A stretch of 58,876 nt of DNA, from positions 1 through 58,876 of the forward strand of contig NZ_JAFIRA010000021.1 in the NCBI RefSeq assembly GCF_022848905.1, written 5' to 3'. The notes under the pieces are model-generated. The model had not been told where the DNA came from. It worked only from the letters and a program-made list of their open reading frames with translations, and did no database searches. The position numbers and the translations under genes were made by a program. Source of the stretch: Thermostichus vulcanus str. 'Rupite' (GTDB taxonomy: Bacteria > Cyanobacteriota > Cyanobacteriia > Thermostichales > Thermostichaceae). Within the stretch, counting starts at the first letter, position 1; each line of letters opens with the position of its first letter. Shown in pieces: positions 1 through 58,876 of the stretch.

Positions 1-86
1 AGGACGATAGTGCTCCGCACGGCGCAGAGCGCCATCGCAACTCTCTGAGTATTGCTTGGTCATGGGGATGGTGTTCCAATCCTCGA

Positions 87-110
87 CCGCCGCAAGGCGG
101 CGCGCAAGCT
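87..110. repeat. 24-nt hairpin insert within a CRISPR repeat (second copy 206-229)
   Basis: Relative to the canonical repeat, 24 nt are inserted between CCTCGA and TCGCCCC. The insert starts CCGCCGCAAGGCGG, a perfect five-pair hairpin with a GCAA loop. The identical insert is at 206-229 in the next repeat. Size and palindromic design recall the small dispersed repeats (21-27 nt) described in Nostoc genomes; that link is inference. Confidence 0.85.
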
Positions 111-127
111 TCGCCCCGAAGGACGAT

Positions 128-154
128 AGTGCTCCGCACGGCGCAGAGCGCCAT
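128..154. repeat. 27-nt hairpin insert within a CRISPR repeat (second copy 9-35)
   Basis: 27 nt are inserted between GGACGAT and CGCAAC of the repeat, with the same insert at 9-35 in the partial first repeat. It contains GGCGC-AGA-GCGCC, a five-pair hairpin. Its core TGCTCCGCA, then GGC, GAG and CCAT, closely matches the 24-nt insert in the second tnpB copy at 54896-54919. The repeat at 192-252 lacks it, so it was gained or lost independently of the 24-nt insert. Confidence 0.85.
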
Positions 155-1679
155 CGCAACTCTCTGAGTATTGCTTGGTCATGGGGATGGTGTTCCAATC
201 CTCGACCGCCGCAAGGCGGCGCGCAAGCTTCGCCCCGAAGGACGATCGCAACGCGCACCAGGGATCCCGTGGTTAGCCAGATGCGCGTTCCAATCCTCGA
301 TCGCCCCGAAGGACGATCGCAACCCACCGCTCATCCCCGTCACCAGGTAGGTGACGTTCCAATCCTCGATCGCCCCGAAGGACGATCGCAACGACTGTTA
401 GGAATTGTCATGTGACTGACCTAAGACGTTCCAATCCTCGATCGCCCCGAAGGACGATCGCAACGCACCAGCCGCTGGGCTTGGCGCACCGTGACGGGGT
501 TCCAATCCTCGATCGCCCCGAAGGACGATCGCAACCTCCATGGAGATTCTTCGCCGTTCCACACTGGGGTTCCAATCCTCGATCGCCCCGAAGGACGATC
601 GCAACAGTTACGTCACCAACCCAACTAGGGTAGATTGCCCGTTCCAATCCTCGATCGCCCCGAAGGACGATCGCAACCGCTGCTGCTGAGGCGAAAATCT
701 ACCAGTCCGTGGTTCCAATCCTCGATCGCCCCGAAGGACGATCGCAACCTCGTTAGAGGGACAAACCGACCACGGGGCCTTTTGTTCCAATCCTCGATCG
801 CCCCGAAGGACGATCGCAACCTATATTCGCTAGATTCATAGGTGACGCTATGGATGTTCCAATCCTCGATCGCCCCGAAGGACGATCGCAACGAGTCAAC
901 CTGTATCTACATTAAGCCCACGTCCGGGTTCCAATCCTCGATCGCCCCGAAGGACGATCGCAACCCCGCATTCTGACGATAAGCAACTGTGGGGTGACGG
1001 TTCCAATCCTCGATCGCCCCGAAGGACGATCGCAACTACCGCTCGTGAAGCCACGCGGAAGGTGGAGGAGAGTTCCAATCCTCGATCGCCCCGAAGGACG
1101 ATCGCAACTCAGGGTCTAATCCCGATTGGCGTAAGTAGTACCAGTTCCAATCCTCGATCGCCCCGAAGGACGATCGCAACGTGGGTGTTATCCTCTAGGA
1201 TCCCAGGAGGAGGGTTCCAATCCTCGATCGCCCCGAAGGACGATCGCAACCGTGGATGAGATGATCACCGCTTACCAAACAGGGGTTCCAATCCTCGATC
1301 GCCCCGAAGGACGATCGCAACCTCAAACGTCAGATGCACCAACTGACGGTGAGTGAAGTTCCAATCCTCGATCGCCCCGAAGGACGATCGCAACGGATCC
1401 CTGTCGGTGCGGTTACGCACCGCACAAGTTCCAATCCTCGATCGCCCCGAAGGACGATCGCAACGTTTGAACAGTTAGCAACCGATTACACCCAGGATCT
1501 AGTTCCAATCCTCGATCGCCCCGAAGGACGATCGCAACGGTTTGTTGACTGCCATCAGGCCGAGCCAAAGTCCGGTTCCAATCCTCGATCGCCCCGAAGG
1601 ACGATCGCAACTATTCGCGGTGGTATCGGTAGCGGTATTGCGGTTCCAATCCTCGATCGCCCCGAAGGACGATCGCAAC

Positions 1680-1863
1680 GCCATTATTCTAAACCCTTGT
1701 TCAGCAAGGGATCCAGCCATTGAAATCGCGAACCCGATTATTGCTTGCCATTGTCCTGCTAACACAGCAACATTGGGATCCCTCAAATCCTTGCTGAGCA
1801 AGGTATCCAGCTGATCGCGGATCCCCCAGGAAAACAGCCACCACTGGAGGTTCGCGCAGGCCA
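1680..1863 (-). promoter_or_regulatory. CRISPR leader
   Basis: AT-richer spacer DNA between the end of cas2 and the newest repeat, where the leader of a leftward array must lie. It holds two near-identical 22-nt palindromic elements in direct orientation, at 1695-1716 and 1789-1810, each of the form CCTTGnTnAGCAAGG followed by KATCCAG. A weak -10-like TAGAAT on the minus strand lies about ten bases before the first repeat. Promoter assignment is tentative; the leader position is secure from array polarity. Confidence 0.75.
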
Positions 1864-2169
1864 TCATAAGATCAATGGCTCCTCGAAATCGACATATCGA
1901 TCCACCCCATAGCACTCTAGGTTTTTCTCTCGAGGAGCAGGCAAACGGTAGAGCCGTAAGCTATCCAGTTTGGGATCCATAATCTTGGTCAGTTTTGCCC
2001 GCAATTTTTCGTACTGAGCTTGGTCAACCCTGCATTCAAACACCGAGTATTGCACCCGCTGCCCAAAATCTTTGCAAACCATCGCCACCTTGCGCAGTCG
2101 TTTCTTGCCTGCTGGTGTCTCGGTATTCACGTCATAAGTCACCAAAATGTCCACAATTGGATCCTTCAA
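1864..2169 (-). CDS. cas2: CRISPR-associated endonuclease Cas2
   Basis: 101 residues, the normal Cas2 size. Cas2 is the dimeric core of the Cas1-Cas2 integrase that inserts new spacers at the leader end of the array. The N-terminal strand ILVTYDVNT carries the conserved aspartate of the ferredoxin-like fold, and the middle matches the family (VQYSVFECRV). The start overlaps the cas1 stop by four bases (ATGA), so the two are translationally coupled. It is the last gene of the minus-strand cas operon and is followed by the CRISPR leader. Confidence 0.97.
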   Translation of the reverse strand: MKDPIVDILVTYDVNTETPAGKKRLRKVAMVCKDFGQRVQYSVFECRVDQAQYEKLRAKLTKIMDPKLDSLRLYRLPAPREKNLECYGVDRYVDFEEPLIL

Positions 2170-3197
2170 CGAAACAGAAACGGTTGATAACAGGGTAGAT
2201 CGCCCCGTAAATAACGGGCCAAAAGCCGAGCCTGAATATGTGCAATCAGACCATAGGGAATTTTGGAGTTCAAAACTGGGTGGGTGATCTCTTCTTGTTT
2301 GCGCTTTTGGTAGGCTGCCAAAAACGTTTTGCGGGCTGTCTCAGTTAGGTAGATTCCACCTCCAGGTCTATCCACAAAATCATCGGGTTTGATCTGATTG
2401 CGATTGATAAGGGTTAGCACCAAGCGATCCGCTAGCGGAGCACGCAATTCTTCCATCAGATCCAAGGCTAGAGCCGGTCTGCCGGGGCGTAACGCATGAA
2501 GAAAGCCCACTTGAGGGTCGAGACCCACCGATTCACAGGCGGCCACACACTCATTGCTCAGGAGGGCATAGGCCAGAGATAGCAAGGCATTGACAGGATC
2601 CCGTGGAGGGCGACGAGACCGTTCTGTAAACCCGAAAACATCTCGATTAAGGCGAATCATGCCGCTAAACGCCGCGAAATAAGCTCTCGCCGCAGAGCCC
2701 TCAATGCCTCGCAACACATCCAGATCGGATGCCTGTTCAGCTCTACGGATGCCGTCAGCTTGGGCTTCAGCAGCTTCGTTTAGAGAACCTTGGTCAGGGG
2801 ATCCCTTGCCTTCCCGTGCGGCCCGTTTCAGCACAGTACGAGCATTTTGCAACTTTCCAGCCACCATGAGACGAGCAATTTCAAGGGTTTGCCCCGGATC
2901 ATTGAGGACAGCATATTGAGCCTGACGCAACAGCACATTACCCGTGGTCGGGCCATTCAAGCGAGCGTGAAAGCGACCATATTCGGATAGCCACACCACA
3001 TCACGGCCATCCTCAGCACAGCGATGGAGCAAAAACGGGCTGACCAGAACATTGCCAAAGACCACAATACTTCTGAGGTGATGGAGCGGAATCTGAAAAA
3101 CCATTTCTCGTTCCACCTCAACTTTGAGAGTTTCGTGGTCAAGCCGTAGATAGGATCCCTGGGTTTGGATATAGAGGGTATTCAAAATAGGCTTCAT
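2166..3197 (-). CDS. cas1: CRISPR-associated endonuclease/integrase Cas1
   Basis: 343 residues, the typical I-C Cas1 length. Cas1 is the metal-dependent integrase that joins prespacers to the leader-proximal repeat. The active-site set is visible: E166 in GIEG, H234 in FLHALRPGR and D246 in ALALDLMEE, followed by the acidic E249/E250. The N-terminal beta domain (residues 1-80) and C-terminal helical domain are both intact. The start overlaps cas4 by four bases and the end overlaps cas2 by four, so cas4-cas1-cas2 form one coupled adaptation module. Confidence 0.98.
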   Translation of the reverse strand: MKPILNTLYIQTQGSYLRLDHETLKVEVEREMVFQIPLHHLRSIVVFGNVLVSPFLLHRCAEDGRDVVWLSEYGRFHARLNGPTTGNVLLRQAQYAVLNDPGQTLEIARLMVAGKLQNARTVLKRAAREGKGSPDQGSLNEAAEAQADGIRRAEQASDLDVLRGIEGSAARAYFAAFSGMIRLNRDVFGFTERSRRPPRDPVNALLSLAYALLSNECVAACESVGLDPQVGFLHALRPGRPALALDLMEELRAPLADRLVLTLINRNQIKPDDFVDRPGGGIYLTETARKTFLAAYQKRKQEEITHPVLNSKIPYGLIAHIQARLLARYLRGDLPCYQPFLFR

Positions 3198-3811
3198 GGT
3201 TCTGGGTCAATATAAAAGGGATCCTGAAAGACGAAATGTTTAATCACAGAGGGCATACATAGCTCCAAAAGTGAGCAATCTGGGCAACGAGCATCATCAA
3301 CGGGTGGAGGAACCCGCTGCGAGGCCAAAAGCTCACGAGTAGCTTGAATCGTCTGAATAACCGATTGGCGTAAATTAGGATCGGCTAGGTCAACCTCTCG
3401 CCGACGTTTGGACGCGGCATGATAAATTGCCCCGCGTGGCACTGGGATCCCTAGCATCTCTTCCAGACATAGGGCCTGAGCACACAGTTGAATGTCATCG
3501 GCCTCTCGGGCTTTTTTGGAGCCAGACTTGTATTCGACAGGATAAGGGATCCCGTTGTCTAGAAACTCAACCACATCCGCCACCCCAGTTAAGCCCAGCG
3601 TCTGCGACCAGAGGGGCATGGCTCGTTCGACATGGATCCCGTCTTCCGTTTGAAAATCTGGCTCATGCACCCGCTCATGCAGCCGTTGTCCCCGCAGAGT
3701 GTAGAGATTTTCCTCCCAGATTTGCTCAATATGAATCAGCGCACATTGTCGCGGGCAAAAGGCCATATGTTGTAGGGCACTGATCGGGATCCACTCGTCT
3801 TCATGTTCCAT
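3194..3811 (-). CDS. cas4: CRISPR-associated exonuclease Cas4
   Basis: RecB-family exonuclease with an Fe-S cluster that trims prespacers and selects them by PAM, acting with Cas1-Cas2. Counted from an upstream ATG at 3829, FCPRQC supplies cysteines 25 and 29, and the C-terminal CPDCSLLELC supplies 182, 185 and 191, giving the cluster ligands. The nuclease core shows D85, E99 and K101 (VEYKSG). I chose the ATG at 3811 (MEHEDEW), since family members begin just before the IPISALQ segment. It overlaps the end of the DUF29 gene by eleven bases. Confidence 0.95.
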   Translation of the reverse strand: MEHEDEWIPISALQHMAFCPRQCALIHIEQIWEENLYTLRGQRLHERVHEPDFQTEDGIHVERAMPLWSQTLGLTGVADVVEFLDNGIPYPVEYKSGSKKAREADDIQLCAQALCLEEMLGIPVPRGAIYHAASKRRREVDLADPNLRQSVIQTIQATRELLASQRVPPPVDDARCPDCSLLELCMPSVIKHFVFQDPFYIDPEP

Positions 3812-4247
3812 TGGGTAAGAAGCCCTCATCCAGAACTTGATCAGGGGTATAGGGACAGGTTTGTGGAAAATGTGAAGTAGCTAGCCCCGTTTCGTCTACA
3901 GCCTGATCGCAAGACAATCGGTATATGGTTTCAAGATTTTCCTCCATAAAGGATTTGAGGCTAGGACTATCCTGAAGTAAATCTTTCACCCTTTGACGAT
4001 GTTCACGAATGGTCACCTTCCAACTATTAGTGCGTTTCTCTGGTTGATATTGCCACTTGAGGAGATGCATGATCAAAACAATTAGATTGCTTTTGAGAGA
4101 GCGTCTATCTGATTTTCCCAAACTCTCAATTTCCTCCGCAATGTTATCAATATCTAACTGATCCCACTGCTGAGATCTCAGTAAGTTCGCCATCTTTTGT
4201 GACCATAGATAGTAGTCTTGGTCATATAAAGAAGTCTGAGCAGTCAT
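3801..4247 (-). CDS. DUF29 family protein inside the cas operon
   Basis: 148 residues matching the DUF29 family, common in cyanobacteria and of unknown function. Visible signatures are the N-terminal LYDQDYYLWSQKMANLLR, the acidic helix DNIAEEIESLGKSDRR and the central HLLKWQYQPEKR segment, followed by a helical RQRVKDLLQDSPS region. No catalytic motif, signal peptide or membrane helix is apparent. DUF29 genes are often stand-alone; here the gene sits between cas7 and cas4, two bases after the cas7 stop and overlapping cas4, so it must be co-transcribed with them. It is not a standard I-C component. It may be a passenger or an accessory factor; the sequence does not decide. Confidence 0.9.
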   Translation of the reverse strand: MTAQTSLYDQDYYLWSQKMANLLRSQQWDQLDIDNIAEEIESLGKSDRRSLKSNLIVLIMHLLKWQYQPEKRTNSWKVTIREHRQRVKDLLQDSPSLKSFMEENLETIYRLSCDQAVDETGLATSHFPQTCPYTPDQVLDEGFLPNGT

Positions 4248-4249
4248 GG

Positions 4250-5191
4250 TTATCCCTCTAGGAGCTTAGTCAGAGTAATGCCCGATGGTAAATCGCTCTC
4301 CTGAATGGTTACATCGTAATCGGTGAACTTGCGGGGTGTCAGGATCCCATCCCGACGACGAATTTGGATTCGTTCAAACAGTTTATGGGCCGGAGCATTG
4401 CCTAGCTTTTTCTCATGGCTGAAGATGTACAGTCCCCTGGGAGCCATTTGTCCACGACTGGCACTGCGGTCGAGATCCCACATAAACATCAGGGCATCCC
4501 AGAATAGCTCTAAATCTTTGGATGTCACTCCCGTTTGTTCTGCCAGATAGGGAGAGAAAAAACCGTGAGTAACATAAAGACCGTAGGGAATCAGGGTTTT
4601 ACGTCCCATTTCGGTCACTTTCCCGCCACCCTTGCGTCCACTTTCATTGTCCTCCGCCGTCATCACTTCTGCGTCTTCTGCTTTGGTAATGGCAATACGT
4701 GTGATGGCCAAATCTAAGGGCATGATGGGATCCACAGAACGAGCAAACGTAATCTGAATTGGGCCACGCACTTGACCGCAATTGACCCCTGTGGTCATGA
4801 CTGCTCCAAACATACGTATGTCATAGAAGTTCTGACACATCCAGGTGCGAGCTTTGGTGACATCCTCCCGTTTTTGCTTGGTGCCTGTGGATTTGATTTC
4901 AGCAGCCTCGTAGGCGCGAGCATGGAGATCATTCAGGGCAATGCCCTTATTTTGAACGTAGATTTTGGTGGTTTCTGCCTGTCCATATTCCAGATCGATA
5001 AAGTTACGGATCTTACGCTTGAGACAGACATCGGTCACTAAGCCCTGCATGGTTTCTGGATCGGTTCTGGGCAGGTTGCCCCCATCGGGATCCCCGTTGG
5101 GGTTGCCATCGGTGACATCAAAGAGCAAGACAAAATCATGCCGTTTTTTGGGATCATAATGGGTGGCAATTTGCTGTGTAGAGTCAGTCAT
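4250..5191 (-). CDS. cas7: Type I-C Cascade backbone protein Cas7 (Csd2)
   Basis: 313 residues of the Csd2/Cas7c family. Multiple copies coat the crRNA spacer and form the backbone of Cascade. The N-terminus shows the family block RHDFVLLFDVTDGNPNGDPD, followed by LPRTDPETMQGLVTDVCLKR, and the centre has the FYDIRMFGAVM and GQVRGPIQ motifs. Length is normal. It overlaps the end of cas8c by eight bases and is followed two bases later by the DUF29 gene. An I-C assignment follows from this gene together with cas8c and the cas5 subtype. Confidence 0.97.
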   Translation of the reverse strand: MTDSTQQIATHYDPKKRHDFVLLFDVTDGNPNGDPDGGNLPRTDPETMQGLVTDVCLKRKIRNFIDLEYGQAETTKIYVQNKGIALNDLHARAYEAAEIKSTGTKQKREDVTKARTWMCQNFYDIRMFGAVMTTGVNCGQVRGPIQITFARSVDPIMPLDLAITRIAITKAEDAEVMTAEDNESGRKGGGKVTEMGRKTLIPYGLYVTHGFFSPYLAEQTGVTSKDLELFWDALMFMWDLDRSASRGQMAPRGLYIFSHEKKLGNAPAHKLFERIQIRRRDGILTPRKFTDYDVTIQESDLPSGITLTKLLEG

Positions 5192-6953
5192 GATTCAATT
5201 CTCCTTGAGTATCCATTTGAGATTGCTTTTTCTTCTCGGCACCTTCTGCGGCACGTCGGCGGTTGTCGGCTCGTTGATGGTAGTAACCCAGCCCAAATAA
5301 ACTTTGTTGTTGCATGGTTAGTGAGGTGGGCAGTGCGGCGGGATCCAATCTGACCAAGATTTCTTCTAGTTGCCGTTCTAGAGCTTCATAAGTTCCTTTG
5401 GAGTCTTTGCGGATTTTGGCTAGGTGTGGCTGAGCCTTGGCGATTAGATCCCCCAAGATCTTTTTGGGTGTGGTGGAAGCCGCACTGTAGTAGCGATCCA
5501 CCAGAGTTGTGTTGATACCTCGTTGAGCGGCCCGTTGGATGATCTCCAGTTGAGCAAAGAGTCGACCACAGTGATAGGCGGCCTGATCTGGGGGATCCAG
5601 CTCAGGATTGAGGTTGAGAGCTTCGAGATCGGGCATAGGGCGAGATGTCCTCCTCCAGTGAGATAACAAAATCAGCTTTAACAATGCAGCACGGGCATGG
5701 GGGATCTCTCCCTCCACGGCAATGCGACGGGTCGCTCTTGTTAGCAGGCTATCTGGGAGTGGGTCTCCCGATAGGGCACAGCGGAGCAGCGCAGTTGGGA
5801 CAGTAGGCTGCATTTCTTTGGCAGGATCCCGGTAGGCACTGGCAGCTAGGGCATAGATGCCAAAGGGTTTGCTGGGTTGACCATAGGGATCCACAATTTG
5901 TTGATCTTGAAACCACTGTTTGAGATGCCGTTGCACATCGGGAACTGTGGTTTGCAACCAACTGCGTACCACAGCACGGGCATTGTTTGCAGTGAGTGAG
6001 AGGGCATAAAACTCATTTTCATGTCCCTGAACAGAATAGTTTTTCTCGCCTTTGAGTGCAGACTTGAGGAGGTTCTGAACATCAGCAGCCTGAGGTTTAT
6101 CTAAGTAAGAGAAGAAATCAAACTCCTCAGGATCCCGGGTCCAAAACACGAACACACTTGAACCAACTCGCAAGTGAGTGTGTTCTTCGGCCAGCAAGTA
6201 ATTGAGTGCCTTGCCAAACTTTTCAGCAGCCGAACGGGAGATGGGAGAGGTGAGAGAGTTTTTTAAGCCATAGGAGGTAAAAGCATCAGCATTAGCTGAG
6301 ACCAAGGAAGTACCTGAGGGCTGTCCATCAGGGATCCCTTTGATGGGTTCAGGCAGTCGATCCACCACTTGCGTTTCTTGACCCGTCACCAGACACATCA
6401 TCACAGGTAAAGATGATTCTTCTTCATCGCCGCCAGCCGTATACCGTGCCCAAAACTCCTGAATGGCTTGGTTTTCGGGATTTGCATCGGCAGGGATCCG
6501 TTTGCCAATCCGAAAGGTAACGACATCACTGGGATCAAATCCTTCGGGGAGTTGAGCTTGTGAGGGATCCCAATTATTTAAAAAATTTAGTATGGTTTGA
6601 ACAGCAGGATCTTTGGTGGCTGCAACACAAGCCTGGACTAGCTCCTTGAATTGTTGATGGCACTTAGAAACCCGTTCTAGCTTGGATCCTTCCTTGGGGA
6701 TTCCTAGAACGTATTCGCCAGTATCCGCTAGCAAAACCGGTTGAATAGCAACCGTACGCTTTTTTGGTAGTTTGGGAACTGTTTGCTCAAGCCCTCTCTG
6801 TGTTGCTTTGCTATCTCCACCTCTAGGTGTAAAACCAACCAGCTGACTTTGTGGATTTAATTCAATCCACCAGCGAACCTTAGTTTTTCCATACATCTCG
6901 GGAGGCAGATCTAAGCGAGTTTCTGCAAACTCCTTCAGTTTGGTTAAAATCAT
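5184..6953 (-). CDS. cas8c: Type I-C Cascade large subunit Cas8c (Csd1)
   Basis: 589 residues, the usual size for Csd1/Cas8c. This subunit recognises the PAM and recruits Cas3. In I-C systems an internal start within it also yields the small subunit Cas11c. N-terminal features include KVRWWIELNPQSQLVGFTPRGG and the central VFWTRDPEEFDFFSYL segment; the C-terminal half is helical (PTSLTMQQQSLFGLGYYHQRAD is the recognised Csd1 tail). It overlaps cas5 by four bases and cas7 by eight. It defines the subtype. No truncation or frameshift is seen. Confidence 0.96.
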   Translation of the reverse strand: MILTKLKEFAETRLDLPPEMYGKTKVRWWIELNPQSQLVGFTPRGGDSKATQRGLEQTVPKLPKKRTVAIQPVLLADTGEYVLGIPKEGSKLERVSKCHQQFKELVQACVAATKDPAVQTILNFLNNWDPSQAQLPEGFDPSDVVTFRIGKRIPADANPENQAIQEFWARYTAGGDEEESSLPVMMCLVTGQETQVVDRLPEPIKGIPDGQPSGTSLVSANADAFTSYGLKNSLTSPISRSAAEKFGKALNYLLAEEHTHLRVGSSVFVFWTRDPEEFDFFSYLDKPQAADVQNLLKSALKGEKNYSVQGHENEFYALSLTANNARAVVRSWLQTTVPDVQRHLKQWFQDQQIVDPYGQPSKPFGIYALAASAYRDPAKEMQPTVPTALLRCALSGDPLPDSLLTRATRRIAVEGEIPHARAALLKLILLSHWRRTSRPMPDLEALNLNPELDPPDQAAYHCGRLFAQLEIIQRAAQRGINTTLVDRYYSAASTTPKKILGDLIAKAQPHLAKIRKDSKGTYEALERQLEEILVRLDPAALPTSLTMQQQSLFGLGYYHQRADNRRRAAEGAEKKKQSQMDTQGELNHD

Positions 6954-7636
6954 CCTGGGATCCTCAAAACACCGTGTTCCAAACGAGCGCGAAAAAACTT
7001 TGGTTGGGCATTTCCCTTGACAATTCGGGATCCCTGACCATCGTGAGTGAGATAGTGAATGGCTCCTGCCGCATCTTCGACAAACCCGACATCCTGTAAC
7101 ATCAAGCCCAACTCATCGCTCAGATCAATGGGCTGCTCTGTTCCATCAGGTTCTGAGAAATAGGCGGTGAATTCACGGGTGCCTAGGTAGGGCTGATGGT
7201 GACATTGCCCCTGGGCTACCCGGCGACGAAACTGATCTCGATATTTAGCAACAGGATCCGTGGCGTGAGGTTTGAGGTTGATATCGGCCCAGATAACATA
7301 AGCCACATCTCGTAAACAGAGGGTATGTCTCTGGGCACGGTCATCTTCTGCAAAAAATCCTCCCACGCCCTCCTTGCTCCACCCCTGAGCAGATCGCTCA
7401 CTTTGCCAGGTGGTGATCTCGTTCCGCAAAATGGAGAACCGGCGAATCGGCTTCAGCACCCAGATTTCCCGCACCTGCCAGGTAAACTCAGGTTTCCAAA
7501 AGATGGCTTCCAGGATCCCGCGTGCTGCACTGGGGGTCATCACCTCATAGCTGACCCGCTCTGCACCAAATTCAGGACGGGTGAAACAGGCAAAATCACC
7601 CCACGCTTTCACGGAGAGCCAATTTCCGTACCCCAT
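6950..7636 (-). CDS. cas5: Type I-C Cas5 (Cas5d), crRNA-processing endonuclease
   Basis: 228 residues, normal for Cas5d. In I-C systems Cas5 replaces Cas6: it cuts the pre-crRNA at the base of the repeat hairpin and stays bound to the 5' tag. Family blocks are the start WLSVKAWGDFACFTRPEF, the SYEVMTPSAARGILEAIFWKP segment and QRHTLCLRDVAYVIWADI. The tag predicted here would be the last eleven bases of the minus-strand repeat. The stop overlaps the cas8c start. Unusually, the gene upstream is not intact cas3 but a leftover cas3 3' fragment. Confidence 0.96.
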   Translation of the reverse strand: MGYGNWLSVKAWGDFACFTRPEFGAERVSYEVMTPSAARGILEAIFWKPEFTWQVREIWVLKPIRRFSILRNEITTWQSERSAQGWSKEGVGGFFAEDDRAQRHTLCLRDVAYVIWADINLKPHATDPVAKYRDQFRRRVAQGQCHHQPYLGTREFTAYFSEPDGTEQPIDLSDELGLMLQDVGFVEDAAGAIHYLTHDGQGSRIVKGNAQPKFFRARLEHGVLRIPG

Positions 7637-7683
7637 TATACCTCCCTGCCCATCTCAACACATGGTATTTTTTGAAGTCTAGC

Positions 7684-7859
7684 TTAAAGGATTGGGTCGA
7701 TTGAATCATAGGTCACAGGCTTATGCCCTAACTGGATCCCCTTCAACAGGTCGTACCCCCCTCCCAAAGCCAGAGATTAGGGGCAATCTCAACGCGGGAT
7801 CCCTCAGATGGGCAAAATTCTTGGAGGTGAAAGTTAGCCAAAAACAGCTGCAGGATACG
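7684..7859 (-). pseudogene. Remnant of the 3' end of an older cas3
   Basis: On the minus strand this 176-nt stretch encodes the last 58 residues of a Cas3 homologue, with one G missing from a run of Gs near 7760. After restoring it, the peptide aligns without gaps to the C-terminus of the intact Cas3 at 8556-10799. I count 41 of 58 identical positions, including SEGSRVEIAPNLWLWEGG and LKGIQLG. The central 50 or so bases are almost identical in DNA, while the flanks diverge. It ends with its own TAA next to cas5, where cas3 normally ends in I-C operons. It therefore marks the ancestral cas3-cas5 junction. Confidence 0.85.
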
Positions 7860-7878
7860 GACAGACAGGATGCTGGAC

Positions 7879-8532
7879 TCACTGATCCTCTTCCCGCTGT
7901 AGCATCCACATCAAAATGGCCATCACATCTTCTAAGTCAGTGGGCACTCGATAGAGCATCAAATCTTGAACGATACATTTTTGTTGTCGGTCAAGGGATC
8001 CAAATTGCCAAATATCGCCCGTAGTGACAGCTCCATAAATGATCTTGTCTTTTGAATCAATCCAAGCATCTAAAGCAATTAGCTCGGCTGCAAGCTGCAC
8101 AAACCCTCGCCCTAAATCTGCTTGTTTAGCCTCGACAATTAAAACATGGTGCTTCGATTTGAGGTAATAGTCCACATCTCCTCGCAAGAATTGATTCACT
8201 TCGATTTTGTACTCGATATTAACCTTGACATCAACTAGATGAACAATATCAAGAATAATTGGAGCAATTAACATCTCACGGCGGCTAGCCTCGCTGCTCA
8301 GATCAACATGTTTCTGTGCCACTATGATCCGCTGCTTAGTTGATTGGGCTTGCGGAGTCACCTTGTTTTTATAAGCAGATGCTCTTTCAAATAAAGCCAG
8401 TTCCTGATGGGTGAACGTGACTCCCAATTCTTGGAGAATCTCGTCGATGGGGAACCGCATTTCAAAATAGCTGCGAAACGTATATGTCTTACTTGGATCA
8501 AGAATGGATTGCCGCCGCAGTGAGGAGGTCAT
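7879..8532 (-). CDS. PD-(D/E)XK-like nuclease domain protein inside the cas operon
   Basis: About 217 residues from the ATG at 8532 (an in-frame TTG lies at 8547). Numbered from that TTG, the pattern GDVDYYL (D124, D126), LIVEAK (E139, K141) and a following Q151 matches the D...ExK core of PD-(D/E)XK restriction-like nucleases. Similar stand-alone proteins, often labelled type I restriction R-subunit-like, occur in cyanobacteria. The N-terminal half is helical, with no signal or membrane segment. It lies 23 bases after cas3 and before the old cas3 tail, so it is co-transcribed with cas genes but is not a standard I-C component. Function is not established; nuclease activity is inferred from motif spacing only. 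Confidence 0.75.
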   Translation of the reverse strand: MTSSLRRQSILDPSKTYTFRSYFEMRFPIDEILQELGVTFTHQELALFERASAYKNKVTPQAQSTKQRIIVAQKHVDLSSEASRREMLIAPIILDIVHLVDVKVNIEYKIEVNQFLRGDVDYYLKSKHHVLIVEAKQADLGRGFVQLAAELIALDAWIDSKDKIIYGAVTTGDIWQFGSLDRQQKCIVQDLMLYRVPTDLEDVMAILMWMLQREEDQ

Positions 8533-8555
8533 TGTGTTATCCACCAATCATGAGA

Positions 8556-10799
8556 TCAAAGAATGAGATCAATGGGATCGTAATCAATCGATTTTGATCC
8601 TAGCTGAATTCCTTTCAACGGATCATACCCCCCCTCCCAAAGCCAGAGATTAGGGGCAATCTCAACGCGGGATCCCTCAGATAGGCGAAACTCGTAGGGC
8701 CGTAGGTTGACGAGATAGGGTTGAAGGGCACGGTGATCTCCTGAAAATAGACCTCGGCGGCGGATTTGTCGCATAATCTGCTCACACGCTGGGTCATAGT
8801 TCACCACCACAGGCTGGGATCCCTCTGGAATCAGACGAAACCGCTTGGCCACCTCAGGGTAGTTCTGCCGCTGGCGGAGAGCTTGGATCCCTTGTTTGTC
8901 AAGCTCTACGGTTTGGTAAAGTCGCTGAAAGTAATCTTGAAACAAGTCAGGATCTGACAGGTTGAGCTTGATGTGTTTCAGTAATTGTTGGGTTGCCGCC
9001 ACTGCTGAGCCATAGTCCCCTCTCGGCATCCCCCCTTCGACAGGTTCAAATATCACCACCCGCCCCAAATCTGACTGCAAACCCTCCCGATTGCATCGTC
9101 CCGCCGCCTGCACAATCCGATCCAGTGGCCCTAAAGCCCGATACACCACCGGAAAATCCAGATCTACCCCCGCTTCCACCACCTGAGTTGAGACCAAATA
9201 ACAGGGATCCCCGGCTTTGAGTCGTTGGCGTACCTCGGCTAGCACCTGGCGGCGATGCTGCCCACACAACAAAGTTGAGAGGTGAAAGAGACCCTCTTGG
9301 GATCCCAATGCATCCAACACCGCCAGAGCATCTTTACGGGTATTGAGAACTACCAATGCCTGATGCTGTTCACTCAAATCTGTGGCCAGATCTGACCAAC
9401 TCCAGGGTTGAGGAGGCATCTCAAACCGAACCCGATTGAGCTGGCGAAAATGGGCTTTAGCTTGGTCAGGTGAAATCATATCTTGAACATGATCCAGCCC
9501 TCGCAAATAATAGGAACTTCCCTCTAATGCGGGCTGAGTTGCTGTGCATAAAACCACGGTGACATGGTAGTTCTGCACCAATTCTTTCAATACGTTTAAG
9601 ATGGGATCCAAAAGACCCAGAGGTAAGGTTTGCACCTCGTCTAAGATAATCACACTGTTGACGATATTATGAAGCTTTCGGCATGCGCCAGGTCGGTTGG
9701 CAAATAAACTTTCAAACAGTTGTACGGTAGTGGTCACTATTAGAGGCGCATCCCAGTTTTGGGTGGCCAACCGGGCTTGAGCTTGAAACCGAGTTGCTCC
9801 CTCATCCAGTTGATCCTGTTGCTCTTGGGAGAGAGCCACGGGATCCCGGACTGCGCTGTGATGTTCGAGTACCGCTTCCGCCCCTAGGATCTGTCGATAG
9901 ACTTCAGCAGTTTGCTCAATGATGCTGGTGTAGGGAACGGCCACAATCACCCGATCCATCTGGTGAACGAGGGCATGACGTAGGCCGAACGCCAATCCAC
10001 TGCGGGTTTTTCCACCTCCTGTTGGCACCGCCAAGCGATAGACACCAGGATCCCTTTCTGCGGCATCTACACAGGCTTGATAGACCTCCGCGCGCACACG
10101 ATTCACAGAAGACTGGGCAGTGGTTGGATCCACCTGGTTCATAAAATCCTGCCGCTCTTGTAGGAAGGACTGCCATAGTGTTGCAATCGTCGGGTAAGTC
10201 CCTCGATGTTGAGCTTTATCAGGGTCAAAATGGGCTTCGGTATCCAAATAGTCAGCATCCACTAAGGCTGAGAATAAAAATCGGGAAAACAGCTCAATTC
10301 GGAAGGGATCCCGACCGAGGCGCTCAATCTCTTGCCTGTACTCAGGTGACGGTTCCAGGGGGATCCCGTCTTGTTTAGCTCGCTGTAAAACCGACTGATA
10401 AACCGTTTGCCATGAGGCGTCCTGACGTTTTTCTGCCAGCTTATTTCTCAGATCTGCCAAACTTGGGATCCCGCTGTGATGCCCATAGATGAGAGAAGCT
10501 ATGGGAGGACAAATATGTGCGGCTAATACAGCTCCGTAGATGGCGTGGGGTTGACTACGCCGGGGCGGTGGAGCCCCTTGAGTTGATGCCCGATGGCACT
10601 GTTCAAGATAGCTCTGAAATTCTGGGTTGTATTTCCCTAAATCATGCCAAAGCCCTGCATAAAATCCCAGTTGCTCCGTGCCTATCCGCATAGAAAAAAA
10701 TTGAGTTGCACGGGCAACTGAGTATAGGTGATCCTTCAGGACATGCCACGTACCGGATGGATTGGGAGTGTGGGCATGGGCTGGGATCCCTGAGGTCAT
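8556..10799 (-). CDS. cas3: CRISPR-associated helicase/nuclease Cas3
   Basis: About 747 residues, a normal fused HD-helicase Cas3. It is recruited by Cascade, unwinds the target and degrades one strand. The N-terminal HD domain has HVLKDH and WHDLGKY, then a second histidine pair in IYGHHSGIP. The SF2 helicase shows Walker A PTGGGKT, the Walker B-type box ILDEVQ, and the motif VI region DRIVQAAGRCNREG. I chose the ATG at 10799 (MTSGIPAH); a GTG at 10814 is in frame. It is the first gene of the operon, and its start region overlaps the end of a decayed P-type ATPase. No clear promoter was found upstream. Confidence 0.96.
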   Translation of the reverse strand: MTSGIPAHAHTPNPSGTWHVLKDHLYSVARATQFFSMRIGTEQLGFYAGLWHDLGKYNPEFQSYLEQCHRASTQGAPPPRRSQPHAIYGAVLAAHICPPIASLIYGHHSGIPSLADLRNKLAEKRQDASWQTVYQSVLQRAKQDGIPLEPSPEYRQEIERLGRDPFRIELFSRFLFSALVDADYLDTEAHFDPDKAQHRGTYPTIATLWQSFLQERQDFMNQVDPTTAQSSVNRVRAEVYQACVDAAERDPGVYRLAVPTGGGKTRSGLAFGLRHALVHQMDRVIVAVPYTSIIEQTAEVYRQILGAEAVLEHHSAVRDPVALSQEQQDQLDEGATRFQAQARLATQNWDAPLIVTTTVQLFESLFANRPGACRKLHNIVNSVIILDEVQTLPLGLLDPILNVLKELVQNYHVTVVLCTATQPALEGSSYYLRGLDHVQDMISPDQAKAHFRQLNRVRFEMPPQPWSWSDLATDLSEQHQALVVLNTRKDALAVLDALGSQEGLFHLSTLLCGQHRRQVLAEVRQRLKAGDPCYLVSTQVVEAGVDLDFPVVYRALGPLDRIVQAAGRCNREGLQSDLGRVVIFEPVEGGMPRGDYGSAVAATQQLLKHIKLNLSDPDLFQDYFQRLYQTVELDKQGIQALRQRQNYPEVAKRFRLIPEGSQPVVVNYDPACEQIMRQIRRRGLFSGDHRALQPYLVNLRPYEFRLSEGSRVEIAPNLWLWEGGYDPLKGIQLGSKSIDYDPIDLIL

Positions 10800-11252
10800 C
10801 GTTTCCTTATCCACAGTTTGCGCAGCTCCTCAGCAGTCAACAGCAGGGCCGGACAAAACAGCAACAGCAGCCACTGAACCTCGGTGGGGGGAACGGTGCT
10901 GAACACTTCTTGAAAAACCGGCAGGTAGATAAACGCCAGCAAGGCCACACACTCGGTTCCCAAGCCTACCCACAGAAGAGGATTGTTTCGCCTGTTCCAC
11001 CGAAAGGTCGACACCCATGACTCCACCACATCCCCAAAAACCCTAGCATCGTCCGGATCTGCAGGCACCTGTACCGTCCCGGTGGTGGGGGCATAGCCGG
11101 ATCCCGTGACCCGTTCTTGCAGGGGATGTTCTCCAGCGCGGGGCAGGGGTTTGCCCGCCCGCAGCGCAACTGCCTCCCGGATGCCGAGTGGATAGCGACT
11201 CATACACCTCTTCAATAGGCAATGCCCAAATCGGCTGATGAACGGCTACCAC
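10796..11252 (-). pseudogene. Decayed cation-transporting P-type ATPase
   Basis: Three pieces of a P-type ATPase of about 900 residues are joined here. The N-terminal piece (from 11252) reads HQPIWALPIEEVYESLST, typical of Ca2+/H+ ATPase N-termini. A frame change then leads to a segment ending VTGSGYAPTTGTV, a motif of the nucleotide-binding domain. It continues directly into the last transmembrane region, NPLLWVGLGTECVALLAF through LLTAEELRKLWIRKR. The phosphorylation motif DKTGT and most of the protein are missing, so this is a deletion remnant. Its end overlaps the start of cas3, which suggests that the cas operon landed in or next to this gene. Confidence 0.8.
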
Positions 11253-11339
11253 ATCTCCCCTGCCCTGCTGTCAGAAGACGGACAAATTCAGACAAATCAA
11301 CAGAGTGCTAACACATCCTCAACCGGGATCCCGAAACAT

Positions 11340-12014
11340 TTACATCGGGATCTCCAGTAGATTAGCTAGATCCGCAAAGCTCTCCACCACCGCATCAGCC
11401 CCTGCCTGCCGCAAGTCTTCTGGCCCGAAAGAGGTGGTGATGCCCACCGCAAAGCAACCGGCTCCCTTGGCCGAGCGGATCCCGTGGGTGGAATCCTCGA
11501 TCACCAAACATAAGCTGGGATCCAACCCCAGGAGGGCAGCGGTTTTCAGATAGGGTTCTGGGTCAGGCTTAGCCCGTTGAATGTCTTCGGCGGTAATCAC
11601 CCCATCAAACCAACGGCCCAGGTCAAAGCGGTTAAAAATGTGCTCCTGATCCCGACGGGTGGCGGAGGTGGTCAGGGCAAGGGTGGCGAACCGTGGACGA
11701 CTGGCGGCCAAAAACTCCAGCACCCCTGGCACCAGAGGAACCTGCTCCAGTAGATCGGCAAAAGCCCTGGCTTTTTCTTCGATGAGGCGCTGGATAGCAG
11801 CCTGCCGCTCCTCCTCAGGAGTGTCTGTAAATTGCTCGATAATGTAGGCGAACATATCCCAGTCGGTGCGCCCCTTAAATAAGAGAGAAATGGGGGCCAA
11901 CTCTATCGACAGGTGGCAGCGTTGCAGGGCAATCGCTCCTGCTTGGGCATGGATGGGCTCGGAGTCGACGATCACCCCGTCCATGTCAAAAAACAAGCCG
12001 TCAAAGGATGGCAT
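11340..12014 (-). CDS. HAD-superfamily phosphatase, beta-phosphoglucomutase/phosphatase type
   Basis: 224 residues with all HAD motifs. Motif I is FFDMDGVIVDSEP, with both nucleophile aspartates. Motif II is LALTTSATRRDQ, motif III the lysine in AKPDPEPYL, and motif IV IEDSTHGIRSAKGAG. A helical cap (residues 20-85) places it in subfamily I with beta-phosphoglucomutase and phosphoglycolate phosphatase. It is a cytosolic enzyme of the Mg2+-dependent phosphoryl-transfer type; the substrate cannot be told from sequence. It is oriented with the esterase and secG genes but separated from each by short gaps. Confidence 0.9.
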   Translation of the reverse strand: MPSFDGLFFDMDGVIVDSEPIHAQAGAIALQRCHLSIELAPISLLFKGRTDWDMFAYIIEQFTDTPEEERQAAIQRLIEEKARAFADLLEQVPLVPGVLEFLAASRPRFATLALTTSATRRDQEHIFNRFDLGRWFDGVITAEDIQRAKPDPEPYLKTAALLGLDPSLCLVIEDSTHGIRSAKGAGCFAVGITTSFGPEDLRQAGADAVVESFADLANLLEIPM

Positions 12015-12062
12015 GAAAAGGGCCTGTGGTGATGGGGATCCCAGCTCAACAATTATTGTTGT

Positions 12063-12722
12063 TTATTGTGTACCTTCACAGGCGTCGATCCAGCCACAAA
12101 AGCGACAGCTGGCTTGCCAAATCGGCTCCAACACATTGGTCAAACTATGATCGCTCTCTAAGGGCATTAGTTGTGCCCAAGGGCGATGGGCCACGTAGTC
12201 TCGGCTGGCTTGAATCGGGATCGTTTCGTCCTGGATCCCGTGCAGGATCAGGGTGGGCACAGGGCGTTGTAACGCGCCATCTGGATAGCCCTGCGCATCG
12301 GTGACAAAACCATACTCCAGAGGCAGTGGACGACCTTCCCCATAGTGAAAGACAGATAGGGATCCCGTTCGTTGCCAGGTTTCTACCGCCTCAGCACCCA
12401 AGCGGGGCAACCAATGGCTCAAAAACCCAAAGGCTGGAGCCAAAAGGATCAATCGCTGTACACAAGCCTGCCGTTCTGCCACCCAGGCTGCCACCACTCC
12501 CCCCAAGCTAGAGCCGATTAGAGTCGTTGGAGGATAGGCACACTCCGCTAGCTGCCAGCATACTTGTTGGATTTGACGGGTAAGCGTGAGCTGAGAAAAC
12601 TGACCCTGGTTGAGATCCGGCACCTGAAGCAGGATCCCTATCTGCTGCAAACGCCGCTGAAAAAAGGCCGCCTTGGTTGATTTTGGCCCAGAGCCGAATC
12701 CATGCAGATAGATCACCGACAC
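12063..12722 (-). CDS. Alpha/beta hydrolase of the YqiA/UPF0227 esterase type
   Basis: 219 residues. The start IYLHGFGSGPKSTKA is the oxyanion-hole signature of the YqiA group. The nucleophile elbow GSSLGG contains the catalytic serine. Asp is likely in LILHGIQDETIP and His in LESDHSLTN near the C-terminus, completing the triad. It is predicted to be a cytosolic carboxylesterase of unknown natural substrate. It starts 13 bases before the end of secG on the same strand, consistent with a short operon secG-esterase. Confidence 0.85.
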   Translation of the reverse strand: MSVIYLHGFGSGPKSTKAAFFQRRLQQIGILLQVPDLNQGQFSQLTLTRQIQQVCWQLAECAYPPTTLIGSSLGGVVAAWVAERQACVQRLILLAPAFGFLSHWLPRLGAEAVETWQRTGSLSVFHYGEGRPLPLEYGFVTDAQGYPDGALQRPVPTLILHGIQDETIPIQASRDYVAHRPWAQLMPLESDHSLTNVLEPIWQASCRFCGWIDACEGTQ

Positions 12723-12735
12723 GCTGTCGAGGCCT

Positions 12736-12975
12736 CTACTGACCGGTAGCTGCCGAAAGCCAACCTGCCCCCAACACCACGCTGATGGACAGGAAGAGGG
12801 TGGCCACTGTCCAGGTGATGCGGTTTAGATTTTGCTCCGCACTTTTGGAGCTGGAAAACAACTGGGCCTGCCCGCCAATACCTGCCAAGCCATCCCCTTT
12901 CGGGCTGTGCAGCAACACCAAAATGATCAACAAGATGGCTGAAGCAGACCAGAGAAACTCAAAAAACGCTTCCAT
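12736..12975 (-). CDS. secG: Protein translocase subunit SecG
   Basis: 79 residues from the ATG at 12975 (MEAFFEFLW); the frame stays open upstream but the extra residues are not SecG-like. It has two membrane helices, ASAILLIILVLLHSP and ITWTVATLFLSISVVLGAGW, joined by the conserved cytoplasmic loop GDGLAGIGGQAQLFSS. SecG is the accessory subunit of the SecYEG channel in the plasma (and thylakoid) membrane. Length and topology fit the cyanobacterial family. Confidence 0.93.
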   Translation of the reverse strand: MEAFFEFLWSASAILLIILVLLHSPKGDGLAGIGGQAQLFSSSKSAEQNLNRITWTVATLFLSISVVLGAGWLSAATGQ

Positions 12976-13216
12976 TACAGACGGATCCCGATAGGGCAGA
13001 GTTCTAGAGCCATTATCACCTGAAACATGCCCCGGCTGCACTCGACTGCCCTAATGTTCTGATCTGAGTCCCATGGACTCTAGGCTCAGCGCTTGAAGTA
13101 GGGAATGGGCCCAAGTCAGGCTCACTTAAAGAAAGTTAAGGCCCTATTATACTTCCCTTTAGAGGAACTGGTTATGATGTTTACAGTATTTTTCAGAAAA
13201 AGGTGGGTAACGACCA

Positions 13217-13759
13217 ATGACTTTCCCTTCTGGCCCTCCCAGTGTTACGCAAAAGCCTTCTGCACAGCTCATTGGCCAGGTTTTACTGCAGGCTGGATTG
13301 CTCACGGAAGCTCAGGTACAGGTGGCCTTGCAGGATCAGTCTTACTGTGGGGTGCGATTTGGCGAAATTTTGGTCACCCGTGGCTGGATTAAACAAGAGA
13401 CTGTAGATTTTTTGGTAGATCAGTGGCCCGAATTGTTGCAACGACGCGACAAAATGCCCCTGGGAGAATGTTTGCAAGCTGCGGGTCTACTGACACCTTT
13501 TCAGGTAGAACAGGCGGTTCGGGAACAACGCATCAACGGTATGCGCATCGGTGCGGTCATTGTTTTGAATGGTTGGTTGAAGAAAAACACGGTCGATTTC
13601 TTTTTGCAAGGCTTGGCCCCCAATCGCGTTACCGAGTCGCCTTTCATCACTAAGCCTCGCACAACGGGCCACCCTCTTTCCAAGCCAACCTCCAACACGG
13701 TGAAGAGTCAGGGGGAGGAGCTGGTAGACGAAGACATTGACCTTGAGGATCTTAACTGA
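13217..13759 (+). CDS. Two-repeat GspE/MshE N-terminal-like protein
   Basis: 180 residues with two tandem helical repeats. Each has the pattern G..L..AGLLT..QV..A...Q....RIG.I.V..GW[IL]...TVDF (residues 18-75 and 80-138), with a charged tail ending DEDIDLEDLN. The repeats resemble the N-terminal domain of GspE/PilB/MshE ATPases, a fold that can bind c-di-GMP in MshE, but no ATPase follows. Such short stand-alone proteins occur in cyanobacteria; their role is unknown to me. A TATTAT box at about 13145 may be its -10. It stands alone between secG and aroG. Confidence 0.7.
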   Translation: MTFPSGPPSVTQKPSAQLIGQVLLQAGLLTEAQVQVALQDQSYCGVRFGEILVTRGWIKQETVDFLVDQWPELLQRRDKMPLGECLQAAGLLTPFQVEQAVREQRINGMRIGAVIVLNGWLKKNTVDFFLQGLAPNRVTESPFITKPRTTGHPLSKPTSNTVKSQGEELVDEDIDLEDLN

Positions 13760-13934
13760 CTCGGTTGAAAGGCTTGCCCTGAGTGTGGGTTGAAGGGCGA
13801 GTAGTGACTCCAGTGCCTGAAGAGCAGAGCTTGCCGTACGACTGCAGAACTGCAGAATTTAACCTTCTCTTGGTGCAGTTCCGTCCCCTTTTCGGGTATA
13901 TTCATCTCATACAGGTTTTGAGTTCTCTCTGACC

Positions 13935-14009
13935 ATGTCCTTGCGTGCCGCCCACTTTGGCTACTTTACCTTCCCCTGGCAGTGTCCAGGGCGGATGGGT
14001 GGCGCGTAA
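13935..14009 (+). CDS. Aromatic amino acid leader peptide upstream of aroG
   Basis: A 24-codon ORF, ATG to TAA, with the run HFGYFTFPW: three Phe, one Tyr and one Trp within nine codons. It lies about 100 bases before the DAHP synthase gene and is followed by a terminator-like hairpin. Bases 13942-13953 (GCGTGCCGCCCA) can pair over twelve positions with the segment ending GGGTGGCGCGT near 14007. Inside, CCCTGG and CCAGGG form a further stem. This is the layout of ribosome-mediated attenuation, where scarcity of charged tRNA-Phe/Tyr/Trp stalls the ribosome and changes RNA folding. No strong ribosome-binding site is seen. Function is inferred. Confidence 0.6.
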   Translation: MSLRAAHFGYFTFPWQCPGRMGGA

Positions 14010-14041
14010 ACAATAACCAAAGTTTACCCAAGTCAGTCCTG

Positions 14042-14071
14042 AAGCCCTGAGCCTAGTGCCGGGGTTTTTTT
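14042..14071 (+). terminator. Putative attenuator terminator upstream of aroG
   Basis: AAGCCCTG can pair with CGGGGTTT around a short loop (one bulged A), followed by seven T residues at 14065-14071. It lies between the leader peptide stop and the aroG start, so readthrough would be needed for aroG expression. A further six-pair stem, GTAAAC/GTTTAC, just upstream (about 14006-14030) could be part of the antiterminator. Confidence 0.6.
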
Positions 14072-14111
14072 AATGGCCTGATTTCTACCCAGCCAACCGA
14101 CTCGCTCTCTT

Positions 14112-15197
14112 ATGAAGGACAAATCCATGCCCCCCCAAACCGACAACTGCAATATCCAGGAGGTGACGCCCCTGATTGCCCCTAGCCTGGTCAAAGCCGA
14201 GTTCCCCCTCACGGAAACGGCGGCCAAAGTCGTGCTCTCTACCCGGCAGGCCATCCGCAACATTATCCACGGACGGGATCCCCATCGCTTGGTGGTGATT
14301 GTGGGTCCCTGCTCCATTCATGACCCGGAAGCTGCCTTGGAGTATGCCCATCGCCTGAAGCAGGTTGCGGATCAAACCCAAGAGCATCTGGTGATTGTGA
14401 TGCGTACCTACTTCGAGAAACCTCGCACCACAGTGGGCTGGAAAGGGCTGATCAACGATCCCCACCTGGATGGCTCCTGTGATATTGCTACCGGATTAAA
14501 ACTGGCCCGCTCGATTCTGCTACGGGTGAATGAGATCGGCTTGGCCTGTGCCACCGAAATGTTGGATCCAGTGACGCCACAGTACACCGCTGACTTGGTC
14601 AGCTGGGCGGCGATTGGGGCCCGCACCATCGAAAGTCAAACCCACCGGGAAATGGCCAGTGGCCTCTCGATGCCCGTCGGCTTCAAAAACGGTACCGATG
14701 GTCGTCTACAAATTGCCCTGAACGCCATCCTTTCCGCCAGTCACCCCCACAGTTTTCTGGGTATCGGGCAAGACGGCATGACTGCCCTGATCAAAACCAG
14801 TGGTAACCCGGATCGGCATATTGTCCTGCGGGGCGGGGGAGGTAAAACCAACTATGGCCCTGAAGATGTGGAACGGGCGGCTCTGCTGATGGAGGACCAA
14901 GGGATCCCGCGCTCCGTGATGGTGGACTGCTCCCACGACAATTCCCAGAAAGACTACCGCAACCAGGGATCCGTCTGTCGGGAGGTACTGCGGCAATACC
15001 AAGCCGGTCAGCGGGCCTTGATGGGGGTGATGGTGGAGAGCAACCTCAACCCTGGCAAGCAAACCTGGTGCGAAGGTGCTTCCCTCAAGTACGGCGTTTC
15101 CATTACCGATGGCTGCATTGGTTGGGAAGAAACCGCAGACCTGCTGCAGGAGATGGCGGCGACAGTAGCGGGGGGAGCCTTGGCCCTCAGCCACTAG
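14112..15197 (+). CDS. aroG: 3-deoxy-7-phosphoheptulonate (DAHP) synthase, class I AroFGH type
   Basis: 361 residues, family length. It condenses phosphoenolpyruvate with erythrose 4-phosphate in the first step of the shikimate pathway. Diagnostic segments are VVIVGPCSIHDPEAALEYA, MRTYFEKPRTTVGWKGLIND, the KNGTDG loop, and RGGGGKTNYG, with metal ligands in CSHDNS and the late DGCIGWEET. An ATG at 14127 is an alternative start. It is preceded by the aromatic leader peptide and hairpin, so expression is probably attenuated by aromatic amino acid supply, in addition to the feedback inhibition usual for this family. Confidence 0.96.
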   Translation: MKDKSMPPQTDNCNIQEVTPLIAPSLVKAEFPLTETAAKVVLSTRQAIRNIIHGRDPHRLVVIVGPCSIHDPEAALEYAHRLKQVADQTQEHLVIVMRTYFEKPRTTVGWKGLINDPHLDGSCDIATGLKLARSILLRVNEIGLACATEMLDPVTPQYTADLVSWAAIGARTIESQTHREMASGLSMPVGFKNGTDGRLQIALNAILSASHPHSFLGIGQDGMTALIKTSGNPDRHIVLRGGGGKTNYGPEDVERAALLMEDQGIPRSVMVDCSHDNSQKDYRNQGSVCREVLRQYQAGQRALMGVMVESNLNPGKQTWCEGASLKYGVSITDGCIGWEETADLLQEMAATVAGGALALSH

Positions 15198-15363
15198 GGA
15201 GAACAACCCTTGCGGTTTGGCCGGATTCCAATGGAATTTCTTGTTGGGTTTCTTAAGGAATCCAAAAGGGAACGGAGAAGTCGGGCCACTCTCTCCTATC
15301 GTCGAATCATGGTCTTGTCATGCCCTGTGTGGGATGAGGCCAAGGTAGGGTTTGGAGGATGTG

Positions 15364-15810
15364 ATGGAACTACAGATCCCCACCAGTGTCAGCAGCAACG
15401 GTCGGCAACCCTACCTGGATCCCGGTCAAACCCCTCAACGCCCCCCTGAGCAGTTGCGGGATCGGCTGATCGTGTCCGGTCTACGTTACTACGGCTATAC
15501 CGGCTTTGATGAGGCAGAGCGGGCCTTGGGGCAATGGTTTGAGGTGGATTTCGAGCTGTGGGCAGATTTACGTCCGGCGGCCATGAGCGGCCAACTGTGC
15601 GATACGCTCGACTACCGTTCGGCGGTGGCTGGCATCGCAGAACTGGTGAGAAGCAACCAGTTTGTGCTGATCGAGAGTTTGGCCGAGGCGATTGCCGAAA
15701 TGGTGTTGCGGGAGACAGGGGCCAGCCAAGCTAAGATCCGATTGACCAAGTGTCATCCCCCGCTCCCAGATTTGACGGGGCAAGTCACCATAGAAATTAT
15801 TCGCCCCTAG
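15364..15810 (+). CDS. folB: Dihydroneopterin aldolase
   Basis: About 148 residues from the ATG at 15364, chosen because GGAGG lies at 15354-15358; an in-frame TTG at 15352 is upstream. FolB cleaves 7,8-dihydroneopterin in folate synthesis. Family features are LIVSGLRYYGYTGFDEAE near the start of the domain, the DTLDYRSAV segment, LIESLAEAIAEMVL, and the C-terminal KCHPPLPDLTGQVTIEI. The N-terminal 30 or so residues are a poorly conserved extension. It is followed three bases later by miaE, so the two are probably co-transcribed. Confidence 0.9.
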   Translation: MELQIPTSVSSNGRQPYLDPGQTPQRPPEQLRDRLIVSGLRYYGYTGFDEAERALGQWFEVDFELWADLRPAAMSGQLCDTLDYRSAVAGIAELVRSNQFVLIESLAEAIAEMVLRETGASQAKIRLTKCHPPLPDLTGQVTIEIIRP

Positions 15811-15813
15811 ATT

Positions 15814-16404
15814 TTGGCTGCTGTGGCTACTCTGCAACTGGCTTCTCGCACTTCTGATGCCTGGATCGAACAGGCTACCCAGCACATCGACCTGATTTTG
15901 CTCGACCACGCCAATTGCGAGAAGAAAGCAGCGGGCAATGCCCTTAGCTTATTGTTTCGTTACCCCTCCAATGGGCAACTGGTGGAAACTCTCTCCCCTT
16001 TAGCCCGTGAGGAGCTCCAGCATTTTGAGCGTGTCCACCGCCACTTGCAACGGCTGGGGATCCCGATAAAACCCTTGTCTGCTGCTCCCTACGCCAGCCT
16101 CCTCAATCAGCACCTGCGCCGCCCCGAACCGGATCACCTGCTGGATGCGCTGTTGGTGGCAGCCATTATCGAAGCCCGCAGCCACGAACGCTTGGGTTTA
16201 CTGGGGATCCATGCCCCAGACCCGGAATTGCGACAGTTTTACCTGTGGCTGACGGCAGCCGAAGAACGACATTTGCAGATCTACCTGGATTTGGCTTTGG
16301 CCCACTTCTGTGCCGATCACGTGCAGGAGCGGCTCCATACTCTGTTGCAGGTAGAAGCCGAGATTTTATCGACCCTTCACCCCGAACCTCGTGTTCACAG
16401 CTAA
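15814..16404 (+). CDS. miaE: tRNA-(ms2io6A37) hydroxylase MiaE
   Basis: 196 residues. MiaE is a diiron monooxygenase that hydroxylates the isopentenyl group of ms2i6A37 in tRNA. Helices carry the ferritin-like ligands: DHANCEKKAAGNA, LAREELQHFERVHRHLQ (E..H), IIEARSHERLGLL (E..H) and AAEERHLQIYLDLA (EE..H). The start is uncertain (TTG 15814 or GTG 15823). The C-terminus overlaps the frame of the following histidine kinase ORF, but the likely kinase start is beyond it. Confidence 0.9.
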   Translation: MAAVATLQLASRTSDAWIEQATQHIDLILLDHANCEKKAAGNALSLLFRYPSNGQLVETLSPLAREELQHFERVHRHLQRLGIPIKPLSAAPYASLLNQHLRRPEPDHLLDALLVAAIIEARSHERLGLLGIHAPDPELRQFYLWLTAAEERHLQIYLDLALAHFCADHVQERLHTLLQVEAEILSTLHPEPRVHS

Positions 16405-16438
16405 ATCGGCCTATTCCTCCAGTTCCAATTCAACCCGG

Positions 16439-17773
16439 ATGTTCCAGTCAACGCGGCAGCGATTGGCCCTTTGGTACACCGGGATCACGGCGGTTTTTTT
16501 ATTGCTGTTTGCCGGCAGCTTCTACTGGTACGTACAGGCCACTTTGATTGAGCGGGTGGATGATACCCTCGGCCATGTGGTGGAAATCGTCGAGCGGTCT
16601 TTGGTGGTAGATGAGACTCTGTTGGATCCCCAGCAAGCTCGCCACAGTTTGGAAGCCAGTTTTCGGGATGATCCCAGCACCCTGGAGGATGATCACATCG
16701 ATCTGGAGTGGTTTGACCCGCAGGGGAAGCTGATCTGGTCGACCGTGCCCGGCGGGATCCCTGCCCCTTTGCTGACAGAGGGGTTTTTACACACCGCCCG
16801 CATTAACCCCGGCTACTGGCTACGGCAGTATACCGAGCCGATCCTTGCCGGCCATGCCCTCCTGGGTTACCTACGGGTCAGTCACCCCTGGTTTGAGGTG
16901 AGCAAGCCAACGCGACAGTTGATTCGGGATCTCTCCCTGTGGATAGTGGCCAGTTTGGCCTGTGTTGGTTCGATTGGTTGGATGCTGTCGGGTTTGGCCA
17001 TGCAGCCGGTGCGTCATTCTTACCAGCAGCTGAAGCAATTTACCGCCGATGCTTCCCACGAGTTGCGCAGTCCTCTGGCGAGCATTCAAACCACCGTACA
17101 GGTGGCTCTGGCGGATCCGCAGCTGGATACGGACACCCGGCAGCGGTGGCAAATTGTTGAACGGCTAAGTCTGCGTCTGGGCCGATTGGTGGACGATCTG
17201 CTGTTTTTGGCCCGTCAGGACAGCGGTATGGCCCCGTTTCAGCCCCGTTGTTGTGCGTTAGATGCTTTGCTGCTGCAAGTGGTGGAAGAACTGCAGGGCC
17301 TGGCCCAGCAAAAAGGGATCCGCTTGCAGTTGGACATTGCCGACCCGCCCCAGTCTATGCCTGGGGATCCCTTCGGGTTTTGGGGAGATGAGAATCAGTT
17401 GGCCCGTCTTTTCACCAACTTAATTGAGAATGCGTTGCTGCATACTCCCGCTGAGGGGAAAGTAGAGGTCACCCTAGAACAGCGGCTAAAATCCGGAGCC
17501 CCAGAGTTGTGGGTACAGGTGCGCGATAACGGGGCGGGGATCCCTCCTGAATCCTTGCCCTATGTGTTTGATCGCTTTTATCGGGTGGATCCAGCTCGTA
17601 AGGGGGATCCCTTTCGGGTAGCTGGTTCGGGCCTGGGTTTGGCGATTGTGAAAAGCATTGCCGAGCAGCACCAAGGGCAGGTGAAGGTGGAAAGTACGCT
17701 CGGGCAGGGATCCACGTTTCAGGTCATTTTGCCGCAGCGTCAGTCGGAACTCTGTACTCCAGAGAATCTTTGA
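16439..17773 (+). CDS. Membrane sensor histidine kinase (RppB/NrsS-like)
   Basis: About 444 residues from the ATG at 16439 (MFQSTRQRLALWYTG); the frame opens at a GTG at 16391. Topology is one membrane helix (TAVFLLLFAGSFYWYV), a periplasmic sensor region of about 130 residues, then a second helix (LWIVASLACVGSIGWMLSGLA). Next comes the HisKA box ASHELRSPLASI with the phospho-acceptor histidine. The ATPase domain has N box NLIENALLH, G1 DNGAGIP, F box DRFYRVD and G2 GSGLGLAIVKSIA. It resembles the cyanobacterial RppB/NrsS kinases that respond to redox or nickel, but no response regulator is adjacent, so the partner is unknown. Confidence 0.9.
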   Translation: MFQSTRQRLALWYTGITAVFLLLFAGSFYWYVQATLIERVDDTLGHVVEIVERSLVVDETLLDPQQARHSLEASFRDDPSTLEDDHIDLEWFDPQGKLIWSTVPGGIPAPLLTEGFLHTARINPGYWLRQYTEPILAGHALLGYLRVSHPWFEVSKPTRQLIRDLSLWIVASLACVGSIGWMLSGLAMQPVRHSYQQLKQFTADASHELRSPLASIQTTVQVALADPQLDTDTRQRWQIVERLSLRLGRLVDDLLFLARQDSGMAPFQPRCCALDALLLQVVEELQGLAQQKGIRLQLDIADPPQSMPGDPFGFWGDENQLARLFTNLIENALLHTPAEGKVEVTLEQRLKSGAPELWVQVRDNGAGIPPESLPYVFDRFYRVDPARKGDPFRVAGSGLGLAIVKSIAEQHQGQVKVESTLGQGSTFQVILPQRQSELCTPENL

Positions 17774-18106
17774 CCAGAAGGGCTGAAAGTGTCCTGGAAA
17801 ACAGACGATTCCAAGCCAATATGCTAGCGTTGACTTAATGTTAAGTTAATCTTTACATTCAAAAGTCACTGTTCTGAGTTTATACCCTAAAGTCTTGGAT
17901 CTTTAAGGTTTAGGTTTTCTGGTTTGCCTTTAACCCTGTGATTTAAGTTGGGTTCTCCAGGTACTCCCTAAGATTAGGGAGGGAAGGTGGGGTTGCAGGT
18001 TGAGAATTTGCATTTCAATGCCTATTGGAGTGGTCTTGACGGGTTTTCCGTTTGCCAGTGCTTCCTCCTGCACCCTCAATCACCCTCGACTCTGTTTACG
18101 TTTTCT
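17774..18106 (+). promoter_or_regulatory. AT-rich intergenic region upstream of the CBM20 fusion gene
   Basis: No gene is seen here. Around 17832-17858 there is a tandem TTAAT..TTAAT pattern about eleven bases apart, the spacing used by OmpR/PhoB-type regulators, within an AT-rich block that differs from the GC-rich surroundings. It most likely holds the promoter of the downstream gene. The regulator is not identifiable. Confidence 0.35.
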
Positions 18107-20389
18107 ATGTTTATGTATCGTTTCCAGGTTCAGGCCGCCACTCAGCCGGGTGAGTTCATTGCTCTGGTGGGATCCATTCCTGCAATGGGGCAGTGGGATC
18201 CCCGTCGTTGTGTGCGTTTGCAAACGGATCCCCGTCTTTATCCACTTTGGTGGGTGGAATTGGCTCTCAATAGTGAAGACTTGAATGAAGATTGGGCGAG
18301 GAGATCTGCACGCATTGAATATCAATATCTCCGCATTCAGGCGAATGGCCAAGTGGCCTGGGAATCTACTGGAGTTAATCGCTGGATCCCGTTTGAACCC
18401 CATCCTTTACCTGGGGTTGTGATCGTTGAAGATGGAGTTTTTGGTCGGATCCCTACCTATCCCTATGGCTACTATGCCCAACCCATTGCGAATCCCGAAC
18501 CGCAAGATTTGGGTGGGCTAAAGATTGTTGTTTTGGGAAGTTCGGTTGCCCTGGGTTGTAGTGCCTGGTTGTTGCGGGGCTGGGCCTGGCATTTGCAACA
18601 GGCTTTGCAGAAGCGCTACGGTCATCAACTGCTCAATTGCTCTGAGCTGGGGGCCAATGTCCGACGAACCCTAGCTCGTTTTTCGCAAGTGGTCACTCCT
18701 GAGAAACCGGATGTTGTCATTATTGCTTTGTCTTTGGGCAATGAAGGACTGGCTTTTAGTCCACCAAAAGATTACTCAGCCATTCAAAAACGCTTTGAGA
18801 ATGGTCTTCAGCAGTTAATCCTGATGACGGAGCAGATAGGAGCCTTGCCGATTTTGGGTGGGGTTTACCCCCATGGAGACTACACGGCTGAACACCATAG
18901 CCTACTTTGGGAAACTCACTATCACATGCTGAGTTGGGGCTACCCAGTTTTCAACTGGTTGCCAGCCTTAGAAGATGGTCAAGGGCGTTGGAAAACCGGT
19001 CTCTGTTTCGATGCCGCTCACCCCAACTCCAAGGGACATGAATTGATGTTTGAGTCCGTTGATCTTGCGCTTTTTGATCCCCAGCAAATGATGACAGCTT
19101 CTCAAGCTCTTCCTCACAAGGAATTGCCAGTCTTTTTCGATGGCCAGGGTTTTGGCCTCACAGCCGATAGGGCCACAGGTTCCCTGCGGGTTATGAACAT
19201 CACTCCCTATAACTACACCCTCAACCCAGACTGGCAGGCTCTACAAACAGCACTGCAAACAACATTCCAAAAGGGTGCTCTGCAGCCGGGACTCTACATT
19301 GCAGAAGATTCTACTCCTGCAACTTTATTGCACCTGTTGATTCGGGAGGATGGTACGCTCAAAACTCCTCTCACCATTCCTGCGGGTGGAGATTTCAGGT
19401 TTTTCCCTTCAAGACAGTTTTTCTCACAACAAGGGATACAACCTCTTTTTGATGATGGATGCCTAGTGCTACTCCAATGCAAGCGGTCAGTGGATGGAAC
19501 AGAGATTCCTCCTTGCCTGTACGTGATCAACACAACCGAACATGAGTACAACATTCACCCCATGTGGAAAGAAGTCCGGGCAGCTCTCAAAGCCATGCCA
19601 GCGGGGGTTTATCAGGATCCCCAAAAACCAGATGCTCCGTTCCGAACCATGATGATTGGAGCAGATGGGCTGGAAAGTCGGGTCAAAGCTCCACCCCACT
19701 CGGTCATGCTGCTGGAGTATCGATGTCCCTTGTCGGAGATCAGTCGAGTTGCCATTGTTCCGCTCGGGGATCGCTGTGCGGTACGAATGCTTCTCTATAA
19801 GTTGGAATATGATGGGCCTGCATTTCCTTTTGATTTGACCCGCACCAGCAACTTAGCTGATGTGGCGGATATGATCCAGAATGATTTTCAGGGTATGTGG
19901 GATCCCTGCTACTTGCACTACAATCCTGAAGAAAAACGCATTTATCACAGCAAATGGACAGGATTATCTTTCGGTCACGAGGTAGAAGAGAGTGATGATC
20001 CCATCCATGATATGAGGCCGGTTCACGAACGGATGCAAACTCGGTATAGTGCGCGTGCCAAACGCTTTAGGTATGTTTTAGAAAAAGCTGATAAACTTCT
20101 ATTTGTGCGGACGGGCGGCTGTCAACGCAACGTGGTACTCGACTTGATGACCAAGCTGGAAGCCAAGTGCCAAGGCAAGCCTTTTGTGCTGTTGATTCTC
20201 TCTCCACAACCTTCTGAGGAATTTGCAGGGATCCCCAATGTTCTTCATTATGATCTGGAGTTTAACCCCGATCGCATGTATGCGGATCACGACCACTGGA
20301 GGCACTGCACCGAGATCATGGGAAGTATCCTCCACTCACTAGGGATTTCCAGCCAAAATCTTTTCTGGTGCCCTCCCCAGGTGTCTTAA
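18107..20389 (+). CDS. Multidomain fusion: CBM20, SGNH hydrolase, tandem repeat, DUF1796
   Basis: About 760 residues. Order: (1) a CBM20-type starch/glycogen-binding domain, residues 1-110 (YRFQVQA, GSIPAMGQWDP); (2) an SGNH/GDSL hydrolase, about 145-325, with block I VLGSSVALGC (serine present, GDS changed to GSS), block III SLGNEG and block V DAAHPNSKGHE; (3) two related units of about 70 residues, starting VMNITPYNYTLNPDW and YVINTTEHEYNIHPMW; (4) a C-terminal DUF1796 domain (papain-like peptidase relative) with PLGDRCAV, FPFDLTRTSNL and NDFQGMWDP. The frame opens at 17987, but the domain begins at the ATGs at 18107/18113. No signal peptide or membrane helix is seen. It could deacylate or process a polysaccharide-bound substrate; that is inference. 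Confidence 0.75.
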   Translation: MFMYRFQVQAATQPGEFIALVGSIPAMGQWDPRRCVRLQTDPRLYPLWWVELALNSEDLNEDWARRSARIEYQYLRIQANGQVAWESTGVNRWIPFEPHPLPGVVIVEDGVFGRIPTYPYGYYAQPIANPEPQDLGGLKIVVLGSSVALGCSAWLLRGWAWHLQQALQKRYGHQLLNCSELGANVRRTLARFSQVVTPEKPDVVIIALSLGNEGLAFSPPKDYSAIQKRFENGLQQLILMTEQIGALPILGGVYPHGDYTAEHHSLLWETHYHMLSWGYPVFNWLPALEDGQGRWKTGLCFDAAHPNSKGHELMFESVDLALFDPQQMMTASQALPHKELPVFFDGQGFGLTADRATGSLRVMNITPYNYTLNPDWQALQTALQTTFQKGALQPGLYIAEDSTPATLLHLLIREDGTLKTPLTIPAGGDFRFFPSRQFFSQQGIQPLFDDGCLVLLQCKRSVDGTEIPPCLYVINTTEHEYNIHPMWKEVRAALKAMPAGVYQDPQKPDAPFRTMMIGADGLESRVKAPPHSVMLLEYRCPLSEISRVAIVPLGDRCAVRMLLYKLEYDGPAFPFDLTRTSNLADVADMIQNDFQGMWDPCYLHYNPEEKRIYHSKWTGLSFGHEVEESDDPIHDMRPVHERMQTRYSARAKRFRYVLEKADKLLFVRTGGCQRNVVLDLMTKLEAKCQGKPFVLLILSPQPSEEFAGIPNVLHYDLEFNPDRMYADHDHWRHCTEIMGSILHSLGISSQNLFWCPPQVS

Positions 20390-20445
20390 ATGATCTTAAA
20401 TAAAATGAACAAATGAATCAGTGGAGAAATCCCTCTGGGGCTAAT

Positions 20446-21567
20446 TTAGCGGCGTTTGCCAAACCCAATCACAGCATCAGTCCAGAGGGTAAGTCGAGTC
20501 TGAAGATTAAGCCAAATCTCATCGTTCATGCGTAGCAAAAACACCCCGTATAAACCAAGCACCACCAAAGCACAGAGATCCCCCAACCCACTGTAGGTTT
20601 GGATAATTTGATCTGCACTCCAGCCGAAGTCGTAATTAAGGCGGTTCATATCGCCGCCTGCATCCCCCTGCCCGCCAAACAAAGTCCCCCACGGAATCTC
20701 AGCTAGGCCCAGTTGAATGGTGTGCCATTGCCAGAAGCTTTTCCACAGACTGCTTGCTGCGATCCCCAGCACCACAAAGCGCCAAAAATCCCATCGCCAG
20801 CGATCGGGAAATCGGAAGTAGAAACAGGCAATCAAAAAGGTACTTAGATAGAACTCTCCTCCAATGCCGCCAAACACAAATAACATCTCCTTGGTACGAT
20901 TGGGCATGATCCAAGTCATATAAAACTGCAACAGAGCCAGAACGATAGCCAATACCTTTGGCCAGAGGATTCTTTCTTTCCAGCCAGATCCAAACAGTAA
21001 GCTGAGCAGAAATAAAATCCCAAAATAAACAAAGGGATCCCGCTGTAAACTGATGCTTGTCCACCCGAAAGGCAAGGGCAACGCACGATGCCCACTCCAC
21101 CAAGCAACCGTGGCATGGCCGAACTCGTGGATCCAGATGTGCAAGGGTAAATGGAACAATTGCAGCCAGCCGATATTGTTCACCATCAAGGCCACCACAA
21201 ATGCAATCGGCAAAGCCCAAACATTAACCGTTAAGCTGTCAAAAGCAAAGCGATCCAACCGCCGTTGGGAGCCCAGTCGCAGACTCCGCTGCCACAGCAG
21301 TTGGGATCCCTGTAACGCTTGAATTTCTATCTGACCCAAGCGTGGGATCCGCAGTTGCTTCAAGATCTGAAAGATCCGTGCTGTGGTGGCTTGGGGGGCA
21401 AGGGACTGGTGTTGAGGGGATCCCAGCAGTTGAATCCGCAGCACCTCATCCGTAAAGCTCACCTGAACCGGCCAGCGTTGTCGCAATAACTCTGCCCGCA
21501 CCACCTGCACGATCGATTTGGCATGTCCAGCCTGCGCTAGAGCAAGTGGATCTGGTTGGCCTTGCAT
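20446..21567 (-). CDS. Polytopic membrane protein with HEFGH zinc-protease motif (M50-like)
   Basis: 373 residues. A soluble N-terminal region of about 110 residues is followed by roughly seven or eight membrane helices. HEFGH at residues 147-151, in a helix next to LPLHIW, is the HExxH zinc motif seen in M50 (site-2) peptidases and related membrane proteins. A second conserved M50 motif is not obvious, although LNYDFGWSADQ may supply an acidic ligand. It is convergent with the CBM20 fusion gene and divergent from amiC. The protease assignment rests on the motif and topology only; the substrate is unknown. Confidence 0.65.
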   Translation of the reverse strand: MQGQPDPLALAQAGHAKSIVQVVRAELLRQRWPVQVSFTDEVLRIQLLGSPQHQSLAPQATTARIFQILKQLRIPRLGQIEIQALQGSQLLWQRSLRLGSQRRLDRFAFDSLTVNVWALPIAFVVALMVNNIGWLQLFHLPLHIWIHEFGHATVAWWSGHRALPLPFGWTSISLQRDPFVYFGILFLLSLLFGSGWKERILWPKVLAIVLALLQFYMTWIMPNRTKEMLFVFGGIGGEFYLSTFLIACFYFRFPDRWRWDFWRFVVLGIAASSLWKSFWQWHTIQLGLAEIPWGTLFGGQGDAGGDMNRLNYDFGWSADQIIQTYSGLGDLCALVVLGLYGVFLLRMNDEIWLNLQTRLTLWTDAVIGFGKRR

Positions 21568-21719
21568 CCCTATGAGCTTTACCCTACTCTACGACCATAG
21601 AAGATAGGTTCCCCTGCAAACAACAGTGACAATAGTGAAATTGCGCTCCTCCTCAGGCCGCCCCGAAAGGACGCTGGTATAGTTGAGAGCAGCAGGTGTG
21701 CTGGAGTTTGTGGGGTGTC

Positions 21720-23617
21720 ATGCCTGAATTCGACAAGCTAGGGGCAAGACGGGATCCCGGTGATGGTCAACGCTATGCAAAGCAATGCCGGATCCCTTCG
21801 GGCCTGTGGGGAGCGATGCTGCTATGGGGCTTGGCTGGAGCCGGCCTGTTCTCCCCCCAACCTGTTCAAGCGCAAGCAACAACAACGGGCTTATCCCGGA
21901 TCGAAAACTGGCAGTATAGCCCTGAGCAAGGGCGCTTAGAGGTCAACACGCAAGGGGAGGTACGGCCCTTCCTATTTATTTTGCAAGATCCACCCCGTGT
22001 GGTCTTGGACTTCCCGAATACCCGTTTTGGACGGGATCCGCAAACCCAAACCTTTTCCGGTCGAGTTGGATCCCTGCAAATTAGCCAGCTCACAGATACG
22101 ATCACCCGCTTTGTGCTGCATCTGCAACCGGGGCAACCCCTCAGCCTGAACCAACTGCAACTGCTCACCGCGAATCCTTCCCGCTGGGCCGTTCAATTTA
22201 CCCAGGCCGGGAATCTCTCTTTATCTTCCCCCCTCCCCCCCTCCAGTGGTGCATCGGCCCCCCCCCTTTGCCCACCCCACCCCCTCGCAGCCAAGCCCCC
22301 AGTCTGCCCCTCCCTCCGCCAGCCTCCCGTTCCGGCAACCAAATCTTGGCGGTATCCCCAGAATCGGAAGGCTTTTTCATCCGCACTCAAGGCAGCCCCT
22401 CCACCACGGTGCGGCGGATTCTCGACCCGGATCGAGTGGTGGTGGACTTTCTGCAAACCTCCCTCAGCTCCGCCCTCACCCAGCGGGCCTACACCATCAA
22501 CCGGCTAGGGGTTTCCCGCCTGCGAATCGGGCAATTTGAGCCGACAGTAGCGCGGGTAGTGCTGGATGTGGATCCCTCTAGTAGCGACTGGGAAGCCCGC
22601 TATGACCCTCAGCGGGGAGGCATCTGGATTCAACCGGCTGGGGGTGGAATGCAGGCCAGCCTCCTGCCCGATACGAATGCTTCGGGGGCCAGTGGGCCCC
22701 TGGCAACGCTGCAATCGGTACAGCTTCAGGGTAATCAGCTAACCATTAGTGCCGATGGGTTCATGTTTTACCGGGCCGGATGGGATCCCGACAGTGGGGG
22801 GTATCGCATCAGTGTGGCCCCTGCCCGTCTGCCGCAATCCTTGCCAGATCCCGGCTTGCCTGCCAATGGACCCGTGGCTCGGATTCGCTTTGTTCAGGAG
22901 GATGAGCGAACCGTCAGCATCCTGGTGCAGCCCTCTGAGGAGTTTAATGTTTTTGAGCCCAACCCCGGCCAGGGATCCCGTCGGATTACCCTGCAGTTAC
23001 AACCCCTCAATGCCCCTTTGCCGATGGCTCAGCCGCAAGTGTCGCCGTCCCCTCAACCGGGGCAATTGCCGGTTGGGAGGCCAGTGATTGTCATTGATGC
23101 AGGACATGGAGGCCGGGATCCCGGCGCCATCGGCGTGGATGGGATCCAAGAGAAGCACATCACCCTGTCCATTTCTAAGCAGGTGCAACAGCTGCTCCAG
23201 GAGCGCGGCTATGGGGTGGTGATGACCCGTACGGATGACCGGGAGATTTTGTTGCAGCCGCGGGTGGATATCGCGGTACAAGCCAATGCAACCCTGTTGG
23301 TGAGCATTCATGCCAATGCTCTGGATCGTTCTAGCGTCCATGGGATCGAAACCTATTACCTCCGACCGGATAGCGCTGAGCTGGCCGCCACCTTGCACCG
23401 CAGCTTGGTCAGGGCGACCGGAGCTGCCGATCGGGGAGTGAGACGAGCGCGGTTTTTCATGGTGCGGGAAACCCCGACAGGAATGCCTTCTGTGCTGTTG
23501 GAGTTGGGCTATCTGACCAATCCAACGGAAGGGCGAAAATTGTCCACGGCAGAATATCAGGCCATCCTATCCCGAGCCATCGCGGATGGCATTGAAGCCT
23601 TTTTGCGCAACCGTTGA
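21720..23617 (+). pseudogene. amiC: N-acetylmuramoyl-L-alanine amidase (AmiC type) split by a frameshift in a poly-C run
   Basis: One gene in two frames. The first frame, from ATG 21720, has a Sec signal peptide (hydrophobic MLLWGLAGAGLF, cleavage near VQAQA) and one AMIN domain. The second frame, open from about 22268 to 23617, has a second AMIN domain (TTVRRILDPDRVVVDF), a linker and a complete Amidase_3 domain: VIDAGHGGRDPGA, VSIHAN and LLELGYLTN carry the zinc and catalytic residues. The frames meet at nine Cs (22258-22266) in a C-rich linker; a tenth C would restore one ORF of about 630 residues. This could be a sequencing error, phase variation or true decay. AmiC splits septal peptidoglycan during division. 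Confidence 0.85.
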
Positions 23618-23731
23618 GCTTGCGCTAGGGGAGAGCCGTCGTCGAGACTCAAAAAGGGTCAAAAATCATGGATCCTCAGATCCAGCAGGTCAAGCCCCGG
23701 TAGGTGTGAGTGGTGTTGAGGAGCGTTAAGC

Positions 23732-24607
23732 ATGGTGCCTAAATGGATGTCGGGGGAAGGGCCGGATCCCCGTTGGCCGATTGGGGTCTTCGATAGCGGC
23801 TTGGGGGGACTGAGCGTGTGGCGAACCCTGCGGAGGCAATTGCCCCATGAACAGCTGCTCTACTTTGGCGATACAGCACGAGTCCCCTACGGAGAACGTT
23901 CCCCGGAAGAGATCTTGACCTTTGTGCGGCAAATTTTGACGTGGATGCAGGCGCAGCCGGTCAAGTTGGTGGTGATGGCCTGTAATACCAGCTCCGCTTT
24001 GGCTTTAGACCGCGTGCGTCAGGAATTTGCCCTGCCCATGTTCGGCCTAATTTTGCCCGGTGCCCAGGCAGCCTTAACTCAGGGATCCCGAATTGGGGTG
24101 ATTGCCACGGCAGCCACGGTCAACAGCCGCGCCTACTCAAAAGCGATTCAGGAATACAGCGCTCTCGATCCGAAAAGATTCCTCCACCCCATTCAGTGTT
24201 GGGAACAGGCGTGCCCAGAATTTGTCCCCCTGATCGAAGCAGGGGAAACGGATAGCCAGGCTCTACGCCAAGCTGCCGAATGCTATTTGCAGCCGCTGTT
24301 GCAGCAGGGGATCGACACCCTCATCTACGGCTGTACCCATTATCCGGTTCTGGATCCGATCCTGCAGCCTCTGTTGCCTCGCTCCGTCAAACGGGTGGAT
24401 CCGGGGGTAGCCTTGGTGGGATCCCTGGCGAAAGAACTGGGATTGTGGGGGCTGCGTTATCCTCACTCTGGCACCCGGACAGGCAGATGGGACCGATTTT
24501 GTGTCAGCGGGGATCCGGAGCGATTCGCCCAGTTGGCTACCCCTTGGTTGGGCTTTCGACCGCAGGTGGAGCAGGTGGAATTGCCGGTATTGGATGTGTG
24601 TGGCTGA
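23732..24607 (+). CDS. murI: Glutamate racemase
   Basis: 291 residues, family length. MurI converts L- to D-glutamate for peptidoglycan. Both catalytic cysteines are visible, in VMACNTSSA and IYGCTHYPVL. The N-terminal VFDSGLGGLSV holds the conserved aspartate and serine, and YFGDTARVPYG is intact. A GAGGAGCG sequence seven bases before the ATG fits a ribosome-binding site. It follows amiC in the same orientation after a gap of about 110 bases, and both act on the cell wall. Confidence 0.96.
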   Translation: MVPKWMSGEGPDPRWPIGVFDSGLGGLSVWRTLRRQLPHEQLLYFGDTARVPYGERSPEEILTFVRQILTWMQAQPVKLVVMACNTSSALALDRVRQEFALPMFGLILPGAQAALTQGSRIGVIATAATVNSRAYSKAIQEYSALDPKRFLHPIQCWEQACPEFVPLIEAGETDSQALRQAAECYLQPLLQQGIDTLIYGCTHYPVLDPILQPLLPRSVKRVDPGVALVGSLAKELGLWGLRYPHSGTRTGRWDRFCVSGDPERFAQLATPWLGFRPQVEQVELPVLDVCG

Positions 24608-24713
24608 TGAAGCGACCACCTAGGGTGCTACACGTCGTGCAGAACACAAACAATAAAGCGCACTAGACTCATTACAATTTGGGACAGCCGGTTTGGATTG
24701 CAGGATAGTGCCG

Positions 24714-25565
24714 ATGGGACAAATGCCAGCTTGGTTGCGTGGAGTCAGTTATGCCCTCTATGCCTTTCTGTATCTGCCCATCTTGTTGATTATCCTTTAT
24801 TCCTTTAACCGCGCCCGCTTTGGCTTGGTATGGACAGGGTTCACCTTTGACTGGTACATTTCGCTGTTCCAGAATCCGATGGCCTGGCGAGCCACTCAAA
24901 ACACCTTGATCCTGGCTCTGGTCAGCACCCTGATCAGCACGGTGTTCGGATCCCTGTTGGGATACGGTCTGTATCGCTATCGCTTCCCTGGGAAAAATGC
25001 CTTTCAAGGACTGATGCTCCTGCCCGTGATCATCCCAGATATCGTGATGGCGATTACTCTGCTGCTGTTTTATCGGTTTTTGCGCTATTACACCGGCTTG
25101 TTCGAGCTGGGTTTGGGGACGATGATCCTGGCCCACATCACCTTCCAAATCTCTTTCGTGGCGATTGTGGTGCGCAGCCGGTTGCAACTGCTGGATCCTG
25201 CTCTAGAAGAGGCAGCTCATGATCTCTATGCCAATACCTGGCAAAAACTGCGCTATGTGACACTCCCACTCGCAATGCCCGGGATCCTCGCGGCTGCCCT
25301 GTTGGCCTTTACCCTTTCGATTGATGATTTTGTCATCTCCTTTTTCACCAGTGGGCCGGAAAGTCTCACTCTGCCCATTCTGATTTATAGCTCTGTACGG
25401 CGAGGGGTCACCCCTGAGATCAATGCCCTCTCGACGCTGATCATTCTTGTCACTTTGGTTGTGGTGATCGGATCCCCTCTGCTCGGTCGCCTCCGCCAAG
25501 GCCCCCATTTTACCAACCTTACGAAGAGCAGCGTAAAGCCCCCGGTTTCCAACCGGGGGATATAA
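24714..25565 (+). CDS. potC: Spermidine/putrescine-type ABC transporter permease, PotC
   Basis: About 283 residues from the ATG at 24714 (TTG 24693 is in frame). Six membrane helices are visible, starting LYAFLYLPILLIILYSFN. The permease signature is EEAAHDLYANTWQKLRYVTLPLAMPGILAA, followed by DDFVISFFTSGP, characteristic of PotC. It would import polyamines with PotA, PotB and PotD, which are not in this window. The last codons derive from the left end of the TnpB element inserted after 25522. Removing the element restores an ending LTKLNN, so the native stop lay only six codons after the insertion site. Confidence 0.93.
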   Translation: MGQMPAWLRGVSYALYAFLYLPILLIILYSFNRARFGLVWTGFTFDWYISLFQNPMAWRATQNTLILALVSTLISTVFGSLLGYGLYRYRFPGKNAFQGLMLLPVIIPDIVMAITLLLFYRFLRYYTGLFELGLGTMILAHITFQISFVAIVVRSRLQLLDPALEEAAHDLYANTWQKLRYVTLPLAMPGILAAALLAFTLSIDDFVISFFTSGPESLTLPILIYSSVRRGVTPEINALSTLIILVTLVVVIGSPLLGRLRQGPHFTNLTKSSVKPPVSNRGI

Positions 25566-26815
25566 GCGCACAGGCTGAATTTATAGTACATACAATAGTC
25601 CCCATGAAACGGGTCACCACCACACTCAAGCTCAAGTTTCTTGACCTCAATGCGGTCAAAGCAGAGATGTTCGACCAGACGGTTTGTGCGACAACCGAAC
25701 TGGCAAACGAACTGCTCCGCATCAGTCCGAAGGAACGAAAAGCCTTGACAACCGCCAAAGTGGTAACCCCACTCAAGTCGGCCCTCTCCAACCAGGTGAT
25801 TCGCATCCTCAAAGGGAAGGCGGGTAGGCGGGTCAAACACTTCAAAGTGTTCTGGCCAGAGGTCAACAACCAAAACTGGAAGCTGCACAAAGTAGGTAGC
25901 ACCTACTCAGTGAGCTTCCCCACAATTCAGGGTGACAAGCGGGTTCCCCTTGAGGTTGGCAGTTCCTACTATGCCGAGCGTCTTGAGCGCATCCTGGCCG
26001 AACAGGATTGTGAACGGGGAACCTTGAAACTCATGAAGCTACGGGGCTGTTGGTACGCGGTTGTATCTATCACTTGGGAAGTTCCCGAAGTGAAGAGTAC
26101 GGAGCGACTGGGTGTTGACCAGGGGCAGAACCGTTTGGCGGTGGCGGCCACCCGTTGGGGTCGGGCGGTGTTTTTTGGGGGTGGAGAGGTAGCCTATCGT
26201 CGTCGTCGTTTCCAGAAGCGTCGTGCCCAGTTGCAACAGGCGGGTAAATACCGAGCACTCAAGCGACTGGAGCGCAAAGAAGCCCGTTGGATGAGGGCGG
26301 TCAACCACACCGTTAGCCGTCGCATTGTACGGTTTGCCAATGCGGTAAATGCGGATGTGTGGATGGAAGACCTCTCAGGTATCCGCCAATCCAGACAGAG
26401 CCAGAAGGCGCGTTCGGATGCCGGGAAATCGCGCCATACCTGGTCGTACTACGACTTGGAGTGGAAGGTTGCCTACAAGCTGGAGATGGCGGGTAGGACG
26501 CTGCACAAGCGCCCTGCTGCCTACACATCCAAAACTGACCACAGGACAGGATTGATTGGGAAAAGGAGTGGGCATCTGTTCACTGGGCAGGACGGGTATT
26601 GCTGTGATGCCGACTGGAATGCCGCCATAAACATTGCCCAGTGGGACGGCTTTTCGTGTCCCCTGAGTCTAAAAGAAGCCGTATCTGTAATGGGTACGGT
26701 CGGCTCAGGGGATGGGGTAGTTGGCAATCCCCTGAACTCCATGAATCCCTCACAGCTTCAAGCTGTGGGGAGCTAGAAGGGAGAATCCCCCGGTTTCTAA
26801 CCGGGGGAGTGTCAA
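25523..26815 (+). mobile_element. IS200/IS605-group TnpB element, copy 1 (no TnpA)
   Basis: A 1293-bp element flanked on the left by TTAC (25519-25522), the target motif known for IS608. Its left end has a nine-pair palindrome, CCCCCGGTT-TCC-AACCGGGGG, and its right end the same stem with loop TCT (about 26785-26807), ending GTGTCAA. Boundaries come from comparison with copy 2 at 53848-55178: similarity starts just after TTAC and stops after GTGTCAA in both. It has only tnpB, so it would need a transposase in trans. It has replaced the last codons of potC. The tnpB 3' end and right end should encode the guide (omega) RNA. Confidence 0.85.
25604..26776 (+). CDS. tnpB: TnpB RNA-guided endonuclease, copy 1
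   Basis: 390 residues. TnpB cuts DNA next to the TAM using an RNA from the element's right end. The RuvC residues are present: D172 in LGVDQG, E255 in VWMEDLSG, and DADWNAA near 335. The zinc ribbon that usually has two CxxC pairs is degenerate: the first is TSKTDHRTG and the second TGQDG, with only a CC pair next to DADW. Copy 2 has the same loss, so it is not a recent accident. Compared with copy 2, this copy lacks an eight-residue insert before GKRSGHLF and 14 bases in the 5' UTR. Confidence 0.92.
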   Translation: MKRVTTTLKLKFLDLNAVKAEMFDQTVCATTELANELLRISPKERKALTTAKVVTPLKSALSNQVIRILKGKAGRRVKHFKVFWPEVNNQNWKLHKVGSTYSVSFPTIQGDKRVPLEVGSSYYAERLERILAEQDCERGTLKLMKLRGCWYAVVSITWEVPEVKSTERLGVDQGQNRLAVAATRWGRAVFFGGGEVAYRRRRFQKRRAQLQQAGKYRALKRLERKEARWMRAVNHTVSRRIVRFANAVNADVWMEDLSGIRQSRQSQKARSDAGKSRHTWSYYDLEWKVAYKLEMAGRTLHKRPAAYTSKTDHRTGLIGKRSGHLFTGQDGYCCDADWNAAINIAQWDGFSCPLSLKEAVSVMGTVGSGDGVVGNPLNSMNPSQLQAVGS

Positions 26816-26857
26816 TAAACTAAATAACTAAATAATAGATACAAATGGATCAATAAA

Positions 26858-27264
26858 TCAGCTCCCAGGGAGAGTCATAGCTAATTTCGGGAAAGCGCCC
26901 AAAAGCTTTTTGTCCAGAGTAACTAGTTTGGTGTTGAGGGTGACAGCCAAAGCCACGAACTCGCAATCGTAGGCAGAGCAGTCACTTTTTTGGACAAGCT
27001 CCAAGACGGTCAGCGAGTCAACTTCAAATTCTGAACCTTCCAGTAAGCTCTCAGCCTCTCGCTGCAAGCCCATAGCCTGCTCAAAAGAAATATCAAAGAA
27101 ATATCCCCACGTCTCATGTATCCAGCCAGTATGTTTCGAAATTCACTGCGCCAAAGGATCGGGGCAGCCCAGTTTGGCTCCTGCTCCAGTAAGGATTCGG
27201 CAGCAGCAGTGTACGTACCTGGCAAGTACAGGTACGCCAAAACATTGGAGTCAACCACGATCAT
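26858..27264 (-). pseudogene. PIN-domain (VapC/FitB-like) toxin broken by an 11-bp duplication
   Basis: The N-terminal part, IVVDSNVLAYLYLPG with the first catalytic aspartate, is in one frame. The C-terminal part, SLTVLELVQKSDCSAYDCEFVALAV with the later acidic residues, is in another. Between them the 11-mer AAAGAAATATC (plus strand) is repeated exactly at 27084-27094 and 27095-27105. Deleting one copy restores a continuous protein reading GDISFEQAMGLQREAE. PIN toxins are Mg2+-dependent RNases; this one should be inactive. It overlaps its antitoxin by four bases. Confidence 0.9.
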
Positions 27265-27506
27265 GGACGGCCCTGCTGCTTAAAGGCCTCAATGTCCTGC
27301 AAATGGAATTTCCCTGGGAACAAGGAGGCCCGGAGTTGGCGAGCTCTGGCTAGGCGTTCACCAGGTGAGATCTGGGTTGGCAGCAGTACGGATTCTAAGC
27401 ACACGATGGCTTCACTGTTCAAGCTGCGCCGATTCTTTTCTGCTGAGGCTTTCAATCGCTCATAGAGAATGTCAGGAATATTCTTCAAAGTCAGGCTTGT
27501 GGGCAT
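27261..27506 (-). CDS. FitA/VapB-like antitoxin
   Basis: 81 residues from the ATG at 27506 (MPTSLTLKNIPD); the frame is open upstream to 27530. The N-terminal LTLKNIPDILYERLKASAEKNRRSLNSEAI is a ribbon-helix-helix DNA-binding domain of the FitA/Arc kind. The C-terminal tail ending DIEAFKQQGRP would wrap the toxin. It is intact, although its PIN toxin partner is frameshifted, so the pair probably survives only as antitoxin or autoregulator. Confidence 0.85.
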   Translation of the reverse strand: MPTSLTLKNIPDILYERLKASAEKNRRSLNSEAIVCLESVLLPTQISPGERLARARQLRASLFPGKFHLQDIEAFKQQGRP

Positions 27507-27571
27507 GGGGAACCACCATAAGGGAACCACTATGGTTCTATCCTGCTAGAGATTAGAAGAACCCGTCAAGC

Positions 27572-30500
27572 TCACGCACTAAAGTAGCGAGCTGCCGGAT
27601 GATAGGTGATGATTGCAGTGGTGGATTGTTCCGGATCCAACTGATCGCTTTCATCCATGGTTAGGCCAATCCGATCCGCCTTGAGCAGATCCAACAAAAC
27701 CCGTTGATCAGGAATGTGTGGGCAGGCAGGATACCCAAAGCTATAGCGGGATCCGCGATAACCTTGGTGTAAAATCTTGCGGATATCAGAGCTATCTTCC
27801 TGGGCAAATCCCAACTCCCGCCGGATACGGGCATGACACCATTCCGCTAAGGCTTCTGCGAGAGTGACCGCCATGCCGTGGAAATAGAGATAATCGGTGT
27901 ACTGGTTATTGGCGAATAAATGTTGGGCATAGGTGGTCGCTTCTGCACCCACAGTTACGGCTTGCATTGGGAAAACATCCACCAATCCTGTAGAGCGATC
28001 CGCAAAAAAGTCGGCAATACAGTAGCGATTTCCGGTTTTTTGGCGAGGGAAAGTAAAGCAGGCCAACTCTCGGGTTTGAGGCGTCCATTGAAGACGCTCC
28101 ACCGTCGGCAATTGGAAATAGGTGTTGGAGTCGGGATCCAGCAGAAACAACTCTGGAAAACTAGCCGGATCGAAAATGATCAAACGATTCCCTTCAGCTT
28201 GGGCGGGGAAATACCCATACACAATCTTGGGATGTAGGATGTCCTCGCTAACAATCCGTTCTTTCCAGCGTTCGATTACTGGATCCACTTGCGTAGCCAT
28301 AAACTCGGCAAACTCCTCAGCAGATTGCTCACGGGGCTTGCGAATTTGCCATTGCCCCGCCACTAGGGCTTGCTTATCGATGTAGAAAAAGACCTCTGAC
28401 CAAGGGATCTGATCCGAGGTCAGGATTTTGGAGCCCCAAAAGGGTGGAATCGGTCGCTCCGTATCTAGGGTCACGGCTTCCGAACGACGGGTATCTTGCT
28501 CCTGTAGCTCAATCGGTTCGGGGGTGGATCCCACCGTCACTTCCGGGGCAGGGAGGGTAGCGTCCATCTCTTCTGGCTCTAGCTGGACTTTGTCATGAGC
28601 ATCGGAGTGGGATCCCCCATTCTGGGATCCGTTCAAAAAGCCCAGGTGATCATCCCATTGTCCTGCGGCTTTGGCAGGCATCAATTGATCCATAAAGTGC
28701 AGATCGGCAAAAGCATCCCGACCGTAAATGACTTGGCCTTTGTAGGTCTTTTGGCAATCTTCCTCCACAAAGCGGCGCGTCAGAGCAGCCCCCCCTAGGA
28801 TCACAGGAACAGTAATGCCCCGCTCGTTAAATACCTCCAGATTTTCTTTCATAAAGGCAGTGGATTTCACCAGCAAGCCACTCATGGCAATACAGTCAGC
28901 TTTATACTTTTCATAAGCCTCAATGATATTTTCTACCGGTTGCTTGATGCCCAAATTGATCACTTTATAGCCATTGTTGGTGAGGATAATATCCACCAAG
29001 TTTTTGCCAATATCATGTACATCCCCTTTGACGGTGGCAATCAAAAAGGTACCCTTGACCGCATCTCCACCTACTTTTTCCATGAATGGCTCTAAATATT
29101 TGACTGCCGCCTTCATGGTTTCCGCCGACTGCAACACAAACGGCAGCTGCATCTTCCCTGAACCAAAGAGTTCCCCCACCTCTTTCATGCCATCCAGCAG
29201 AAAGGTATTGATGATTTCTAGGGGTGGATACTTTTGTAGAGCTTCCGCAAGGGTATCTTCTAAGCCAATCCGTTCCCCATCAATGATGTGTCGTCGTAGG
29301 CGTTCTTCTAGGGGCAAATCCGCCAGGGATCCCGTAGAGCGCAGATCTTTCCCCGAGACACCCTCAAACAGTTGCGTCAATTCAGTCAGAGGGTCATAGG
29401 TACAAATCCCCTCGGTATTAAACTGTCGCCGATCCCAGATCAAATCCCGACACACCTGCTGCTGATCCTCCGGGATTTTACTCAGGGGCAGGATCTTGGC
29501 AGCGCTAACAATGGCCGCATCCATACCCGCTTCCCGACATTCGTGCAAAAACACCGAATTCAACACCATGCGGGCGGCAGGGGATAACCCAAAGGAGACG
29601 TTGGAGATCCCCAAAACAATATGGGCTTCCGGAAACGCTTGGCGAATGCGGCGGATCCCTTCGATAGTGGCAGCCCCATTGCCCCGGTCTTCCTCAATGC
29701 CGGTAGAAATGGGTAGGGCTAATGGGTCGAAAAAAATCTCGTAGGGCGGGATCCCGAAGGCGACCGCTTGATGGTAGGCTCGCTCGGCAATCTGAAACTT
29801 TTTCTCGGCAGTACGGGCCATCCCCTCTTCGTCGATGGTACCCACCACCACCCCAGCACCGTAAAGTTTGGCCAATTCCAGTACCTTCAAAAAGCGCTCT
29901 TCGCCATCTTCGTAGTTGGTGGAGTTGAGCAAACATTTGCCCCCCGCCACCTTCAGGCCCGCCTCCATCTTTTGCCACTCGGTTGAGTCCAGCATCAGGG
30001 GGATTTGGATTTGCGTGACCAGCCGCGACACCAGCTCGTGCATATCCCGCACGCCATCGCGGCCCACGTAGTCCACGTTGACATCCAAAATATGGGATCC
30101 CTCCCGCACCTGTTCTCGGGCTAGGGCCACCAGACCATCCCAGTCTTCCGCATTGAGCAGCTCCCGCATCTTTTTGGAGCCGCTGGCATTGACCCGCTCG
30201 CCAATGATCAAGAAGGAGTTGTCCTGCGCGTAGGGCTGGGGAGCATAAATCGACGCTGCCGCAGGGATCCGCTCTACGGTTCGGGGTTTGGGTCGCAACC
30301 CTTGCACCGCCTCGACAAGAGCGGCAATGTGATCCGGTCGGGTTCCACAGCAGCCCCCCACCACTGCCACGCCCAGATCCTGGACAAAATGCTGCAAATG
30401 AAAGCGCAATTGTTCGGGGGTGAGTTTGTAATGGGCCTGGCCACCAATGTTTTCCGGCAGCCCGGCGTTGGGAATACAGGAAATCGGGAACGGGGAATGT

Positions 30501-31240
30501 TTGGAGAGATAGCGGATGTGCTCCGTCATTTTGTCGGGGCCGGTGGCACAGTTGAGCCCCAGCACATCAATCGGGTAGGGTTCCAAAATCGCCAGAGCCG
30601 CCCCAATCTCGGTGCCCACCAACATCGTCCCCTGCACCTCAAAGGTGAGCGAGACCACCACCGGCGGGCGAAGCGCACCTTGTTCTGTAAAACCTTTTTC
30701 TGTAAAGACTTGTTGCACAGCCGCCAAGGCCGCCTTGGTCTGTAACACGTCCTGACAGGTCTCAATGATCAACAGATCCGCCCCGCCGTCGAGCAACCCC
30801 CGCACCTGTTCGGCAAAGCTGGCCCGCATCTCATCAAAGCCAATGTGTCCTAGAGTCGGTAATTTGGTGGTGGGACCAATAGAACCGGCCACAAAGCGGG
30901 GTTTGTCAGGGGTGGAATACTCCTGCGCCACCTGCTTGGCCAAACGCGCCGCCGCCACATTCAGTTCGTAGGCTTTGTCCGGGATCCCGTACTCCGCCAA
31001 GACAATCGAGGTGGCCCCGAAGGTGTCCGTCTCGACCACATCCGCCCCCACCTCCAGAAAACCTCGGTGTACCTTTTCCACTGCCTCCGGTCGAGTCAGC
31101 ACCAACATCTCATTACAACCTTCCAACTCTGGGCCGCCAAAATCCTCTGCCGTTAGGTTTTGAGCTTGCAGCGAGGATCCCATCGCTCCATCGAAAACAA
31201 TCACGTGCTCCTGGAGCCGCTGCAGGAAGGGATGCGTCAT
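27572..31240 (-). CDS. metH: Cobalamin-dependent methionine synthase
   Basis: 1222 residues, full length for MetH. It transfers a methyl group from methyltetrahydrofolate to homocysteine through methylcobalamin. Domains in order: homocysteine-binding (1-320, [11 protein letters not shown] and the zinc site [11 protein letters not shown]); pterin-binding (about 345-620, [15 protein letters not shown]); B12 cap and B12-binding (about 650-890, with DVHDIGKN as the DxHxxG cobalt ligand); and SAM activation (C-terminal, [14 protein letters not shown] and [15 protein letters not shown]). An insert of about 60 residues rich in acidic and Gln residues lies before the activation domain. A B12 riboswitch-controlled cobalt transporter is 5 kb away. 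Confidence 0.97.
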
Positions 31241-31885
31241 AGGAGTCTAGTCCCAAACGGGGTGAAAGTCTGATTCAGGTTAGCATTCGGCCATTTCTCT
31301 GGACTACGCGAGTGAGTTAACTCCCTGCATAGGGATCCCCATTCCTGGTGATGATTGGGTGAAGTTAACATTTTCTTTGCCTGCCCCATTGCTGTTTGCC
31401 AAAGAGCGGGCTAACTTAGGAAGGACGTTTTGGTGTGAACGGCTACAGTTGCCTGCAGAGGCGCGATTCAAAGCCAGTTGTGGGTTGTTGTAGGGGAACT
31501 TCTCCTTGCCTGTTGGGAGTTGTTGAGGTGCTGAATGTCCTGCCCTCTTCATCAAGTGCCTCGCACTGTATCGGAGGATCGGCGAAGAGAAGGGTTCACC
31601 TTTTGGAGTCTCAAAAGGTCCTGCTCACCAAAACGAGTTTTGCGCTAATTTCGTTGAACCCTATGAGCGATATCTGCTTCGAGATTGACCCGAGCGATCG
31701 GCTGTTAAGAGGCGGGCAGACTTGCCTAAAGCAAGTAAAATTTTTGCCTGCGGATCCCTACTCTCTCCAGTTAGGCTCTCTGGGCATCGGCGAACGCAGG
31801 GATGGCAGTCGCTCTCTTCCCTTTGGTGTTTAGGTTCTCTTAGTCGCCTTTCGTTGTCTGTGATCAGGATCACGAGGAACTCAGC
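31241..31885 (+). promoter_or_regulatory. Long untranslated region upstream of rpoD
   Basis: 645 bases without a convincing gene. Palindromes: ACCTTTTG-loop-CAAAAGGT (31598-31619); ACTTGC-CTAAA-GCAAGT followed by A4T5 (31720-31745); and GTGATC-AG-GATCAC (31860-31873), directly before the GAGGA ribosome-binding site at 31874. Promoters of metH (leftward) and rpoD (rightward) must lie here. Long structured leaders are usual for primary sigma factor genes; which hairpin matters is not known. Confidence 0.45.
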
Positions 31886-33103
31886 ATGACTCAAGCAAAG
31901 GAATTGGTGAAGTCTGGTAAAACAGCTCTTCTCGAACCGGATTTGGAAAATCGACCTTCCCTCCCTCTGGGTTCTGATCAGGACAACGGAGCGGACACAA
32001 TCGAGATTGAACTGGATGCCAGTGACACTGATGCTTTTGATGAGGAAGACGAAGAAGAGGAAGCCCTAGAAGAGGAGGGCGAAGCCGCCAGTACTGAAGC
32101 TAAGGGGCGTTCGAAGCGTAAAGCCGCCAGCAAAAAGAAGCACTACACCGATGACTCGATTCGGGTCTACCTACAGGAGATTGGGCGCATTCGGCTGCTG
32201 CGAGCAGATGAGGAAATTGAGCTGGCCCGCAAAATTGCGGATTTATTGGAGCTAGAGCGGATCCGAGAAGCAATTTTTGACCGCATGGGCCTCTGGGAAG
32301 ACCCGGAAGAAGTGCCAGATGCCCTCTGGGCCGAAGAAGTAAAGATGCCTTTACCAGATTTTCGGCGGCGGTTGCATCGGGGGCGTCGGGCCAAGGAGAA
32401 GATGGTGCAGTCTAACCTGCGTTTGGTGGTTTCCATCGCTAAGAAATACATGAACCGGGGCCTATCCTTTCAGGATTTGATCCAAGAGGGATCCCTGGGG
32501 TTGATTCGGGCAGCCGAGAAATTTGACCACGAGAAGGGCTACAAGTTCTCCACCTATGCCACCTGGTGGATTCGGCAAGCCATTACCCGTGCCATTGCTG
32601 ACCAATCCCGCACGATTCGCTTGCCGGTGCACCTCTACGAGACCATCTCCCGCATTAAAAAGGTTACCAAGCTGCTTTCCCAGGAATTGGGTCGCAAACC
32701 CACCGAAGAAGAGATCGCCACCCGTATGGAGATCACCATCGAGAAGTTGCGGTTCATCGCCAAGTCGGCTCAGCTCCCCATCTCTTTAGAAACTCCGATT
32801 GGCAAAGAAGAAGATTCTCGCCTAGGGGACTTCATCGAGTCAGATGGAGAAACTCCAGAGGATCGGGTGGCCAAAGTCCTGCTACGAGAAGATCTTGAAA
32901 GTGTCTTAGAAACCCTCACCTCACGGGAACGAGACGTACTCAAATTGCGCTACGGCTTGGACGATGGCCGCATGAAAACCCTGGAAGAGATTGGGCAGAT
33001 CTTTAACGTCACCCGTGAACGGATCCGGCAGATCGAAGCCAAAGCCCTGCGAAAACTGCGGCACCCTAACCGCAATAGCGTCCTCAAGGAATACATCCGC
33101 TAA
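31886..33103 (+). CDS. rpoD: Principal RNA polymerase sigma factor, SigA/RpoD group 1
   Basis: 405 residues. A very acidic stretch (about 35-75, [15 protein letters not shown]) precedes region 1.2 ([20 protein letters not shown]). Region 2 has the core-binding and -10 recognition block [26 protein letters not shown] and [20 protein letters not shown], with the aromatic melting residues. Region 3 starts [11 protein letters not shown]. Region 4.2, TREDVLKLR-like [13 protein letters not shown] followed by [21 protein letters not shown], contacts the -35 box. The tail ends KEYIR. It is the housekeeping sigma factor, preceded by GAGGA eight bases before the ATG. Confidence 0.96.
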
Positions 33104-33382
33104 GCTACCCATGAGTTAATTGGGCTGGGTTAGTGGATGCGCTGCTATCCAATCCAAAACTGCAGACGCCTGCCCCCCAGAATAGTTCATCACCAAACAG
33201 GGTTGAACCCAACAACCACAACGCCGATAGACGCAAGATACCTATGAGCTGGGCTTGCATCTGCATCACCACCTGATTGGCCGGCCTCCTCCATATCCGC
33301 CAAGATGCGCTCACAGCACTGGAAATAAAGCGAAATAAAGCTGTCCGGCTTCCGTGAGATTGAGCTTGCGGGTGGTGCGTTG

Positions 33383-33556
33383 CGAAAGTCTGGCCCCCAA
33401 GTGCCTTCCCAAACGGAAGAGGTGGGGTTTGAGGCTGTTGATGCCGGATCCCTGGCCAGTGCCCGCTTGCTAGAACCCTATGCCATGCTCTGGATTAAGT
33501 TGGCCATGAGCTTTGAGCAAGGCCGCACCTTCGCCTTTGGCCTGCTCCGCCGTTGA
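33383..33556 (+). pseudogene. C-terminal remnant of an NADPH-dependent F420 reductase-like gene
   Basis: Fifty-seven codons ending in TGA read EEVGFEAVDAGSLASARLLE, then PYAMLWIKLAMSFEQGR. That is the C-terminal half of the second domain of NpdG/F420-dependent NADP oxidoreductases (GFxxVDAGxLxxARxLEP is characteristic). The Rossmann domain with GxGxxG is absent upstream, so only the tail survives. It sits between rpoD and murA in otherwise noncoding DNA. Confidence 0.7.
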
Positions 33557-33602
33557 GCCAGCTTACCCCCACCAGCACAACCAAGAGGCGGGCCACACCC
33601 TC

Positions 33603-34970
33603 TCAAGCCGTAACCGGGATCCGCGCTGTGCTTTCCCCCCGATGCACCTTTGCCCCGACATTGCGCAGCTTCTCGTCAATAGCTTCGTAACCGCGATCGA
33701 TGTAGTGCAATCCGTGGATGGTAGAGGAGCCTTCAGCCGCTAACCCCGCCAACACCAGTGCCGCACCCGCCCGCAGATCGGTAGCCACCACCGGGGCAGC
33801 AGAAAAAGAGGGCACCCCGCGGATTAGGGCCACACGGTTTTTCAGGCGAATGTCCGCTCCCATGCGGTTGAGTTCGGGAATGTGGTGCATCCGGTTTTCG
33901 AATACCGTCTCCTCGATGGTGCAACTGCCTTCACTGAGGGCAGCCAAAGCCATGATCGGCGCTTGTACATCCGTAGGGAACCCTGGATAGGGCAACGTTT
34001 GAATATCCGTAGCCTGACAGAGCCAACCGGATTCCAATTGGGCTGGAGCAATGCGCAGTCGATTCGGGCCTTCTTCTTCCACCCGCAGTCCCATCGCTTG
34101 CAATTTGGCGATCACCGCCCGCAGATGGTCAGGAATAACCGGGCCAACCGTCAGGTTAGAACGGGTGATGGCCCCAGCAATGAGATAGGTGCTGGCCTCA
34201 ATGCGATCGGGGATGACAGTGTATTCCGTGCCATGCAAACGGGGCACCCCCACCACCACCAGCGTATTGGTGCCTACACCGCGAATGCGGGCTCCCATCG
34301 CCTGACAAAAATGGGCCAAGTCCGCCACTTCTGGTTCCTGGGCGGCATTTTCGATCACCGTTTCCCCGTCCGCCAGCGTTGCCGCCATCATCAGGGTTTC
34401 TGTAGCACCGACACTGGGATAGTCGAGGTAGATGCGAGTCCCCACCAACCGGCGAGCATAGGCATGAACCACCCCATGTTCGATCTGGACGGTTGCTCCC
34501 AATGCCTGTAACCCACGCACATGCAGATCCACCGGACGGGATCCGATGGCACAGCCGCCAGGTAAAGGCACTCGTGCCACTCCCAAACGCGCCAACAACG
34601 GCCCAGTGATAAAAAAGCTAGCCCGCAACTGACTGACCAATTCGTAGGGAGCTTGGCAGGTTTTGAGGGAACTGGCATCTAGGTCGAGGGTATGACCGAC
34701 ATGGGAAACTTTGACCCCCAACGTGGTCAGGATCTGCCCCATGCGTTCGATATCCAACAGACGCGGTACATTCTGAATGCGACAGGCAGCGGGGGCCAAA
34801 AGGGATCCTGCCATGAGTGCCAGAGCTGAGTTTTTCGCTCCGCCAATGGGAATATGGCCTTGTAAAGGGTGCTTGCCGGTGATGTGCAAAACGGGGCCAG
34901 CGGCTTCGGGCAGGGATCCGATTCCAGCTAGGGTTGGCGACGGTGCGAACCCTTCCATGATGTCTTTCAA
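33603..34970 (-). CDS. murA: UDP-N-acetylglucosamine 1-carboxyvinyltransferase
   Basis: 455 residues, slightly longer than usual because of a 25-residue N-terminal extension. MurA adds enolpyruvate to UDP-GlcNAc in the first committed peptidoglycan step. The catalytic loop [15 protein letters not shown] has the cysteine (C140) targeted by fosfomycin, and [14 protein letters not shown] has the conserved Lys-Asn pair (K46, N47). The late [16 protein letters not shown] and [17 protein letters not shown] motifs are intact. An in-frame ATG lies at 34958. It is leftward and alone. Confidence 0.96.
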
Positions 34971-35240
34971 TCTTCCTCCTCACCCACTAAAAATGATCGA
35001 GATGATCAACTTTCTCCAAGGGGATCCCTTGGAGAGAGAAGCAGCAGCCAAACGTGCCAATTGGAGCCTGGTGGAGGAAGGAAGAGAAGTGCTACTGGCT
35101 TCGCCTCTATCTTACCGAAAGGGATGGGATTTGCAGCGGCTGCTGGTGGGGATTCAAATTCACGTTTACACAATCCTTGGCCTTGCGAGAGGAAGATTGA
35201 CCCTGCTTTCAAGCTAGGCTCAGAGCAATGTACTAATCAA

Positions 35241-35690
35241 TCACTCATAAATCCAGCTTTGGGCGCTACTTGTCCAGTTCACCAGTTCTGAGTCGCCAAA
35301 CCAGAGGGCAATTTCCCGTTGTGCCGTTTCCAAGCCATCGGAGCCGTGGATGATATTCCGGCCAATATCAATGCCAAAGTCCCCGCGAATGGTACCTGGC
35401 TCAGCCTCAAGGGGGTTGGTTTTGCCGATCAACTTGCGGGCGGCGGCTACCACCCCTTTGCCTTCCCAAACCATGGCAACAACCGGTCCAGAGGTGATAA
35501 ATTGCACCAACCCAGGGAAGAAGGGCCGCTCTTTGTGCTCGGCATAGTGGTTTTCCGCCAGCTCCTGGCTCACCTGCATCAGCTTCAGGCCCACCAGTTG
35601 GTACCCCCGGCTTTCTAGGCGTTGGATGATGGTGCCCACTAGGCCCCGCTGCACACCGTCCGGTTTAATGGCGATAAAGGTGCGCTCCAT
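35241..35690 (-). CDS. ndk: Nucleoside diphosphate kinase
   Basis: 149 residues. Ndk balances nucleoside triphosphates through a phosphohistidine intermediate. The active-site histidine is H115 in NIIHGSDG; the start [15 protein letters not shown] and the [21 protein letters not shown] block are diagnostic. Length is standard. It is leftward, between murA and hupE, with no sign of co-transcription. Confidence 0.97.
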
Positions 35691-35796
35691 GTGTTTTCCC
35701 CTCGTTGTTACAGATCTTCACCGTTATCCTTGTACTGGATTAGGGATCCCCAGCGCAAGAGAGCCGATCAGCAGACTTGGAGACTGGCGCATCCCG

Positions 35797-36432
35797 TCAC
35801 CCCACCACCGCCAAGGTGAGGAAGCCCGCCCCCACCCCCGTGATGATCCAACCGGCCCAGCGGGTCAGCCCGGAAACACGGGATCCCAAATACTCAGCCA
35901 CCCCCAAGCTAAGGAGGGCTACCCCGTACTGAATGACGGTAAACCCGATCAGATACCACACCAAAGGCATCCATCCTGCCCCGATAATCGCCTCAGCATA
36001 GGCATAGCCATGAAACAACCCCGCCAGGGATCCAAACAGCAGCAGCACCCAGCCCTTGACCTGCCTTGCCAGCACCAGCAGCAACCCAAACAGCACCACC
36101 GAACCGGCAATGCCCAATTCCATGAGCCAAAGATCAAGGCCGGCAATGTGGAGCCCGGTACCCCCTAGAGCCGCCAGGACGAAGCCCAAAGGGATCCCGT
36201 AGCGCCAGTTTTGGCCGGCAGAAATCAACCCAATGGCGACAATAAAAGCCAGATGATCCAACCCAATCAGTGGATGGGCCAGCCCCGAGAGGAACCCCTG
36301 CCACCACGACTGCGGCAGTTCTCCCCCAAAAGCATGATGGGCAAAGGCCGGAGAGAAGGACAACCACACCGCCAGTGCCCCCAAGACAGCAACCCAGTTC
36401 CGGGACACTCTCTTGCCTGACACATAAGCCAT
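35797..36432 (-). CDS. hupE: HupE/UreJ family transporter, predicted cobalt importer
   Basis: About 211 residues from the ATG at 36432 (MAYVSGKRVSRN). It has a signal-like first helix followed by a histidine-rich SPAFAHHAF, then the HupE signature HPLIGLDHLAF, and a later HGYAYAEA with a further metal-binding histidine. Six or seven helices are predicted. HupE proteins carry nickel or cobalt. The cobalamin riboswitch just upstream argues for cobalt uptake for B12 synthesis. The frame is open upstream, but those codons overlap the riboswitch and are not coding. Confidence 0.88.
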   Translation of the reverse strand: MAYVSGKRVSRNWVAVLGALAVWLSFSPAFAHHAFGGELPQSWWQGFLSGLAHPLIGLDHLAFIVAIGLISAGQNWRYGIPLGFVLAALGGTGLHIAGLDLWLMELGIAGSVVLFGLLLVLARQVKGWVLLLFGSLAGLFHGYAYAEAIIGAGWMPLVWYLIGFTVIQYGVALLSLGVAEYLGSRVSGLTRWAGWIITGVGAGFLTLAVVG

Positions 36433-36489
36433 ATAGGGGAAAGGATGAGATCCCGCCGGGGATCCCTGCCAAAACGGAGACATACTTCT

Positions 36490-36660
36490 GTACCTCGCAG
36501 AATAGGAATGGCGTTCACTGCAACAGACGGCGGGCATTCTGGCTGGGGTGAAATCACCCTTCACAGCTGCGGGACAGCGACGGTCTTGCACCGTACTTTC
36601 CCCCTTACCTCCGACGGCTGCTCCCCGACGGAACCGCTGACTCTAGGGTGGGTTCTGTGG
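36490..36660 (-). ncRNA. Cobalamin riboswitch
   Basis: Read on the minus strand, this shows the conserved cobalamin aptamer: GGGGAAAGTACGGTGCAAG, the paired CGGTGCAAGACCG (36581-36593), GCTGTCCCGCAGCTGTGA, and the B12 box AGCCAGAATGCCCGCC (36529-36544). It precedes hupE by about 60 bases in the same direction. Binding of adenosylcobalamin normally shuts off the downstream gene. The outer boundaries are approximate. Confidence 0.95.
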
Positions 36661-36761
36661 GATCCCCAAACCTGAAGAGCAATCGCAACCCTATCACAGC
36701 TGGCCGTCACCGCTGATGACATTCGGTGAACTCCCCCTCCCTAAGCGGTCTGAGATTGGAT

Positions 36762-37274
36762 TTAAGGGCGCTCGGTGTAGCCTTGTAAATTTTCCGGCTC
36801 AAATTGGCGCAGAATGCGAGTTGCCTCTCGGATGCGGGCTTCGGTATCTTCCTGCAGGATAAGCAAATACTTGCCCGCGTTCAATCGGTTGCGATAAGCC
36901 AAGGCATCTCCCGATCCACTGCTCAGGCCCACCCCACCCCCGACGAAGAAGCTGCCCATCGCCGCTGCTGCCCCGCCCAACAGTCCACCAATCAGGTGAT
37001 TGCCGACGGATCCCGCCCAAGCGAAGGTCTCCAACCCGCTCAAAATACTGAATCCGACCCCTGCTAAAAAGCCAAAGGGCACCAACCAAACTGCCATACG
37101 ATTCATCTGCTGACGGGCTGACCGGGCTGGATCGATGAAGCCAAATTCATCGGCAGTTTTATACCCTCTTCCCAAAAGATTGAGTTGACTGAGGGAAAAC
37201 CCCGCCTTTTCCAGGGCGCTATAGGCAGCCTCAGCAGCGATGCGATCCGGCAGTACGGCAATCAAATAGCTCAT
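36762..37274 (-). CDS. Small glycine-rich membrane protein of unknown function
   Basis: 170 residues. An N-terminal alpha/beta segment of about 60 residues (IAVLPDRIAAEAAYSALEKAGFS) resembles domains found in general stress proteins. A membrane pair follows: MAVWLVPFGFLAGVGFSIL and the glycine-zipper helix HLIGGLLGGAAAAMGSFFVGGGVGL. The C-terminus, GKYLLILQEDTEARIREATRIL, is another alpha/beta segment. Related proteins occur in cyanobacteria without known role. It is alone and leftward. Confidence 0.7.
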   Translation of the reverse strand: MSYLIAVLPDRIAAEAAYSALEKAGFSLSQLNLLGRGYKTADEFGFIDPARSARQQMNRMAVWLVPFGFLAGVGFSILSGLETFAWAGSVGNHLIGGLLGGAAAAMGSFFVGGGVGLSSGSGDALAYRNRLNAGKYLLILQEDTEARIREATRILRQFEPENLQGYTERP

Positions 37275-37425
37275 GGCTTCCTTGAGTTAGTTTGGAGGAT
37301 TTATTAGAGGGTTTATTTCATTCTCGGCTAAGTCTGAGTACAGCTCTAGTGCCGGTTTCCTCCAACAATGCCGGTGTCCTTGTCCAAACCGGTTAAAATC
37401 TCCTTCGTGCAAACTGGAGCCCCAT

Positions 37426-37779
37426 GTGCTTCCCCAAGGGCCTTCTGCTAACCTCTACCAGCGTTTTTACGATGTTGTCCGGCGGATCCCGACTGGACGG
37501 GTGGCCACCTATGGGCAAGTGGCCCGCTTGGCCGGTTATCCCGGTTATGCGCGACAGGTGGGGTATGCGCTGTTTCGGCTCCAAGGGGAAGAGACAGATA
37601 TCCCTTGGCAACGGGTGATCAATGCGCAGGGGCGAATCTCCTATTCACCGTTTCGCCTCGGTCAAGATCACCTGCAAAAAGTTCTCTTGGAAGCGGAAGG
37701 GATCCGATTTGACTCCGACCATCGGGTGGATTTGCAGTGCTTTGGCTGGGATCCCGCTAGTCCTGACGACAAAGCTTAA
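37426..37779 (+). CDS. Alkyltransferase-like (ATL) protein lacking the acceptor cysteine
   Basis: 117 residues from a GTG start. It matches the DNA-binding domain of O6-alkylguanine-DNA alkyltransferases: VVRRIPTGRVATYGQVARLAGYPGYARQVGYAL, including the helix-turn-helix with its arginine finger. The usual PCHRV active site is replaced by IPWQRVINAQGRIS, with Trp in place of Cys. This is the hallmark of ATL proteins, which bind alkylated bases and hand them to nucleotide excision repair without repairing them. Length fits ATL rather than full MGMT. Confidence 0.88.
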   Translation: MLPQGPSANLYQRFYDVVRRIPTGRVATYGQVARLAGYPGYARQVGYALFRLQGEETDIPWQRVINAQGRISYSPFRLGQDHLQKVLLEAEGIRFDSDHRVDLQCFGWDPASPDDKA

Positions 37780-37886
37780 CCCTAGCTTGACTCAACCTTA
37801 AACTTACCATAGCGATACCTCCATCCCAACCCTGGTAACGTGAACGCGGACGCGCCTTATCTCGTGGATGGAGTGAACCAATTGTC

Positions 37887-39962
37887 ATGAAAGTATCTCG
37901 TTACGCTCACGCTGCGCCGGAGCCCGGCGTACAGAGGTTTACCTCAAGGGGGTGGGCCTGGGTTCATTTGAACGCTTGGGCCAAATCCCTTTGGATTGGG
38001 TTGTTCTGCTTGGTGATTGGCCTAACCAGCGCCTGTGGCAGCAGCAGCAGCAGCTCAGTGGCTACCGGCGGTGGTGCCGGCTTTATCGGCACGGATCCCA
38101 ATGTGGTCTTATCGACGCAGCCAACCGCTTTTACCCTGCAAGTGCTGCATGCTAGCGACCTGGAAGCCTCTTTGGCTGCCGTAGAGGATGCACCCCGCTT
38201 TTCGGCAGTGGTGAACGCCCTGCGCCCCCAGTTTCCCAATACGGTGGTGCTTTCCAGTGGGGATAACTACATTCCCAGCCCCTTCTACAATGCCAGCACG
38301 GATCCCTCGCTAGCTGGCCGCTACAACCGCACCCCTGGCAAAGCAGATATTGAGATGATCAATGCCATCGGGTTCGAGGCCGCTGCCTTTGGCAACCACG
38401 AGTTTGACCAAGGGACTCGCCAAATCCGTGATTTGATCCGACCGGACAGTGGCCGTGGCTATGCAGGGGCACGCTTCCCTTACTTAAGCGCCAACCTGAC
38501 CTTTACACCGGATAGTGATGGAATTACTGCTTCCGATATCGCGGCAGATGGACAGGAAGCCAGCAGTATTCGCAACAAAATTGCCCGCACTGCTGTGATT
38601 ACCGTCGGTGGCGAACGCATTGGTTTGGTGGGAGCGACCACCACCCGTCTAGCGGGTATCTCCAGCCCTGGCCCTCGTGTGACAGTGGAGGGAGGGTTCG
38701 ACGAAACCGATCAGGTGAATGCCTTTGTGTTGCAACCCTATGTGGATGAGCTGACGGCTCAGGGGATTAATAAGATCTTCCTGCTGGCCCACCTGCAGCA
38801 GTTGCAAAATGAAGTGGATTTGGCCAGCCAGTTGCGGGATGTAGATGTGATCATCGCGGGGGGATCCCACCGGGTGATTGCCAAGCCTGAAGATCGTCTG
38901 CGCACCGATTTGCCGGATCGCCGTACCGGCGATTACCCGATTCTGCGTACCTCTCCCAGTGGCCAGCCGGTGGCGGTGGTGAATACTGCTTCTAACTACC
39001 GCTATGTCGGTCGTTTGGTGGTCAGCTTCGATGCCAACGGCGTGATTAGCAACATCGACCCGGTCAGTGGTGCCTATGCCACCGATGATCAGGGGGTGGC
39101 GGCTGTAGGGGGTACCCCCAATCCCGATGTGCTGCGGGTGGCCAACGACATTGGCAACATCATTCGCGCTAAAGATGGCCGTACCTTTGGTTCCACCGCC
39201 AATTTCTTGAATGGGTTGCGGGCGGAAGTGCGCACGGAAGAAACCAACCTGGGCAACCTGACTGCTGATGCTAACCTGGCCTACGCCCGGACAATTGACC
39301 CCAGCACGGTCATCTCCCTCAAGAATGGTGGTGGTATTCGCGCCCCGATTGGGGCTACTACGGGTGGCGGTGGCAACGAGCCGGTACAACGGATCCCGCC
39401 CCTTGCCAACCCGGCTGCGGGTAAACGAGCTGGACAGATTTCTCAGTTGGATATCGAGAGTTCTCTGGCCTTCAACAATGGACTTTCCCTGCTGACTGTC
39501 ACGGCCAGTGAGCTGAAACAAGTTGTTGAGCATGGAGTCGCTCAAACCCAACCGGGAGCTACACCAGGTCGTTTTCCACAAATTGGCGGGTTTGCCTTTA
39601 GCTTTGATCCCTCCCGTCCACCGGGATCCCGAATAATTTCCTTGCGGGTGGATACACCAAGTGGCCGAGATGTGGTGGTACGCAACGGTCAGTTGGAAGG
39701 GAACCCCAACCGTACCTTCCGTCTGGTAACTCTGGGCTTTTTGGCCGATGGTGGGGATGATTATCCTTTCCCGAGGCTCTCCAACGCCAACCGAGTGAAT
39801 TTGGCGCCTCCCTCGGGCAATACCTTCGATACACCCGGTAGCGAACAAAATGCCTTGGCTCTCTATTTACAGCGGATTGGCGTGTTCACTGACCCTGACA
39901 CTCCGACGGCTCAAGATACCCGTATTCAAAACCTCTCGGTCCGTAGGGATACGGTGCTGTAA
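37887..39962 (+). CDS. 5'-nucleotidase/UshA-type metallophosphatase lipoprotein
   Basis: 691 residues. A hydrophobic helix LWIGLFCLVIGLTSACGSS ends in a lipobox (cysteine after LTSA), so it is a membrane-anchored periplasmic lipoprotein. The metallophosphatase domain carries VLHASDLEA, SSGDNYIPS, GFEAAAFGNHEFD, LLAHLQQ and GGSHRVI, all metal-site blocks. The 5'-nucleotidase C-terminal domain follows, with NLTADANLAYA and ISLKNGGGIRAPI. It would hydrolyse nucleotides or similar phosphoesters outside the cell. A strong terminator follows. Confidence 0.9.
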   Translation: MKVSRYAHAAPEPGVQRFTSRGWAWVHLNAWAKSLWIGLFCLVIGLTSACGSSSSSSVATGGGAGFIGTDPNVVLSTQPTAFTLQVLHASDLEASLAAVEDAPRFSAVVNALRPQFPNTVVLSSGDNYIPSPFYNASTDPSLAGRYNRTPGKADIEMINAIGFEAAAFGNHEFDQGTRQIRDLIRPDSGRGYAGARFPYLSANLTFTPDSDGITASDIAADGQEASSIRNKIARTAVITVGGERIGLVGATTTRLAGISSPGPRVTVEGGFDETDQVNAFVLQPYVDELTAQGINKIFLLAHLQQLQNEVDLASQLRDVDVIIAGGSHRVIAKPEDRLRTDLPDRRTGDYPILRTSPSGQPVAVVNTASNYRYVGRLVVSFDANGVISNIDPVSGAYATDDQGVAAVGGTPNPDVLRVANDIGNIIRAKDGRTFGSTANFLNGLRAEVRTEETNLGNLTADANLAYARTIDPSTVISLKNGGGIRAPIGATTGGGGNEPVQRIPPLANPAAGKRAGQISQLDIESSLAFNNGLSLLTVTASELKQVVEHGVAQTQPGATPGRFPQIGGFAFSFDPSRPPGSRIISLRVDTPSGRDVVVRNGQLEGNPNRTFRLVTLGFLADGGDDYPFPRLSNANRVNLAPPSGNTFDTPGSEQNALALYLQRIGVFTDPDTPTAQDTRIQNLSVRRDTVL

Positions 39963-40005
39963 GGCTGTTTGTCCGAATCGGAGTTGATCTCAATCTGCAT
40001 TTGAA

Positions 40006-40036
40006 GAAGGGATCCCTGCTGGGGTGGGGATCCTTT
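40006..40036 (+). terminator. Rho-independent terminator after the 5'-nucleotidase gene
   Basis: AAGG(G)ATCCC pairs with GGGGATCCTT across a nine-base loop, followed by a run of Ts to 40039. One arm is an exact copy of the iterated GGGATCCC octamer, so the palindrome has been used as a terminator stem. Confidence 0.8.
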
Positions 40037-40055
40037 TTTGTACTTATCTTTGTGC

Positions 40056-41444
40056 TCAGTGTAGGTTTGCTTCTCCAGACTCTGCCGCTGTTTCTCCACC
40101 CTCGCTAACCATGACTGGAGTTGCAGAAGGGATCCCTGTAGAGGGGCCGATCCAAAGCAGAAGCAGCATGGCCGGAGCTGCCGTTACCGCCGTAATCAAG
40201 TAAAACAGCGGCCAATCTACCGCAGCAGCCAAATAGCCCGATCCGGCTCCGGCCAACGTCCCGCCTACCGCAAACACACTGGTGAGCAAGGCATACTGGG
40301 TGGCGCTGAACTGCCGGTCACACAGACTCATCAAAAAAGCCAAAAAGGCGGCGGTGCCCATACCCCCAGCCATATTGTCAAAAATCGTCGCCCCGATCAG
40401 CAGCGGGTAATTTTGTCCCACCAACCCGATCGCCCCTAGGCCCAAATTACCGATCCCTTGCAACACCGCAAAGATAAACAGGCAGCGGTAGGTGCCGATG
40501 CGGCTCACCAGTTCCCCGCCAATAAACGCTCCTGTCAAAGTGGCAAACAATCCCACCCAACTGCGAATAATGCCCAGGTCACTGGTGCTAAACCCCATTT
40601 GCAGCAGAAAAGTCGGGGTCATTTGCCCCGCCAAACTATCCGGCAGCTTGAAGCAGACCACAAACAGCAGAATCACCAAGGCTAAGCGATGTTGCCAAAA
40701 GGATTGAAATGGCTCGATAATCGCCGCCCGTAAGGAAGTCGGTTTGAGGGCGCTGTTTTCCGGTTCTGGCGCCAGAAAAGATGTGATTACCCCAATCAAC
40801 ATCAGCAACGCCATGATGCCGTACACCTGCCACCAGGGCAAATAATCCGCCAGAATCAAGCCCACACCACTGCTCACCAGCAGGGCCATGCGGTAGCCAA
40901 ACACGAAAATAGCTACCCCCGCCCCCATCTCCCGTTCTTCCAAGACATCGGTACGGTAGGCATCCACGGCGATATCTTGGGAAGCACCGAAAAAGGCCAC
41001 CAACAGCCCCACCACGAAAATTGGTCGGGTCAGCACAGTGATCCCCGGCCAGGTTTGGGCCAGTTCTTCTAAGCCCAGCCCTTCCAGCCAAGTTTGTGTC
41101 GGATCTTGAAAACCCAATAACCCCAAACTCAGCAGCAACAGCACTTGTGTCAGGGCCATCCACCCCCGTCGCCGACTGCCCCGCAGGGATCCCGGTGCCG
41201 GCAACAAAAACCGATCCAAAACGGGGGACCACAGAAACTTAAAGGAGTAGGGCAAATTCAGCAGGTTAAATAGGCCGATGGCGATGGTGGTCAGACCCGC
41301 TTGCGTCAGCCAGGCATTTAGGGTGGTGTTGATCAACAGCAACGGTAGCCCTGATGAAAACCCCAACAGCAGCAGGATCCCCATCTTGGGATTACCGTAT
41401 ACTCCCAAGGCTCGTTTGAGGCCGTTTGTTTCTGCCCAGACCAT
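40056..41444 (-). CDS. AmpG-like MFS permease
   Basis: About 462 residues from the ATG at 41444, which follows a strong ribosome-binding sequence (GGAGAGGAG). Twelve or more membrane helices are predicted. The AmpG signature GFSSGLPLLLINTTLNAWL and the LPYSFKFLWSPVLDRF segment after the second helix are clear, as is QDIAVDAYRTDVL. AmpG proteins import muropeptides or related disaccharides for cell-wall recycling; in cyanobacteria the substrate is unproven. It is convergent with the 5'-nucleotidase gene. Confidence 0.88.
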   Translation of the reverse strand: MVWAETNGLKRALGVYGNPKMGILLLLGFSSGLPLLLINTTLNAWLTQAGLTTIAIGLFNLLNLPYSFKFLWSPVLDRFLLPAPGSLRGSRRRGWMALTQVLLLLSLGLLGFQDPTQTWLEGLGLEELAQTWPGITVLTRPIFVVGLLVAFFGASQDIAVDAYRTDVLEEREMGAGVAIFVFGYRMALLVSSGVGLILADYLPWWQVYGIMALLMLIGVITSFLAPEPENSALKPTSLRAAIIEPFQSFWQHRLALVILLFVVCFKLPDSLAGQMTPTFLLQMGFSTSDLGIIRSWVGLFATLTGAFIGGELVSRIGTYRCLFIFAVLQGIGNLGLGAIGLVGQNYPLLIGATIFDNMAGGMGTAAFLAFLMSLCDRQFSATQYALLTSVFAVGGTLAGAGSGYLAAAVDWPLFYLITAVTAAPAMLLLLWIGPSTGIPSATPVMVSEGGETAAESGEANLH

Positions 41445-41567
41445 ATTCACTCCTCTCCACAACCCAACCACACTCAGGGATCCCTGGGATCCACGATATT
41501 GACAGTTACTTTAACAGGTTCATTCCCTTGGAATTTGCTCCAGTCAAGCTGGGGATGGGGAAAGCCT

Positions 41568-41825
41568 CTAGAGGCTACTGCGAATCACAAACGAGTAGTT
41601 ACTGCCTGGCTCCAGCAGGTAATCCGACTTTTCCAGAAAGCGGCTCAAGGGTTCTCGAATTAGGGCCCGACCCACAGACGGTTCAACTTTGAGCTCCCCA
41701 GCTCGAAAGCACCAGCAAAAATGCCAAACCCAACCATTGGCATTCACTTCTCCCTCGATCGCGCCATCCTGCCAGGAGTAGCGGGTGATTTGTACATGGG
41801 CAGTGGTCTGGGGCAATCGACTCAT
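41568..41825 (-). CDS. DUF3146 family cyanobacterial protein
   Basis: 85 residues from the ATG at 41825 (MSRLPQTTAHVQI). The whole length matches DUF3146, a small family essentially confined to cyanobacteria: IEGEVNANGWVWHFCWCFR, then PSVGRALIREPLSRFL and a YLLEPG..YSFVIR ending. Function is unknown. The upstream part of the open frame is not conserved. It is a good marker for the taxonomic assignment. Confidence 0.85.
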   Translation of the reverse strand: MSRLPQTTAHVQITRYSWQDGAIEGEVNANGWVWHFCWCFRAGELKVEPSVGRALIREPLSRFLEKSDYLLEPGSNYSFVIRSSL

Positions 41826-41953
41826 GAAAACTCTCCGGATCGGATCCCTTCCGGTGCCATGCAACTGACAACTGGAGTCAGACAACAACCCATCTTAGAA
41901 ACTAGCCCAGGTCAGGAACCTGAGCAGTATGGATTCTTTTGAGGATGCTAGCA

Positions 41954-41977
41954 ATAAACCCCCCAAGGGAGGGGGGC
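41954..41977 (-). terminator. Terminator after the 42019-42360 gene
   Basis: On the minus strand, CCCCCC and GGGGGG (41971-41976 and 41959-41964) form a perfect six-pair GC stem with a six-base loop, followed by TTTATT. Confidence 0.75.
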
Positions 41978-42018
41978 TATTCTGCAAATTCATCCTGCTG
42001 GGAAAGACGAGCGTCAAT

Positions 42019-42360
42019 TTATCGAGCAGCAGTCGCAAGAGTCTTCGATGTTTTTCGTTCAGGCTTCTCAGCCGCAACCTCTGCTAACAAGGCCCGCAAG
42101 CTGGGGAAAAGGAAGTGGTTCTCCTCGACATACTGAGCCCCAAACAGTCCTTTCTCCGCCCAAAAGAATCGATCAATTGTATGCTCGTTTCGCCGAACCA
42201 AGATGAGTGCCGGTGGCTGAATAGACTGATCCTGAATATACTTCCGGGCAGCGGTTACAGACTTCTCCTCACCACTATCCAAATTAAATTGAGGAATATG
42301 ATCTAAAATTTTGCGCCCCTCTAAACGGCGGCGACTCTTACGCTTTCTTCTCCTAACCAA
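42019..42360 (-). CDS. Small basic conserved protein of unknown function
   Basis: 113 residues with a very basic start (VRRRKRKSRRRLEGRK) and an alanine-rich basic tail. The centre, AARKYIQDQSIQPPALILVRRNEHTIDRFFWAEKGLFGAQYVEENHFLFPSL, looks like a folded alpha/beta domain and is read on the coding strand just ahead of a good terminator. I do not recognise the family with confidence. The basic N-terminus could bind nucleic acid. Confidence 0.65.
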   Translation of the reverse strand: MVRRRKRKSRRRLEGRKILDHIPQFNLDSGEEKSVTAARKYIQDQSIQPPALILVRRNEHTIDRFFWAEKGLFGAQYVEENHFLFPSLRALLAEVAAEKPERKTSKTLATAAR

Positions 42361-43016
42361 TGTAAGCCTCCTGTAGAAGGATTACTAAACAACCGCACAA
42401 AATATATCAGCATTCCTTAAGAAAATCAATAACTTACACCCTCTTTTTATTGCATTTTTTACAAAACAACAAACACGAAGAGCCAGAACGAAAGGCAATA
42501 AGAATCTAGGGCTAATGACCAACTCACTCCTCTTGCAAAACCGTTCATCTGTTGAACAGAACTCAAGAAGCTCATTCCCAAAAGGAGCACTGATAAGGCG
42601 TTCTGATGGAATCAGATGATGATAAGTAGGAGTCACAAACTGTTGGGCCAAGCCCCTGAGAAGACAGTCAGTTACTTGTTGCAAAGAAGTTTCCTCTGCA
42701 TCTAGTTTCTAGGCTAACATTAACCCAATCGCTACTCAACAGAAAATATACCTATACTTAGCCCAAAAAGCTGCGCTAAGGTCGCTAAGGTTCAGATCCT
42801 GTTAACAAGAATTGCAAAGTTTGAAAACAACCCAGCCGAAACAGCACCGAAGGGCTGTGTGACAAGCAGACAGGGCATAATGACTCTACAACCAACTCCC
42901 CAATTCCACAATAGGTTTCTAGCACTGCGCTGAACCGATTAGACGGGGGACAGACATCTTGCTAGTCTGGCTTCAGACCTAGCTTGGCCGTGGAGTTTGG
43001 ATAGGGAGTCTGGGGC
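42361..43016. other. 656-bp AT-rich noncoding region
   Basis: No gene is supported. A minus-strand ORF at 42385-42684 has no recognisable domain and ends in a low-complexity hydrophobic tail. The DNA is AT-richer than its surroundings. It must contain the promoters of the basic protein (leftward) and of the DUF4168 gene (rightward). No tRNA or clear RNA motif was found. Confidence 0.5.
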
Positions 43017-43550
43017 ATGATGAAGTTTGCGTTTCTGATGGGTCTGCTGCTGGGGTTGGGATCTCTACAGGCCGGATCCTGGCCTGCCCTACCAACCTGG
43101 GCGCAAGGGTCTACCCCGCTGCCTAGCCCTACAGCTCCGGCTTCTCCCGCTTCCGGAGGAGCTCCGGTTCCGTCGACTCCCAGCCCAGCCCAGGCAGGTC
43201 AAGCTTCTCCCACCCCAGGGTTGACCGCAGAGCAGGTTACGGATGACCAGGTGGAGCAGTTGGTACAAATTTTGCTGGAGTTGGATCCCTTGATTCGCGA
43301 AGCCAGCGCCCAACTGCGGGAAACTCAGGATGAAGATGAATATGAGCAAATTATGCAGCGGACAGAGACCCAAGCCAGCCGCATTGTTGAGGAGCAAGGG
43401 CTGACGGTGCCTCAATATCGTGAACTGATGACCTTGGCCAACGAAAATCCGGTTCTGAATCAGCGGATCCGTGTGCGTCTGCAGGAAGTGATGGAAGAAA
43501 TGGAATCTTCGGCTTCTCCAGCACCGGCCACTCCGGCGCCTACACCTTAG
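43017..43550 (+). CDS. Secreted DUF4168 protein
   Basis: 177 residues. A Sec signal peptide (FAFLMGLLLGLGSLQAG, cleavage near TWAQG) is followed by a Pro/Ser/Ala-rich linker of about 45 residues. The DUF4168 domain then shows a helical segment QLVQILLELDPLIREASAQLRETQDEDEYEQIMQRTETQA and LTVPQYRELMTLANENPVLNQRIRVRLQEV. DUF4168 proteins are periplasmic or outer-membrane-associated and of unknown function. Another Pro/Ala tail closes the protein. It is convergent with the hybrid kinase gene, whose stop lies two bases away. Confidence 0.85.
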   Translation: MMKFAFLMGLLLGLGSLQAGSWPALPTWAQGSTPLPSPTAPASPASGGAPVPSTPSPAQAGQASPTPGLTAEQVTDDQVEQLVQILLELDPLIREASAQLRETQDEDEYEQIMQRTETQASRIVEEQGLTVPQYRELMTLANENPVLNQRIRVRLQEVMEEMESSASPAPATPAPTP

Positions 43551-43551
43551 G

Positions 43552-45330
43552 TTAGGCTGACTTGCCCTTACTAGAAAGGGAGAGAACCCGAGGCAACCGT
43601 AAGGTAAAGCAGGTGTGCTCAGCTTCACTGCTCAGGTGAATGCTCCCTTGCAGCAAGACCATCCGCTGTTGCACGAGGGCCAACCCCAGCCCTGTCCCCC
43701 CTTGTCGCCAGGGATCCGGATTGGGCACCCGGTAAAACTTTTCGAAAACCCGCTCCTGCTCTTGCGGAGGAATGGTAACGCCGGTGTTCAGGATCTGGAT
43801 CTCAAGATGATCGGGATGGTTGTGGACACTCAGGCTGATCAGTTGGTCGGTCGGGGTAAATTTGTGGGCATTTTGCAGCAATTCTGCCAGCACTGCGCGC
43901 AGGATCTCTGGCAAAGTACAGATGGGGGGTAAATCGGGAGGGCATTCTAGGCTAAAGAGCTGATTGTGGCTGCGGGCTAGTTCTGCAAACGGATCGGTGA
44001 TTTGGGGCAACCACTCTTTCAAGTCCAGCCAGTGGGGTTGCTGCGAGCCGAACAACACCTCCAACCGCTGCAACTCCAGCAAATCCTCCACCAACTTGAT
44101 TTCTCGTTCACACTCCTTGTCCAAAACATTCAGGTAACGGGCGACCTTTTCTGCGTCGGGCGGTTTGGGGATCCCATTGCTGGGCAGTAGCGCCGAACTG
44201 AGCAAACGGATCCCCATTTTGATGCTGGAAAGCGGGGTGCGTAGCTCGTGGGAAACGGTGCTGAGAAAATCGTTTTTGAGGTGATCTAACCGCTGCAACT
44301 CCTGCACCTGCCGATCCAGTTGCGCGGTGCGGGCCTGTACTTTCTCCTCTAGGGTGTGGTTGAGTTCCTGAATTTGCTGAAACAACTCCGCCTGCTGAAT
44401 GGCGATGGAAAGGTGATCCGCTAGAGCCAAGATCAGGTCGTGACTGGTGGCCAGCCAACCGGGACGAGCGGTTTTCAATTGTAAACACAGGCTACCCCAA
44501 AGGGTAGGAGGAACAGATTCCGCACTTTCGCTGCTGCCGTAGAGGGGCACCAACAGCCAACTGCCGGGATAGGCTCTGGCCATGGAGGGGATGCAGATCC
44601 AGTCTTTGGCCTTGCTGACGGTTTCAAGGGTCACCACTTTCCCCTGCTTCAGGAGCTGTGCTATCGGGTTATCAGAATCAGGGATCGAGCAGCCGAGGTA
44701 GCTATCTGCTTGGATGTGATATTCGGAGATGACGCGCCAATCCTGCTGCTGTGGTTGATAGCGGCTAATGCTGACCCGATCCGCCTCCAGCAACTGACAA
44801 ATCTCGCGGGTGGCCACCGAAAAGACTTCATCCAACTCCAGCGAGGTGCGAATCGCTCGCACAACAGAGTTCAGCGCTTGTTCACGGGCTGCCTGTTGGC
44901 GCAGATTGAGAAGATTTTGACGTGCCTTGAGCAGGTGTTGAATGCGCTGTCGCATCACCGGCCAGTGGATGGGTTTGGTGATGTAGTCGCTTGCCCCGGC
45001 AGCAAAAGCTTTGTCGACAGAAGCCTGATCGTCGAGGGAAGTGATCATCAAACAGGGTAGGTCTGCATCCAAAGCTTGTAACTTTTGGCAACACTCGAAT
45101 CCATCCATCCCCGGCATCAGGGCATCCAAGAGGACGATTTGCGGCTGAGTTTGAGTATAGAGGGCGAGGGCTTGTTCGCCTTCTTCTGCTTCCACGACTC
45201 GATAGCCTTCGTGAGTCAACAAATGCGCCAAATACGCCCGTGTTGAGAGGTCATCATCCACCAACAGCACAGTCGAAGACGAAAAGTTCGCCAATCGATC
45301 CTCAGAAGTGTGGACTAGAGGGGGCTGCAC
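43552..45330 (-). CDS. Hybrid response regulator-GAF-histidine kinase
   Basis: 592 residues with domains in the order REC, GAF, HisKA, HATPase_c. The receiver (15-135) has LLVDDD, the phospho-acceptor VLLDALMPGMDGFE and the late lysine in DYITKP. GAF spans about 160-320 (ICQLLEADRVSISRY). A coiled coil (EKVQARTAQLDRQVQELQRL) leads to the H box STVSHELRTPLSSIK. The ATPase has ELLQNAHKFTP, NTGVTIP, FEKFYRVP and GGTGLGLALVQQ. It has no membrane helix, so it is cytosolic. REC-first hybrids are common in cyanobacterial phosphorelays; the input partner is not nearby. Confidence 0.92.
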   Translation of the reverse strand: MQPPLVHTSEDRLANFSSSTVLLVDDDLSTRAYLAHLLTHEGYRVVEAEEGEQALALYTQTQPQIVLLDALMPGMDGFECCQKLQALDADLPCLMITSLDDQASVDKAFAAGASDYITKPIHWPVMRQRIQHLLKARQNLLNLRQQAAREQALNSVVRAIRTSLELDEVFSVATREICQLLEADRVSISRYQPQQQDWRVISEYHIQADSYLGCSIPDSDNPIAQLLKQGKVVTLETVSKAKDWICIPSMARAYPGSWLLVPLYGSSESAESVPPTLWGSLCLQLKTARPGWLATSHDLILALADHLSIAIQQAELFQQIQELNHTLEEKVQARTAQLDRQVQELQRLDHLKNDFLSTVSHELRTPLSSIKMGIRLLSSALLPSNGIPKPPDAEKVARYLNVLDKECEREIKLVEDLLELQRLEVLFGSQQPHWLDLKEWLPQITDPFAELARSHNQLFSLECPPDLPPICTLPEILRAVLAELLQNAHKFTPTDQLISLSVHNHPDHLEIQILNTGVTIPPQEQERVFEKFYRVPNPDPWRQGGTGLGLALVQQRMVLLQGSIHLSSEAEHTCFTLRLPRVLSLSSKGKSA

Positions 45331-45591
45331 CTGGGGTTACTCCACTTCGCTGGCCAATCGCGATCAGAACCCTAACGGCAACTGGGTATGGCCTATTGTC
45401 TAGCTTAAGAGAGTTTTGAGGCGTCTGGTATCAGCCAAAACCTGGATCGATAGGGCGATTTTTCCGTAACTTGTGCGTCATCTGGAGGAAACATTGGCCA
45501 CCAAGAATTAACCAGGATAGAAAGAAAGCCTTTTGTGGCCCAGAGCCTGACTCACTTTCCGTTAGGATCCATAACGGTGTGAGGAGATGCC

Positions 45592-47133
45592 ATGGCTACC
45601 TTTGAAGAAGTTGAAGAAGTTGTCCCATCACTGGACGGGATCCCGGAGCGGCTATCTGGAGTGGGGTTAACTGTGGTGATTGGGGCAGGTCCAGCCGGGT
45701 TGAGTGCCGCCTATGAGCTGAATCGCAAGGGGTGGCCAGTGACGGTTTTGGAGGCAGACCCGGCCCAAGTGGGGGGGCTATCTCGCACAGCCGTTTACCA
45801 AGGCTATCGCTTTGATATTGGGGGGCACCGCTTCTTTTCCAAATCCCCGGAAATTGAGGCGTTGTGGACGGAGATTCTGGGTGCGGAGATGCAGGTTTGT
45901 CAGCGGCTGTCTCGTATCCTTTACCAAGGGGTTTTCTTCGATTATCCGATTCGCCCTTTTGATGTTTTTGCGAAATTGGGACCGATCTTTACAACCTTGT
46001 GTTTGCTCAGCTACCTAAAGGCGCGACTGTTTCCAAGACCTAAGCTAGTTTCCTTTGAAGATTGGGTAATCGATCAATTTGGAGAACGGCTGTATCGCAC
46101 TTTTTTTAAGACCTACACCGAGAAGGTCTGGGGGATCCCTTGTAGCCAGATCAGCGCCGATTGGGCAGCCCAACGGATCAAGGGATTGTCGATGGCCTCT
46201 TTGATTCGCAAAACCTTGTTTCCAAAAGGAGAAGGGGTAATTAAAACCCTGATCGACCGCTTTCGCTATCCCCGTTTGGGGCCAGGGCAAATGTGGGAGC
46301 GCATTCAAACTCTGTTGGCGGAGGCGGGACAGCCAGTGCAGTTGGATCGCAAGGTGATCCAGATCCATTGGGATAAGGGCGGGATCCATAGGGTGCAGGC
46401 CCGCTCCCAACAGGGGGAGCGCTTTGGGGTGATGGGGCAGCATTTTATTTCCACCATGCCTTTGCGCTCTTTGGTACGGTCTTTGGTGCCAGCGGCTCCG
46501 GATCCGGTGCGAGAGGCTGCTGAACAGCTCCGCTACCGAGATTTTTTGACGGTGGTTTTGGTGGTGGATGAACCCAATTTATTCCCGGACAATTGGATTT
46601 ATATTCACGATCCCTCGGTGCGGGTGGGGCGGATCCAAAATTTTAAGAACTGGAGTAGAGATATGGTGCCCAACCCTGAGGTGACTTGCTTGGGTTTGGA
46701 GTATTTTTGCTCCGTAGCGGATCCCTTTTGGCAACTCTCTCAAGCCGAGTTGTTAACTCTAGCAGAAACCGAATTGCGTCAGTTGGGCCTCCTGAAGAAA
46801 GCCCACATTTTGGATGGCACGGTGATTCGCGCCCCGAAAGCCTATCCGGTTTATGACCATGGTTATCAAACCCATATCCAGATTATTCGTGCCTTTTTGG
46901 AAGAGGTCTTGCCCAATTTGCAGCTGGCGGGTCGCAATGGCATGCACCGCTACAATAACCAGGATCACGCCATGATGACGGGCCTGCTGGCTGCACGCAA
47001 CATTTTGGCCGGAGAACGGCGCTACGACCTCTGGCGGGTGAATCAGGATGCCGAGTATCTGGAGGAAGGGGATCCTTCGGCGGCACTGGCCGGAGGGCGG
47101 GCAGTACCGCAGGTGATCGGTCAATCGGGTTAG
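45592..47133 (+). CDS. FAD-dependent amine oxidase/UDP-galactopyranose mutase-like oxidoreductase
   Basis: 513 residues. The N-terminal Rossmann motif VVIGAGPAGLSAAYELNRKG with VLEAD binds FAD. RFDIGGHRFFSKSPEIEALW and KVWGIPCSQISADWAAQRIKGLSM are features of the protoporphyrinogen oxidase/UDP-galactopyranose mutase branch. The second FAD-binding end is NGMHRYNNQDHAMMTGLLAARNIL. It has no signal peptide. GAGGAGATGCC precedes the ATG. It may act in polysaccharide or lipid metabolism; the exact substrate cannot be told. Confidence 0.85.
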   Translation: MATFEEVEEVVPSLDGIPERLSGVGLTVVIGAGPAGLSAAYELNRKGWPVTVLEADPAQVGGLSRTAVYQGYRFDIGGHRFFSKSPEIEALWTEILGAEMQVCQRLSRILYQGVFFDYPIRPFDVFAKLGPIFTTLCLLSYLKARLFPRPKLVSFEDWVIDQFGERLYRTFFKTYTEKVWGIPCSQISADWAAQRIKGLSMASLIRKTLFPKGEGVIKTLIDRFRYPRLGPGQMWERIQTLLAEAGQPVQLDRKVIQIHWDKGGIHRVQARSQQGERFGVMGQHFISTMPLRSLVRSLVPAAPDPVREAAEQLRYRDFLTVVLVVDEPNLFPDNWIYIHDPSVRVGRIQNFKNWSRDMVPNPEVTCLGLEYFCSVADPFWQLSQAELLTLAETELRQLGLLKKAHILDGTVIRAPKAYPVYDHGYQTHIQIIRAFLEEVLPNLQLAGRNGMHRYNNQDHAMMTGLLAARNILAGERRYDLWRVNQDAEYLEEGDPSAALAGGRAVPQVIGQSG

Positions 47134-47139
47134 GTCGGG

Positions 47140-48348
47140 TTAAGGCAATTGGGGATCCGGCTGTGCACCCGTTTTGTCATCCAACACCTCCAGGATGGCC
47201 TGAGCCGCCCGACGCAGTACCCCCGGCTCTCCCAAAGCCGCTCGCATGGCGGCATAGTCGGCTTGCAGTTGGGCTTGCCGCTTTGGGTCGGTGAGCAAGG
47301 CTAGGGCTAGTTCCAGCACCCTTTCCGGTTGGGCTTGATCCTGGAGCAGTTCCGGCACGATGGGGCGCATTTGTACCAAGTTGGGGGGAGACATGAAGGG
47401 CACAGTTACCTTCAGCCAATGGCGGGCAATCCAGAAGGTAATTGGGTTGAGGCGATAGATTACCACCTGTGGGATCCCCAAAATGGCCGTTTCCAAGTTG
47501 ACAGTACCGGATTTGGCCAAAACCAGATCCGCAGCGGCTAAGACCAGGTGATGGGCCTTATGGGGAGAGGGAAGGGGCAACGACTGGGGATCCAGCAGGG
47601 TGAGATCCAACCCAAGGCGGCGGGCAGCACGGGCAATAGGCTGGGCAAAGCGAGGGGAGGCCAAGGGCACCCAAAAGCGCACCTGTGGCAGGTGCTCCTG
47701 CAACAAACGGGCGGACTTGAGCAGGATCGGCAGCACGGAGCGCAGCTCTTGCTGACGGGAAGCGGGCACCACCACCACCAGGGTTTGTTCCGGTGGGATC
47801 CCTAGATAGGCTCTGGCTGCGGCACGGTCGGGCACCGTCGCCAGAATATCGAGTAGCGGATGTCCGACATGCTGAACCTTGGCCCCTGCTGCTTGGTAGT
47901 AACGAGCCTCCTGCGGGAAAATCGCCAACATCAGCTGCATCTGCCGGGCCAGTTGGTAGGTCAGACGGCTATCCTGTGACCACACCCACTCCTGGGGGGC
48001 GATGTAGTAGATGGTCGGGATCCCACGCCGCTGCAACAACCGGGCAACACGACTATTAACCCCGATATAATCCACCAGCACCGCGATATCCGGCGGATCT
48101 TGGGCCAGAAAGCGACGAATTTTCCATTCCGTCCACAGGGCCGGGCCGATGAAGGGGAGGGCTTCCAAAACTCCAATCGAGCTGATCTCGGTGGTGCGGT
48201 GCAACAGGTGGGCACCGGCTGCGGCCATACGCTCTCCGCCGACAGCGGTGATGCGCAGGTGCGGACGTTGATGCTGCAATTCACGGATGAGATGGCTGGC
48301 CTGCAGATCCCCTGAGACCTCCCCCGTGCAAATGAACAGGTGGCTCAC
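47140..48348 (-). CDS. lpxB: Lipid-A-disaccharide synthase
   Basis: 402 residues, GT19 family. LpxB joins UDP-2,3-diacylglucosamine to lipid X. Family blocks are FICTGEVSGDLQASHLIREL, the VGGERMAAAGAHLL loop, DIAVLVDYIGVNSRVARLL, YYIAPQEWVWSQ and, late in the protein, AKSGTVNLETAILGIPQVVIYR. The start overlaps the end of lpxA by four bases, so the pair is coupled. It is the last gene of the leftward lipid A cluster. Confidence 0.96.
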   Translation of the reverse strand: MSHLFICTGEVSGDLQASHLIRELQHQRPHLRITAVGGERMAAAGAHLLHRTTEISSIGVLEALPFIGPALWTEWKIRRFLAQDPPDIAVLVDYIGVNSRVARLLQRRGIPTIYYIAPQEWVWSQDSRLTYQLARQMQLMLAIFPQEARYYQAAGAKVQHVGHPLLDILATVPDRAAARAYLGIPPEQTLVVVVPASRQQELRSVLPILLKSARLLQEHLPQVRFWVPLASPRFAQPIARAARRLGLDLTLLDPQSLPLPSPHKAHHLVLAAADLVLAKSGTVNLETAILGIPQVVIYRLNPITFWIARHWLKVTVPFMSPPNLVQMRPIVPELLQDQAQPERVLELALALLTDPKRQAQLQADYAAMRAALGEPGVLRRAAQAILEVLDDKTGAQPDPQLP

Positions 48349-49286
48349 TCGGTGTCCTTTTCATCCATCTCTAGAGCATCTGTTTCTGAAGAGCCTTGTC
48401 GGCGCAAAGCCGGTAAAGGGCCGCGTCGCTGCGGCTGGGAAAGGGAGTCTTCCAAAAATTGCAGCAAATGGTTCAGGGATCCCGTCTCATCCACCAGTTC
48501 TTTCCCCTTGACAGACCGGATGCTATACCCGCCGCTGGCACGAACGCTGTTGCGCAGGGTTTGCAGGGCTTTTTCCAGAGGCAGGCCAGAACGGTAGAGC
48601 CACCGGTAGGCTTCCCGGAGTACCGGCAGGGATCCCTCCATCGACTTGGCCCGCCGCAACCCTACCAAATTTAAGCCGCGAATGCGGGCCGGGTGACCTT
48701 CCACCAACATGTAAGGGGGGACATCCCGGTCGATGCGACTCATTGCTCCCACCATGGCCAAGCGCCCGACACGGGTGAATTGATGGATCCCGACCATACC
48801 GCCAATACGGGCCTGTGACTCGATGTGGATATGTCCGGCCAAGGCGACGGCGTTGGTGATTACCACCTGATTTTCGATCACACAATTGTGAGCCACGTGG
48901 GCATAGGCCATGAGCAAATTGTTGTCGCCGATCAGGGTGGCTTCCCCCTCATTGGTGGCGCGGTTGATGGTGACGAACTCGCGGATGCGATTGCCCCTGC
49001 CAATCACCACCTGCGAGGGAGCGCCGTTGTACTTAAGATCCTGCGGCTCTGTTCCCAACACGGCTCCTGGAAAGATCTGGTTGCCCTCGCCAATTTCCGT
49101 CCAGCCATCGATGACCACATTCGCCCCAACTACTGTGTGGGCGCCAATACGGACATGCTCACCAATTACCGCGTGTGGACCCACTTGCACCGTTTCGTGC
49201 AACTCAGCTTTGGGATGGATCACCGCCGTGGGATGGATCCGTGCAGAGGAGTTGGGAGTGGATCCCGCTGAAGCCAACGAACTCAT
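48345..49286 (-). CDS. lpxA: UDP-N-acetylglucosamine O-acyltransferase
   Basis: About 313 residues from the ATG at 49286 (MSSLASAG); an ATG at 49304 is also in frame. A left-handed parallel beta-helix of hexapeptide repeats runs from RIHPTAVIHPKAELHETVQVGPHAVIGEH. The catalytic histidine lies in MAYAHVAHNCVI. The C-terminal helical domain follows RGLNLVGLRR. It adds the first acyl chain in lipid A synthesis. The last 40 residues, rich in charged residues, are an extension beyond E. coli LpxA. A 233-bp gap separates it from fabZ, and no gene is seen there. Confidence 0.95.
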   Translation of the reverse strand: MSSLASAGSTPNSSARIHPTAVIHPKAELHETVQVGPHAVIGEHVRIGAHTVVGANVVIDGWTEIGEGNQIFPGAVLGTEPQDLKYNGAPSQVVIGRGNRIREFVTINRATNEGEATLIGDNNLLMAYAHVAHNCVIENQVVITNAVALAGHIHIESQARIGGMVGIHQFTRVGRLAMVGAMSRIDRDVPPYMLVEGHPARIRGLNLVGLRRAKSMEGSLPVLREAYRWLYRSGLPLEKALQTLRNSVRASGGYSIRSVKGKELVDETGSLNHLLQFLEDSLSQPQRRGPLPALRRQGSSETDALEMDEKDTE

Positions 49287-49518
49287 TTCTAACCCAGCTA
49301 GCAAATGTGGTTACGCTCCCAACCCTGCGAATGATGACGAAGGCTTGATTCCGCTCAGCATCCGAGCCTGCCCCTATCCCAACACTTTAGCAGGGTCTTT
49401 TGGCGACAAGTCGCTGCTTCTGCCTTCGCCCTACACCTACGGCACCCTATCAGGAAAGGTGGCCCACAGGGCAACAGGCCAGGGATCCCTCTTTCCCCCA
49501 AAAGTTGTGGTACCGCCA

Positions 49519-50019
49519 TCAATCCACCAAGGAGAACATCAGTTCTCCCTCCGTCACCAACTGGCCTCCCACCTGGGCTCGGCAAAACATCTTGCCAATC
49601 CGCTTCTGGCGAATAGTGAGCAAATCAGCAGAGAGCAGCAGTTGATCTCCTGGCAGCACTGGGCGGCGGAAACGAATGCTATCGATCCCGGCAAAAAGTG
49701 CCAACCGCCCCGCCACATCCGGCAGCTTGGTGAGCACAATTCCCCCCACCTGGGCCATGGCTTCAACGATCAACACCCCCGGCATAATCGGTCGGCTGGG
49801 AAAATGGCCTTGAAAGAAGGGTTCGTTAAAGGTGACATTTTTCAAGCCCACGGCCCGCTGCCCTGGCTGATACTCCACCACCCGATCCACCAGCAAAAAA
49901 GGATAGCGATGGGGCAGAATCTCCAGAATTTGGTCAGTGGTGAAGACGGCTGGGGCTATTGCCAACTGGGCTGCCGCCTCAGCAGAAAGCGGGGGAGTGG
50001 GAGGGACGTCGGTGGGCAT
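49519..50019 (-). CDS. fabZ: 3-hydroxyacyl-ACP dehydratase FabZ
   Basis: 166 residues. FabZ dehydrates 3-hydroxyacyl-ACP in fatty acid elongation and competes with LpxA for the same substrate, hence the shared cluster. The core reads [16 protein letters not shown], then [33 protein letters not shown], holding the catalytic His and Glu. An N-terminal extension of about 28 Pro/Ala-rich residues is a cyanobacterial feature. Confidence 0.96.
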
Positions 50020-50164
50020 GGTGAGCTAGGAAGAGCAAGACAAAAATTCGATGGGCAAACTCAATCTGCAAACCTGATCGGGGTCAAAGCAACAAGCAAT
50101 CGGCGATTTCCACAGCAGCTTTGACCTTAGGTATCAGGATGGATAACGGGATCCCTTCCCGGCT

Positions 50165-51031
50165 TCACTGCGTATGGATCAGCAGGGATCCGCTCTGAAG
50201 CAACTGCTCTGAGAGACGGTGATGCAGGGTATGCCCCGCCTTGTAGGCGACAATATGCCCCTGCAATCGATAACCCAACAGGCTGAGATCTCCTAGTAAA
50301 TCTATCAGTTTATGGCGCACCGGCTCATCCGCATAGCGCAGCGGCCCCAACCACTCCGTTTCAGTACAGACAATGGCATTCTCCAGGCTGCCCCCTTTAA
50401 TCAAGCCCCGCTGCCGTGCCAGTTCCACATCCTGCTGCCGGGTAAAGGTACGGGCTGGGGCGATGCTCTCGACAAAATCCGCTGCACTGGCTGTCCAGCT
50501 GAGCCACTGTTGCCCGATCGGCGAGTTGGCAAAATCAATGCCATAGGTGAAGCGGGCAACAGGGTGGGGGACGGCGCTGACAAATGACTCCCCGACCCAG
50601 ACGGTGACCGGCTCTTTGATCACCCCCAGCAGCGTCGGTTGATCCTGCGCCAGGATCCCAGCTTGGGCAATCGCTTCCACAAAGGGCAACGCCGAGCCAT
50701 CCAAGATCGGCAGCTCCGGCCCATCCACTTCTATACGGCAATTATCGATGCCCAGGGTGTAGAGGGCGGCCAACAGGTGTTCTACGGTCTGCACCTGAGA
50801 TCCTTCAGATCCTTCTGGACAGGTATTTTGCAACAGGGTAGAAAGATGAGCCGGGGCCAGGGATCCCAACTGGGCCGGGATGATGGGGGATCCCGGTTGG
50901 TCAACCCGGACAAACACTCGCCCTGTATCCACAGGTGCAGGATGCAGGGTACAACGCACCGAGAGACCCGTGTGCAAGCCAATGCCCTCTAGGGAGATGG
51001 AACTGGCCAGCGTGTGTTGCAGAACTCTCAT
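50165..51031 (-). CDS. lpxC: UDP-3-O-acyl-N-acetylglucosamine deacetylase
   Basis: 288 residues, family length. LpxC is the zinc amidase of the committed step of lipid A synthesis. The start LQHTLASSISLEGIGLHTG and VQTVEHLLAALYTLGIDN (first zinc histidine) are diagnostic. RHKLIDLLGDLSLLG carries further ligands, and a histidine near the end is in GHTLHHRLSEQLL. It overlaps the upstream gene by four bases. Order lpxC-fabZ-lpxA-lpxB is the usual cyanobacterial cluster. Confidence 0.96.
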   Translation of the reverse strand: MRVLQHTLASSISLEGIGLHTGLSVRCTLHPAPVDTGRVFVRVDQPGSPIIPAQLGSLAPAHLSTLLQNTCPEGSEGSQVQTVEHLLAALYTLGIDNCRIEVDGPELPILDGSALPFVEAIAQAGILAQDQPTLLGVIKEPVTVWVGESFVSAVPHPVARFTYGIDFANSPIGQQWLSWTASAADFVESIAPARTFTRQQDVELARQRGLIKGGSLENAIVCTETEWLGPLRYADEPVRHKLIDLLGDLSLLGYRLQGHIVAYKAGHTLHHRLSEQLLQSGSLLIHTQ

Positions 51032-51615
51032 CGCTCCCGGCCTTGGTCGAAAACGCGATAGTACAGCTCCCGATAGCCCACCCGCAAGCTGCTGCGGGCA
51101 TCCGCCAATTTTTCTTTGCGACTGCGGGTGCTGTAGGTACTAAAGACTTCGTAGGTATCCCCCTCAAAGAAAAAGGATGAGACATCCGACACCTCCTCCC
51201 CACCCAAGAGCTGCCAGCGCCCCCCTCGAAACGCGAGTCGATAGTGAGCCTTGTCCAGGCTGCCGGATGGGCGATCGATAATGGCGTTGATCGTACCTTC
51301 GTACTCTAGGGTGGGATCCGAGTCTGTACCTGAAATCGGTCTGACCTCCACCGAGATATCCCGGTAGCGACAGTTGGGCCGGTTGCACAGGCGGATCGTT
51401 TGCATTGCTTCGCCAATCGCTTCCAGACGTTGTTGGGCCACCGTCTGTGGGGTATGGGGAACAACTTCAGCGACTGGCGAAAGCGCTTTTGGAGCGACTT
51501 CAGTAGGGTTTGCCGCCATCGCCACAGATCCCCACCCCACCCCCATCAGCAACACACAGGCCAAGCTCAACCAACGGCAAAGGGATCCCATAGGCGCAAA
51601 CTGTGACAGAATCAA
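51028..51615 (-). CDS. Secreted protein of unknown function upstream of lpxC
   Basis: 195 residues. A Sec signal peptide (LCRWLSLACVLLMGVGWGSVAMA, cleavage after AMA) is followed by a linker and a domain of about 130 residues. It has a cysteine pair in RLCNRPNCRYRD and a beta-rich C-terminal half (HYRLAFRGGRWQLLGGEEVSD). I do not recognise the family. It is translationally coupled to lpxC (ATGA overlap), so it may have an envelope role; in related clusters an Omp85/BamA-type gene often occupies this place, but this is not one. Confidence 0.75.
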   Translation of the reverse strand: MILSQFAPMGSLCRWLSLACVLLMGVGWGSVAMAANPTEVAPKALSPVAEVVPHTPQTVAQQRLEAIGEAMQTIRLCNRPNCRYRDISVEVRPISGTDSDPTLEYEGTINAIIDRPSGSLDKAHYRLAFRGGRWQLLGGEEVSDVSSFFFEGDTYEVFSTYSTRSRKEKLADARSSLRVGYRELYYRVFDQGRER

Positions 51616-51645
51616 ACCTCTCTACTCTAGAGGATCCCGACAGCG

Positions 51646-52455
51646 GTGCAGCCCTTTTCCCAATCTGGCTGTGAGCGACTGGCACAGGTGCGGATTGTGT
51701 TGGTGCAACCGGCCGGGCCACGCAATTTGGGCTCGATTGCCCGAGTCATGAAGAATATGGGCCTCAGCCAGTGGGTCTTGGTGGATCCCCAGTGCGATCC
51801 GCTGGATACGGAAGCCCTGACCATGGCCGTACACGGGGCGGATCTGCTCTATCAGGCCCAGAAGGTGCAGACTTTGCCGGAAGCCCTACAGGGATGTGTG
51901 CAGGTCCTGGGGACAACCGGGCGCATCGAACAGTACCCCCCGGAATGGCAAATCCAATCCCCCCGTCAGGCATTCTCTTCTTTACTGGCCAAGCTAGAAA
52001 GTGGCCCTGCTGCTCTAGTGTTTGGCCCCGAAGATCGCGGCTTGAGCAATGAGGAGCTGGCCCTTTGCCAGTATCAAGTGCAAATTCCTACCGATGCAGT
52101 CTACCCTTCCCTGAATCTGGCCCAGGCGGTGGGCATTTGTTGTTACGAATTGCGCACCCTCAGTTGTGAACGTTCTGATTTCATTCACCCCCCTACGCCT
52201 CTGGCACCCTTTGAGCTGGTGGAAGGGTTTTTTCAGCACCTAGAGACGCTGCTGTTGCAGATTGGTTACTTACACCCCCACACCGCGCGCCGCAAAATGC
52301 TCAAGTTTCGTGCCTTGTTTCAGCGGGCAGGACTAACGGTAGCGGAGGTGGCGCTGTTGCGCGGGATCCTGCGGCAGTTGGGTTGGGTTCAGAAAACCCT
52401 GCGGCCTTCTCATCGGATTCCACCGGAAGAAGAACCCCCCAAGCCGGGATCTTGA
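51646..52455 (+). CDS. trmJ: tRNA (cytidine/uridine-2'-O-)-methyltransferase TrmJ
   Basis: 269 residues of the SPOUT family. It methylates the 2'-O of position 32 in tRNA with SAM. IVLVQPAGPRNLGSIARVMKNMGLSQWVLV holds the catalytic arginine. The knot region is ALVFGPEDRGLSNEELALC and IPTDAVYPSLNLAQAVGICCYEL. The C-terminal extension (FFQHLETLLLQIGYLHPHTA...RRKMLKFRALFQRAGL) is typical of TrmJ. The first ten residues are weakly supported. It is divergent from the gene coupled to lpxC. Confidence 0.92.
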   Translation: MQPFSQSGCERLAQVRIVLVQPAGPRNLGSIARVMKNMGLSQWVLVDPQCDPLDTEALTMAVHGADLLYQAQKVQTLPEALQGCVQVLGTTGRIEQYPPEWQIQSPRQAFSSLLAKLESGPAALVFGPEDRGLSNEELALCQYQVQIPTDAVYPSLNLAQAVGICCYELRTLSCERSDFIHPPTPLAPFELVEGFFQHLETLLLQIGYLHPHTARRKMLKFRALFQRAGLTVAEVALLRGILRQLGWVQKTLRPSHRIPPEEEPPKPGS

Positions 52456-52585
52456 TCCTGTCCTAGCTAGGGTTTACATTTGGAGACACTCCTTGCAGGC
52501 CAGGTTGGGAATCTGTGTGTTTAATGAAACGTGTTTAATGAAACCAGGCTCCCCGGAGTCACTTCAGTAGGGTTGTATTGAGGAA

Positions 52586-53824
52586 ATGGCCAGTATGACG
52601 AGGACAAGGGAGGTGAAGGGACGTAACCCCCTCAAAGGTTCATCTCCGGATCCCCTGCGTCGTCAGCGTCGCCCCTTGCGTTCTGCGGAAATCTCCTCTG
52701 GTCCAACCAACCTCAACACCGGTTCATCTCCGGTGGGATCCCTAGGGTCGTCTTCGTCGCCACCGCTGCGGCTTTCCCGCCAAAGAGCCATCACTCGCCT
52801 GCGCAAACGGGCTGCCCAACCTAGCCGTCTGAACCGCTCTCAACTTTTAGGAAGCGTGTTGCTACGCGGCTTGAGCCTGAGCATTGTTCTGGGGTTGATG
52901 ATGGCGGGCCTGTCACAATTGCTGCAATCCACCCCCCCCGCCCTGCCGGAGCGAACTCTCACCCCTACTGGCTCTACGGAAGCTGGAGATTCTCTCTTAT
53001 CCCCTTTGGCGACGGATAGTTCTGCGGGAGAAAGGATCCCGGCTTTGCAGGAGCGTTTGGCGGCTTTGGCTGCTCAGCCAGGGTTGACGGCAGGGGCTTT
53101 GTTTTGGGATGTGGAAACCGGAAACTTTGCGGGGGTACAGCCGGATCAGGCTTTCCCTGCCGCCAGCGTGATTAAAATCCCGATTTTGTTGGCCTTTTTC
53201 CAAGCCGTAGAAACAGGCCAAGTGCAGATGGATGAGATGCTCACCCTGCGGGAGGATCTCAAGGGAGGTGGAGCCGGTGTATTACAAACCCGGGCCATTG
53301 GATCCCAGGTTTCGGCTCTAGAAGCGGCCACCCTGATGGGCACCGTCAGTGACAACTTCGCCACCAACCTGATTATTGACCGCTTAGGTGGACGGGAAGC
53401 CCTGAACCAAAAGTTTCGCCAGTGGGGCCTGCAACATACGCAGATCTCTTGGTGGTTGCCGGACTTGGAGGGCACCAATACCAGTAGCCCCCGCGATATG
53501 GTTTGGCTTCTCAGCCAAGTGGAACAGGGACGGATGCTGAACCGCCGCAACCGCGATCGCTTCCTAGATATTCTCTGGCGTACCCAGCGGCCCTCCTATT
53601 TCCGGCCCAGCCTAGGTCAAGAGGTTCGCATTGCCCACAAAACCGGCACCTTACGCTCTGTGGTGGGAGATGCCGGGATCATCGACCTGCCCAATGGCCG
53701 CCGCTACTTGGCAGCTGTATGGGTGAAGCGAGAAACCCCCAACGATGCCAAGGCGGAAGAGTTGATCGCCAATCTATCGCAAGCCGCTTACGAATACTGG
53801 TCTGTTAACCAGGATCCTCAGTGA
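52586..53824 (+). CDS. Class A beta-lactamase-like serine hydrolase, membrane-anchored
   Basis: 412 residues. A basic N-terminal region of about 90 residues precedes one membrane helix (LRGLSLSIVLGLMMAGLSQLL), then a penicillin-binding/beta-lactamase domain facing the periplasm. The motifs SVIK (SxxK), SDN (SxN) and HKTGT (KTG) are all present, and LEGTN sits where the omega-loop glutamate lies. Proteins of this type in cyanobacteria may act on peptidoglycan or beta-lactams. It ends 23 bases before the second TnpB element. Confidence 0.85.
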   Translation: MASMTRTREVKGRNPLKGSSPDPLRRQRRPLRSAEISSGPTNLNTGSSPVGSLGSSSSPPLRLSRQRAITRLRKRAAQPSRLNRSQLLGSVLLRGLSLSIVLGLMMAGLSQLLQSTPPALPERTLTPTGSTEAGDSLLSPLATDSSAGERIPALQERLAALAAQPGLTAGALFWDVETGNFAGVQPDQAFPAASVIKIPILLAFFQAVETGQVQMDEMLTLREDLKGGGAGVLQTRAIGSQVSALEAATLMGTVSDNFATNLIIDRLGGREALNQKFRQWGLQHTQISWWLPDLEGTNTSSPRDMVWLLSQVEQGRMLNRRNRDRFLDILWRTQRPSYFRPSLGQEVRIAHKTGTLRSVVGDAGIIDLPNGRRYLAAVWVKRETPNDAKAEELIANLSQAAYEYWSVNQDPQ

Positions 53825-53942
53825 TTAGCTCGACAGGGATCCCTTACGAAAAGCAGCGTAAAGCCCCCGGTTTCTAACCGGGGGATATAAGCGCACAGGC
53901 TGAATTTATTCAGCAACAGAAATAGTACATACAATAGTCCCC

Positions 53943-55139
53943 ATGAAACGGGTCACCACCACACTCAAGCTCAAGTTTCTTGACCTCAATGCGGTCAAAG
54001 CAGAGATGTTTGCCCAGACGGTTTGTGCGACAACCGCACTGGCAAACGAACTGCTCCGCATCAGTCCAAAGGAACGAAAAGCATTAACAACCGCCAAAGT
54101 GGTGACACCACTCAAGTCGGCCCTCTCCAACCAAGTGATTCGTGTCCTGAAGGGGAAAGCCGGCCAGCGGGTCAAGCACTTCAAAGTGTTCTGGCCAGAG
54201 GTCAACAACCAAAACTGGAAGCTGCACAAAGTAGGTAGCACCTACTCGGTGAGTTTTCCCACGATTCAGGGTGACAAGCGGGTTCCCCTTGAGGTTGGCA
54301 GTTCCTACTATGCTGAACGTCTCGAACGTCTTTTAGCTGAGCGGGACTGTGAGCGAGGGACTCTAAAACTGATGCAAATACGTGGGGTTTGGTATGCCGT
54401 TCTGTCTATCACTTGGGAAGTTCCCGAAGTGAAGAGTACGGAACGGTTAGGTGTTGACCGGGGGCAGAACCGTTTGGCAGTGGCGGCCACCCGCTGGGGT
54501 CGGTCGGTGTTTTTTGGGGGTGGAGAGGTAGCTCACCGTCGTCGTCGTTTCCAGAAGCGTCGTGCCCAGTTGCAACAGGCGGGTAAATACCGAGCACTCA
54601 AGCGACTGGAGCGCAAAGAAGCCCGTTGGATGAGGGCGGTCAACCACACCGTTAGCCGTCGCATTGTGCGGTTTGCCAATGCGGTAAATGCAGATGTGTG
54701 GATGGAAGACCTCTCGGGTATCCGCCAATCCAGACAGAGCCAGAAGGCGCGTTCGGATGCCGGGAAATCGCGCCATACCTGGTCGTACTACGACCTGGAG
54801 TGGAAGGTTGCCTACAAGCTGGAAATGGCGGGCAGGACGCTGCATAAACGTCCGGCTGCCTACACATCCAAAACCGACCACAGGACAGGATTGATCTGCT
54901 CCGCAGGGCCGGAGGCCATTGGGAAAAGGAGTGGGCATCTGTTCACCGGGCAGGACGGGTATTGCTGTGATGCAGACTGGAATGCCGCAATGAACATTGC
55001 CCAGTGGGACGGGTTTTCGTGTCCTCTGAGTCTAAAAGAAGCCCTGCCCGTAATAGGCAGGGTCGGCTCAGGGGATGGGGTAGTTGGCAATCCCCTGAAC
55101 TCCATGAATCCCTCACAGCTTCAAGCTGTGGGGAGCTAG
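53943..55139 (+). CDS. tnpB: TnpB RNA-guided endonuclease, copy 2
   Basis: 398 residues, nearly identical to copy 1. The RuvC residues lie in LGVDRG, VWMEDLSG and DADWNAA, and the zinc ribbon is equally degenerate. An in-frame 24-nt insert at 54896-54919 adds CSAGPEAI between the degenerate ribbon half TDHRTGLI and GKRSGHLF. Its bases form a hairpin (CTCCG-loop-CGGAG) and match the 27-nt CRISPR-repeat insert at 128-154. The reading frame survives, so the protein may stay active. Confidence 0.92.
   Translation: MKRVTTTLKLKFLDLNAVKAEMFAQTVCATTALANELLRISPKERKALTTAKVVTPLKSALSNQVIRVLKGKAGQRVKHFKVFWPEVNNQNWKLHKVGSTYSVSFPTIQGDKRVPLEVGSSYYAERLERLLAERDCERGTLKLMQIRGVWYAVLSITWEVPEVKSTERLGVDRGQNRLAVAATRWGRSVFFGGGEVAHRRRRFQKRRAQLQQAGKYRALKRLERKEARWMRAVNHTVSRRIVRFANAVNADVWMEDLSGIRQSRQSQKARSDAGKSRHTWSYYDLEWKVAYKLEMAGRTLHKRPAAYTSKTDHRTGLICSAGPEAIGKRSGHLFTGQDGYCCDADWNAAMNIAQWDGFSCPLSLKEALPVIGRVGSGDGVVGNPLNSMNPSQLQAVGS
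54896..54919. repeat. 24-nt hairpin insert in tnpB copy 2, related to CRISPR-repeat insert
   Basis: It is absent from tnpB copy 1. It shares TGCTCCGCA, GGC, GAG and the final GCCAT, in order, with the 27-nt insert at 128-154. The exact boundaries can slide by a base or two because of flanking identity. Confidence 0.75.
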
Positions 55140-55334
55140 AAGGGAGAATCCCCCGGTTTCTAACCGGGGGAGTGTCAACCCAAAAGTCAGCTATCTGACG
55201 ACCGGGAGGATCATGGCGGCCCCAACACCTGCTATTAACAAGCAAGGATTCCCCTATCTAGGGAAAACCCAGCACAGGATCGGGTGCAGTGAGTTCTTGT
55301 ATCGGGATCCTTATCCAACCATTGGGGGGATCCC

Positions 55335-57047
55335 CTACCCCCGATGCACAGCGTTCGGAAAGTTGGGCCTGAGCCAGTGGATCCCTGCCGCAATAGTAAA
55401 CAAAGTCAGCACCAAGAGAGTGCTCAAGGCAGCTGCTTGGTGGGTATAGCCTCCCTGTTGCAAGCCAAAAACCAGCCATCCCAACGTTTCCGTTCCCGAT
55501 CCAACCAAGAGTGCGGACAGAGTTAGTTCAGCAAAAGATTGCAAAAAAACCAACAACATCGCTGCTACCAAAGCCGGTGTGAGCAAAGGCAGCAAAACAT
55601 AGCGGAAGCTCTGGATCATGTCCGCCCCATCGATGCTGGCCGCTTCCTCTAAGCTGGTGTCGAGGCTACGCCAGGCAGCTTGAATGGGCTGCAATGCAAA
55701 GGACAAAAACCGCCCCAAGTAGGCGATCAAAATGAGCCACAGGGTTCCGTAGAGAGTTAACCCAGGCAAAGGAGAGGGCAACCACACCAAGATTAGAGAT
55801 AAGGCAAAAATAATGCCCGGCAGAGCATAGGGCAAGTCCACAATTAAGCTAAGAACCGGAAGCAGAGGCGTTTTCAATCGGGTCAGCGCGTAGCCCAAGA
55901 TCACCGCTACACAGCTACTGAGTACTGCGGCTGCCGAGGCCAAACCCAAACTGTGCCAGGTGGCGCGGCGAGCCCGCTCCAGCTCAAAAATCACAAAGCG
56001 GAAATGCTCCAGAGTGAGATTGGATCCCAGCAAAGGCAGTCCGTAGGCCCGTAGCAAGGCAGTGCTCGCCATGGCAAACAAAGGGCCGACAATCACCAAC
56101 GCAGCGACCCCCATCAGGATCCCGCTCCCCAACCAGCGAACCCAGCCCAGGCGATACCGTTCGGGTGGTTCATGACCGGGATCCAACCCCTCCTGCCCAC
56201 GCCCCCTCTGTTGGAGACCCAGAAAGAGAATAGCCGGTAAACCAAACAACACCGCCAGCGCTGCACTGCGCCCAAACCCATCGCTGCTGAAGTTGATCAC
56301 CTCCTGGTACAGCAAGGTGGGCAGGGTAATGTACCGCCCTGGGATCGCCAATAAGGCCGGGATCCCGAAATTTCCAAAAGCTCCCAAAAAGACCAGCACC
56401 GCCGCTGCCCCGATGTAGGGCCGCAATAGAGGCAACGTAACGTAGAGCCAAACCTGCGGCAGATTAGCCCCATCCAAGCGAGCCGCTTCCTCCGTCTGTT
56501 TCTGGAGCCGACTGAGCCCCGCAACCAGCGTCAAGTAAGCAATCGGCAGGGTAAAGAGACTGAGAAGGAGGATGATTCCCCCCGGCGTGTAGAGGCTCCA
56601 CAGCGCCCCCTGTCGCCCCAAAACTAGCCGTAGCCCTTGCTGCAAATAGCCCACCGGCCCAGCCCATTGAATCCAAGCCAAAGCCAAGACCTGCGGCGGA
56701 ATCACCAAAGGAGACAAAAAAAGCACCCGCAGGATCCCTCGACCCGGTAAGTCCGTTTGGGTGGTGAGCACCGCCAGTACCAGGCCACCCATGAGGGCTA
56801 AGCCTGTTGAGGCCGCCGATACCCACAGGCTGTGCCGCAGCGCCAGATGAACTCGCGGGGTTTCCAATAACCAATGGATATTCTCAAGACTGAGTGCTCC
56901 CTCACGGCTTAAGGCCCGCTGCATCAGCATCAGCAGGGGATACCCATGGGTGAAGACCAAAATAACGGCTACCCCCATCAGCCAGGGAGCCACAGGGTGC
57001 CTCAACCCCTTCCTCCATCCGAAGGAAAAATCGCTGCGTTTTCGCAA
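55335..57047 (-). CDS. Iron(III)-type ABC transporter permease (FutB/FbpB-like)
   Basis: 570 residues with two fused permease halves of about six helices each, the usual form of FbpB/FutB. Each half has an EAA loop: EEAARLDGANLPQVWLYVTLPLL near residue 185 and EEAASIDGADMIQSFRYVLLPLL near residue 475. The gene lies 71 bases after its binding-protein gene, in the same direction; no ATPase gene is in the window. Phosphonate importers share this architecture, so the iron assignment rests on the binding protein and is moderate. Confidence 0.85.
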   Translation of the reverse strand: MRKRSDFSFGWRKGLRHPVAPWLMGVAVILVFTHGYPLLMLMQRALSREGALSLENIHWLLETPRVHLALRHSLWVSAASTGLALMGGLVLAVLTTQTDLPGRGILRVLFLSPLVIPPQVLALAWIQWAGPVGYLQQGLRLVLGRQGALWSLYTPGGIILLLSLFTLPIAYLTLVAGLSRLQKQTEEAARLDGANLPQVWLYVTLPLLRPYIGAAAVLVFLGAFGNFGIPALLAIPGRYITLPTLLYQEVINFSSDGFGRSAALAVLFGLPAILFLGLQQRGRGQEGLDPGHEPPERYRLGWVRWLGSGILMGVAALVIVGPLFAMASTALLRAYGLPLLGSNLTLEHFRFVIFELERARRATWHSLGLASAAAVLSSCVAVILGYALTRLKTPLLPVLSLIVDLPYALPGIIFALSLILVWLPSPLPGLTLYGTLWLILIAYLGRFLSFALQPIQAAWRSLDTSLEEAASIDGADMIQSFRYVLLPLLTPALVAAMLLVFLQSFAELTLSALLVGSGTETLGWLVFGLQQGGYTHQAAALSTLLVLTLFTIAAGIHWLRPNFPNAVHRG

Positions 57048-57118
57048 GAGTCTTTTCAGCCTGTCTTTAGCAGTCCATGAGCAGTCTATTTGATTAGCTG
57101 GTGGGAGATCCTCCCAAC

Positions 57119-58159
57119 TTACTCCCCAAACAACTCAGAAAAGCGAGCTTTATCCGCCTCACGGGTCTCAGCCAACTCCGCAGCAGGAGCACTTAAAACC
57201 GTCAGCTCACTCAGAGCAGGAAAGCCCTCCGGTGGCGTGACATCCTCCCGAAGCGGCATATAGCCAATGTCCACAGCCACCTGCTGCCCTTCCTGAGACA
57301 ACAGAAAGTCCACAAAGGCTTGCGCCGCCTCCAAATTGGCCGCCCCTTTCACGATGCCGACAGGCTCTGTGATCAGCGGCACCCCTTCACGGGGATAGAT
57401 CACATCCACTGGGGATCCCTCATTACGGCTGCGAATGGCGAGAAAATCCACCACCATCCCATAGCTTTGTTCACCGGCAGCCACATTACGCACTACCGCC
57501 CCATTGCCCTGAACCAAGACGGCATCGTTATCCTTGAGCGCTTCGTACCAGTTCCACCCCAGTGCCGGGTTGCGGGTGATGACCCCCAAGTTATAGGCTG
57601 CAGCACCTGAGTAGGTGGGGCTAGGCATAACCACCTGACCATCGGGAACTTCCGCCAAAGCCGCCCAACTGTCGATGGGTTCAGCCAAAGCGGTGTTGTA
57701 GACAATCACAGTGGCGAGAATCTTGGTGCCGAAGTAGTGGCAGTCTTCATCGTAGTAAGTGGGAGCAATGGCTTCCGCTTCAGGGCTACAGTAGGGATCC
57801 AATAAATCGCGGGATTTCAACAGTTCAAAGGTGGGCGCATCGGCCACCAACAAAACATCCGCTTGGGGTGCCCCAGCTTCAGCTTCCAGCAAAAATCGGC
57901 TGATCACTTCTTCGGTGCCTGACCGAAAGATCTCTACAGAAACCCCTGGATAAGCAGCTTGAAAAGCAGCAGCGGTCTGTTGAGCATCCGCATCCGGCTG
58001 GGAAGTGTACAAACGCAAGGTTCCAGAGGGCTGTGCAAACGCTGGATTCAGGGATCCCTCCACAAAGGGCAAAGCAAAAGCAACCCCACATAGCACCGCC
58101 AAGAATGGTAAAGGACGCACGGTGATCCTCCTAAGCAATTCCAGAACTGTCTTCCGCAT
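57119..58159 (-). CDS. ABC transporter substrate-binding protein, ferric iron type
   Basis: 346 residues. A Sec signal peptide (FLAVLCGVAFALPFVEG, cleavage near AFAQP) begins a periplasmic protein. TLRLYTSQPDADAQQTAAAFQAAYPGVSVEI is the family 1 binding-protein start, and TEEVISRFLLEAEAG and the SPTYSGAAAYNLG segment are typical of FutA/FbpA relatives. The tyrosine pair that ligates Fe3+ is not certain; TYYDEDCHYFG is a candidate region. It is first in an apparent operon with the permease gene. Confidence 0.85.
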   Translation of the reverse strand: MRKTVLELLRRITVRPLPFLAVLCGVAFALPFVEGSLNPAFAQPSGTLRLYTSQPDADAQQTAAAFQAAYPGVSVEIFRSGTEEVISRFLLEAEAGAPQADVLLVADAPTFELLKSRDLLDPYCSPEAEAIAPTYYDEDCHYFGTKILATVIVYNTALAEPIDSWAALAEVPDGQVVMPSPTYSGAAAYNLGVITRNPALGWNWYEALKDNDAVLVQGNGAVVRNVAAGEQSYGMVVDFLAIRSRNEGSPVDVIYPREGVPLITEPVGIVKGAANLEAAQAFVDFLLSQEGQQVAVDIGYMPLREDVTPPEGFPALSELTVLSAPAAELAETREADKARFSELFGE

Positions 58160-58368
58160 CCACCGTACCGCGACTCAGGACAATCTCAAAATCGATCGAG
58201 GATCTATGTTCTTGAGTCCAGGGAACTTCAGGTAGTTAGAATAGCTACAAATTAACTCCAAAAGGTTATCTTCTCGTTAACAAAAGATTGTCAAATGAGA
58301 AAGTGCGGTGGCTCTCCTGACATTTTGGTGTCGATAGTGTGATGAGATACTGAGTTCCACGACGAACA
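58160..58368. promoter_or_regulatory. AT-rich promoter region between binding protein and IS remnant
   Basis: About 210 bases with no gene. It contains TTCTC...GAGAA arms around an AT-rich centre near 58270-58305, which might bind a regulator of the leftward iron-type operon. I could not match it to a Fur box with confidence. Confidence 0.3.
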
Positions 58369-58876
58369 TTGGTTTTTCTTGATAAGTTATTGGGTCTTGC
58401 TGGAGTCAAAACCAAGAGTTTGTAGAGTTAGAACACGGCGTTGTCCTCAAACTAGAGCTGAATACTAACGAGAGGATTTGTCCTCATTGTGGACAAGTCA
58501 CAGTCAAGGTTCACCAAAATCGTCCTATCCTCGTGCGAGACCTAGCCCTGTTTGGGCGCTCGGTGTATCTGCAAGTGCCTCGGCGCCAATTCTATTGCTC
58601 CCACTGTCAGCACTACTCCACTGAAGTACTCTCTTTTGTGGACTGGGAGCGTTCCTATACTCAGCGCTATGAAGCCTATATTTATCAGCAGGTTAAACAA
58701 ACTACTATTGACCAAGTTAGCCAGAATGAGGAATTGAGTCGAGACCAAGTTGAAGGAATATTCAACCGTCAGTTTGAGCAGCGACAAGCAAAAAAGCCCA
58801 AGGATTTCGGCTCAAGAAAATCAGTATCGACGAGATAAATATGTGACAGTTATCAGCGATTTGGAGAATCATTGCC
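58369..58876 (+). pseudogene. ISL3-family transposase, decayed, running off the window
   Basis: The N-terminal zinc-ribbon region of an ISL3 transposase is recognisable: LLGLAGVKTKSL in one frame, then VVLKLELNTNERICPHCGQ and QFYCSHCQHY in another, giving the paired cysteines. The frame changes again near 58800, where KKISIDEIN and VTVISDLEN fragments follow out of register with an in-frame stop. At least two frameshifts and a small deletion are present, so it is inactive. The right part lies beyond the window. Confidence 0.8.

Follow-up and report, generated by a model that had tools for sequence, protein, structure and literature searches.

A predicted ribosome-mediated attenuator upstream of aroG in the cyanobacterial family Thermostichaceae and its probable acquisition together with the gene

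The aroG locus and its upstream region

The gene aroG and the leader that precedes it lie on the forward strand of a window of 58,876 nucleotides, the whole stretch of DNA analysed here, from Thermostichus vulcanus str. 'Rupite' (assembly GCF_022848905.1, contig NZ_JAFIRA010000021.1; Table 1). DAHP synthase, the aroG product, starts aromatic amino acid synthesis, and the PF00793 assignment thus places the gene in the pathway that makes the amino acids proposed to be sensed by the leader. A PF00793 search found aroG as the sole type I copy in the source genome, and no type II DAHP synthase was found in any of the eight available genomes of the family. A second type I DAHP synthase domain is encoded in two of the eight (G002:C47:3960-4685 and G007:C227:32303-33040).

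The neighbouring gene upstream (13217-13759) is on the same strand as aroG and varies between the source strain and its relatives, while the leader and aroG remain together. The hexamer TATATT, reported by a first-pass annotation of the window, was found at 13897-13902 and may serve as a -10 element; the form TATA[T/G/A]T is kept in five of the six genomes of the genus and is shifted in the sixth (G001). A simple promoter scan scored no full match to a consensus sigma-70 promoter upstream of the leader, and no Shine-Dalgarno sequence was seen by eye before the leader ORF.

Table 1. Positions of the aroG leader elements and of aroG in the window.
Feature	Position	Strand	Basis and remarks
-10 promoter-like box, TATATT	13897..13902	+	Sequence; start site putative
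Leader peptide ORF, 24 codons, MSLRAAHFGYFTFPWQCPGRMGGA	13935..14009	+	Predicted; ATG at 13935, TAA at 14007-14009
Outer stem, 5' arm	13941..13954	+	RNA folding; 82% of cells paired over 8 genomes
Regulatory codons, His-Phe-Gly-Tyr-Phe-Thr-Phe-Pro-Trp	13953..13979	+	F, Y, F, P and W invariant in 8/8 genomes
Arm 1, CCCUGG (Pro-Trp codons), pairs with arm 2	13974..13979	+	Paired in 8/8 genomes
Arm 2, CCAGGGC, still within the ORF, pairs with arm 1 or arm 3	13986..13992	+	1:2 and 2:3 both 100% paired, 8 genomes
Outer stem, 3' arm, overlaps stop codon	13996..14009	+	RNA folding
Arm 3, GAAGCCCUGAGC, 5' arm of terminator	14041..14052	+	100% identical within, 89% between genera; masked folding
Arm 4 of terminator, then T7 at 14065-14071	14058..14071	+	Present in 8/8 genomes
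aroG, type I DAHP synthase, 361 aa	14112..15197	+	PF00793, 300 bits

Leader ORF and RNA structure

The short ORF carries the peptide HFGYFTFPW, as the first-pass annotation had described, with five aromatic codons out of nine in the window, and a related ORF rich in codons for the pathway products precedes aroG in all eight family genomes, which represent three genera. The family consensus reads F-[G/F]-Y-F-[T/S]-x-P-W; between genera glycine is replaced by phenylalanine and phenylalanine by tyrosine or serine, and the aromatic content is kept.

The leader RNA folds with -57 kcal/mol (z = -2.45 against shuffles). Two nested stems around the aromatic codons and a hairpin with seven Ts before aroG had been noticed earlier, and all three are part of the minimum-energy structure, which contains an inner stem (13974-13979 with 13986-13991), an outer stem (13941-13954 with 13996-14009) and a bulged terminator stem (14041-14052 with 14058-14068), the T-run ending 40 bases before the first aroG ATG at 14112. 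A simple promoter and terminator scan did not detect the terminator hairpin, probably because its stem is bulged. An intrinsic terminator between ORF and gene is present in each of the eight genomes, the hairpin ranging from -12 to -16.5 kcal/mol and being followed by a T-run. The earlier reading had lacked an antiterminator; such an element is formed by 6 bp between GCCCUG (14044-14049) and CAGGGC (13987-13992). This 2:3 pairing is formed in 100% of cells in the eight-genome comparison as against at most 50% for slid versions, and the 1:2, 2:3 and 3:4 pairings can all form in essentially all eight family sequences. A further hairpin, GUAAAC...GUUUAC (14006-14027), lies at the leader stop codon; all six genomes of the genus keep its arms, the loop being variable, while it is absent from the other two genera of the family; it is perhaps a pause hairpin.

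In Firmicutes, leader RNAs of amino acid genes use T-box, riboswitch and TRAP-like systems, which raises the question of whether a protein or a ligand controls this RNA, with the ORF being incidental. No Rfam 15 family reached its gathering score on the leader and the conservation follows the aromatic codons and the attenuator arms, so that, precedents in Firmicutes notwithstanding, such control is considered extremely unlikely here. Known Rfam leaders (Trp_leader, Phe leader, T-box) were rejected for the same window, whose only match is a cobalamin riboswitch elsewhere (36512-36653, reverse strand; RF00174, 49.1 bits).

Conservation within the family and chance expectation

Six of the eight family genomes belong to the source genus. 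Within the genus, nucleotide identity reaches 97% in the aromatic core and 100% in arm 2, compared with 65% in the 5' UTR; between genera the corresponding values are 75%, 85% and 28%. Across genera the flanks of the leader fall to about 28-43% identity while the codons and all four arms persist. The alignment of aroG upstream regions that had been proposed as a check thus shows aromatic codons and terminator kept in eight of eight genomes between diverging flanks, and none of the eight retains aroG having lost the ORF or the terminator. The compensatory stem changes looked for in the same check were seen at two outer-stem pairs, each changed on both sides, but overall covariation among these eight close sequences is not above that of shuffles. 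No double change affects the 2:3 pairing in the eight sequences, and the family 2:3 duplex on its own does not differ significantly from duplexes with a shuffled arm 2 (p 0.06-0.31); support for the switch in the family comes from its position, from its invariance next to variable flanks, and from independent cases.

A leader was scored where a short ORF with at least five Phe, Tyr or Trp in nine codons had a stable T-tailed hairpin no more than 130 nt downstream. All eight family members scored, as against one of 3,600 dinucleotide-shuffled aroG upstreams. The hairpin and T-run might in principle terminate the gene at 13217-13759, the ORF being a chance aromatic stretch, as T-tailed hairpins between genes on the same strand are common. 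This reading is hardly credible and was rejected: a -10-like box and the ORF intervene between that gene and the hairpin, other strains have a different upstream gene but the same linkage of ORF, hairpin and aroG, the ORF is conserved in three genera, and the shuffle frequency given above speaks against chance.

Outside the family, no leader was scored in 38 other cyanobacterial aroG upstreams. The pattern TAYTTY-N6-CCNTGG-N7-CRGGGC occurs exactly once per genome in the eight family genomes, and 3 of the 137 other cyanobacterial genomes searched contain it. Within the order, a single further genome was found (G008); its AroG is of the ordinary cyanobacterial kind and is not preceded by a leader. 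The trpE upstreams of the same eight genomes showed no consistent Trp-rich ORF with a terminator, and the attenuator is therefore not obviously common to the trp branch.

A different mechanism is conceivable. The TnaC peptide responds to tryptophan by halting in the exit tunnel of the ribosome, and FGYFTFPW might likewise be arrested by a free aromatic amino acid instead of by scarcity of charged tRNA. The 97% identity of the core within the genus and the Pro-Trp that follows the aromatic run in all eight genomes would suit such arrest. Across genera, however, aromatic content and not the exact residues is kept, related AroG leaders show many different aromatic orders, and Pro-Trp is also accounted for as RNA arm 1. 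Moreover, arrest of the TnaC type would induce on amino acid excess, the opposite of what a biosynthetic gene requires, unless the logic ran the other way round. Nascent-peptide arrest is thus regarded as very unlikely, and ribosome stalling for want of charged tRNA is preferred.

Masked folding and the proposed mechanism

The switch was modelled by masked folding, in which the RNA is hidden up to 12 nt past the stalled A site, and footprint edges of 8-15 nt were compared. In the free RNA, the 1:2 and 3:4 pairings dominate, with 3:4 at 0.97 or above in all eight genomes. With a ribosome stalled at the second conserved Phe codon, 2:3 reaches at least 0.96 in all eight before arm 4 is made, and stalls at Phe, Tyr and Phe leave 2:3 dominant in transcripts ending at arm 3, with weaker 2:3 values in one genome (G002) for stalls from the first Phe to the Tyr codons. 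With the ribosome at the stop codon, the terminator returns to at least 0.98 in all eight. In thermodynamic terms only, the antiterminator is thus exclusive with the ORF stem and the terminator, and is freed by stalling, in eight of eight genomes. For the whole transcript at equilibrium, the terminator is favoured even under stalling in G000 (third Phe), G005 and G006, and the model consequently requires 2:3 to form before arm 4 is made. Moving the footprint edge over 8-15 nt leaves the switch intact, save at the Trp codon; stalling there is borderline, since an edge of more than 10 nt already extends into arm 2. From this behaviour of the model, Phe and Tyr are the likely signals, with Trp uncertain.

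Together, these results suggest that the leader is very probably a ribosome-mediated transcription attenuator of aroG, a gene which entered the family by horizontal transfer, probably together with the attenuator, the donor being a lineage akin to the AroG clade whose genes carry leaders. The resemblance to pheA and trp attenuation on which the first-pass annotation had based its proposal of an aromatic attenuator for DAHP synthase is strengthened by the conservation in eight of eight genomes, the antiterminator and the masked-folding switch. According to this model, RNA polymerase would start near 13909 and a ribosome would translate the 24-codon leader. When Phe-tRNA or Tyr-tRNA, possibly also Trp-tRNA, is scarce, the ribosome would stall on UUU-GGC-UAC-UUU-ACC-UUC and keep arm 1 (CCCUGG) unpaired, so that arm 2 (CAGGGC) could pair with arm 3 (GCCCUG), the terminator would not form and aroG would be transcribed; as in the classical model, the antiterminator would have to form first, ahead of arm 4. 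When aromatic amino acids are plentiful, the ribosome would reach the stop codon and cover arm 2, and when no ribosome translates the leader, arms 1 and 2 would pair with each other; in both situations, the 3:4 terminator would form and transcription would be expected to end before aroG.

Origin of the gene and its leader

The AroG proteins of the three genera are 75-76% identical to one another. Their nearest relatives outside the family are from Nitrospira (60-67%) and from the metagenome-assembled genome (MAG) Myxococcales bacterium B7T1B8 (59%); other cyanobacterial AroGs share about 50-57% with the family protein. In the tree, the family AroG joins Nitrospira with a support of 98, both falling within a clade (99) with 28 AroGs from the class of MAG B7T1B8, and a topology holding all cyanobacterial AroGs together was rejected (p-AU = 0.0014). 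The family AroG is of a non-cyanobacterial type.

By the scoring described above, leaders were found at 4 of 65 aroG upstreams from other lineages, at none of 39 from Nitrospirota (L048-L060, L075, L158-L182) and at no fewer than 19 of 30 from the class of MAG 'Myxococcales bacterium B7T1B8', to which L061 belongs. In this class the leaders include FAYFGFAWW, AYFFGFTWW, FFFTYPWF and QYFGWFF, and related AroG leaders in general are rich in Phe, Tyr and Trp in many different orders. In the related leaders, arm 2 is complementary to the 5' arm of the terminator (combined p about 1e-17, uncorrected for relatedness). The terminator arm in the class of MAG B7T1B8 is often GCCCCGAG, close to GCCCTGAG in the source genome, a resemblance that points to common descent, although GC-rich arms of this kind are widespread.

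A Phe/Tyr/Trp-rich leader ORF and a terminator were observed before aroG at L061, L062, L067, L086, L100 and L128-L155, from Myxococcota, Desulfobacterales and Chloroflexi MAGs. At L062, from a Desulfobacterales MAG, the leader ORF is separated from aroG by a tandem pair of T-tailed hairpins.

Most simply, the leader would be an old feature of this AroG clade that reached the family along with the gene and disappeared in Nitrospira, an independent gain being the alternative to be kept in mind. Gene and switch probably arrived as a unit, out of another bacterial phylum. The fuller proposal, that aroG moved between phyla with its own, still working attenuator, as part of a broad, apparently undescribed class of Phe/Tyr/Trp attenuators that is common in one Myxococcota-related class, lost in Nitrospira and retained in the cyanobacterial family, is put at an even chance. 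The leader might instead be a relic that arrived with the foreign aroG and has given up its regulatory role in the cyanobacterial host; the non-cyanobacterial clade of the protein and the leaderless Nitrospira relatives would be compatible with this. The persistence of the codons and the four arms across three genera with flanks that have diverged nevertheless implies continuing selection, and a non-functional leader is considered very unlikely.

Novelty and comparison with known systems

To our knowledge, cyanobacteria are without Rho. Should the leader work as predicted, cyanobacterial transcription and translation would be coupled tightly enough for a ribosome to steer RNA polymerase, and the leader would provide a natural reporter for charged aromatic tRNAs. 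If the transfer is true, a biosynthetic gene would have crossed phyla with a cis-acting RNA switch, which may have persisted after transfer since it needs no foreign regulator protein. The leader would also mark a point at which the first enzyme is controlled, of use in engineering thermophilic cyanobacteria for aromatic compounds.

The first-pass annotation knew of no established cyanobacterial case for this gene, and this was borne out: according to a 2016 survey of leader peptides (PMC4833913), reliable evidence for attenuation in cyanobacteria is lacking, and no established leader-peptide attenuation in this phylum was found in the open-access literature. New here are the occurrence in a cyanobacterium and the apparent movement of a gene with its attenuator; the kind of attenuator, including its use at DAHP synthase genes, is already known. 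The aroG leaders of the Myxococcota, Desulfobacterales and Chloroflexi MAGs apparently constitute a widespread, undescribed class of attenuators, and literature searches found no paper describing those of the class of MAG B7T1B8, Polyangiaceae, Desulfobacterales or Chloroflexi.

The closest functional parallel is the established attenuator aroR-aroF of Corynebacterium glutamicum (Neshat et al. 2014, as described in PMC11802643 and PMC4046766), a leader with Phe-Tyr-Phe before a DAHP synthase gene, at which ribosome stalling under Phe limitation raises transcription; the reported response is to Phe and not to Tyr. Both systems place an aromatic leader peptide before a DAHP synthase gene and are likened by function, whereas they belong to different phyla and the cyanobacterial run also holds Trp. 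The aroG leaders of the class of MAG B7T1B8, Polyangiaceae, Desulfobacterales and a Chloroflexi MAG share with the cyanobacterial leader an aromatic ORF, an arm that follows the aromatic run and is complementary to the 5' arm of the terminator, and the terminator itself, and the L061 leader has the same spacing, FxYFxFxW, although peptide order and length vary among them. Like pheL-pheA and trpL-trp of E. coli, the cyanobacterial leader combines regulatory codons in a short ORF with 1:2, 2:3 and 3:4 pairings that exclude one another and with a T-tailed terminator. The E. coli leaders precede other genes, whereas the cyanobacterial leader mixes three aromatic amino acids, and both its arm 1, which falls on the last regulatory codons, and its arm 2 lie within the ORF.
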